From: a virus
DNA length: 25,453 nucleotides
Virus record (IMG/VR): IMGVR_UViG_3300009184_000192
Location: 1-25,453 of that record
Reading direction: 5' to 3' (one strand)
The notes under the pieces are model-generated. The model saw only the letters and a program-made list of their open reading frames with translations. It did no database searches and was not told the DNA's origin. How positions within the stretch are numbered: the stretch's first letter is position 1; the number at the start of each line of letters is the position of its first letter. The translations under genes and the position numbers were made by a program. Below, piece after piece: positions 1 through 25,453 of this stretch.

Positions 1-51
1 AAAGAAAGCCCACTGAACTTCTGCTTGAATCTTAACTGGTTTTAATTCCAT
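1..51 (-). CDS. Start of a gene leaving the window; possibly ssDNA-binding protein (partial)
   Basis: Only the first 17 codons are present (MELKPVKIQAEVQWAFF), reading leftward off the edge. A strong ribosome binding site (AAGGAG, 8 bases before ATG at 51) lies in the conserved leader element GTAGATAAGG at 61-70. The opening residues resemble, from memory, N-termini of ssDNA-binding proteins that sit next to DNA polymerase in T7-like aquatic phages, and the position fits that role. On the minus strand a TATAAT-like box (95-100) lies upstream, without a clear -35. The function rests on 17 residues and context, so it is tentative. Confidence 0.5.
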   Translation of the reverse strand, partial: MELKPVKIQAEVQWAFF

Positions 52-140
52 TTTAAATCTCCTTATCTACTACGTTTAGAAATACTGCCTGTTTATTATA
101 CAACAACTTACAACTATTTGATTCCACGATGTGAAATAGT

Positions 141-329
141 TTACTGAAGTGTTTGATTTGAATAATCTAAACTAGCTTCAAGTGTTCCGTCTTCAATATC
201 CAATACTGCGTCCTTTAGTAGCTCGTAAGTTTCTTCAATATCAAAGCTAGAACTTAATGAATAAGTCCCATCTTTATATGCAGACACAGCAACCATGCCG
301 AGTAGGTTTTCATCTTTTTCTTTTGTCAT
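141..329 (-). CDS. Small acidic hypothetical protein (62 aa)
   Basis: An acidic protein with no family I recognise, no membrane segment and no cysteine motif. An in-frame ATG 18 bases further upstream lies inside the polymerase gene. I prefer the start at 329 because its ATG overlaps the polymerase stop codon (TGATG) and because GGAAAGAGA lies just upstream, so translation is probably coupled to the polymerase. It is the last complete gene of the leftward replication block before the next leader at 52-70. No function is proposed. Confidence 0.7.
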   Translation of the reverse strand: MTKEKDENLLGMVAVSAYKDGTYSLSSSFDIEETYELLKDAVLDIEDGTLEASLDYSNQTLQ

Positions 330-1978
330 CAATGTGTCTCTTTCCATGAGTTACCTACTTTAAATTCTCCGTCCAATGGACAGCGCATATTCAACACTAT
401 ACCGGCTTCTTTAATTGATTGCTTACCTAGCTGACCTGCTTCGTCAGCACGATTTTCTTCCACTTCAATTTGCCACTCATCATGAACATTGGCAACCATC
501 TTAAAATCTATCTTAGACTGCCGTAGTTTCTTATGTAAGATAACTACAGCTTGCTTCATAACGATTGCACCAGCGCCTTGCAATAGTGTGTTGAGCGCCG
601 AGTGCTCTGCACGAACGAGTAGCTTGCGTCCGTCAAGACCCGGTAGCCATCCTTCTTTAGCGTAGATACGAGCCACTTTCTCTCTAAGAGCTTTAAGTTT
701 CGGTGTGTTTCGTAAAAAAGAATCAATGAGCTTCTGTCCTTCTTTCGCAGAACCTCCAACAATCGACCCGATTTTGGCACTTCCTGCACCATAGAGAAAT
801 GCATAGATAAACGTTTTAGCTTGATTCCTCGTTTGCAGCCCAGCAGCGGTTTGGTTCGCTGTGTGGATGTCGCCTTCAGTAACTTCATGTGTATATACAT
901 CGTCGTTCATATAGTGAGCCAGCATCCTCAACTCCAATCCTGAAGCATCAATACCGACTAACTTATATCCTTTCTCTACTGTCCATAAATCCCGACACTC
1001 GTGTCCGTAAGGACTGCCACTATTGGGAACCTGTGCCATATTCGGATTCATGTGTGTCATACGACCTGTGACAGCGCCGTTGGTGATAACACGACCATGA
1101 ACCCTACCATCTTTACCAAGAGCGTTTAACCACGATTCAATCTGTGCTATCCGCTTTTGGAGCATCATGTATTCTGCTAAGGTTTTTGCTTCTGGGAAGT
1201 CGAGCGTTTCGAGTACGGCTTCGTCGACGATGACCGACCCTTTTTCTGTAAACTTGTTAGGTTTCCAACCTTTCTCGATGAGTCTTTCTGCGATTTGCTG
1301 CCGACTTCCGGGGTTGAACGGCTCGATGATGTCTTTGAGAGGTTTACCTGACGTTTTGTGAACTCGTCCAGTGGTGACTTTATCTGGGAAGATGGAAGCC
1401 ATTTCAACTTGAATAGTGTCCAGCTTAGTTTTAAGTATAGATAATAATTGTAAAGCCCCAGCTTCATTGAGTTTGAAGCCGTTTCTTTCTTGTTCCGCAA
1501 TGATGATTGCGACCTCATGTTCGAGTTTGATACTTTCTTTGGAATAACCATTTTTCATCTCCTGAGTTAAATGTTCATACAACTTCTTTGTTACTAATGT
1601 GTCTTGGATACAATACTCTTCCATCTCCTTTGACCAACCAGCATCAAAGTCTGTGAACTCGCCCTTAGCAAAACCTAAGCGTTGTCCCCAAGCAGCAAGG
1701 CTGTGTCCGTCTTCCAAACTAGGGTTATACAGCCTAGACAACACTAAAGTATCCACCACCTGTAACTTCTTTACAGCAACACCCCAAACTCGCTTCAATA
1801 CTGGGAAGTCAAAAAAGATGCCGTTGTGTGCCACAATTTCACTTGCGTTGTTAATGTAAGTCTGTAACAACTCAGGAGTCTTAAAAGTAAACCATTCGTC
1901 TGTGTCAATGTTACGAGTAACAACGCACCAAATCTTGTCGTGTGCTAGGTTAGTTTCAATGTCAAGAACTATTCTCAT
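329..1978 (-). CDS. DNA polymerase, family A, T7 gp5-like (549 aa)
   Basis: This is the replicative polymerase with a 3'-5' proofreading exonuclease domain. Exo I is DIET at residues 6-9, Exo II is HNGIFFDFP at 51-59 (Asp57), and Exo III is YCIQD at 122-126. The polymerase motifs are A (GIDASGLELR, Asp344), B (RNQAKTFIYAFLYGAG, Arg384, Lys388, Tyr392, Tyr396) and C (HDE, 499-501). The C-terminal His matches the terminal His of T7 gp5. It is about 155 residues shorter than T7 gp5. Part of this is a missing stretch of about 50 residues between FPDK (197-200) and FNPGSR (221-226), where T7 carries its thioredoxin-binding insertion. The start overlaps the stop of the upstream nuclease-like gene (ATGA). 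The family assignment is certain; independence from thioredoxin is inferred. Confidence 0.98.
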   Translation of the reverse strand: MRIVLDIETNLAHDKIWCVVTRNIDTDEWFTFKTPELLQTYINNASEIVAHNGIFFDFPVLKRVWGVAVKKLQVVDTLVLSRLYNPSLEDGHSLAAWGQRLGFAKGEFTDFDAGWSKEMEEYCIQDTLVTKKLYEHLTQEMKNGYSKESIKLEHEVAIIIAEQERNGFKLNEAGALQLLSILKTKLDTIQVEMASIFPDKVTTGRVHKTSGKPLKDIIEPFNPGSRQQIAERLIEKGWKPNKFTEKGSVIVDEAVLETLDFPEAKTLAEYMMLQKRIAQIESWLNALGKDGRVHGRVITNGAVTGRMTHMNPNMAQVPNSGSPYGHECRDLWTVEKGYKLVGIDASGLELRMLAHYMNDDVYTHEVTEGDIHTANQTAAGLQTRNQAKTFIYAFLYGAGSAKIGSIVGGSAKEGQKLIDSFLRNTPKLKALREKVARIYAKEGWLPGLDGRKLLVRAEHSALNTLLQGAGAIVMKQAVVILHKKLRQSKIDFKMVANVHDEWQIEVEENRADEAGQLGKQSIKEAGIVLNMRCPLDGEFKVGNSWKETH

Positions 1979-2349
1979 TCTATGATTGTAACCAAATCTG
2001 TCAAACTAATCAAGTACATTCTGGAAGTGTTGTCATCACCACCACGAACCATTTTAGGCATATTCTTTGTAATATAGGAGCGTAGTTTGTATACCGGAAA
2101 CACTAAGGTCATAACAATGTCATCGCCCTTAGCAAGATTATGGAACCAGTAGTCTGCTTCAGTAGTAGCAATTCCACTAGGACGACCACGACTCTCAAAC
2201 TCAACCACAATGTTACCGGTTCTGCTCCACATATCTCGCTCAGTCTTAACCTCTATTTTGCTGTTCTGCAACATATCAGCAACTTTCTGCTCAAATACTT
2301 GTCCGTATTGCAAGTCAAGGTCAAATCTTTTGTCGTTGTTCATAAGCAT
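1975..2349 (-). CDS. Possible PD-(D/E)XK nuclease (124 aa)
   Basis: The middle of this protein has an acidic residue (Glu20) in a predicted helix, then the strand KIEVKTE with E33-V-K35, then another strand with Glu50 and Glu52 and the segment ESRGRPSGIATTEADYW. An acidic-x-Lys pair behind an N-terminal helix is typical of PD-(D/E)XK endonucleases and Holliday-junction resolvases. Similar small proteins occur in phage replication blocks. It is not obviously homologous to T7 gp3 but could fill the same job in DNA breakdown or branch resolution. ATG at 2349 has GGAGG 12 bases upstream; ATG at 2343 overlaps the stop of the preceding gene. The nuclease call comes from motif reading only. Confidence 0.55.
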   Translation of the reverse strand: MLMNNDKRFDLDLQYGQVFEQKVADMLQNSKIEVKTERDMWSRTGNIVVEFESRGRPSGIATTEADYWFHNLAKGDDIVMTLVFPVYKLRSYITKNMPKMVRGGDDNTSRMYLISLTDLVTIIE

Positions 2350-2546
2350 AATTTTATCAAGCCTCCTAAGTACATCAATACAGCAACTGCTTCAACAACA
2401 AACAAAGCATAGTCTTTTTGATAGACACCTGACCAAGTCCATAATCCGCTACCAATCAAACCAAACCAAAGGTTTAGTGGAAAGATGTTAAGGCTTGTCA
2501 AGGCAATTCCAATCAGACAAAGAGCTGTGCCAGTCCACTTAATCAT
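2340..2546 (-). CDS. Small integral membrane protein (68 aa)
   Basis: A hydrophobic protein with three likely membrane segments, at about residues 5-20, 22-41 and 46-66, and one short polar break (YQKDY). The open frame continues further upstream to 2585. I chose ATG 2546 because it overlaps the stop of the upstream gene (ATGATTAA), as at most junctions here, and because the extra residues are polar. Small membrane proteins of this style are common in podovirus replication blocks and have no established role. The gene overlaps the nuclease-like gene at its 3' end. Confidence 0.75.
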   Translation of the reverse strand: MIKWTGTALCLIGIALTSLNIFPLNLWFGLIGSGLWTWSGVYQKDYALFVVEAVAVLMYLGGLIKLCL

Positions 2547-2820
2547 TCGATTCCGTAACGTCCATTCGTTTAATCTCATGGTCAATTAAGTTTTTAGCAG
2601 ATTGAACAGCCAAACTTAATCGTTTCATATCTTCTAAATGGTATTCTGCAATGATTCCATCAGGAATACGATAAGACTCTAACGATTGTCTAATAATTTC
2701 TTTTAGTGTTGTTTGAAACGATACCGGTTCATCGGAATCACCAAACCAAAAGCCATAATCAATAGAACCATTCTCAGCAATCCAAGCATAGCCATCTAAT
2801 TTAATATTCTTCTTACTCAT
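2539..2820 (-). CDS. Hypothetical protein (93 aa)
   Basis: A soluble mixed-charge protein starting MSKKNIKLDGYAW. The N-terminal half looks beta-rich and the C-terminal half helical (EDMKRLSLAVQSAKNLIDHEIKR). No catalytic or metal-binding motif is visible. The ATG at 2820 overlaps the preceding stop as ATGA. A GTG codon further upstream would add 7 residues but breaks this pattern. It lies inside the coupled leftward operon between two other unknown proteins. No function is proposed. Confidence 0.75.
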   Translation of the reverse strand: MSKKNIKLDGYAWIAENGSIDYGFWFGDSDEPVSFQTTLKEIIRQSLESYRIPDGIIAEYHLEDMKRLSLAVQSAKNLIDHEIKRMDVTESND

Positions 2821-3047
2821 ACTTTTCTCACTTTTGTCCACGCAGCTAAATGTACCGGATTACCATTAGAATCTTTACAATAGCTATACATACCATCAAT
2901 GTGTCCGAACCAATACTCTGTTGCTAAATCCAACGCATCGTGTATTGGCGGTATTTTTATTTCATCATCAACAATCTTAAACTTATCGCCTTTTTGTAAC
3001 TCATACAACGCACAATTATGGTCTGCAATATCGTGTTCGTTAATCAT
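2817..3047 (-). CDS. Conserved small phage protein (76 aa)
   Basis: The sequence reads like a small beta-rich phage protein, with a GDKFKIVDD segment followed by the patterned end EYWFGHIDGMYSYC. I remember this ending from small proteins near replication genes of many aquatic phages, but they have no known function. ATG 3047 overlaps the previous stop as ATGA and has the strong ribosome binding site GGAGGG six bases upstream. No signal peptide or membrane segment is seen. Confidence 0.78.
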   Translation of the reverse strand: MINEHDIADHNCALYELQKGDKFKIVDDEIKIPPIHDALDLATEYWFGHIDGMYSYCKDSNGNPVHLAAWTKVRKV

Positions 3048-3367
3048 TTACCCTCCGCAATAAACTTATCAACGGCAACATCAATCTCGTTACCAATCAT
3101 CCAGCGCCATTCACTCATGTCGCCATTACAGGCAATCACAGATGGAGCTACTAGGCTAGTATCAACATCCCATGACGCACTGCGTAGCCAGCGATAACGC
3201 TCTGCATCGGCATAGATTTCAGTGTTGTCCTGTATGCGACCAAAGACATCCTTATTTAGGGTTCGTAGTCGGTCAATCTCTAAGCATAGTGCGTTGATGT
3301 AATTGCGAGTAACAGAATACTCATCCTGTTTTGCATACTCTCTTGCTGCTTCAACTAAATCTTTCAT
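3044..3367 (-). CDS. Conserved phage protein with DAERYRWLR motif (107 aa)
   Basis: The N-terminal half is a likely helical or coiled segment (residues 1-50), followed by DAERYRWLR near residues 54-62. That motif recurs in many small phage proteins of unknown role. The C-terminal half carries several Trp residues (WRWMIGNEID). The start overlaps the primase-helicase stop (ATGA), so it is probably translated together with it. No active site is visible. It could be a replication accessory protein by position only. Confidence 0.75.
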   Translation of the reverse strand: MKDLVEAAREYAKQDEYSVTRNYINALCLEIDRLRTLNKDVFGRIQDNTEIYADAERYRWLRSASWDVDTSLVAPSVIACNGDMSEWRWMIGNEIDVAVDKFIAEGK

Positions 3368-4962
3368 AGTGTGTCCTGTATCTCTAACATTCGTCCGGTT
3401 TGTCCATTATACAACAATGCGCCACAATTACCAGTATAGCCACTGAAGCGGTTCTTTAATACACGCACTGAGGTAGTGTTACGCTCAATCATATCCTGTG
3501 CCTGTCCATTGCGCTCTAATCCTATCACAATGTCAGACAACTGAGCAATAGCACCGGAACCACGCAACTGTGCTAAGGACGTTGCAGCGCCTTCCTCATG
3601 ACCCTTACTATCAGGACGTTTCAGATGTGAAACACAAATCAAAGCAATGCCTGTTTCTTGCACCAACATACGCAGCTTAGTCATTATGGAATCCAGAGCT
3701 TTGCGCTCATCACCAACATCGCCCCCACTAACAATAATACTAAGATGGTCAAGAAAGACGTAGCCACAATTAAGACCTTTAGCCATATAGCGCACTCTAT
3801 TGACAATATTTTCCAAAGAAGTGCTGCCGAAATGGTCAAACAAATAAATGCGGTCACTTCCGAGTGTTCTATCAAAAGCATCTTTTAATTCCTCCGGTGA
3901 TACATCAACATCAGGTAAATGAATAGGTTTGTTTACTGCCAAAGACATGAGGGAACGAGCAGTCTTACGCACTCCCTCTTCAAGAAACATAAGTCCGATT
4001 TTGTCAGTTGTCTTGTTAAGTATGTGCCATACAATCTCTCGCAGAAATTGAGATTTGCCAAGTCCGCTTCCTGCAGTGACCATGACAAGTTCCCCCTTGC
4101 GTATGCCATATGTGAGTTTATTAAGTCCCTCGTAAGGGTAGTCGCAATCAGCCTTCTCAATAGGAGCCGATACCAGTTCCCACAAAGTGTTACCTTGCAC
4201 AATTCCATCAGGGATATAAGACTCAGCAGCCCACCAAGCATCAACAAATTCTTTGCCAGAACCATTCTCAAGATAATCACACGCATCCTTATATCCTTTC
4301 TTGTGCTTCATTACTTTAACTTTGCCACCAAACAACTCAGCAACTGCCTGTGCAGCCTTCTGACCCGGCTCATCCGCATCAAAACAAATCACAATGTTCT
4401 CGAATGAATCAATCCATTCATATTGCATTTTGCAATCCTTTAGCGCTGCTTGTGCGCCGTTGCGAACACTTACACAAGGATACTTACTACCTTGCATCTG
4501 ATAACTCGCTAGAGCATCTAATTCACCCTCGCAGATGGTTAGATAGCGACCAGCTTTAGTAAATAGATTTTGTCCAAAAAGAGTAGCTTCTTTAAAGTCA
4601 CCAGCAATCGAAAATGATTTAGTTTCAACATCCCTAGTCTTAACTGCCGACATAACTCCATCAGCATCAAAATAAGGGTAATAGTGTTTACCTTCGTTTT
4701 GTCTTACTCCGTAGGCTATGCAAGTAGCCGAAGTAATACCACGACTAGCAATAGAAAGAGAAGAAGAATTGTCATAAAAGTTTAAGTCCTTATTCATTGG
4801 TTTAACTACTTTCGTATGTGTTGTTGTCCCATCCCCAGCGACATAGGTTTCACAAGCAAAACAGTATTGATGATTGTCGTCAAACAAACTGTTTGCATCG
4901 CTACTTCCGCAGTTCTCGCAGGGAATGTGTTTGAGGTATTTAGAGTCCTGCACTATCGACAT
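3364..4962 (-). CDS. DNA primase-helicase, T7 gp4-like (532 aa)
   Basis: This enzyme unwinds the fork and makes primers. The zinc-binding domain has CENC and CFAC (Cys15, 18, 34, 37). The TOPRIM primase domain has EGELD (146-150) and DAD (195-197). The RecA-type hexameric helicase has Walker A GSGLGKS (298-304), Walker B YVFLDH (401-406), the motif CVSHLKRP (His446) and an arginine finger in KNRFSGYTG (Arg505). The protein ends soon after that motif (MLEIQDTL) and lacks the acidic C-terminal tail with terminal Phe that T7 gp4 uses to dock the polymerase. I chose ATG 4962 because its N-terminus then aligns with T7 gp4; ATG 4974 or TTG 5004 would add 4 or 14 residues. It overlaps the upstream gene by 23 bases. 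Confidence 0.97.
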   Translation of the reverse strand: MSIVQDSKYLKHIPCENCGSSDANSLFDDNHQYCFACETYVAGDGTTTHTKVVKPMNKDLNFYDNSSSLSIASRGITSATCIAYGVRQNEGKHYYPYFDADGVMSAVKTRDVETKSFSIAGDFKEATLFGQNLFTKAGRYLTICEGELDALASYQMQGSKYPCVSVRNGAQAALKDCKMQYEWIDSFENIVICFDADEPGQKAAQAVAELFGGKVKVMKHKKGYKDACDYLENGSGKEFVDAWWAAESYIPDGIVQGNTLWELVSAPIEKADCDYPYEGLNKLTYGIRKGELVMVTAGSGLGKSQFLREIVWHILNKTTDKIGLMFLEEGVRKTARSLMSLAVNKPIHLPDVDVSPEELKDAFDRTLGSDRIYLFDHFGSTSLENIVNRVRYMAKGLNCGYVFLDHLSIIVSGGDVGDERKALDSIMTKLRMLVQETGIALICVSHLKRPDSKGHEEGAATSLAQLRGSGAIAQLSDIVIGLERNGQAQDMIERNTTSVRVLKNRFSGYTGNCGALLYNGQTGRMLEIQDTL

Positions 4963-5137
4963 CCTGTAAATCATAAGCAATATCAAGCACTTCCTCTTTA
5001 GCAATCTTTTCTACTGGCATCTCTTCAACAGCACACCAGCAATCCTCTTCCGTATCGCCATAAACTGACACAGAATAAGACACAGTCACAGTAAATGTAG
5101 CAACAACACCAACAGGCTCTTCTTTGTAATAAATCAT
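4940..5137 (-). CDS. Small hypothetical protein (65 aa)
   Basis: A small protein with a beta-rich N-terminal half (VVATFTVTVSYSVSV) and an acidic C-terminal half with one CWC pair. It is not recognised. The start has the strong ribosome binding site GAGGTG and overlaps the preceding stop as ATGA. Its 3' end overlaps the primase-helicase start by 23 bases, so it may help set primase-helicase translation by coupling. Confidence 0.7.
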   Translation of the reverse strand: MIYYKEEPVGVVATFTVTVSYSVSVYGDTEEDCWCAVEEMPVEKIAKEEVLDIAYDLQDVDSAGL

Positions 5138-5349
5138 GGTTTCACCTCAATTATTCCTTGTTTAACTCGATAAGGATACCTAGATTCAACATAAAAGCAT
5201 CTAAATACCCCGTCCTTAACACTTAGCCATCCATACCAATCGCTATTATTGGTAGTGTAATTCCCACATACCTGATGGTCTACTTCAAGCATAGCGATAG
5301 AATACCCCACAAACGCACTAAAACACGCTACAAGCGCATAACGCAACAT
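5134..5349 (-). CDS. Small protein with N-terminal membrane anchor or signal (71 aa)
   Basis: The N-terminus MLRYALVACFSAFVGYSIAML is a single hydrophobic segment of about 18 residues after one Arg. It fits a signal anchor or an uncleaved signal peptide. The rest is polar and aromatic, with two Cys residues that could pair outside the cytoplasm. The ribosome binding site is GAGG, eight bases from ATG, overlapping the end of the upstream gene. Its function is unknown; an envelope location is inferred from the hydrophobic start only. Confidence 0.7.
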   Translation of the reverse strand: MLRYALVACFSAFVGYSIAMLEVDHQVCGNYTTNNSDWYGWLSVKDGVFRCFYVESRYPYRVKQGIIEVKP

Positions 5350-5352
5350 CGC

Positions 5353-5544
5353 CTATACCTCGGTATCAACGACTGGAATTAAGCGGTCTATTGCTTCGTT
5401 TAAGCGGTGCCTAAAATCCGTCATAATTTCCTCATAGCCGTATTGTCCGCACAATGCCACCATCTCTTCTAAGACAAAGTGTTTATGCAACTCCGCCTGA
5501 GCATATTCTAGCTCTAATCCCGACATCTCATCAAATTCCAACAT
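5353..5544 (-). CDS. Small acidic helical protein (63 aa)
   Basis: An acidic, predicted mostly helical protein without recognisable motifs. It is the first gene of the leftward replication block and has a very strong ribosome binding site (GAGGAGG, five bases before ATG). Upstream lies the 212-bp gap 5545-5756. I find no good leftward sigma70 promoter in that gap, so the block is probably read through from genes further right or from a promoter type I cannot recognise. Confidence 0.72.
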   Translation of the reverse strand: MLEFDEMSGLELEYAQAELHKHFVLEEMVALCGQYGYEEIMTDFRHRLNEAIDRLIPVVDTEV

Positions 5545-5634
5545 AACAACCTCCTCTAAAATTAAGACACAGATTACAACAAAAAGACAAAAAACACTGT
5601 CGTTTTAAAGCAACAACTACTAAAAATAAAAGAC

Positions 5635-5663
5635 TTGACACAATTTCAAAAATTCATTATAAT
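5635..5663 (+). promoter_or_regulatory. Perfect consensus sigma70 promoter, antisense to flanking genes
   Basis: TTGACA at 5635-5640, a 17-base spacer, then TATAAT at 5658-5663. Both hexamers match the consensus at all six positions. Transcription would start near 5670 and run rightward. All genes from 5757 to 8192 are on the minus strand, so the product would be antisense to them. The -10 lies in the palindrome ATTATAAT, but the leftward orientation has no usable -35. The downstream repeat AACAACATAGACTAT begins at the expected start point. Confidence 0.7.
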
Positions 5664-5668
5664 GCCTT

Positions 5669-5745
5669 AACAACATAGACTATCGTTAGATTGTTGTTTT
5701 ATGTAAAAACTATTAAAACCTATGCACAGTAACAACATAGTCTAT
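5669..5745. repeat. Operator-like direct repeat AACAACATAGWCTAT (two copies)
   Basis: Copies lie at 5669-5683 and 5731-5745, 62 bases apart, differing only at the centre of the small dyad ATAG-W-CTAT. The first copy covers the predicted start of the rightward promoter at 5635-5663. It also forms the left arm of a 7-bp inverted repeat AACAACA/TGTTGTT (5669-5675 with 5692-5698) that is followed by a short T run. It could be a repressor site or the hairpin of a short RNA. Confidence 0.45.
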
Positions 5746-5756
5746 ATAGGTCAATA

Positions 5757-6002
5757 CTAGCGCTCTTGCCAATAGTCCTCAATTCCGTCATCTTCATAGT
5801 CGTCTATGTAGTCATCTTCCTCCAACAATTCGCCGTTACCGGTATCGCCTTCGCTTAACAGGTCGTGCCTTACCATAACAGGGATGTAAGCATCTACTGA
5901 TTTTAAACAGGTAGAGCACATCTCAAGGAATTGCCTAGTGATACCATGTCTTACAGTAGATTCATAGTCATTTAATGCTGTATTGCAACAAATACATCTC
6001 AT
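5757..6002 (-). CDS. Small zinc-ribbon-like protein with acidic tail (81 aa)
   Basis: It has clustered cysteines at the start (MRCICC, Cys3, Cys5, Cys6) and a second CSTC pair near residues 29-32, giving a likely CxxC...CxxC zinc site. The last 20 or so residues are strongly acidic (Asp/Glu). A longer frame to 6029 exists, but ATG 6002 has the clear ribosome binding site GAGGGGG, so I use it. It is the last gene of the small-protein block before the intergenic gap. The acidic tail could mimic DNA or bind a basic partner; that is speculation. Confidence 0.72.
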   Translation of the reverse strand: MRCICCNTALNDYESTVRHGITRQFLEMCSTCLKSVDAYIPVMVRHDLLSEGDTGNGELLEEDDYIDDYEDDGIEDYWQER

Positions 6003-6068
6003 AAAACCCCCTCTATTCAAGAAAAACATAGTTTAACATACTTACCCCTTAACTCTTTACGAAGTCGT

Positions 6069-6164
6069 CTATAAAGCCCCTCTAATGGCTCGCAATAGCC
6101 ATATCATCACCTGAGTATAGACTACAATGCCAGCCAGCCAGTAAAACCATTTATATTCATTCAT
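6069..6164 (-). CDS. Tiny membrane protein (31 aa)
   Basis: A 31-residue reading frame starting MNEYKWFYWLAGIVVY and ending RAIRGAL. It has one hydrophobic span at about residues 6-25 and a positively charged end, typical of tiny phage membrane proteins. It begins three bases after the stop of the 49-residue upstream frame, which suggests coupled translation. The ribosome binding site is weak (GAAAG). Without it, 6003-6166 would be empty in an otherwise packed block. It was found by hand translation and its role is unknown. Confidence 0.5.
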   Translation of the reverse strand: MNEYKWFYWLAGIVVYTQVMIWLLRAIRGAL

Positions 6165-6166
6165 AA

Positions 6167-6316
6167 TTAGACTTTCGTGCATGATGGCGGCATATTCGGA
6201 CAATAGTAACAACTGATTAAACCCTTATCGGTGACAATGGTTTGAATGGTACAAGCATAGGCAACCATATCAACCAAAAACCACAAGGCAGCCACTAACA
6301 ATAGATTTTTAATCAT
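6167..6316 (-). CDS. Small exported or membrane protein with cysteines (49 aa)
   Basis: The start MIKNLLLVAALWFLVDMVAY is a Lys followed by a hydrophobic stretch, like a signal peptide or single anchor. The short remainder has four cysteines (Cys22, 36, 39 and 46), including CYYC. The ATG overlaps the preceding stop as ATGA, matching the coupling seen throughout this arm. It may sit in the inner membrane with its cysteine-rich end outside. Function unknown. Confidence 0.6.
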   Translation of the reverse strand: MIKNLLLVAALWFLVDMVAYACTIQTIVTDKGLISCYYCPNMPPSCTKV

Positions 6317-6603
6317 TCTGTTTCCCTTTCATAGTATTTATCATATATTTCAGACTGCCAAACATTTATAGAATCCCAACTTATACCAATTTCAGGGTTA
6401 TTACATCGCGCGATTAGCTCCAACACTTCTCGCGATTCTTCCTCGGTGAAAGTAATATATTCACCATCGCCCGCATAAAATTCTGAGACATCATCAATAG
6501 ACCACCAATCACAATGCCAGTCAGGGCTAGTAAGGCGTACAATGTCGCGCGGGTCAGGTATAGATTGACCCTCAGGTAATTCAATCTCAATAATTACTTT
6601 CAT
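6313..6603 (-). CDS. Hypothetical acidic protein (96 aa)
   Basis: It starts with an amphipathic strand (MKVIIEIELPEG), followed by a Trp-rich centre (PDWHCDWWSIDDV) and an acidic helix (EEESREVLELIARC). It resembles small unknown proteins of phage early regions, but I cannot assign a family. The ribosome binding site GGGGAATAACC precedes ATG 6603, two bases after the stop of the previous gene. High acidity and small size would suit a host-takeover or inhibitor role, which is inference from context only. Confidence 0.75.
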   Translation of the reverse strand: MKVIIEIELPEGQSIPDPRDIVRLTSPDWHCDWWSIDDVSEFYAGDGEYITFTEEESREVLELIARCNNPEIGISWDSINVWQSEIYDKYYERETE

Positions 6604-6605
6604 GG

Positions 6606-6812
6606 TTATTCCCCTTTATATCCTAAGTAAAATTCATCTTCTGAGCCGTTAAGTGTTACACCATCGCTCCAAGTTAAACCAATGCACGATTCGTTATGGT
6701 TGCAACAAATCAAATACTGCCCCAGTTTGTCGCGTATAACATCATAGGCGCTATTTACCCAGTGAACGCTATCACCTTGCGCGATAGCCTGTTTTATTTG
6801 GTCTAATGTCAT
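6606..6812 (-). CDS. Conserved small phage protein (68 aa)
   Basis: The start MTLDQIKQAIAQGDSVHWVN followed by a segment with YDVIRDKLGQYLI and a C-terminal IGLTWSDGVTLNG matches a pattern I recall in many small unknown phage proteins. The frame is open to 6839, but ATG 6812 has GGAGGG seven bases upstream and follows the stop of a tiny upstream gene by one base. The upstream ATG at 6839 has no ribosome binding site. Function unknown. Confidence 0.75.
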   Translation of the reverse strand: MTLDQIKQAIAQGDSVHWVNSAYDVIRDKLGQYLICCNHNESCIGLTWSDGVTLNGSEDEFYLGYKGE

Positions 6813-6813
6813 G

Positions 6814-6903
6814 TCAAAACCCTCCAGTCCGATAGACATAAATTAAAAGCGGAATCGTAAAGCATAGGAAACCAACTAAGCAACCCTGTAAGAATTTAAT
6901 CAT
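6814..6903 (-). CDS. Tiny membrane protein (29 aa)
   Basis: A 29-residue frame starting MIKFLQGCLVGFLCF and continuing through a hydrophobic stretch to a charged end (YVYRTGGF), giving one membrane span at about residues 4-23. Its ATG overlaps the stop of the preceding gene (ATGATTAA), and its stop is one base before the ATG of the next gene. That is the expected layout of a real coupled gene. Found by hand; role unknown. Confidence 0.55.
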   Translation of the reverse strand: MIKFLQGCLVGFLCFTIPLLIYVYRTGGF

Positions 6904-7105
6904 CATTTGCCTCGCTTTCGTCTGTTGTCAAATCGTTAACGTCCAACCAATCACTAAAACTACAATTAAAGGCAATCGGGTCTAATTCCTCCAATACTCT
7001 ACTGGCACAAAAACTAATTCCAATCACGCTAACCTCGTGCAATTCGTCCAGTTCGTCTCTAAAGCGGTCAAGTGCGACATCTTCGTCAATATAGGTATAA
7101 GTCAT
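6896..7105 (-). CDS. Small acidic conserved phage protein (69 aa)
   Basis: Starts MTYTYIDEDVALDRFRDEL and is strongly acidic overall, with a DPIAFNCSFSDWLD segment. I recall this order (TYIDED...ELDPxAF...SDWLD) from small unknown phage proteins. A GGGGC ribosome binding site sits upstream of ATG 7105. It lies downstream of the 92-residue gene in the leftward early block. No enzymatic motif is seen. Confidence 0.75.
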   Translation of the reverse strand: MTYTYIDEDVALDRFRDELDELHEVSVIGISFCASRVLEELDPIAFNCSFSDWLDVNDLTTDESEANDD

Positions 7106-7118
7106 TTTAAGCCCCTTA

Positions 7119-7397
7119 TTAGATTGCTTCGTTGTTTAGATAGGTAACACCCTTGCGAGTGCTAACATTAGCCCCTAAAGCCCTTAGACGGCTTTTAGTG
7201 GTCGGAGTTGACCAACGGCGTAGAGTGTCGGTGTTAGTCATTACAAAACCAGTGCCACCATTTACATCGGCTATGTGGTTGCCGTGTAGGAATACTGCAC
7301 AATTTACATCGTCAATAGGTCGTACTGATGTATTGCCTGATTGCCAAGATTTACGATTGTAAACAGCGTTAAGCATTTGTTGTTCAATTTTTCTCAT
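7119..7397 (-). CDS. Conserved T7-like early-type protein (92 aa)
   Basis: Starts MRKIEQQMLNAVYNRKSW and ends with a segment TPTTKSRLRALG then TRKGVTYLNN. This pattern of N-terminal helix, strand with VFLHGNHIADV, then TTKSRLRALG is one I remember in small proteins of many podoviruses and siphoviruses, without a known role. It is basic, unlike most neighbours, so nucleic acid binding is possible. The ribosome binding site is TTGGAG, 8 bases from ATG. It is the first gene after the hammerhead at 7435-7486; its leader begins at the cleavage site. Confidence 0.8.
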   Translation of the reverse strand: MRKIEQQMLNAVYNRKSWQSGNTSVRPIDDVNCAVFLHGNHIADVNGGTGFVMTNTDTLRRWSTPTTKSRLRALGANVSTRKGVTYLNNEAI

Positions 7398-7434
7398 TTG
7401 TAATACTCCAATCTAAAGTTAAGATAATGCGTTT

Positions 7435-7486
7435 GACTAAGACACCCTCTCGAGTGTTTCGGGTATTGAACCCTCATCAGTTAGTC
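7435..7486 (-). ncRNA. Hammerhead ribozyme, type I (copy 1)
   Basis: Read on the minus strand, all parts of a hammerhead are present. Stem I is GACUAA (7486-7481) with UUAGUC (7440-7435). The core is CUGAUGA (7480-7474). Stem II is GGGU/ACCC (7473-7470 and 7464-7461) with a 5-base loop. GAAA (7460-7457) follows. Stem III is six pairs closed by the GNRA loop GAGA (7451-7448), ending in U16.1 and C17 at 7442-7441. Cleavage is predicted between 7441 and 7440. The ends lie in stem I, which makes it type I. The first base belongs to the stop codon of the upstream gene. Confidence 0.93.
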
Positions 7487-7677
7487 TATACAGTCTGACC
7501 CCAAACCTCCGCTAAGTCAATATCTGATACCAACTCATCAAGTGACTGGGTGTCTAACCCCTCCAGTATATCTTCCTCCAACATTAACAAATTTTCCAGC
7601 AGTTGCTCCCTTGTGAATGTTTTCCACTGGATTAACTCACTTCTGAGAATGGTTTGAATCTTTTCTTGCTTGGTCAT
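7486..7677 (-). CDS. Small acidic helical protein (63 aa)
   Basis: A helical, acidic protein with leucine-rich spacing (LLENLLMLEEDILEGLDTQSLDELVSDIDL) and no recognised family. ATG 7677 has the ribosome binding site AAGGGAG in the same TAGATAAGG-type leader found before three other minus-strand genes. Its TAG stop (7486-7488) supplies the first base of the hammerhead at 7435-7486, so ribozyme cleavage leaves this message with a compact structured 3' end. Function unknown. Confidence 0.72.
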   Translation of the reverse strand: MTKQEKIQTILRSELIQWKTFTREQLLENLLMLEEDILEGLDTQSLDELVSDIDLAEVWGQTV

Positions 7678-7700
7678 AATATTACTCCCTTATCTAATGA

Positions 7701-7862
7701 TTAAATAATAACTGCCTTCCAATCAGAGCCTTCGCCCGTCATTACTTTACAGTAGTCCTGATATTGTGACCATGTAATTTTAGCGTGTAAGACCCAGCGA
7801 GATTTGTTTAACAGGTCTTTTTCCCACCAAAGTATTGCTACTGATTTGCGTTCGTATGTCAT
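7701..7862 (-). CDS. Small Trp-rich protein (53 aa)
   Basis: A 53-residue frame starting MTYERKSVAILWWEKDLLNK and ending SDWKAVII. It has five Trp residues and a basic N-terminal half. The ribosome binding site AAGGGAG lies in the leader GTAGATAAGG (7874-7883), and the leader itself begins 32 bases upstream at the cleavage site of the hammerhead at 7889-7940. Spacing to its neighbours is as expected for a real gene. It is not recognised, and it was found by hand translation. Confidence 0.65.
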   Translation of the reverse strand: MTYERKSVAILWWEKDLLNKSRWVLHAKITWSQYQDYCKVMTGEGSDWKAVII

Positions 7863-7888
7863 TTTAAATACTCCCTTATCTACTGTTT

Positions 7889-7940
7889 GACTAAGACCCT
7901 ATTTCTAGGGTTTCGGCTCATTAAGCCTCTTCAGTTAGTC
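7889..7940 (-). ncRNA. Hammerhead ribozyme, type I (copy 2)
   Basis: On the minus strand: stem I is GACUAA (7940-7935) with UUAGUC (7894-7889). The core is CUGAAGA (7934-7928), where the variable seventh position is A. Stem II is GGCU/AGCC with a 5-base loop (7927-7915). GAAA (7914-7911) follows. Stem III is six pairs closed by the GNRA loop GAAA (7905-7902), ending U16.1 C17 at 7896-7895. Cleavage is predicted between 7895 and 7894. The UAA stop of the upstream gene (7937-7935) forms half of stem I. Stems II and III differ from copy 1 with compensating changes. Confidence 0.93.
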
Positions 7941-8192
7941 TTCGTAAACACCCAGTTCACCGCCATTTATCCACTCAGCGTGAAGACCAAATTTGCTGAG
8001 TATGTCTGTGATTACTGGCGATACACCAAACTCCCAGTCTTCCCGCATATAAGCGTAGTAGTCACAGAATTTGTAACTGTCAGCCTCTTCAGCGCTGATT
8101 GCAAAGTGTTCCATATCGCTACGCTGATAGGTTGGTACGCCAGCGTTTTGTAGAGCCTGTAATGCTTTTTTGTATTTAGTGATTGTTTTCAT
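7935..8192 (-). CDS. Hypothetical early protein (85 aa)
   Basis: The first leftward gene after the central control region. It starts MKTITKYKKALQALQNAGV, giving a basic helical N-terminus, followed by an acidic aromatic segment (CDYYAYMREDWEFG) and a short end (GGELGVYED). It is not recognised. The ribosome binding site AAGGA sits in the leader element CAGTAGATAAGG (8200-8211). Its stop codon TAA is built into stem I of the downstream hammerhead, so ribosomes finishing this gene would disrupt the ribozyme fold until they leave. Confidence 0.75.
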   Translation of the reverse strand: MKTITKYKKALQALQNAGVPTYQRSDMEHFAISAEEADSYKFCDYYAYMREDWEFGVSPVITDILSKFGLHAEWINGGELGVYED

Positions 8193-8491
8193 TTTGTTTC
8201 CTTATCTACTGTTGTTGAGAATGATTCTTATTTACTAATTGGTGTTGCCTGTTGCGATGAATTCAGTCTGAGGCTTTGTCGATTATCTGTCTAATGATTT
8301 ATTACTATCGTTGTTTATAAACCAATAGTCTAAAACTATTTATCTAAAACGACCCGCTAGCCCTTTGTTTATATAGAAAATTGCGTTCGTAAACAGTTAA
8401 GGGCTAAGTATCATCTCAGGCTAAAACAGCTCTAAAGCCCTGTATTGCAGTCTAAACAGTATCTCAGGGTAAACCCTAGTATGTCTGTGTT

Positions 8492-8577
8492 GTTAGTGTC
8501 TACTAACTTAATTCTGAGCTGTGGAATGTTAGTAATGACTAACTTTCTAGAGCTGTGAAGTGTTAGTGATGACTAAC
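8492..8577. repeat. Three tandem dyads GTTAGT-N4-ACTAAC
   Basis: Perfect 6-base inverted arms around 4-base centres occur at 8492-8507 (centre gtct), 8528-8543 (aatg) and 8562-8577 (gatg). Start-to-start distances are 36 and 34 bases. The second and third copies also share flanking AGCTGTG. Regular spacing of about three helical turns and conserved arms with variable centres suggest binding sites for a dimeric protein, or origin iterons. Confidence 0.7.
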
Positions 8578-8644
8578 TTAGTCCCTGCTATATAGGTGCA
8601 TCACCGCAACACACACTTGCCCTGTATAGAACTACAGTGTCATA

Positions 8645-8691
8645 AATACAACACTATATAATTTGGTATACTGTTGCGCTAATACAACACT
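8645..8691. repeat. Direct repeat AATACAACACT (two copies)
   Basis: Identical 11-base copies lie at 8645-8655 and 8681-8691, 36 bases apart, the same period as the dyad array just upstream. A degenerate third copy (AAACAACGCT) is at 8701-8710. Between them is TTGGTATACTG. On the minus strand the first copy supplies the TTGTAT of a weak leftward promoter match. The role is unknown; a protein-binding array is likely. Confidence 0.45.
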
Positions 8692-8729
8692 GTGGTATAG
8701 AAACAACGCTGTAGAATGACACAGATATT

Positions 8730-8745
8730 GTAAGTAAGCACTTAC
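8730..8745. promoter_or_regulatory. Dyad GTAAGT-N4-ACTTAC related to the site at 13004
   Basis: Arms GTAAGT (8730-8735) and ACTTAC (8740-8745) surround AAGC. Its first 13 bases, GTAAGTAAGCACT, recur exactly at 13004-13016, just after the second rightward promoter. It differs from the GTTAGT/ACTAAC array by one base per arm, so the same or a related protein may bind both. Confidence 0.5.
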
Positions 8746-8911
8746 TAACATAGGGGGGGATGGGGTAGACTAATGTTATTTATAATGGCGGAGCAGCATA
8801 GACATACAAAAGAGTAAAATAGGACTTATGCCAACACAGACCTAAGTAGTTGATAATAAAAGATAAAATAGACAAGATTGTTTATAATGGAAAATGCTCA
8901 CCTCTGAAGGA

Positions 8912-8980
8912 GGGTCTGCGGAGGATAACACTGTTAAGGTAGCCCCGCTGTCTAACACAATCTGTGCAGTCGATAGACCC
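8912..8980. other. Foldable segment closed by GGGTCT/AGACCC
   Basis: The outer stem GGGTCT (8912-8917) pairs with AGACCC (8975-8980). Inside are GCGG (8918-8921) with CCGC (8945-8948), the hairpin TAAC-ACT-GTTA (8926-8936), and an alternative stem GTCTA/TAGAC (8950-8954 with 8974-8978). It is not a tRNA, because no T or anticodon arm fits. It lies upstream of the rightward promoter, so it would need another transcript or act as DNA. Confidence 0.3.
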
Positions 8981-9018
8981 CATTAGAAGTGCTTTAAACA
9001 CTGTTTATAAAATAATGC

Positions 9019-9047
9019 TTGACAGAATCACGAAAGTATGCTAAAAT
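9019..9047 (+). promoter_or_regulatory. Strong sigma70 promoter for the rightward late genes
   Basis: TTGACA (9019-9024), a 17-base spacer, TAAAAT (9042-9047) and an extended -10 TGC directly upstream (9039-9041). Transcription should start near 9054, giving an untranslated leader of about 190 bases before the terminase gene at 9247. Its closeness to the host consensus indicates use of host RNA polymerase. Confidence 0.88.
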
Positions 9048-9087
9048 CGCTTTACAAGTGAAAAGCACACAATAAAGATACTGTACA

Positions 9088-9155
9088 GTCCCCTTCGGGA
9101 CGACAAGTTATAGCGCCCTGTAGCAAGGGGAACAACAGCCAACAGGCGTTCCCCT
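9088..9155 (+). promoter_or_regulatory. Structured untranslated leader with two hairpins
   Basis: Hairpin 1 is GTCCC (9088-9092) with GGGAC (9097-9101) around loop CTTC. Hairpin 2 is AGGGGAAC (9126-9133) with GTTCCCCT (9148-9155) around a 14-base loop. TCCCCTT in hairpin 1 (9089-9095) is exactly complementary to AAGGGGA (9125-9131), so a third, mutually exclusive pairing is possible. TCCGATAGC is repeated at 9157-9165 and 9179-9187, and eight Ts lie at 9214-9221 before the ribosome binding site. Switch-like control is inferred. Confidence 0.5.
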
Positions 9156-9246
9156 CTCCGATAGCGAACAACGAATCTTCCGATAGCACTCTATAGTATT
9201 AGTAGGGCTTTAGTTTTTTTTATGTCTCCTTAAAGGATAAAGACTC

Positions 9247-9708
9247 ATGTCGGATGATTTGTCTTCTAACGAAGTGTTGGTGGTTGAAAAACCAAAGCGT
9301 CCGAAGATTAAAAGACGTGAAGTAGTAAATGGTAAACCTAAGCGTGGTCGTCCCACAAAGGCGGCTATCGCCAAGAAAAAGAATCCCGGCATACTGGGCA
9401 GACCTCCCGGTGACGCTGCTAGGATAGCGGAGTTTAAAGCTAGACTACTAGCCACTGCTGGTGATAGTGTTATTACAAAGATTATAGAAACTGCATTGGC
9501 GGATGGTCATCCAGCGCAAGGTGCAATGCTCAAGTTTTGTGGAGAACGATTATTACCATTATCTAGCTTTGAAGCTAAGAGTGGTGGTGGTACTCCGCAG
9601 ATTAGTATTAATATTACTTCGTTAGGTTCTCCTACAATAGAATCTTCTGAAGTAATTGAAAACGATGTAACAGATGTTGTTATAAGAGATATTGATGACA
9701 ACACTTGA
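9247..9708 (+). CDS. Terminase small subunit, probable (153 aa)
   Basis: This would be the DNA-recognition subunit of the packaging motor. The N-terminal third is very basic, with AT-hook-like KRGRPTK (about 32-38) and GRPPG (about 51-55), suiting DNA binding. The helical middle carries ADGHPAQGAMLKFCGERLLP, a pattern seen in small subunits of podovirus terminases. The acidic C-terminus could contact the large subunit. It has the AAGGA ribosome binding site and is the first gene after the strong promoter and structured leader. It overlaps the large subunit gene by 14 bases. The assignment rests on position plus pattern. Confidence 0.8.
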   Translation: MSDDLSSNEVLVVEKPKRPKIKRREVVNGKPKRGRPTKAAIAKKKNPGILGRPPGDAARIAEFKARLLATAGDSVITKIIETALADGHPAQGAMLKFCGERLLPLSSFEAKSGGGTPQISINITSLGSPTIESSEVIENDVTDVVIRDIDDNT

Positions 9709-10948
9709 TTTTAAACTATTGAATTGGCAACAGACAGTATTTAAAGATAATACTCGATTTAAAGTTATTGCTGCTGGTCGTCGTTGTGGTAAATCACGAT
9801 TATCTGCAATCACTTTATTAATTGAAGGTTTGAATTGTCCTGAAGGTTCTAGTGTAATGTATGTTGCACCAACACTAGGACAAGCTCGTACCATTATGTG
9901 GGACTTGTTAATGGACTTAGGCAGACCCATTATCAAATCTGCTCACATTAACAACTTAGAGATTACTTTAGTTAACGGCAGGAAAATCCTCATTAGAGGA
10001 GCTGATAACCAAGACTCTTTGCGTGGTGTGTCTTTGTCATATTTGGTAATGGACGAGGTAGCGTTTATTAAACCAGAGATTTGGGAACGAGTGCTTCGTG
10101 CAGCGTTGTCAGATAAAAAAGGTAGAGCAATGTTTATTTCTACTCCTTCTGGTCGTAATCACTTTTATGAGTGGTTTCAGTTGGGACAAAGTGGAGAAGA
10201 TGAGGATTGGAAGTCTTGGCACTTTACCACCGCAGATAATGAGACGATTGACCCTAAAGAGATTGAAGCTGCAAAGCGTACGTTAAGTTCCTTTGCATTT
10301 AACCAAGAGTATTTGTCTTCCTTTAACAACTCAGGCTCTGGATTGTTTAAAGAAGAATGGATTAAGTTTGGTGAAGAACCTAAAGATGGTTCATGGTATA
10401 TTGCAGTAGACTGTGCTGGCTTTGAAGAAGTTGGTAAGAAGCAAACTAATAAACGACTCGATAAAACCGCTATAGCGTGTGTGAAGGTAGATAACAGCAA
10501 TGTGTGGTTTGTGGACAAAATTGAATGTGGTCGTTGGTCGACTGAAGAAACTGCGCTTAGAATACTCAAGAACATACAAGAATACCAGCCGCTGGCTGTA
10601 GGGATTGAGCGAGGAATCGCTAAACAAGCAATTATGAATCCTTTGATGGATGCAATGCGTAGAATGAACTGTTACGCACACATCGAAGAATTGACGCATG
10701 GCAATAAAAAGAAAGTAGATAGGGTTACTTGGGCTTTGCAAGGTAACTTTGAGCATGGCAGGATTGTGCTAAATGCTGACACAGACTTTGAATTATTTGT
10801 AGATGAGTTGTTGATGTTTCCAACGCAAGGTGTACACGATGATACTGTCGATGCTTTAGCGTACATTGAACAACTTGTAAGACCTAACTTTGATGCTGAC
10901 GATGGCGGAGATGAGTGGGAAACTCTTGACGTAATTAGTGGTTATTAA
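9695..10948 (+). CDS. Terminase large subunit (417 aa)
   Basis: ATP-driven packaging motor and nuclease. Walker A is AGRRCGKS (about 27-34), Walker B is LVMDE (about 117-121), and the coupling segment is STPSGR (about 149-154). The RNase H-like nuclease has AVDCAG (Asp239), GIERG (Glu305) and HDDTVDALA (Asp383). It is shorter than T7 gp19 and closer in layout to the Terminase_6-type large subunits of P22-like and many siphophage packaging systems, so the packaging module differs in origin from the T7-like replication module. I use ATG 9695; a TTG codon directly before it also keeps the frame open. Confidence 0.95.
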   Translation: MTTLDFKLLNWQQTVFKDNTRFKVIAAGRRCGKSRLSAITLLIEGLNCPEGSSVMYVAPTLGQARTIMWDLLMDLGRPIIKSAHINNLEITLVNGRKILIRGADNQDSLRGVSLSYLVMDEVAFIKPEIWERVLRAALSDKKGRAMFISTPSGRNHFYEWFQLGQSGEDEDWKSWHFTTADNETIDPKEIEAAKRTLSSFAFNQEYLSSFNNSGSGLFKEEWIKFGEEPKDGSWYIAVDCAGFEEVGKKQTNKRLDKTAIACVKVDNSNVWFVDKIECGRWSTEETALRILKNIQEYQPLAVGIERGIAKQAIMNPLMDAMRRMNCYAHIEELTHGNKKKVDRVTWALQGNFEHGRIVLNADTDFELFVDELLMFPTQGVHDDTVDALAYIEQLVRPNFDADDGGDEWETLDVISGY

Positions 10949-10959
10949 TAAGGAACAAA

Positions 10960-12954
10960 ATGGCTGAGAACATGGACATGAACGAAGGTACGATGTGGGA
11001 AGAACCCTCTGAGTCCGATAAGGAACTTACTGCGTTTGTTGTAAACCATTGTGATAGATGGAGAGATTCTCGTGATGAGAACTATCTAGAAGACTGGAAA
11101 GAGTATGAGCGTATCTTTCGTGGTGTCTGGGCTTCCGAAGATAAGACTCGTGAATCAGAGCGTAGTCGTCTAATTAGTCCTGCTACGCAGCAAGCTGTTG
11201 AGACTCGTCATGCTGAAATCATGGAAGCAGTCTTTGGTAATGGTGAGTTCTTTGACATCAAAGACGACATCACAGACATAAACAACAATCCAATGGATGT
11301 TGAAGCAATCAAAGCATTGCTTAAAGAAGACTTAGAAAAACACAAGATTCGTAAAGCTGTTGACCAAATTGAATTGATGGCAGAGATTTATGGTACTGGT
11401 ATTGGTGAACTTATCGTTAAGCAAGAAAAAGAATTTATTCCTGCTACAATGCCAATGCCGGGAACAACACAAGCAGCTTATGGAATACAAGAAAAAGAAT
11501 ACTTCTGTGTTAAAGTAAACCCAGTCAATCCTAAGAATTTCTTAATTGACCCTAACGCTACTTCTATTGATGATGCAATGGGCTGTGCAGTTGAGAAGTT
11601 TGTATCTATTCACAAAGTCGTAGAAGGAATGGAAAAAGGTATCTATCGCAAAGTCAATATTGGACCTGCTGCAGTAGATGATGACTTAGAAGTAACTCAA
11701 GAAGTCATTCAGTATCAAGATGATAAAGTCAAACTTCTTACTTATTATGGTTTAGTTCCTAGAGAATACTTAGAACAACTTGAAAACAAAGATGGAGAAG
11801 AGGTTGTTGACCTGTTTCCAGATGATTCAGTAGCGGACAACTATAGCGACTTAGTTGAAGCGATTGTGGTAATTGCCAATGATGGACTGCTCTTAAAAGC
11901 AGAAAAGAATCCCTACATGACCAATGACCGCCCTATCGTATCTTATCAAGACGATACTGTCCCTAATCGTTTCTGGGGTCGTGGCACAGTAGAAAAAGCC
12001 TACAATATGCAAAAGGCAATTGATGCACAGCTTCGCAGCCATTTAGATAGTCTAGCCCTAACTACTGCTCCAATGATTGCTATGGACGCTACAAGGCTTC
12101 CTAGAGGTGCTAAGTTTGAAGTTAAACCCGGTAAAGCGATTCTTACCAATGGTAATCCAGCAGAAATCCTCTATCCATTTAAATTTGGACAAGTAAGTCC
12201 TGAAAATTTTGCTACTTCTAAAGAGTTTGAGCGTATGCTCTTGATGGCAACCGGTACTTTAGATAGCCAAGGCATGGTATCTCAAGCTACTCGTGACTCA
12301 TCTGGCGCTGGTATGTCGATGGCTGTGTCTGGAATTATCAAGAAGTACAAGCGTACCCTGACAAATTTCCAAGAAGACTTCATGGTTCCGTTGATTCGTA
12401 AAGCGGTCTTCCGTTATATGCAATTTGACCCTGAGCGTTATCCTTCTGTAGACATGAAGTTCATTCCTACAGCTACTTTGGGTATTATGGCTCGTGAATA
12501 TGAACAGCAACAGCTTATTGGCTTGTTACAAACACTAGGACCTAATACTCCTGTATTGCCAATCATCCTCAAAGGTATTATTGCTAACTCTAGCCTATCT
12601 AATCGGGCTGAAATGGAGCAAGCATTGACCAAAATGAGTGAACCTGACCCACAACAGGCTCAAATGCAGCAGATGGCAGCACAGTTGCAGATACAGCAAA
12701 GTCAGGCTCAGACTCAATCGTTGCAAGCAAAAGCACAAAAAGATGCTGCAGATGCTCAAAAGACCATGATTGAAGCACAAATGGCTCCACAAGAGATGCA
12801 ATTAAAGGCTGCAACAGCTCTATCTAAGGTAAATAAGCCAGAGAAACAGATGACTGACTTTGAAAAGCGTCTAAAAATTGGTGAATTAGCTTTAAAAGAG
12901 CAAGATATTGTCAATCGTGGCAAGATTGTTGAACTTCAGATGAAGAAAAACTAA
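10960..12954 (+). CDS. Portal protein (664 aa)
   Basis: Forms the dodecameric ring at the capsid vertex through which DNA enters and leaves. It follows the terminase directly, with ribosome binding site AAGGAAC. The size, the early WKEYERIFRGVW segment, the SRLISPATQQAVETRHAEI region near residue 70 and the large mixed central domain fit the long portal class of podoviruses rather than the 536-residue T7 gp8. The last 110 residues or so are Gln/Ala-rich and helical (QQAQMQQMAAQLQIQQSQAQ), a likely barrel or coiled-coil extension facing the capsid interior. Assignment is by position, length and residue pattern. Confidence 0.9.
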   Translation: MAENMDMNEGTMWEEPSESDKELTAFVVNHCDRWRDSRDENYLEDWKEYERIFRGVWASEDKTRESERSRLISPATQQAVETRHAEIMEAVFGNGEFFDIKDDITDINNNPMDVEAIKALLKEDLEKHKIRKAVDQIELMAEIYGTGIGELIVKQEKEFIPATMPMPGTTQAAYGIQEKEYFCVKVNPVNPKNFLIDPNATSIDDAMGCAVEKFVSIHKVVEGMEKGIYRKVNIGPAAVDDDLEVTQEVIQYQDDKVKLLTYYGLVPREYLEQLENKDGEEVVDLFPDDSVADNYSDLVEAIVVIANDGLLLKAEKNPYMTNDRPIVSYQDDTVPNRFWGRGTVEKAYNMQKAIDAQLRSHLDSLALTTAPMIAMDATRLPRGAKFEVKPGKAILTNGNPAEILYPFKFGQVSPENFATSKEFERMLLMATGTLDSQGMVSQATRDSSGAGMSMAVSGIIKKYKRTLTNFQEDFMVPLIRKAVFRYMQFDPERYPSVDMKFIPTATLGIMAREYEQQQLIGLLQTLGPNTPVLPIILKGIIANSSLSNRAEMEQALTKMSEPDPQQAQMQQMAAQLQIQQSQAQTQSLQAKAQKDAADAQKTMIEAQMAPQEMQLKAATALSKVNKPEKQMTDFEKRLKIGELALKEQDIVNRGKIVELQMKKN

Positions 12955-12962
12955 TAAAACGC

Positions 12963-12991
12963 TTGACTTTTCAATAAAACTGTGGTAAAAT
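12963..12991 (+). promoter_or_regulatory. Second strong sigma70 promoter of the late arm
   Basis: TTGACT (12963-12968), a 17-base spacer and TAAAAT (12986-12991), with extended -10 TGG immediately before it (12983-12985). It lies in the 89-base gap between portal and the next gene and would boost scaffold and capsid expression. The architecture is the same as the promoter at 9019-9047. Confidence 0.85.
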
Positions 12992-13003
12992 ACGGCTATA
13001 TAA

Positions 13004-13023
13004 GTAAGTAAGCACTCACTTAC
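13004..13023. promoter_or_regulatory. Dyad GTAAGT-N8-ACTTAC just after the promoter start
   Basis: Arms GTAAGT (13004-13009) and ACTTAC (13018-13023). The predicted transcription start of the promoter at 12963-12991 is near 12998, so this site falls at about +7 to +26. GTAAGTAAGCACT (13004-13016) is identical to 8730-8742 in the central region. It may be an operator, or an RNA hairpin in the leader of the next gene. Confidence 0.5.
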
Positions 13024-13043
13024 ATTCTCCAAAAGGACAAAGA

Positions 13044-13295
13044 ATGGATGAAAAATTACAAGCCTATTACGAGGCAAGATTCTCGATGATGGCAACAGAC
13101 GGCTGGAAAGATTTGATTGAAGACGCTCAAGGCTTCTTCGACGGATTGAATAAAGTCGTAGCAATACAGAATGAAAATGATTTGTTTATGAAGAAAGGGC
13201 AGTTAGACGTTCTTCAGTGGCTATTAAGCCTTAAAGACAGTTCATCACAGACCTATGAGCAGCTCATGTCGGGAGACTCAGCAGATGGCTCTTAG
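13044..13295 (+). CDS. Small helical protein between portal and scaffold (83 aa)
   Basis: Mostly helical, starting MDEKLQAYYEARFSMMATDG, followed by an EDAQGFFDGLNKV segment and KKGQLDVLQWLLSL. Proteins with this pattern sit between portal and scaffold in many podoviruses, and their role is not established. The ribosome binding site AAAGGACAAAG is clear. It is the first gene after the second late promoter. Its 3' end overlaps the next gene by 11 bases. Confidence 0.8.
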   Translation: MDEKLQAYYEARFSMMATDGWKDLIEDAQGFFDGLNKVVAIQNENDLFMKKGQLDVLQWLLSLKDSSSQTYEQLMSGDSADGS

Positions 13296-13518
13296 GGTAT
13301 TTGATTTCCTCTGTGAAGAGGGACACTTACACGAACACTTTGTTAGTTATGAGGTGACAGAAGTAGCGTGTAAGGATTGTAGTAAACCTGCTTTAAGACA
13401 GATTTCAACTCCTACTATCTATTTGGAACCATTTTCAGGGAACTTCTCTGCAGCGGCAGATAGATGGGCTAGAAATAGAGCTGAGAAACAGAAACTAGAG
13501 CAGAAACAAAACTCCTAA
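13285..13518 (+). CDS. Zinc-ribbon protein, FmdB-like (77 aa)
   Basis: The N-terminus MALRVFDFLCEEGHLHEHF followed by CKDC matches the short zinc-ribbon proteins of phage head modules (Cys10, His14 or nearby, Cys31, Cys34). The C-terminal half, with LEPFSGNF and a charged helix RWARNRAEKQKLEQ, is also typical. The frame is open from 13255, but ATG 13285 has GGGAG nine bases upstream and yields the usual start. It overlaps the upstream gene. The role is unknown; zinc binding is inferred from the cysteines. Confidence 0.78.
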   Translation: MALRVFDFLCEEGHLHEHFVSYEVTEVACKDCSKPALRQISTPTIYLEPFSGNFSAAADRWARNRAEKQKLEQKQNS

Positions 13519-13584
13519 GATACCTCGTAAGAGCCTTAGATTATTAATCCTAAAATCACTTGATATGGTGACAGGAGACTTTAA

Positions 13585-14397
13585 ATGGCAGCGACTTTTA
13601 TTCAAGAAGAAGAATTGTTTAACGGCAATGAGCAAGAAGTAGTACACGATGTAACAGTTTCAGACGCTAACGCACAACCTGAAACTAAACAGACTGAACC
13701 TGTAGAAGAATTACCTGAGAAGTATCGTGGTAAATCTGCTGCTGATATTGCAAGGATGCACCAAGAAGCTGAAAAGCTAATAGGTCGCCAAGCAAATGAG
13801 GTTCATGAAGTACGTTCACTTGCAGACCAACTGTTAAAACAACAACTCGACTCTAGAGCAAGAGAAACCCAACCAATTGAAGAATCGCTTGACGAAGACT
13901 TTTTTGTAGACCCTAAACAGGCAGTTAACAGACAAGTTGAAAAGCACCCTGCTGTAATTGAAGCTAGACAAGCAGCTTTAGAAATGCGGAAGATGAAGAC
14001 GACACAACAATTGTCGGCTAAACATCCTGATTTTTCAGTTATCTCACAAGATGCTGGATTCCAAGATTGGGTTAAATCTTCTAAAATACGTCTAAATATG
14101 TTTGCCAAAGCCGACGCTGAATATGATTTTGAAAGCGCTGATGAGTTGATAAGTACCTACAAAGAACTTAAACAAATCAAACAGCAAACTCAAAATGTTC
14201 AAACAGCGAAAGCCGAGAACAAAGCTCAAGAACAAGCAATGAGGGCAGCAACTGTAGATGTTGGCGGCGCTGGTGAGACTAGCCGAAAAGTATATCGAAG
14301 GGCAGACCTTATTAAACTGAGAATGACGGACCCTGACCGGTACATGGCACTTCAAGATGAAATCATGAGTGCTTATGCCCAAGGACGAGTCAAGTAA
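13585..14397 (+). CDS. Capsid scaffolding protein (270 aa)
   Basis: Directs capsid assembly and then leaves. The evidence is the position directly before the capsid gene, a long acidic and helical sequence without hydrophobic core motifs, and a basic, helical C-terminus (RRADLIKLRMTDPDRYMALQ). The C-terminus is where scaffold proteins contact the coat. The EKYRGKSAADIARMHQEAEK segment near residue 45 is a hallmark I recall from podovirus scaffolds. The ribosome binding site AGGAGACTTTAA is strong, as expected for a protein needed in many copies. Confidence 0.88.
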   Translation: MAATFIQEEELFNGNEQEVVHDVTVSDANAQPETKQTEPVEELPEKYRGKSAADIARMHQEAEKLIGRQANEVHEVRSLADQLLKQQLDSRARETQPIEESLDEDFFVDPKQAVNRQVEKHPAVIEARQAALEMRKMKTTQQLSAKHPDFSVISQDAGFQDWVKSSKIRLNMFAKADAEYDFESADELISTYKELKQIKQQTQNVQTAKAENKAQEQAMRAATVDVGGAGETSRKVYRRADLIKLRMTDPDRYMALQDEIMSAYAQGRVK

Positions 14398-14429
14398 TTT
14401 TAGAATTTATAATTTAAAGGAAATTTATC

Positions 14430-15350
14430 ATGGCATTAGGTACAGACCACGTCACAGTCACAACAGCAGCAACGTTCATCCCAGAAATCTGGAGTGACGA
14501 AATTGCCGCTGCTTACAAAAAATCATTAGTAGCAGCTAATCTTGTTAAAAAGATGTCTTTCAAAGGCAAAAAAGGCGATACAGTTCATATCCCTGTTCCA
14601 ACTCGTGGTTCCGCAGCTTCCAAAACTGCAGGTTCACAAGTTACATTGATTGCAGCAACTGAATCAGAAGTAACAGTATCTATCAACAATCATTACGAAT
14701 ACAGCCGTTTGATTGAAGATATTGTCGAAGCTCAAGCATTGTCTTCACTACGTCAGTTCTACACAGACGACGCTGGCTACGCTTTGGCTAAACAAGTTGA
14801 CACAGACTTGATTAAATTAGGTCGTGTTGCTCAATCTGGTGCTAACACAGCAGCTTACACCAAAGGCTACATCGGTGGTGATGGTTCCACATTGTATGTT
14901 GCTGCTTCTAACAACGCTTCTGCATTGACTGATGCTGGTATCCGTCGTGCTATCCAGCGTTTGGATGACAGCGATGTTCCAATGGATGGTCGTTTCTTCA
15001 TCATTCCTCCATCAAGCCGTAACACATTGATGGGCTTGTCTCGTTACACTGAGCAAGCGTTTGTTGGTGAAGTTGGCTCTGCTAACACCATCCGCAATGG
15101 CGAAATTGGTAACCTTTATGGTATGCCTGTATTTGTATCTAGCAATGCTGATACAACTTCTGGCAGTACTGCAGCTCGTGCTTGCTTAATGGCGCACAAA
15201 GATGCAATGGTATTGGTTGAGCAAATGGGTGTTCGTTCACAAACTCAGTACAAACAAGAGTACCTCGGTACATTGTTCACTGCTGACACACTTTATGGTG
15301 TTTCAGAGTTGCGTGACTATGGTTCAGTTGCTTTGATTGTTCCAGCTTAA
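14430..15350 (+). CDS. Major capsid protein, HK97-fold type (306 aa)
   Basis: The shell subunit. Identified by position after the scaffold, length, and the N-terminal pattern ATFIPEIWSDEIAAAYKK followed by a basic loop (KKMSFKGKKGDTVHIPVPTR), as in capsid proteins of aquatic podoviruses. The middle contains RFFIIPPSSRNTLM and the end ELRDYGSVALIVPA, the latter fitting the P-domain strand that ends many such coats. Codon use is biased toward a few codons, consistent with high expression. The ribosome binding site is AAAGGAAA, and a TATAAT lies at 14408-14413 but without a good -35. A terminator-like hairpin follows. Confidence 0.95.
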   Translation: MALGTDHVTVTTAATFIPEIWSDEIAAAYKKSLVAANLVKKMSFKGKKGDTVHIPVPTRGSAASKTAGSQVTLIAATESEVTVSINNHYEYSRLIEDIVEAQALSSLRQFYTDDAGYALAKQVDTDLIKLGRVAQSGANTAAYTKGYIGGDGSTLYVAASNNASALTDAGIRRAIQRLDDSDVPMDGRFFIIPPSSRNTLMGLSRYTEQAFVGEVGSANTIRNGEIGNLYGMPVFVSSNADTTSGSTAARACLMAHKDAMVLVEQMGVRSQTQYKQEYLGTLFTADTLYGVSELRDYGSVALIVPA

Positions 15351-15364
15351 GTAGTTGATTGACT

Positions 15365-15421
15365 CTGCCCCGATAGAAACTGTTGGGGCAGTTTACTTTA
15401 GTACTCTTTCATAAGAGTTTT
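15365..15421 (+). terminator. Tandem terminator-like hairpins after the capsid gene
   Basis: Hairpin 1 is CTGCCCC (15365-15371) with GGGGCAG (15385-15391) around a 13-base loop, followed by TTTACTTTA. Hairpin 2 is ACTCTT (15403-15408) with AAGAGT (15413-15418) around TCAT, followed by TTT. The first is GC-rich but its T tract is interrupted, so termination is probably partial. This is the position of the partial terminator after gene 10 in T7. Confidence 0.65.
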
Positions 15422-15444
15422 AAAATAAACTGTAAAGGTACAAT

Positions 15445-15606
15445 ATGGTTCAATTCAAATGTATTATTTCTGGTAACATTATTTCTTTTGAACACGAAGT
15501 AGATATTTCAACTACTCGTGATAATCCTGCTTATGAGGAAGTAAAAGAAGAAGTTAAAGAAGAAGTCAAGAAGACTGTAGCTAAGAAATCTACTAAAGAA
15601 GAATAA
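15445..15606 (+). CDS. Small protein after capsid, charged tail (53 aa)
   Basis: A 53-residue frame starting MVQFKCIISGNIISFEHEVD. After a short beta-like start it becomes highly charged with repeats EEVKEEVKEEVKKTVAKK. Small proteins with FKC...SGN at the start occur next to capsid genes in aquatic phages, and a minor capsid or decoration role is possible but unproven. The ribosome binding site is AAAGG, eight bases before ATG. The stop is three bases before the TTG start of the fibre gene. Found by hand translation. Confidence 0.7.
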   Translation: MVQFKCIISGNIISFEHEVDISTTRDNPAYEEVKEEVKEEVKKTVAKKSTKEE

Positions 15607-15608
15607 CC

Positions 15609-16955
15609 TTGAGCCTATATAGAGGAGCTGGGGGTTCTGGGGACGCTACTAATGATGCTTCTAGTCAAGCAGTCTTAGCAACAGCCGCAGCTAACGCAGC
15701 CGAAGTATCTAAGAATCAAGCAGCAGCTTCCGCTAGTGCAGCATCGACTTCTGCCTCTGCAGCAAGTACTTCAGCAACTGCAGCAGCTAGTTCGGCTAGT
15801 TCTGCCTCTGGCGCAAGTACTTCAGCGACTAATGCTGCCGCTTCTGCTAGTGCCGCAGCAACATCGGCAACTAATGCAAGTAATAGTGCAACGGCAGCAA
15901 GCACTTCAGCAACCGCTGCAGCAGCCTCAGAAAGCGCTGTAAGCACGTCTGCAAGCAACGCTAGTACCTCTGCATCAAGTGCGTCTACAAGCGCTACAAA
16001 CGCTTCTAATAGTGCTTCTGCAGCATCAACGAGTGCCTCTAATGCTTCTACGTCAGCAACTTCTGCTTCAAGTTCTGCATCATCGGCTACTACGTCTGCA
16101 AGCAATGCCAGTACATCAGCAACAAACGCATCTAATTCTGCTACTTCAGCTTCAACATCAGCTTCAACAGCTACTACTCAAGCGGGTATAGCAACTACTA
16201 AAGCAAGTGAAGCAAGTACTTCAGCAACAAATGCGGCTAGTTCAGCAACAGCAGCAGCAAGCAGTGCATCGAGTGCGTCTACCTCTGCCACTAATGCTAC
16301 AACTGCACAAACAGCAGCAGAGTCTGCTAGAGACGCAACATTAGCTGCTTACGACAGTTTTGATGATAGATATTTAGGTGCTAAGTCTTCTGCACCAACA
16401 TTAGATAACGATGGTAATGCTTTAGTTGGTGGAACACTGTACTTTGACACAGTAAGTCAAGGTATGAAGTTATACACTGGTTCTGCTTGGGTTAATGCTT
16501 ATGTTCCCGGAACAGACTACCTAGCTAAAGCTAATAATTTAAGTGATTTAAACTCTGCAGCGACTGCTAGAACTAACTTAGGTCTCGGTACTGCAGCCAC
16601 TACAGCATCAACATCGTATGCGACTGCTGCTCAGGGAACTACTGCAGATTCAGCTTATGCTGATAGGCTAAAGTGGGATGGTGGAGCAACTGGATTAGTA
16701 GCTGCTACAGGTCGTACTTCTTTAGGTCTTGGAACAGCAGCGACTGTGGACGACACTACTTTAGTTCATATAGCTGGCACAGAAACTATTACTGGCACTA
16801 AGACTTTTAGTGCAACAATTACAGGCTCTATTAGCGGTAATGCAGGAACAGCCACTAATGGAGTTGTCACAACTGGTAGTTATGCAGACCCTGCATGGAT
16901 AACAGACTTGACAGGAAGTAAAATTAGTGGTACAATAGACGGAGGTTCTTTCTAA
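15609..16955 (+). CDS. Tail fibre protein with Ala/Ser/Thr heptad rod (448 aa)
   Basis: An elongated fibre. The start MSLYRGAGGSGDATNDAS is a typical opening of fibre proteins in aquatic podoviruses and siphoviruses. Residues about 38-248 are nearly uninterrupted seven-residue repeats of the type ASNASTS. After that comes SSAPTLDNDGNALVGGTLYF, a common fibre module, then TARTNLGLGTAA and GTETITGTKTFSATI repeats, ending in IDGGSF. The only in-frame start near the N-terminus is TTG 15609, with weak GAAG upstream, so translation may be low. Whether this is the main fibre or an adaptor cannot be decided here. Confidence 0.88.
   Translation: MSLYRGAGGSGDATNDASSQAVLATAAANAAEVSKNQAAASASAASTSASAASTSATAAASSASSASGASTSATNAAASASAAATSATNASNSATAASTSATAAAASESAVSTSASNASTSASSASTSATNASNSASAASTSASNASTSATSASSSASSATTSASNASTSATNASNSATSASTSASTATTQAGIATTKASEASTSATNAASSATAAASSASSASTSATNATTAQTAAESARDATLAAYDSFDDRYLGAKSSAPTLDNDGNALVGGTLYFDTVSQGMKLYTGSAWVNAYVPGTDYLAKANNLSDLNSAATARTNLGLGTAATTASTSYATAAQGTTADSAYADRLKWDGGATGLVAATGRTSLGLGTAATVDDTTLVHIAGTETITGTKTFSATITGSISGNAGTATNGVVTTGSYADPAWITDLTGSKISGTIDGGSF
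15720..16350 (+). repeat. Degenerate 21-base repeats coding the Ala/Ser/Thr heptads
   Basis: Roughly 28 consecutive units of 21 bases encode heptads with Ala at positions 1 and 4 and Ser/Thr/Asn elsewhere. Units vary by synonymous and Ser/Thr/Asn changes, so there is no perfect tandem copy. A heptad period with small residues in the core would suit a thin parallel coiled coil. The composition keeps the opposite strand open from 15716 to 16105, which is not a gene. Confidence 0.75.
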
Positions 16956-16964
16956 GAAAAGATT

Positions 16965-17468
16965 ATGGCGACAATAGTTAAATTAAAAAATAGTGTAACA
17001 ACAACCGCTGCTCCTAGTTCGCTAGTACAGGGCGAAGTTGCCGTTAACGTAACAGACAAAAAAGTCTGGGTCGGTAACGCAGCTTCTTCTCCAGTTCAAG
17101 TACTTGGTGCTGGTGCTACAGTAGCTGGCACAACATTAACCATGACTGGTGATGGAACATTCAGCGGTACTGGTCAAGTTAAGGTTCCAGCAGGAACTAC
17201 AGGACAGCGTAGCGGTTCTCCTGCTGCCGGTATGATGCGTTATAATAGCACTACTGGCACATTTGAAGGTTATACCACAGCTTGGGGTTCTATCGGTGGC
17301 GGTGCTACTGGTGCTGGTGGCGATGCAGTCTTTCAAGAAAACTCTAGGACTGTAACAACTAGCTACACACTAACTACTGGAAAGTCTGCATCTACTGTAG
17401 GTCCTATTACAGTAAATAGTGGTGTTACTTTAACTATTCCATCTGGTGAAAGATTGGTGATTCTGTAA
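16965..17468 (+). CDS. Fibre-associated or adhesin protein (167 aa)
   Basis: Starts MATIVKLKNSVTTTAAPSSL and contains QGEVAVNVTDKKVWVG, a module found in many phage fibre and tail-tip proteins. The centre is Gly/Thr-rich (GMMRYNSTTGTFEGYTTAWG), the common fibre pattern before a tip domain, and the end is TIPSGERLVIL, also typical. It is a secreted-looking beta protein without cysteines. The homing endonuclease gene starts at its stop codon (TAATG). It is probably part of the receptor-binding apparatus. Confidence 0.75.
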   Translation: MATIVKLKNSVTTTAAPSSLVQGEVAVNVTDKKVWVGNAASSPVQVLGAGATVAGTTLTMTGDGTFSGTGQVKVPAGTTGQRSGSPAAGMMRYNSTTGTFEGYTTAWGSIGGGATGAGGDAVFQENSRTVTTSYTLTTGKSASTVGPITVNSGVTLTIPSGERLVIL

Positions 17469-17995
17469 TGAATTTATATTGGATTCACCACAAAGACCAC
17501 TCTGACATCTTTAGTCAGGGCTATGTTGGCGTGTCCAATAATGTTGAAAAACGATGGTATGACCACAAAACATATACCAATAATGCCCATTTAAAACATT
17601 CTATGGAAAAGTATGGGTGGGACAACTTAATTAAAGAAGTTGTTTTAATTGCCGATGAAGATTATTGCTTAGATATTGAGAATAAACTCAGACCAAGTGA
17701 TAAAATAGGTTGGAATATTGTAATGGGCGGTGGAAAACCTCCTAGTGCATTGGGTAAGAAATTTGTTCGTTCTGAAGAATATAAGCAAAAACAAAGATTA
17801 GCCAAAGTAGGCAAATCCTCTTGGAATAAAGGGCTTAAACTTACAGAAGAACAAAAAGCCAAACAATTTAACCTTGCAGAATATATGAAAGACAGAGTTC
17901 GTCCAATGAAAGGCAAAAGTCATAGTGAAGAAACTAAAGAAAAAATCCGACAAACAAAATTGTCGCAATCTAGGAGCAAACAATGTCTAGCGTAA
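17468..17995 (+). CDS. GIY-YIG homing endonuclease (175 aa)
   Basis: A free-standing mobile endonuclease. The GIY-YIG domain shows YWI near residue 4, GYVGV (18-22), Arg29 and His33 in KRWYDHK, the catalytic Glu71 in LDIENKLRP, and Asn83 in GWNIV. The positions match the catalytic set of the family. Two NUMOD3-like DNA-binding motifs follow (SSWNKGLKLTEE, and GKSHSEETKEKIRQTK). It is Lys-rich and differs in composition from the Thr/Ser/Gly-rich fibre genes around it. It overlaps both neighbours (TAATG at the start, 13 bases at the end), so it is neatly fitted between fibre genes without visibly breaking them. Confidence 0.92.
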   Translation: MNLYWIHHKDHSDIFSQGYVGVSNNVEKRWYDHKTYTNNAHLKHSMEKYGWDNLIKEVVLIADEDYCLDIENKLRPSDKIGWNIVMGGGKPPSALGKKFVRSEEYKQKQRLAKVGKSSWNKGLKLTEEQKAKQFNLAEYMKDRVRPMKGKSHSEETKEKIRQTKLSQSRSKQCLA

Positions 17996-18522
17996 TTCTC
18001 AATGGAGATACCTCAGGTTCTGTGACCGTTAGCGTACCCGCAGTAGCAGGAACCAATACAGTCACTATCCCTGCATCAACCGGCACAGTAATGGTTAGCG
18101 GTAATATGCCAGCTTTTAGTGCTTATCAAAGTTCAGGTCAATCTGTTAATAGTGCAACATTTACAAAAGTTCAATTACAAACAGAAGAATTTGATACTGC
18201 TTCTGCCTTTGATTCCACTACAAATTATCGTTTTACTCCACAAGTGGCTGGCTATTATCAAGTAAGCGGAAGTGTTGAATGGAGTTTTTTAACTGGGCAA
18301 AGCCTTATTACTATATATAAAAATGGCTCAAGATTTAAAGATGGAAACTTTGGCACAGGCGGTACTGATGGAACTTCAAGCGTAGTTTCTGTTTTAATTT
18401 ATTTAAATGGTTCTACTGATTATGTTGAATTGTATTGTTATCAAAATACAGGAACTGCAAAAACTACTGTTAATGTATTAACTTCAACTTTCTTTCAAGC
18501 CGTCATGGTAAGAGGTGCGTAA
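17983..18522 (+). CDS. Fibre tip protein with C1q-like domain (179 aa)
   Basis: The N-terminal 40 residues (SVILNGDTSGSVTVSVP and following) are a short beta attachment module common in phage fibre proteins. From AFSAYQSSGQSV on, the pattern with FDTASAFD, FTPQVAGYYQVSG and a Phe-containing C-terminal strand (STFFQAVMV) is that of a trimeric C1q/TNF-like jelly roll. Such tips bind receptors or stabilise trimers. It has the ribosome binding site TAGGAGC inside the end of the endonuclease gene. It is followed directly by a fibre-associated small protein. Confidence 0.8.
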   Translation: MSSVILNGDTSGSVTVSVPAVAGTNTVTIPASTGTVMVSGNMPAFSAYQSSGQSVNSATFTKVQLQTEEFDTASAFDSTTNYRFTPQVAGYYQVSGSVEWSFLTGQSLITIYKNGSRFKDGNFGTGGTDGTSSVVSVLIYLNGSTDYVELYCYQNTGTAKTTVNVLTSTFFQAVMVRGA

Positions 18523-18677
18523 TGTACGACAAAATTAAATCACTATACCCAAGCCTTGAAGATAAAGACTTTATGACTGTAATCACACTACAAAACGATT
18601 CAGACGGCAAAGGCGATTACATTGCTAAATGGGAACACCCTACACTAGCTAAACCAACAGATGAGGAATTATCATAA
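18522..18677 (+). CDS. XkdW-like tail/fibre accessory protein (51 aa)
   Basis: The short protein MYDKIKSLYPSLEDKDFMTV, with LQNDSDGKGDYIAKWEHP and a final PTDEELS, matches the small XkdW-type pattern (YP, DF, ITLQ, W..P, PT.EEL). This type accompanies tail-fibre genes in many phages and is suspected to help fibre assembly. It joins both neighbours by TAATG overlaps. Found by hand translation. Confidence 0.72.
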   Translation: MYDKIKSLYPSLEDKDFMTVITLQNDSDGKGDYIAKWEHPTLAKPTDEELS

Positions 18678-19786
18678 TGGCTTACGGAACAGTAAACGCT
18701 GATGTAATACAGACTTCCACTAGCGGTGGTGTACTAGGTGCTGGTAACGCATCTATTATGAAGAATAGGCTCATAAATGGGGCTTTTGTAATCGACCAAC
18801 GGAACGCTGGTGCTAGTGTAAATAATGATACAGGTGGAACACAATATACATTAGATAGATGGTTTATTTATGGAACACAAGCGTCTAAGTTTAGCGTTCA
18901 ACAAAATGCTGGTTCTGTAACACCCCCAGTTGGATTTAGTAATTATTTTGGTGCTACTTCACTTTCTGCTTATTCTGTTGGAAGTACGGATTTCTTTAAT
19001 ATTATTCAAAGAATAGAAGGTTTTAATACTGCCGACCTGAATTGGGGAACTGCCAATGCTAAGACTGTAACCTTGTCATTTTGGGTACGCAGTTCTTTAA
19101 CAGGTACTTTTGGTGGAGTTTTACTAAATGGTGCTGCTGACCGTTCATATCCATATAGCTACACTATTTCATCTGCTAACACTTGGGAACAAAAATCAGT
19201 AACTATTGCTGGTGATACAAGCGGAACTTGGGTTGGTTCAACCAACGGAACTGGTATGCAAGTTCGATTTGGTATGGGTTCTGGTGCGACATATACAACA
19301 ACTGCTAATGCTTGGGCTAGTGGGTTCTACAATCAACCAACTGGCTCTGTAAATGTAGTAGGAACAAACGGAGCAACTTTCTACATTACTGGTGTTCAAC
19401 TAGAAGTAGGAAGTAGTGCTACTGGATTTGAGTATCGTTTATATAACCAAGAATTAAGTGCTTGCCAACGCTACTTTGAAAAATCTTACAATCAAAATGA
19501 AGCTGTTGGTGCAAGTGGTGTACTTGCTTTTCGAGTGTATGTAACACCTTTTGTAGGAAATGAATATAGTGCTAGTTTATATTTTAAAGTTTCAAAAAGA
19601 ACCGCACCTACTATGGCATATTACACAAACGGAGGAACACCAAATGTTTGGGTAGCATTACCTTCAGCCTCAAACAGAACCCCAACAACAAATACTGTTG
19701 GCGAAAATTCTTTTGAAATATCTGTTGCTAGTGTAACTGCTGATAGTACATTACAAGGCAGTTGGACTGCTTCTGCGGAGTTATGA
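18677..19786 (+). CDS. Receptor-binding tail fibre or adhesin (369 aa)
   Basis: The opening MAYGTVNADVIQTSTSGG is an attachment module. NRLINGAFVIDQRNAGASV followed by YTLDRW starts a long beta-sandwich region of the carbohydrate-binding type seen in many phage adhesins. The segment GVQLEVGSSATGFEYR with SACQRYFEKSY is another hallmark of this family. The final 100 residues have no motif I recognise and are the likely variable receptor-contact part. A receptor-binding role is inferred from family pattern and from its place among fibre genes. Confidence 0.85.
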   Translation: MAYGTVNADVIQTSTSGGVLGAGNASIMKNRLINGAFVIDQRNAGASVNNDTGGTQYTLDRWFIYGTQASKFSVQQNAGSVTPPVGFSNYFGATSLSAYSVGSTDFFNIIQRIEGFNTADLNWGTANAKTVTLSFWVRSSLTGTFGGVLLNGAADRSYPYSYTISSANTWEQKSVTIAGDTSGTWVGSTNGTGMQVRFGMGSGATYTTTANAWASGFYNQPTGSVNVVGTNGATFYITGVQLEVGSSATGFEYRLYNQELSACQRYFEKSYNQNEAVGASGVLAFRVYVTPFVGNEYSASLYFKVSKRTAPTMAYYTNGGTPNVWVALPSASNRTPTTNTVGENSFEISVASVTADSTLQGSWTASAEL

Positions 19787-19953
19787 TTATGTATAAACTT
19801 TTACCTTTTAATCCAATAGTAAGCAATGTTGAAATTGTTGTGCGTTTATCAGATAACGCTAACATCCCCTTTGACCCTGACAACACAGACTACCAAGCCT
19901 ACCTAAAATGGGTTTCTGAAGGCAACACACCATTACCAGCGGAGAATACATAA
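19783..19953 (+). CDS. Fibre-associated small protein, possible chaperone (56 aa)
   Basis: Contains the pattern VRLSDNANIPFDPDNTDYQA then YLKWVSEGNTPLPAE, which recurs in short proteins and C-terminal domains linked to phage tail fibres and their assembly. The ATG at 19783 overlaps the preceding stop (ATGA); an ATG six bases later would remove two residues. It sits right after the adhesin gene, as fibre chaperones often do. The chaperone role is inference. Confidence 0.7.
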   Translation: MIMYKLLPFNPIVSNVEIVVRLSDNANIPFDPDNTDYQAYLKWVSEGNTPLPAENT

Positions 19954-20468
19954 TGACCACAATCATTAACGGCACAAGTAGTGCTATAACATTCCCTGAT
20001 TCTACTGTTCAGAATACTTCAGCTATTGTTAGTGGATATGTACCTTATGCAAATCTGCCAGCAGGTAGTGTATTGCAAGTGGTTCAAGGTACTTACTCTA
20101 CAAATACTTTTAATTCAACAGGAACATTAACAGATACAAATTTAACGGCAACAATTACCCCTAAATTTTCTACAAGCAAAATTCTTGTATTAGTTAATCA
20201 GGCAGGGGTAGTAGCCTCAAATTCATTAAGTGGTGTAACACTTACCTTGTTTAGAAATTCAACATCAATACTTGGGTTTGGTTTGTATATTGGCTACGCA
20301 TCCGCAGACAATATTACAAATGCTTCAACTGCTTATCTTGATTCACCAGCGACTACTTCAGCAACAACTTACAAAACGCAATTTTGTAGAACAACTGGTT
20401 CAGGAAATACTATTGTTCAAGCCAATGGAGCTTCTTCTACTATTATTCTTATGGAGATTGCGGCATGA
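19953..20468 (+). CDS. Fibre or adhesin protein (171 aa)
   Basis: Starts with an INGTSSAITFPDSTVQNTS module, used by many phage fibre proteins to join the shaft. It continues as a Thr/Ser-rich beta domain (TYSTNTFNSTGTLTDTNLTA and following) and ends with ASSTIILMEIAA, a hydrophobic final strand. It is comparable in size to the C1q-like protein upstream and may be an alternative tip. It overlaps both neighbours (TAATG before, ATGA after). Confidence 0.75.
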   Translation: MTTIINGTSSAITFPDSTVQNTSAIVSGYVPYANLPAGSVLQVVQGTYSTNTFNSTGTLTDTNLTATITPKFSTSKILVLVNQAGVVASNSLSGVTLTLFRNSTSILGFGLYIGYASADNITNASTAYLDSPATTSATTYKTQFCRTTGSGNTIVQANGASSTIILMEIAA

Positions 20469-20692
20469 TTAATTTTTTAAATGCAATTCACAAATTAAAC
20501 CCCAATGTTGCCGTTATTCGTGGCACTACTGCTTACGATGCAGACGGAAATGAAGTAGCTTACGACCTACAAGCCGTAACTGCACAAGCTGAAGCTGATG
20601 CACAAGCAGTCATTGATACAAAGGCTTCTGCACTAGCTAAACTAGCCGCATTAGGTTTAACCCAAGACGAAGTTAAATCTTTGATAGGTTAA
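20465..20692 (+). CDS. Small protein of the fibre cassette (75 aa)
   Basis: The first half has IRGTTAYDADGNEVAYDLQA, a motif I recall from short proteins encoded beside tail fibres. The second half is an Ala-rich helix (AEADAQAVIDTKASALAKLA) ending in GLTQDEVKSLIG. It has no membrane segment. It is coupled by ATGA to the adhesin gene. An assembly factor or small virion protein is possible. Confidence 0.72.
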   Translation: MINFLNAIHKLNPNVAVIRGTTAYDADGNEVAYDLQAVTAQAEADAQAVIDTKASALAKLAALGLTQDEVKSLIG

Positions 20693-20694
20693 TA

Positions 20695-20880
20695 ATGACT
20701 GAACACGCAAACGAAAGTATTAAAGTAGCTGGTGATGTCATTTCTCTAATGACTGTGCTAGGTACTCTAGCGCAGATTCTACCTGCTATTGCTGCTCTGT
20801 TAACTATTGTGTGGACTTGCTTTCGGATTTATGAAACTAAGACTGTACAAGGTTGGTTAGGAAAGACACCTAAAGAATGA
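20695..20880 (+). CDS. Holin-like membrane protein (61 aa)
   Basis: Probably makes the inner-membrane holes for lysis. It has a polar N-terminus (MTEHANESIKVAG), one long hydrophobic stretch or two close ones (about residues 15-47, with VISLMTVLGTLAQILP and AIAALLTIVWTCF) and a short basic end (QGWLGKTPKE). Size and layout fit small phage holins. No endolysin or spanin gene is seen in this window, so the lysis role rests on topology and on resemblance to holin-like proteins of aquatic podoviruses. Confidence 0.7.
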   Translation: MTEHANESIKVAGDVISLMTVLGTLAQILPAIAALLTIVWTCFRIYETKTVQGWLGKTPKE

Positions 20881-21224
20881 GAGAAATATCAGTAGGTAAA
20901 AACCTTACTGCCAATACTCTAACAACTTTATACACTGTTCCAACTCAGAACACAGCAAAGTGGCACACTGTCTTTGCACACAATGCAGGTGGTTCTACTA
21001 AACACTTTAGTTTGTGGTGGTACGACAAAAGTGCTAATACAGAAATTGTTGTGGTATTAGAATATAACTTGGCTTCTAAAACTTACTTTCAATTAGATGG
21101 TAATTCTTATGTATTTCTAGAAGAAGGCGATGAAATTAGAGTTAAGTCTGAAACAGGTTCTACTGTAAGTATTATTGTTACTGTAGAGCAATCCTACAAA
21201 CAAGCAACTCAACATGGATTCTAA
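20877..21224 (+). CDS. Virion-type beta protein (115 aa)
   Basis: Starts MREISVGKNLTANTLTTLYT, followed by AHNAGGSTKHFSLWWYD and EEGDEIRVKSETGSTVSIIV. This is a beta-sandwich pattern I recall in a small protein of many aquatic podoviruses located in the tail module. It may be a decoration or tail component. It overlaps the holin-like gene (ATGA). No signal peptide and no catalytic motif. Confidence 0.72.
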   Translation: MREISVGKNLTANTLTTLYTVPTQNTAKWHTVFAHNAGGSTKHFSLWWYDKSANTEIVVVLEYNLASKTYFQLDGNSYVFLEEGDEIRVKSETGSTVSIIVTVEQSYKQATQHGF

Positions 21225-21233
21225 GGAGTAAGT

Positions 21234-21416
21234 ATGAAAAAAGCTAAAGGCATGGCAAAAGTAGGTAAAGTAATGCACGAGTATAAAGCTGGTGAACTAC
21301 ATAGCGGCAAAGGCGGTCCTGTTGTTAAGTCTCGTAAGCAAGCTGTAGCTATTGCTCTAAGTCAAGCAGGAATGGCTAAAAAACCAATGAAGAAATCTGC
21401 TGGAAGAGGTCGCTAA
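21234..21416 (+). CDS. Small basic protein, DUF6496-like (60 aa)
   Basis: A Lys-rich protein with KVGKVMHEYKAGELHSGKGG and KSRKQAVAIALSQAG, the pattern I associate with DUF6496, which also occurs in bacteria. Its strong basic charge suggests nucleic acid binding. The ribosome binding site AAGGAG is ideal. It is the first of three consecutive small basic proteins joined by TAATG overlaps. The role is unknown; a virion DNA-associated protein is one possibility. Confidence 0.75.
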   Translation: MKKAKGMAKVGKVMHEYKAGELHSGKGGPVVKSRKQAVAIALSQAGMAKKPMKKSAGRGR

Positions 21417-21565
21417 TGAAGCAGGGACTTTATTCCAATATCGCTGCAAAACGAAAGCGTATCGCTGAAGGCTCTGGTGAGCGTATGCGTAAAGTAGGTA
21501 GCAAAGGCGCCCCTACTGCTAAAGACTTCAAAGATTCTGCTAAGACTGCTAAGAAGAAGAAATAA
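21416..21565 (+). CDS. Small Lys-rich protein (49 aa)
   Basis: Starts MKQGLYSNIAAKRKRIAEGS, followed by VGSKGAPTAKDFKDSAKTA and a terminal KKKK. The GSKGAPTAKxF pattern recurs in small proteins of aquatic phages and some bacteria, without known function. It overlaps both neighbours by TAATG. Highly basic and probably partly disordered. Found by hand translation. Confidence 0.7.
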   Translation: MKQGLYSNIAAKRKRIAEGSGERMRKVGSKGAPTAKDFKDSAKTAKKKK

Positions 21566-21813
21566 TGCCAAAGAAAGCATTTCAGAACCCTGAAGGTGGT
21601 CTTAACCAAAAAGGTAGAGACTATTACAACAAGACTACTGGTTCTAAACTAAAGCCACCAGTGTCCGCTAAAGAGGCTGCAAAGTCTCCTAAGGCTGCAG
21701 GTAGACGGAAGAGTTTTTGCGCTCGAATGGGCGGTGTAGCAGGTCCTATGAAGGACGAAAAAGGTAGACCAACAAGAAAAGCATTAGCACTTAAAAAATG
21801 GGATTGTAACTAA
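21565..21813 (+). CDS. Small basic protein, DUF6321-like (82 aa)
   Basis: Contains GGLNQKGRDYYNKTTG, then KSFCARMGGVAGPMKDEKGR and RKALALKKWDC. This is a well-conserved pattern in small proteins of cyanophages and other aquatic phages that I associate with DUF6321. Two Cys and many Lys/Arg suggest a compact nucleic-acid-binding fold. It is third in a row of basic proteins directly before the tail tube gene. Function unknown. Confidence 0.75.
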   Translation: MPKKAFQNPEGGLNQKGRDYYNKTTGSKLKPPVSAKEAAKSPKAAGRRKSFCARMGGVAGPMKDEKGRPTRKALALKKWDCN

Positions 21814-22466
21814 TGGCAACAACATACTTACAAGCAGTTAATAGCGTACTTCGTAGACTAAGAGAGTCTGAAGTGTCTACTGTTAACGAAAGTGCTTATA
21901 GCAAGATGATTGGCGAGTTAGTCAATGATGCTAAGTCTTCTGTTGAAGCAGCTTACGGCTGGAACGCTCTTACACAAACCTTAACAGCTACAACCAGTGC
22001 TGATGTCTTTAGTTATGTCTTAACTGGTTCAGGTGTTCGCTTTAAAGTATTAAATGTTATTAACGACACTAGCAATACGTTTTTAAGACTTGCTCCTTTG
22101 TCATTTATGACACAACAGTTTTTACCTACAACTCCACAAAAAGGTACTCCAAACTATTACATCTTTAATGGTCAAGATAGCAACGGAGACTCTCTTGTAG
22201 ATTTATTCCCTATTCCTGATGGGGCTTATGATATTCGTTTTAATACAGTATTGCCACAAGCACAATTAACTTCTGACAATACTATTATTAAAGTACCTGC
22301 AGATGTGGTAATTCTAAATGCTTATGCAAGAGCAGTAGTTGAACGTGGAGAAGACGGCGGTATTCAGTCTTCTGAAGCCTATGCTTTAGCTAAGAATTTA
22401 ATGTCAGACTATATTTCATTAGAATCTAATCGTTCTATTGATGACACTAATTGGATTCCAAGTTGA
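21813..22466 (+). CDS. Tail tube adaptor, T7 gp11-like (217 aa)
   Basis: Joins the portal to the tail nozzle. The start ATTYLQAVNSVLRRLRESEV and the following SAYSKMIGELVNDAKSSVE-type helix, then AAYGWNALTQTLT, are characteristic of tail tubular protein A (T7 gp11, 196 residues). The C-terminal half contains the helix VILNAYARAVVERGEDGG, also typical. It stands directly before the nozzle gene, as in T7. The start overlaps the stop of the small basic gene. Confidence 0.92.
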   Translation: MATTYLQAVNSVLRRLRESEVSTVNESAYSKMIGELVNDAKSSVEAAYGWNALTQTLTATTSADVFSYVLTGSGVRFKVLNVINDTSNTFLRLAPLSFMTQQFLPTTPQKGTPNYYIFNGQDSNGDSLVDLFPIPDGAYDIRFNTVLPQAQLTSDNTIIKVPADVVILNAYARAVVERGEDGGIQSSEAYALAKNLMSDYISLESNRSIDDTNWIPS

Positions 22467-24064
22467 GCAAACAGCTTGATACTTCGTCAATTGCAGCACC
22501 GGGATTTGCTGGTCTAAACCTTCAAGATGCTCCAACATCTTTAGAGGCTGGATATGCTTTAGAGGCAAATAACTGTGTTATTGATAAGTTTGGTCGTATT
22601 GGTTCTCGTAAGGGCTGGACTACCTATTTACCTGCTAACAGTGATTTAAGCACTTCAGCAGTTAAAACGATTGCACAGATGTTGTCTCCTACAGCAGGTA
22701 ATAATCAACTGTTTGCTGCAGGTAACAATAAGTTGTTTTTATCTACAGGTTCAGCATTAGCACAAAAGTTAATTCGCAATAGCGGTGATACTGGTAATGC
22801 AACTTATACCATTACAGACAGTCATTGGCAAGTAGCTTCTTTACCTAGTGTAACTAATGCTAGAGCAAGAGCTGTAGTTGCACAAGCAGGACATAAACCT
22901 TTATACTTTAATTATTCTACAGTTACAAATGCTTATGTCTTTCAAGTATTAGCAGATTTAGCAACACTACCTGTATCGCCGATTGCACACACTAGCAGCA
23001 CATTTACACCAAACTGTGCGATAACGGCTTATGGAAGAATATGGACTGCAGATATTGCCAGTGATAGACAAACAGTCTATTTTAGTGATTTAACTAATCC
23101 GTTAAACTTTCAAACAGGTACAGCAGGTTCTTTAAATATTGCTGATGTAGTTGGTGATGGAGACCCTATTGTAGCTATTGCTGCACACAATGGTTTCTTA
23201 ATCATCTTCTGTGAAAACCATATTCTGGTATATGCAAATGCACAAGACCCTTCTGCATTGACTCTATCAGACAATATTAATGGTATTGGCTGTATTGCTA
23301 GAGATTCAGTACAGGCTACTGGTACAGATATTATCTTCTTATCTGCTACAGGAGTTAGAAGTTTGTCTAGAACAGTACAAGAGAAATCTATGCCAATGCG
23401 AGACATCTCTAAGAATGTTCGAGATGACCTATTAGAGTCTTTAGCTAGAACTTCTGATTTAAAAACTATTAAATCTGGATATTCTTCAACTGAAGCAATT
23501 TATGTCTTATCTTTTTCTGAAGATGATAATACCTATTGTTTTGATACAAGAAGTGTATTACAAGATGGTTCATTAAGAACAACAACTTGGACAAAGATTA
23601 AACCTACTGCTTTTTGCACTACAGCAACTAGAGAGTTTTTATTAGGACAAGCTGGTTATATTGGTCTTTATAACGGATACACTGATAATGGTTCAGTTTA
23701 TCGTATGAGTTACTATTCAAGCTATTTTGACTTTCAGCAGCCTACATTATCAAAGATTCTTAAAAAGATTGAGATGTTGTTGATTGGAGCGCAGAATCAA
23801 GACGTTACAGTTAAATGGGACTTTGATTTTAAAAAGGCTTATCAGTCTGCAGTTACAGTCATTGCTCCTTCAGTAATCGCAGAATATGGTATTGGCGAGT
23901 ATAACATCGGAGAGTATTCTGGTGGTATAATTATCTTTACCAATAACATTAATGGTAGTGGTGCAGGTAAAACCCTACAACTAGGATTTGAAACAAATAT
24001 TAAAGATAATGCTGTCTCACTACAAAAAGTGGATGTGTTTGTTAAGGGTGGAAAAAAACTATGA
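22463..24064 (+). CDS. Tail nozzle/hub protein, gp12 or P22 gp10-like (533 aa)
   Basis: Follows the tail adaptor, the position of tail tubular protein B. The sequence is all-beta, with repeated segments of the propeller type. The N-terminal PGFAGLNLQDAPTSLEAGYA and NNCVIDKFGRIGSRKGW are typical of phage tail hub and stabilisation proteins, as are FSDLTNPLNF and the DGDPIVAIAAHNGFLIIFCE segment. It is shorter than T7 gp12 (794 residues) and nearer in size to P22 gp10. I prefer TTG 22463, which overlaps the previous stop (TTGA); TTG 22451 would add four residues. Confidence 0.82.
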   Translation: MSKQLDTSSIAAPGFAGLNLQDAPTSLEAGYALEANNCVIDKFGRIGSRKGWTTYLPANSDLSTSAVKTIAQMLSPTAGNNQLFAAGNNKLFLSTGSALAQKLIRNSGDTGNATYTITDSHWQVASLPSVTNARARAVVAQAGHKPLYFNYSTVTNAYVFQVLADLATLPVSPIAHTSSTFTPNCAITAYGRIWTADIASDRQTVYFSDLTNPLNFQTGTAGSLNIADVVGDGDPIVAIAAHNGFLIIFCENHILVYANAQDPSALTLSDNINGIGCIARDSVQATGTDIIFLSATGVRSLSRTVQEKSMPMRDISKNVRDDLLESLARTSDLKTIKSGYSSTEAIYVLSFSEDDNTYCFDTRSVLQDGSLRTTTWTKIKPTAFCTTATREFLLGQAGYIGLYNGYTDNGSVYRMSYYSSYFDFQQPTLSKILKKIEMLLIGAQNQDVTVKWDFDFKKAYQSAVTVIAPSVIAEYGIGEYNIGEYSGGIIIFTNNINGSGAGKTLQLGFETNIKDNAVSLQKVDVFVKGGKKL

Positions 24065-24330
24065 GTAATTATACAAAAGCGACTAACTTTGCATCTAAAG
24101 ATGCTTTGTCTACTGGAAATCCATTAAAGCTCGTTCGTGGAGCAGAAATCAATACTGAGTTTGATGCTATTGAAACTGCAGTGAATACTAAAGCTGATTT
24201 AGCGTCTCCTACCTTTACTGGAACACTTACAGCAGTTACTTTAGCTGTTTCAGGTAACGAAACTGTTGGTGGCACTTTAACTGTAACAGGTGCGCTAGAA
24301 GCTGCATCAGTTGATGGCGGTACATTCTAA
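24061..24330 (+). CDS. Short fibre-like protein (89 aa)
   Basis: The N-terminal SNYTKATNFASKDALSTGNP and VRGAEINTEFDAIETAV are the usual opening of long tail-fibre proteins in aquatic podoviruses. Only a short shaft follows (SPTFTGTLTAVTLAVSG), and the chain ends at VDGGTF, much like the end of the 448-residue fibre (IDGGSF). It is either a cut-down fibre or an adaptor onto which another protein is built. Coupled to the nozzle gene by ATGA. Confidence 0.75.
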   Translation: MSNYTKATNFASKDALSTGNPLKLVRGAEINTEFDAIETAVNTKADLASPTFTGTLTAVTLAVSGNETVGGTLTVTGALEAASVDGGTF

Positions 24331-24332
24331 TC

Positions 24333-24731
24333 ATGGCTACTATTGTCGACCAACAATATACCCCTACTGAGATTATCAAGAAAGATTTGGCTCGTGGTGG
24401 GTTTACTAAAGAAGAAGACAAACTATTAAAAGGATTTGTTGCTTTAATTAATGCAAAGAAAGCGGTTCTTGTTCGTCATAACAACACTGTATTTGTTGGT
24501 ATTCGTAAAGAACCCGGTGTATTAGAAGTACATATGTATACACTAGACCCTTTGGCTGTGTTACCAGAAGCAATGAAAGTTGCATTTGATTCAGTAAAAA
24601 AAGCTGGTGTTAAAAAATTACAATCTGAAACTACAAATCCTAGATTGATTAAAATGCTAGAAACATTAGGACCAGTAAAGACAACTAAAAAAGGTAAAAA
24701 TATTGCATGGGAACTGGAGATTGCTAAATGA
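24333..24731 (+). CDS. GNAT-like virion-associated protein, gp13 position (132 aa)
   Basis: The order strand-strand-helix, with AVLVRHNNTVFVGIR, EVHMYTLDPL, EAMKVAFDSVKKAG and a final ETTNPRLIKMLETLG, suggests a shortened acetyltransferase-like fold. T7 gp13, located at the same place after the nozzle gene, is also GNAT-like. No clear acetyl-CoA binding loop is visible, so a structural or internal virion role is more likely than catalysis. It begins three bases after the preceding stop codon. Confidence 0.7.
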   Translation: MATIVDQQYTPTEIIKKDLARGGFTKEEDKLLKGFVALINAKKAVLVRHNNTVFVGIRKEPGVLEVHMYTLDPLAVLPEAMKVAFDSVKKAGVKKLQSETTNPRLIKMLETLGPVKTTKKGKNIAWELEIAK

Positions 24732-25453
24732 GATATAATTTAGAATCTACTCTTCCAATCAATGCATTTTCTCCTCGTGCTAGAGGTCCTTTTGCTTTGG
24801 GAATGACACTTGAAGGGGGTAATCCAATACAAAGTGTTGTGAACGCTGTTTCTGATGCAGGACAGTCTATAGCTAACGTGGTGTCTGATGCTGGCACATC
24901 TATTGACAATGCGGTTATTCAACCAGCTATTGACGACCCTGCTGGTACTGTAATAAAAATTGGCGCTATTGTTGCTGCCCCAGCTACTGGTGGTGCATCA
25001 TTATATGCTATTCCAGCTTATACAGCCGCTAAAGCAATTGCTGCAGGTATTCCACTAGAAGACGCAGCTAAGATGACTGCAATCTCTGCTGCTGCTGCAT
25101 ACGCAGGAGTTAGTGTTGCTGACTATGTTGGAACTCTTGCAGAGTTTGGTACAGATATTGGTTCACAACAAACAGCAATGTTAGCTGCTCAGAACGTTGG
25201 TATCGGCACTGGTGGTGCAGCCTCTACAGCGGCAGGACAAATTGCCGGAGGAGCTGCTGGTGGTGCTTTAGTTTCAGGAGCTACTGGTGGAGATGTTGGA
25301 CAAGGATTACTAGGTGGTGCAATAAATGCCGGTATTGGGGCTGGAGTCGGTGCAACAGTCGATGCAGGTGCAGGATTACTTAATCAAACAAATACAGGAA
25401 GTACACAAATGGAAGACTGGTTACTAAATAGCGGATATTATGATAATCCTGCT
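24728..25453 (+). CDS. Internal virion/ejection-type protein, Ala/Gly-rich (partial, 242 aa seen)
   Basis: Runs off the right edge. Starts MRYNLESTLPINAFSPRARG, then VVNAVSDAGQSIANVVSDAG (two similar 10-residue units). Long Ala/Gly-rich hydrophobic segments follow (GAIVAAPATGGASLYAIPAY, and AGGAAGGALVSGATGG further on), which could insert into membranes. Such sequences are typical of internal virion or DNA-ejection proteins downstream of the nozzle gene. The ATG overlaps the previous stop (ATGA). It corresponds by position to T7 gp14; sequence similarity to gp14 is not claimed. Confidence 0.75.
   Translation, partial: MRYNLESTLPINAFSPRARGPFALGMTLEGGNPIQSVVNAVSDAGQSIANVVSDAGTSIDNAVIQPAIDDPAGTVIKIGAIVAAPATGGASLYAIPAYTAAKAIAAGIPLEDAAKMTAISAAAAYAGVSVADYVGTLAEFGTDIGSQQTAMLAAQNVGIGTGGAASTAAGQIAGGAAGGALVSGATGGDVGQGLLGGAINAGIGAGVGATVDAGAGLLNQTNTGSTQMEDWLLNSGYYDNPA

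Follow-up and report, generated by a model that had tools for sequence, protein, structure and literature searches.

Tandem type I hammerhead ribozymes at gene joints of a tailed-phage leftward operon, with loop II coupled to the bases flanking stem I

The leftward operon of a tailed phage, contained in the stretch of DNA analyzed here (hereafter the window; 25,453 nucleotides, IMG/VR record IMGVR_UViG_3300009184_000192), carries tandem hammerhead ribozymes that probably self-cleave its polycistronic mRNA at the joints between genes, a reading to which we assign a probability of roughly 0.7. The two copies lie on the minus strand at 7486–7435 (copy 1) and 7940–7889 (copy 2) and, by their sequence, are true type I hammerheads arranged in tandem, with self-cleavage predicted for both. 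A full core with all stems, compensatory changes among relatives, the position at gene joints, and a coupling between loop II and stem I speak for the mRNA-cutting role; the ordinary folding energy of copy 1 in a 121-nt context, the optional presence of the ribozyme, and the lack of an Rfam match at threshold speak against it.

Read from 7486 to 7435, copy 1 consists of GACTAA, CTGATGA, GGGT-TCAAT-ACCC, GAA, ACACTC-GAGA-GGGTGT, C, and TTAGTC, and it was identified by direct reading of the core and stems, by a structural descriptor, and by a covariance model. Stem I comprises 6 bp (7486–7481 with 7440–7435), the CUGAUGA core occupies 7480–7474, and stem II comprises 4 bp (GGGU/ACCC, 7473–7470 with 7464–7461) closed by loop II UCAAU (7469–7465). 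The GAAA element at 7460–7457 is followed by stem III, whose 6 bp (7457–7452 with 7447–7442) include A15.1–U16.1 and are capped by a GAGA loop, and by C17 at 7441, with the predicted cut between 7441 and 7440. The open end is stem I, stems II and III both being closed by loops, as defines type I. An initial sequence-only reading had given CUGAUGA, GAAA, and UC in this order on the minus strand, which is exact base for base, and had correctly counted 6, 4, and 6 pairs with a GAGA loop, recorded every core residue of the hammerhead consensus, and placed the cut at 7441/7440, 43 nt (7440–7398) before the ATG at 7397. Its call of a type I hammerhead with a second copy is supported by the core, the stems, and compensatory changes in hundreds of relatives. 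The location that it gave, between two genes, is right in that the ribozyme sits at a gene joint, but the first base of the ribozyme doubles as the last base of the upstream TAG (7488–7486); its label of "early" for the genes is a reading from gene content.

Copy 2 was identified by the descriptor and the covariance model, with a predicted cut at 7895/7894. Its stem I is that of copy 1, and it has stem II GGCU/AGCC with loop UAAUG and stem III ACCCUA-GAAA-UAGGGU. The CUGANGA/GAAA/UH core and stems I, II, and III are thus present in order in both copies, which are spaced 454 nt apart. Over 57 nt the copies share 79% identity, and where stems II and III differ the changes are paired. Many relatives have two to nine hammerhead copies. 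Cleavage at both predicted sites would release a putative RNA of 454 nt (7441–7894, minus strand) that carries the 53- and 63-aa genes with both open reading frames intact, and the ends of which could pair, stem I being common to the two copies.

Applied to the whole window, the descriptor matched only copies 1 and 2, and 1000 dinucleotide shuffles gave 4 loose and 0 strict matches. The covariance model was built from 60 relatives (A2), a hand-picked subset, with no window rows, of an 87-row alignment (A1); it scored copy 1 at 71.8 bits (E 2.9e-16) and copy 2 at 69.1 bits (E 1.4e-15), the E-values being rough, and the third-best site in the window at 13.6 bits. Chance resemblance of the copies to a hammerhead is ruled out by the shuffles, these scores, and the flank-shuffle test given below. 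A stem-I-like inverted repeat at 20387–20421 (AGAACAACTG...TTGTTCAA; 13.6 bits) lacks most of the core and is probably a chance occurrence. When each copy is folded alone, the minimum-energy structure is the hammerhead (z −2.0 for copy 1 and −4.1 for copy 2); in a 121-nt context the hammerhead shape is kept, with an energy that is ordinary compared with shuffles (z 0.07 and −1.09, respectively).

The sequence-only reading had proposed a match to the Rfam hammerhead models above threshold as its check, and in this respect it failed: Rfam release 15 gave no match at the gathering score in the window, and at E ≤10 only copy 2 appeared, matching type III weakly at 20.9 bits where the cutoff is 48.5. 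The search itself works on phage DNA, returning eight tRNAs in five named-phage loci, and it returned no matches in 15 related loci although the descriptor gives 56 complete type I hammerheads there. Because Rfam misses 56 of 56 complete relatives, its use as a refutation test is invalid for these copies. The silence of Rfam is a gap in its models, and recognition by Rfam is a detection aid, no defining trait of a hammerhead.

Relatives were collected by pattern scans of viral contigs. The first scan (core plus TCTTAGTC) returned at least 120 stretches, which contain at least 75 complete type I hammerheads. The second, for the core and stem II/loop II only (CTGANGAGNNYTNAWTRNNCGAAAC), returned at least 120 stretches and 115 new loci, in which 134 of 141 motifs among the matches listed are part of complete hammerheads. 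Over four scans, stems I and III are also present in 298 of the 319 distinct core plus stem II motifs among the matches listed, compared with 256 of 15,950 (1.6%) in a flank-shuffled control. With a stem I of ≥6 bp and a stem II of ≥4 bp required, at least 519 distinct type I hammerheads were counted, in at least 343 loci; duplicates were dropped by sequence context, which reduced one set of relatives from 77 to 67 and the gene-joint set from 274 to 234. A search of genomes from 84,980 species of bacteria and archaea with the same core pattern yielded just 29 stretches with 31 motifs, 18 of them complete (stem II of 13 nt only), and the element therefore looks mainly viral.

In the 87 aligned rows, which include the window copies, have stem III of 16 nt only, and were picked for pairing and therefore pair at 100% by construction, 14 of 16 pairs vary on both sides (6 of 6 in stem I, 3 of 4 in stem II, and 5 of 6 in stem III), with a covariation score of.849 versus.165 in shuffles. 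Within a set unbiased for stem I, dozens of different stem I sequences are represented. The element is present in the Pelagibacter phages HTVC019P, HTVC131P, and Jormungand (where its neighbors are ardA, MarR, and integrase genes), in Flavobacterium phage elemoC, and in Agrobacterium phage OLIVR1, and the PaP3 hammerhead, tested in 2011, scores 33 bits by the covariance model. Among named phages, pelagiphages HTVC115P and HTVC104P have the primase closest to that of the window (52% identity). Type III hammerheads, with stem III open, were also seen in the same or similar phage loci (L237 9940, L600 994, L143, L158, L177, L181, L202, L227, and L231), several of them with almost the same stem I hairpin and stem II.

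The bases that flank stem I follow the class of loop II. In both window copies stem I is flanked by conserved A residues that form an A.A mismatch, 5′ at 7487 (copy 1) and 7941 (copy 2) and 3′ at 7434 and 7888 (all minus strand); loop II is of the UNAWU class in copy 1 and reads UAAUG in copy 2. The UNAWU class has a stem I of exactly 6 bp, bordered by A on either side. A first tally among the matches listed gave A.A in 348 of 348 UNAWU and 7 of 7 UAAU hammerheads, in 58 of 66 with other U-initial pentaloops, and in 0 of 11 with GNRA loops (7 C.T, 4 T.T). The flank prediction for GNRA loops was written down first and followed by a fresh scan for such loops, which yielded, among the matches listed, 124 motifs and 67 distinct complete hammerheads in new loci. 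All 53 of these with a 6-bp stem I have T.T (41) or C.T (12), and the other 14 have a stem I of 4, 5, 7, or 8 bp, those of 7 and 8 bp having A.T or G.T there (all among the matches listed). Over all data, for a stem I of exactly 6 bp and again among the matches listed, A.A accompanies UNAWU in 353 of 353 cases, and the GNRA class has U as the 3′ flank in 68 of 68, Y.U in 62 of 68, and A.A in none. Lineage does not account for the rule, since nine loci among the matches listed hold both loop classes and the rule is kept in each. Beyond the flanking mismatch, nine registers per class showed no clear excess of helix (maximum.068 versus.039 for UNAWU and.074 versus.035 for GNRA).

As the class of loop II predicts the flanks of stem I, the coupling, taken from sequence comparison, is most simply read as loop II making a tertiary contact with the end of that helix; it would also imply selection for fast cleavage. 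The contact between the stem II loop and stem I by which hammerheads are judged is thus seen here as covariation only, and extended hammerheads are described as having a comparable contact in other forms (PMC3088659). The open literature searched, which included PMC3088659, PMC6155905, PMC7761336, PMC11300833, and PMC10085705, yielded no account of the loop II/flank code; the code is new as far as searched, and overlap with the alignments or Figure S5 of Perreault 2011, or with subscription papers, is possible. L677 3799 and L704 7783 show a further loop II class of 6 nt, UGUAUU or UGCAUU, in which stem I is CCGUAA and the flanks are A.C; it is perhaps a third docking module.

All genes adjoining the two copies are on the minus strand. 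Copy 1 follows a 63-aa gene of no family (7486–7677), the TAG of which shares its last base with stem I, and precedes a 92-aa gene (7119–7397) of PHROG 554/Pfam Kyano_Gp96. Copy 2 follows an 85-aa gene (7935–8192), the TAA of which (7937–7935) is the core-side half of stem I, and precedes a 53-aa gene (7701–7862), both of no family. The leader remaining after the predicted cut would be 43 nt in copy 1 (7398–7440), a leader also present in some ribozyme-free relatives, and 32 nt in copy 2 (7863–7894), with an AAGGGAG ribosome-binding site. This arrangement is usual: among the matches listed, an open frame of at least 50 codons ends close to 347 of the 365 hammerheads with 400 nt upstream. The stop codon of this frame and the ribozyme overlap in 228 cases, the stop precedes the ribozyme by ≤15 nt in 93, and it is more distant in 26. 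The commonest stops among the matches listed are UAA on the core side of stem I (53), the UGA of CUGA (48), UAG with its G common to stem I (47), and a loop II stop of either UAA or UGA (45), and these places in stem I, core, and loop II therefore supply stops in all three frames within ∼20 nt. Both window copies fit the pattern, copy 1 with the G of TAG and copy 2 with TAA. Where both neighbors were called (218 hammerheads), 186 lie between co-directional genes, and the predicted cut precedes the start codon by a median of 32 nt (n = 181 between co-directional genes), both counts among the matches listed.

Two other features of the window were recorded. The divergent region that precedes the leftward genes contains three operator-like palindromes, GTTAGT-N4-ACTAAC (8492–8577); a link between them and stem I was considered and dropped, as such palindromes recur in 12 of 78 primase-relative loci, whether or not these carry hammerheads. 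A GIY-YIG endonuclease with NUMOD3 (Pfam) at 17468–17995 is probably a free-standing homing endonuclease.

From the sequence, the covariation-supported structure, position, copy number, and coupling, we infer cleavage, docking, and an effect on the mRNA as follows. As RNA polymerase passes, each copy would fold into a stem I of 6 bp, a stem II of 4 bp, and a variable stem III, loop II would dock where stem I ends in A.A, and self-cutting would follow after C17, splitting the polycistronic mRNA at gene joints. Hammerhead cleavage leaves a 5′-OH and a 2′,3′-cyclic phosphate. The upstream piece would accordingly end just past its stop codon in a compact stem II/III fold bearing the cyclic phosphate, and the downstream piece would start with the 5′-OH and a leader of 32–43 nt with a ribosome-binding site. 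Cleavage in vitro has been published for tandem hammerheads of prophages, and for one set of them cleavage in Escherichia coli as well (PMC3088659). A more elaborate form of the proposal, in which the ribozymes are exchangeable joint cassettes that close the upstream reading frame, cut the mRNA, and provide a new 5′ end, form a large Rfam-invisible subfamily with a two-letter docking code (loop II UNAWU for a stem I ending in A.A, GNRA for one ending in Y.U), and have their cutting timed by terminating ribosomes, is doubtful as a whole and is put forward tentatively.

The stop codons that overlap the ribozyme in 228 of 347 cases among the matches listed are also consistent with a translation-gated switch, in which ribosomes finishing the upstream gene would cover the ribozyme and folding and cutting would occur only once translation thins or stops. 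Such overlap could, however, arise without gating from compact phage genomes and the stops built into the motif, and we regard a switch of this kind as unlikely.

The tandem arrangement bears on a further alternative, that the two cuts free the 454-nt RNA (7894–7441) and a hammerhead ligates its ends into an RNA circle (or a spliced RNA), the 3′ end being the ribozyme half of copy 1, which would pair with the 5′ end UUAGUC. Consistent with this, stem I is the same in both window copies and stems II and III differ; across 36 contig clusters (stem II of 13 nt only) the same-contig excess is.68 for stem I versus.24 for stem II and.32 for stem III (Wilcoxon p 7e-4 and 1e-3), and 41 of 76 adjacent pairs among the matches listed are fully cross-compatible, compared with 8.3 by random re-pairing. 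The other 35 of those 76 listed pairs, however, are incompatible. Orthologues too keep stem I best (excess.92 versus.64 and.60), and slow change of stem I therefore explains much of the sharing signal. Moreover, joining in the circle direction is about as frequent as in the splice direction (37 versus 34 of 61, again with stem II of 13 nt only), and Perreault 2011 sought circular or spliced products and reportedly found none (PMC3088659). Circularization as the main role was rejected: its signal is strong before clustering, but after clustering and comparison with orthologues it is largely as expected from a slowly changing stem I. Circles are possible, especially for the window pair (454 nt), yet are not favored, and we consider them distinctly unlikely.

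Judged from the loci compared, the ribozyme is a discrete, dispensable module at the phrog_554 joint. Among 80 loci with the phrog_554 gene, 25 (22 distinct) retain the window-type leader; 6 of the 22 have a hammerhead, the other 16 have a conserved GTAAA-type sequence instead, and L322 has the exact leader of the window without the ribozyme. Cutting at this joint is thus not essential, because the ribozyme is absent from most loci with the same gene and leader. Hammerheads are present in 12 of 80 primase relatives by the descriptor and in three more loci by the covariance model. A fixed link between the ribozyme and phrog_554 was rejected, as the descriptor places a hammerhead immediately upstream of the gene in only 8 of 80 loci (one of them, L353, being a 5-bp variant), with L345 added by the model. 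In L321, L322, L324, L330, L340, and L343, a conserved AGTAAACTTAA...TATC(C/T)TAACTT leader replaces the ribozyme upstream of the phrog_554 gene.

The filled and empty forms of one joint, with the leader unchanged, would suit a border at the DNA level, a stop-bearing conserved joint for small-gene swaps in which cleavage is a side effect or selfish, and, among pairs with similar upstream DNA, the downstream DNA is also similar less often at ribozyme joints (73 of 151) than at control joints (162 of 231); but the converse is nearly equal (71 of 129 versus 166 of 277), the coupling of loop II to stem I points to selection on the RNA fold, and this explanation is highly improbable. The swap comparison used 1190 control joints, with sums over bins and pairs that are not independent, and on its mixed result ribozyme joints are not clearly more swap-prone than others.

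Hammerheads of this kind, and the idea that they process mRNA, have been in print since 2011 (PMC3088659), and the role of hammerheads in phages has been called an open question (PMC6155905). Added here are a large subfamily that escapes Rfam, the fixed position of its members on stop codons, carriers among cultured phages, and the loop II/stem I code. Exact predicted cut sites are provided in the cultured phages HTVC019P, HTVC131P, Jormungand, elemo, and OLIVR1, the covariance model finds hammerheads that Rfam misses, and the loop II/flank classes constitute a natural double-mutant series for the hammerhead tertiary contact that is amenable to in vitro kinetics.

The tandem hammerheads of Perreault 2011 are alike in that several close copies flank small unrelated genes, and processing of a long phage transcript was proposed for them (PMC3088659). 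The two window copies likewise lie close together and flank small phage genes, and the Agrobacterium setting in that paper resembles the ardA/MarR/integrase surroundings in Jormungand (PMC3088659). The window differs in being a phage contig with no integrase seen, with a uniform 6-bp stem I and a fixed flanking mismatch coupled to loop II. With animal type I hammerheads (RF00163) the copies share the open end in stem I, the core, and the order of parts. They are missed by the RF00163 model, and their stem I stops at 6 bp with no longer helix beyond, whereas in animal type I hammerheads stem I is longer and contains an internal loop. As in retrozymes and viroid-like circular RNAs, two direct hammerhead copies bound a unit of a few hundred nucleotides; unlike in these, the setting is a DNA phage operon with coding genes between the copies, adjacent copies are often incompatible, and no replication or retrotransposition features of that kind were seen at the window pair. 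RNase III sites cut the polycistronic early mRNA of T7 between genes, and the ribozyme pair would be a host-independent counterpart of these sites, the RNA of the window being proposed to cut itself with no host enzyme.

Follow-up and report, generated by a model that had tools for sequence, protein, structure and literature searches.

It was found that the early, leftward operon of an uncultured tailed phage contains two elements that, by sequence and structure, are complete type I hammerheads. Each of them starts at the stop codon of the upstream gene and is followed by the ribosome binding site (RBS) of the next gene. The two elements probably cut themselves in the cell and thereby split one long message. 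In the reading preferred here, to which I give a probability of about 0.8, active type I hammerheads would process the early mRNA without any protein, while the stop codons would keep ribosomes out of the catalytic core. The processing idea itself is likely, but not its outline new: Perreault et al. (2011, PMC3088659) had put forward mRNA processing by tandem phage hammerheads. New here are a uniform, largely uncatalogued type I subfamily of phage hammerheads with a coupling between loop II and the flanks of stem I, and a conserved early-operon position combined with embedded stop codons and avoidance of the reading frame that runs through the core.

Two hammerheads in a leftward operon

The analysed stretch of DNA (the window; 25,453 nt) is the IMG/VR virus record IMGVR_UViG_3300009184_000192. 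Among the genes in this 25.5-kb record are those for DNA polymerase, primase/helicase, terminase, portal protein and major head protein. The DNA polymerase has its nearest match (53%) in Pelagibacter phage HTVC103P. The leftward operon includes the replication genes, and about 1 kb of non-coding sequence separates it from the divergent terminase/structural operon. The hammerheads are placed after genes 1 and 3, at the start of this early/replication operon, where a previous reading of the sequence alone (the sequence-only reading) had located an early region. They lie 454 nt apart and enclose a two-gene block, the 53- and 63-aa ORFs (Table 1). A DNA similarity search of the region against phage records gave no match, and the sole match of the 85-aa protein was in a near-identical contig of the same phage. 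The non-coding stretch between the divergent operons (8193-9246) has a 30-nt repeat family (at 8480, 8516, 8550 and 8722) and a long imperfect inverted repeat, and is probably a control region.

Table 1. Hammerheads and neighbouring features of the window, in 5' to 3' order of the minus strand
Feature	Position	Strand	Remarks
85-aa ORF	7935..8192	-	gene 1 of the leftward operon; no family match; stop UAA 7937-7935 = stem I nt 4-6 of copy 2
A(-1), copy 2	7941	-	5' of stem I
Hammerhead copy 2, type I	7889..7940	-	consensus core and three helices
Stem I, copy 2	7935-7940 paired with 7889-7894	-	GACUAA/UUAGUC
Core, copy 2	7928-7934	-	CUGAAGA
Stem-loop II, copy 2	7915-7927	-	GGCU-UAAUG-AGCC
GAA, copy 2	7912-7914	-
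Stem-loop III, copy 2	7896-7911	-	ACCCUA-GAAA-UAGGGU
C17, copy 2	7895	-	predicted cut 7895/7894
A(+1), copy 2	7888	-
SD of 53-aa ORF	7877-7871	-	AAGGGAG
53-aa ORF	7701..7862	-	gene directly after the copy 2 cut
63-aa ORF	7486..7677	-	stop UAG 7488-7486; its G = stem I nt 1 of copy 1
A(-1), copy 1	7487	-	5' of stem I
Hammerhead copy 1, type I	7435..7486	-	consensus core and three helices
Stem I, copy 1	7481-7486 paired with 7435-7440	-	GACUAA/UUAGUC
Core, copy 1	7474-7480	-	CUGAUGA
Stem-loop II, copy 1	7461-7473	-	GGGU-UCAAU-ACCC
GAA, copy 1	7458-7460	-
Stem-loop III, copy 1	7442-7457	-	ACACUC-GAGA-GGGUGU
C17, copy 1	7441	-	predicted cut 7441/7440
A(+1), copy 1	7434	-
SD of 92-aa ORF	7409-7406	-	GGAG
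92-aa ORF	7119..7397	-	phrog_554, unknown function; gene directly after the copy 1 cut

Both hammerheads are present on the minus strand at the places given by the sequence-only reading. Each has a 6-bp stem I, a 4-bp stem II with a 5-nt loop, a 6-bp stem III with a tetraloop, and a C at the cleavage site. The core C3-U4-G5-A6-N7-G8-A9 / G12-A13-A14 / A15.1-U16.1 / H17 is matched at all positions in both copies, and three helices surround it, with stem I open. The differences in stems II and III between the copies, which had been quoted as compensating changes, are correct. The single-strand fold of copy 2 has a z of -3.35. A covariance model (R1) of 49 other phage copies, from which the window copies were left out, gave 71.6 bits (E=1.6e-16) for copy 1 and 68.8 bits (E=1e-15) for copy 2.

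A finder whose criteria were the core plus three helices gave 263 matches across 165 phage loci and 0 matches on the reversed sequences of the same loci. The 100% pairing of the sequences chosen in this way is partly circular because the finder requires pairing to select them; the scan with stems I and III free, described below, is the independent test. The model Hammerhead_1 of Rfam (RF00163) is likewise of type I, but neither window copy reached its gathering score (34 bits) in a scan of the window. The sole result of a permissive Rfam scan, a type III match, was in the wrong register and was rejected. A coding function of the ribozyme elements was also rejected; the frames are wrong and stops lie inside.

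A uniform subfamily of phage hammerheads

Is this pair an isolated case? A pattern with the stem I of the window matched 70 viral contigs, and a relaxed pattern matched at least 120. Since both patterns fixed parts of stem I and thereby favoured UAA/UGA there, the main statistics are based on a third scan, in which the core and a U-N-N-A-U stem-loop II were specified while stems I and III were free (at least 120 contigs). Among the matches listed for this third scan, 129 of 133 are complete type I hammerheads. Of the 121 distinct copies among them, 120 have a stem I of precisely 6 bp, made from about 50 different sequences, and an A stands on both sides of stem I in 120 of 120. The proposal of selection on structure is thus supported both by these 129 matches, obtained with stems I and III unspecified, and by the operon position, which is kept in more than 40 relatives.

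The loop II sequence goes together with the flanks of stem I. When all loci are taken together, a U-N-N-(N)-U/G loop II is accompanied by A/A at positions -1/+1 in 339 copies and by A/G in 6 (n=345), and a GNRA loop by a pyrimidine at -1 with U at +1 in 11 of 11. This joint change of loop type and flanks indicates that loop II touches stem I at its ends. The covariation points to the kind of tertiary contact needed for fast cleavage; it is a loop II/stem I contact that makes natural hammerheads fast (PMC3088659).

The hammerhead models of Rfam miss almost all of this phage subfamily. In one set of 8 loci, 3 phage copies pass the gathering score of RF00163, and no Rfam match was found in 16 further loci holding at least 21 copies. 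The shortfall lies with the model and not with the chemistry, and therefore the copies are filed under the hammerhead class and not under RF00163. The gap suggests that many phage ribozymes are unannotated.

A variant of the core was also observed. An extra base between A9 and stem II is U in 12 of 12 distinct copies, with any base allowed in the search (L008:4795-4850(+), L023, L034, L036, L042, L057, L068, L083, L209 and L225). The viroid hammerhead CChMVd carries an extra A at the corresponding site and is a precedent for this variant.

When the relaxed pattern was run against 84,980 bacterial and archaeal species genomes, one contig matched. Thus, the element is essentially confined to free phages. 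The single match (L169:3800-3856(-)) lies in a Daejeonella MAG contig of 129.8 kb, which is possibly a phage contig binned with its host.

More than 40 related loci (terminase about 50-97% identical to that of the window) have a ribozyme where the leftward operon starts, often immediately 5' of a homologue of the 92-aa gene, and stems II and III differ but are compensated. One of the contigs (L067) represents the same phage as the window (99%) and has the same two copies; no further copies were found in its whole 37.6-kb record. The numbers per record vary. Many records hold a single copy, and one 39.8-kb record (G002, locus L117) holds 14 hammerheads on one strand. These are densest in its early part, flank the RNA polymerase gene on each side, mix UNNNU-loop and GNRA-loop forms, and are absent from the last 10 kb (the region below 10 kb). 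Over all loci, 165 pairs of adjacent ribozymes lie on the same strand and 0 on opposite strands, with a median spacing of 535 nt, the length of one or two small genes. Copies are also present in cultured phages: Methylophilales phage MEP301, Pelagibacter phage HTVC019P, HTVC131P, HTVC022P, Agrobacterium phage OLIVR1 and the Flavobacterium elemo phages.

Stop codons, reading frames and downstream genes

In the window, stem I begins at the upstream stop codon as the sequence-only reading described, with UAA inside stem I in copy 2 and the last base of UAG in copy 1. That reading had also expected related phages to place their ribozymes at stop codons, and this is the case. With positions counted from the first base of stem I, an upstream ORF ends at -16 to +21 in 83.2% of 352 copies, compared with 8.8% of random same-strand sites. 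The relation is real and widespread, and the arrangement that had been called unusual is the normal one within a large subfamily of phage hammerheads. With weighting over 233 unrelated upstream proteins, 17.3 stops lie before -30, 1.0 at -30 to -17, 50.5 at -16 to -4, 57.0 at -3 to -1, 54.5 at 0 to 6, 32.6 at 7, 17.6 at 8 to 21, and 2.5 beyond. The stops in use are UAA at -3, UAG at -2, UAA in stem I, UGA of CUGA, and UAA/UGA in loop II. Thus, the fold supplies stops in all three frames. In cultured phages, the stop is at +18, +7, -11, -16 or -22 in some and at -30 to -131 in others. The stop at +18 is the loop II stop of MEP301 (L172:291-722), where the annotated MEP301_gp02 ends inside the ribozyme, with coding sequence through the core.

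Could the overlap be nothing but gene packing, with mRNA-processing elements overlapping stops merely since phage genomes spare no bases? In one annotated phage, MEP301, 44 of the 53 gaps between same-strand genes do not exceed 16 nt, a share equal to that of the ribozymes for which a stop lies nearby. Such tight packing is normal for phage genes, and therefore stop proximity alone proves little. The relation to stop codons is a real and general feature, but dense gene packing explains most of the closeness of the stop. As the whole account, however, packing is possible but unlikely, since it predicts equal use of the frames. In the set unbiased in stem I, among the matches listed, the genes entering the ribozyme use the three frames at 18:38:10 (66 unrelated clusters, p=1e-4), and the avoided frame is the one that crosses the core. 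The pooled set agrees (50:70:20, weighted, p=1e-6). Packing also leaves unexplained why, in the same unbiased set and among the matches listed, the triplets at the 5' edge are stops more often in-frame (33/132) than out-of-frame (26/264, p=9e-5); in-frame stops inside stem I are enriched. Selection against longer protein tails, and not against ribosomes in the core, could account for the avoided frame.

The downstream side is equally regular. A Shine-Dalgarno (SD) sequence, an ATG and an ORF follow within 160 nt in 184 of 206 copies, compared with 244 of 1095 random same-strand sites, which upholds the view that the cleavage site precedes the next RBS. The median distance from the cut to the ATG is 31 nt. 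In the window, the predicted cuts fall 5' of AAGGGAG for copy 2 and of GGAG for copy 1, at 32 and 43 nt from the ATG of the next ORF, respectively. Most of the downstream genes are short (median 91 aa) and unrelated (214 clusters among 333 proteins), and a few of them encode RNA polymerase, DNA polymerase, anti-restriction proteins, invertase or integrase.

Probable processing of early mRNA

In the preferred reading, the leftward early/replication transcript of a virulent tailed phage would be cut after genes 1 and 3 without a host protein, either during or after transcription. The upstream message would end just past the stop codon with two hairpins and a 2',3'-cyclic phosphate. The downstream message, with a 5'-OH at its start, would have a short leader rich in A (32 and 43 nt) and its own RBS. 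A polycistronic early transcript would become one- or two-gene messages with uniform, stable ends. Since residues that the ribozyme requires (A-1, G1, the stem I strand, the core UGA and loop II) would double as stops in whichever frame the upstream gene is read, translation would end at or before the 5' edge and ribosomes would rarely cross the core. The analysis establishes the sequence, the structure, the covariation, the conserved position and the statistics on stops and frames; cleavage in the cell, stable products and a part played by excluding ribosomes are what I infer.

How would the ribozyme fold within the message? In a secondary-structure model, which ignores tertiary contacts, the mean population of stem I is 0.21 with 60-75 nt of native flank and 0.78 for the ribozyme alone. 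Native flanks were not found to favour stem I over shuffled flanks (0.21 vs 0.20, p=0.69), and of the two flanks the upstream one weakens stem I more. Because stem I is weak with native flanks, its formation is a natural step at which ribosomes or upstream RNA may act, in either direction.

The sequence-only reading went further and proposed that ribosomes at the stop codon would block folding, and that cleavage may wait for the end of upstream translation. In such a model, a terminating ribosome would hide the core along with the 5' strand of stem I, the cut would occur only once the upstream gene is free of ribosomes, and the ribozyme would serve as a translation sensor. Relative to the edge of the ribozyme, the stops concentrate at -3, -2, +3 and +7, within the footprint of a terminating ribosome, and both the avoidance of the through-core frame and the stronger effect of the upstream flank would suit this idea. 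However, simple exclusion of ribosomes from the core together with tight packing predicts the same pattern, termination is brief relative to the lifetime of an mRNA, and the flank effect could equally mean that translation helps folding by preventing mispairing with coding RNA. Such gating is therefore doubtful. The broader form of it, a natural translation-gated ribozyme in which a stop codon within the catalytic fold, in any frame, licenses self-cleavage of early mRNA at numerous gene junctions in unrelated virulent phages, is put forward as a speculation with the odds clearly against it.

RtcB-type ligases join 5'-OH and 2',3'-cyclic phosphate ends, the kind of ends that hammerheads would leave. 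Paired cuts might thus free the 454-nt segment with the 53- and 63-aa genes, and host RtcB might close it into a circular mRNA. The 165 same-strand pairs with their gene-sized spacing would fit, and type I hammerheads make circles in animal retrozymes (PMC7229834). Yet the many records with a single copy argue against circles, as does the finding of Perreault et al. that tandem arrays gave no spliced or circular products when these were looked for (PMC3088659), and I regard this outcome as very improbable. A selfish or decaying element without a role for the phage would be at home beside many unrelated genes (the 214 downstream clusters), but it is scarcely credible given the single match among the species genomes, the same place kept over deep divergence with compensated stems, the lack of oppositely oriented pairs and the strict link to RBS and stop. 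A mobile element as the main explanation was rejected on the genome scarcity, the conserved position and the pair orientation.

The proposed processing has a functional analogy in phage T7, where RNase III cuts between the early genes and yields stable messages with hairpin 3' ends. RNase III differs in being a protein enzyme, in leaving 5'-phosphate and 3'-OH ends, and in having no stop-codon design. In E. coli, a hammerhead ahead of the RBS (RiboJ) raised the transcript about 2-fold and the protein 2- to 10-fold (PMC6206723). RiboJ likewise lies just 5' of the RBS and gives a standard 5'-OH leader, but it is a synthetic part placed after a promoter rather than after a stop codon. With regard to retrozymes and viroid-like circular RNAs, the setting observed here is that of phage operons and not of satellite or retroelement repeats.

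The closest precedent is the tandem hammerheads that flank prophage genes, which were proposed to process polycistronic mRNA to operon or single-gene lengths; they cut a phage-type polycistronic RNA of about 2 kb in vitro, and one array cuts in E. coli (PMC3088659). For an early mRNA of haloviruses HF1/HF2, the mapped 5' end is no more than 3 nt away from the site of hammerhead cleavage (PMC3088659). Common to the tandem hammerheads and those described here are several ribozymes per transcript, located between phage genes and flanking single genes or short blocks, and the early region of a lytic virus is shared with the halovirus case. In contrast, the earlier hammerheads were reported mainly from prophages near integrases, belong to types I, II and III, and often have a pseudoknot, whereas those described here are of one rigid type I design (6-bp stem I, 4-bp stem II, U-N-N-N-U loop, A/A flanks), occur in probably virulent phages and are tied to stop codons. 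The term "stop codon" is absent from the text of Perreault et al. (2011; PMC3088659). No account of hammerheads overlapping stop codons was found in the mostly open-access literature, although an earlier description is possible; the overlap of stop codons with catalytic residues raises the question of an interplay between translation and RNA catalysis. The role of hammerheads in phages has been a standing question since 2011. Cultured and uncultured phages repeat the same design here: stop codon, ribozyme, A-rich leader, RBS and start codon. Since this design is clear and recurs at conserved early-operon positions, the role is directly testable.

The single match in the 84,980 species genomes speaks against a prophage setting, yet the pelagiphage carriers possess an integrase. 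Three pelagiviruses (L173:2948-3008, L174:2658-2720 and L280:2297-2359) have a copy with A at the cleavage site. These copies sit in the long non-coding interval that precedes the MarR and integrase genes; an ATG comes directly 3' of stem I, and often no annotated gene end is nearby.

Follow-up and report, generated by a model that had tools for sequence, protein, structure and literature searches.

The 52-nt element at 7889..7940 on the minus strand of the window (the whole stretch of DNA analysed, 25,453 nucleotides of a virus record) is best read as a self-cleaving type I hammerhead ribozyme that would act in cis as a punctuation mark in an early minus-strand transcript, with a probability of about 0.8. 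It is the second of two such elements in the window and is called here copy 2. The basis of this reading is its observed sequence, pairing, covariation, position and recurrence, from which we infer catalysis, co-transcriptional timing and an effect on the stability or translation of the messages. The 25.5-kb record carries genes for a T7-like polymerase, primase-helicase, terminase, portal and head proteins.

Sequence and fold of the second hammerhead

Read from 7940 to 7889 on the minus strand, copy 2 is GACUAA CUGAAGA GGCUUAAUGAGCC GAA ACCCUAGAAAUAGGGU C UUAGUC. Its parts and those of its neighbour are:

7889..7940, minus strand: type I hammerhead ribozyme, copy 2 (from sequence, fold, covariance model R1 and family)
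7940-7935 with 7894-7889, minus strand: stem I of copy 2, 6 bp, open
7934-7928, minus strand: core CUGAAGA of copy 2
7927-7915, minus strand: stem II hairpin of copy 2
7914-7912, minus strand: GAA of copy 2
7911-7896, minus strand: stem III hairpin of copy 2, with a GAAA tetraloop
7895, minus strand: C17 of copy 2
7894..7895, minus strand: predicted cleavage site between C17 (7895) and U (7894), placed by its position in the hammerhead core
7435..7486, minus strand: type I hammerhead ribozyme, copy 1 (from sequence; R1 75.8 bits, E 3.6e-18)

The invariant core CUGANGA...GAAA...UH is present together with the 15.1-16.1 A-U pair (7934-7895, minus strand), and copy 2 has the three stems of a hammerhead, with loops closing stems II and III and stem I left open. 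Stem II is better read as five base pairs with a U.G closing pair and an AAU triloop. In isolation copy 2 is predicted to adopt the hammerhead secondary structure (-16.1 kcal/mol, z -3.2), which is retained in the minimum-energy fold of its 86-nt context. Copy 1 is identical in stem I but differs in the other two stems, and in its own 86-nt context the minimum-energy fold is a competing structure. On all the sequence criteria that can be tested, the data support copy 2 as a type I hammerhead with presumed catalytic activity.

The original prediction had placed a second hammerhead 454 bases from copy 1 on the same strand, and both the spacing and the strand are confirmed in the sequence. The core CUGAAGA, the UC site and the GAAA tetraloop on stem III that it described are all there, and copy 2 has the same length as copy 1, 52 nt, as claimed. 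The proposed cut at 7895/7894, 32 nt before the ATG of the 53-aa gene, also agrees with the coordinates, since the leader runs from 7894 to 7863 and the ATG is at 7862. The type I assignment itself is supported by the core, the stems, the UH site, covariation in 58 relatives and a covarying tertiary contact (see below).

A widespread family with covarying stems

A pattern made of the core and UCUUAG gave two matches in the window, with 0 expected from shuffled sequences. The covariance model R1 detected copy 2 with 73.7 bits (E 1.3e-17) and copy 1 at the E value listed above; both copies are in the training set of R1, so these two scores are partly obtained by construction. No further copies were found in the window with this model (next-best match E 0.26). 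The independent support is provided by the family, at least 191 loci with 0 matches in the reversed control, and by the low-bias pattern described below.

This family was collected in several scans. A scan of viral contigs with both strands of stem I fixed yielded 67 stretches, which often contain several more hammerheads with different stem I sequences. A second viral scan, which fixed the core and some positions of stem II, gave at least 120 matches, and further loci came from scanning bacterial and archaeal genomes. A structural search of all the loci collected found at least 307 hammerheads in at least 191 loci, and none in the same loci with the sequences reversed. The low-bias pattern is the one used in the second viral scan and does not require pairing in stems I and III. 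Among the matches listed, stem II was fully paired in 127 of 133 distinct ones (about 5% would be by chance) and a complete hammerhead was present in 123 of the 133, every one with a 6-bp stem I.

The covariance-model search suggested in the original prediction had a mixed outcome, both copies being found by R1 and the Rfam models remaining below their curated cut-offs. At the gathering cut-offs no Rfam hammerhead family was detected in the window or in 14 ribozyme-rich loci. Sub-threshold hammerhead matches were obtained for copy 2 only, the best being Hammerhead_3 (20.9 bits, cut-off 48.5) in a different register, and RAGATH-1-hammerhead (RF03152) matched weakly in the correct register (18.9 bits, cut-off 56.3). 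Because the structural features of a hammerhead are present, we consider the Rfam miss a limit of its models.

In a gapless alignment of 58 members (A1), 13 of 16 base pairs had compensatory changes on both sides, and 100% of the cells were paired vs 68.6% in shuffled and 28-35% in slid alignments; the members had been chosen for partial pairing, so that the low-bias pattern is the cleaner test. Outside the core, conservation affected the A before stem I (96%), the A after it (88%), the G-C pair closing stem I (93/90%) and a loop II of the form U-N-A-W-U. Loop II ends in a base that covaries with the one following stem I (+7), with 216 U:A and 10 A:U combinations (mutual information z about 66; these counts ignore kinship, and the A:U form comes from three contigs). 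The remaining loops are of a G-type, mostly UNAUG, in which U8 can pair with +7 (A or G). Copy 2 has the UNAUG form, which would place U8 opposite A+7. A putative tertiary contact from the stem II loop to the side of stem I is thus found in this family, and its covariation fits a model in which loop II docks onto the end of stem I.

The A-ending loop II, with U after stem I, characterizes a sub-group (L208 532-4574, L102 and L098) in which a stem I of 7-8 bp is possible; a 5.8-kb contig of this sub-group, binned as an Aliivibrio MAG, contains eight ribozymes. We also considered an outer helix past stem I, since GUUU/AAAC can be seen by eye in copy 2, although not in copy 1. It is not favoured because across the family stem I has a fixed 6-bp end with an A on each side.

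Position between genes and proposed processing

Both copies lie at gene joints in the minus-strand operon:

7935..8192, minus strand: 85-aa gene upstream of copy 2, no PHROGs family
7935..7937, minus strand: UAA stop codon of the 85-aa gene, within stem I of copy 2, offset +3
7863..7894, minus strand: predicted post-cleavage 5' leader, UUAGUC AAACAGUAGAUAAGGGAGUAUUUAAA, with a likely ribosome-binding site GGGAG
7701..7862, minus strand: 53-aa gene downstream of copy 2, no PHROGs family
7486..7677, minus strand: 63-aa gene, sharing a ribozyme-bounded segment with the 53-aa gene, no PHROGs family
7486..7488, minus strand: UAG stop codon that ends the 63-aa gene and overlaps copy 1 at the first base of stem I, offset -2
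7119..7397, minus strand: 92-aa gene downstream of copy 1, phrog_554, unknown function

The 85-aa gene is the first one found on the minus strand past a gap at 8.2-9.2 kb. Copy 1 is predicted to be cut at 7441/7440, which would put the ATG at 7397 behind a leader of 43 nt. In viral contigs a single relative of the 85-aa protein turned up, in the near-identical contig L062/L070, so that it gives no independent evidence, and no DNA relatives of the ribozyme region were found among named phages. Scans for sigma-70 promoters and intrinsic terminators near the ribozymes gave nothing exceeding shuffled sequences. There is no ribozyme between the 53- and 63-aa genes nor between most of the other genes in the window, indicating that cutting is not required at every joint.

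The same arrangement was found throughout the family. Among the matches listed, a frame of 30 or more codons opened by an ATG started within 60 nt of the cut in 227 of the 256 distinct copies that could be judged (36% in the control), with a median leader of 27 nt, and an upstream gene ended at 40 nt or less from stem I in 233 of 255 (control 32%). The stops of these 233 were concentrated at a few offsets, +3 (46), -2 (41), +7 (34) and +17 (17), with a further cluster at -3. At +3 the stop is a UAA in stem I, at -2 it is a UAG that uses the first G of stem I, and at +7 it is the UGA of the core. The two copies in the window have the commonest (+3, copy 2) and the second commonest (-2, copy 1) offsets among the matches listed. 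Predicted cleavage is downstream of all these stops and would leave the upstream gene intact. The order gene, ribozyme, leader of about 27 nt, gene is repeated in hundreds of phage loci, named isolates included, and these many close relatives at the same gene-joint position argue that copy 2 genuinely belongs to a kind of element already known.

At least 65 loci are arrays of 2-9 copies, always on a single strand and with a median spacing of 543 nt; no array with copies on both strands was present among the matches listed. In some phages there is a ribozyme at nearly every gene joint. The locus L046 has nine in succession, delimiting segments mostly of one gene and some of two, with an ATG 20-43 nt past each cut and a frame that frequently ends at the next ribozyme.

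Under the punctuation reading, once the polymerase had passed position ~7889, the three stems would form (with 6 bp in stem I), the stem II loop would dock on the nucleotides immediately past stem I and the RNA would be cut after C17. The upstream product would keep the entire ribozyme body, and with it the stop codon of the 85-aa gene, and its 3' end would consist of two hairpins followed by a 2',3'-cyclic phosphate. In the type I order the body would become the structured 3' end of the upstream message. The downstream product would start with a 5'-OH and a nearly unstructured 32-nt leader that carries the Shine-Dalgarno-like GGGAG in front of the 53-aa gene. With both copies cut, the 53- and 63-aa genes would be freed as a single two-gene mRNA, separated from the preceding 85-aa gene and from the following 92-aa gene. 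The simplest function would be to cut an early polycistronic transcript into messages that decay and are translated separately.

Other explanations were considered. Cleavage might be conditional, taking place only under some circumstances, for example set by translation of the upstream gene. Ribosomes terminating at a stop inside the ribozyme could prevent stem I and the core from closing and so postpone the cut, in which case translation of the first gene would decide the fate of the second. The stops inside or touching the ribozyme at +3, +7, +17 and -2 among the matches listed, of which both window copies have one, point in this direction; however, gene packing alone explains their positions equally well, and the core contains a UGA anyway. 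We also looked for a stem I UAA kept for termination, and the UAA was about equally common when the gene stopped further upstream (0.46-0.57), so that stem I does not appear specially tuned for the stop. Such a switch is unlikely. We give a similarly small chance to the broader idea that in some phages these hammerheads are a general system of mRNA maturation, in which termination and cutting would compete for the same nucleotides and thereby determine how many messages stay joined and how many are separated. Its hallmark would be one compact ribozyme per gene joint with the upstream stop inside it.

The early promoter/stem-loop boxes of T-even phages serve as joints for swapping gene cassettes, and the hammerheads could be recombination joints of this sort, with RNA cutting secondary. 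In some pairs, the two phages have a common gene on one side of the joint and different genes on the opposite side, the similarity breaking off at the ribozyme itself (44 + 45 such pairs vs 63 alike on both sides). These 89 mosaic pairs failed against the control, as ribozyme-free joints in the same regions were equally or more mosaic (0.86/0.69, 0.59/0.54 and 0.14/0.09 without/with ribozyme in three identity bands, with simple ORF calling), making this explanation very improbable. Equally little credit is due to excision, by which paired cuts would free the segment with the 53- and 63-aa genes and the ends would be religated by the reverse hammerhead reaction or by a host RNA ligase. The segment is indeed bounded by two copies with identical stem I strands, so its ends could pair in trans, but many loci are single-copy or have differing stem I sequences, and a search by Perreault et al. 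for circles or spliced RNA arising from prophage hammerheads was negative (PMC3088659). Finally, copy 2 could be an inactive relic, or a structured protector of the 3' end with no cutting remaining, given that the case for folding here is a secondary-structure prediction. This is extremely improbable, considering that the stems vary freely around a core, a cleavage-site pair and a tertiary contact that are all maintained, and that the A at -7 is retained in 94-100% at every stop position, even where it is coding.

Several other features accompany the minus-strand genes. A 21-nt repeat (CAGTAGATAAGGGAGTA...ATG on the minus strand) is located at 7679-7699, 7865-7885 and 8191-8211, directly 5' of three start codons, and resembles a shared leader or ribosome-binding box (D3). 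Upstream of the operon there are three operator-like palindromes GTTAGTNNNNACTAAC at 8492-8507, 8528-8543 and 8562-8577, spaced by 34-36 bases (0.01 expected). They are also found in the ribozyme-bearing contigs L018, L020, L032, L037 and L060, and also in L189, and their half-sites are similar to the stem I sequence GACTAA/TTAGTC. Between genes of the tail region, a 175-aa frame (17468-17995, plus strand) resembles a GIY-YIG homing endonuclease on visual inspection.

Relation to known ribozymes and range of carriers

Perreault et al. 2011 reported hammerheads of all three types (I, II and III) on the flanks of prophage genes and proposed that they process transcripts into operon- or gene-length mRNAs (PMC3088659). 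Three of their tandem sets cut in vitro and the set from A. tumefaciens also cut in E. coli (PMC3088659), and the role of phage hammerheads is still termed unknown in later papers (PMC6155905, PMC10085705). The window resembles that set in having several hammerheads on one strand that flank single phage genes or short blocks (two copies here, 454 nt apart), in the transcript-cutting role proposed and in the type I form, which is among the permutations they reported. As the same role was proposed there, the kind of element is already known. By the description of that set, the present family differs in that all members are type I with a 6-bp stem I and a 13-nt stem II hairpin, a conserved A is found on either side of stem I, stops lie inside the ribozyme and the carriers include free phages, among them Pelagibacter phages; furthermore, the pseudoknot of at least 4 pairs in the 2011 set is replaced here by a single contact between loop II and +7. 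Within our incomplete coverage of the literature, no report was found of the 6-bp stem I, the single-pair contact, the internal stops, one-per-gene arrays or the occurrence in Pelagibacter phages.

The type I hammerheads of metazoan repeats (Schistosoma type), represented by Rfam models, have in common with ours the core and the open stem I permutation. Those sit in repeats, whereas the present set is bound to gene joints. Another bacterial self-cleaving RNA, the glmS ribozyme, is located in an mRNA leader and leaves a coding mRNA with a 5'-OH. It is metabolite-dependent and has a different fold, while no sign of a ligand was seen in the present set.

What is described here is a uniform and recognisable family missed by Rfam, A-[6 bp]-CUGANGA-13 nt-GAAA-stem III-UC-[6 bp]-A, with a fixed placement between genes and members in cultivated phages. 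If confirmed, RNA self-cutting would be a routine step of mRNA processing in some aquatic phages, and transcript maps of such phages would need re-reading.

Among named phages, R1 matched the Pelagibacter phages HTVC019P, HTVC022P, HTVC131P and Jormungand and the Flavobacterium phage elemoB. The cut is predicted within 2948-3008 in HTVC019P, and the corresponding stretch in elemoB, which infects Flavobacterium sp. BAL314, is 17270-17213 on the minus strand. In HTVC019P the upstream 64-aa frame likewise terminates at the core UGA. No ribozyme was detected in the 50 kb searched of HTVC103P, the closest relative by its polymerase (53%). Streptomyces phage R4 and its relatives were discarded as carriers, the match being limited to stem III (model 14.4 bits, E 1.1).

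The matches in bacterial genomes include contigs of MAGs and a small number of isolates. In some of them no ATG follows, which indicates that punctuation is not the sole context of these hammerheads. Single hammerheads of the same form were found in Bacteroidota contigs (L194 3800-3856, L203 7073-7126, L213 4583-4637 and L222 6637-6690); these carriers, a Daejeonella MAG, Pedobacter, Mucilaginibacter and Aquimarina, have no ATG close behind the ribozyme, possibly reflecting a different role. In addition, L218 and L230 (Polaromonas MAG) contain hammerheads with stem I CAACAA/TTGTTG, followed downstream by a near-identical repeat (ATTGATAGCCCTAAGCTATCCG...), an arrangement that resembles a repeated mobile unit.
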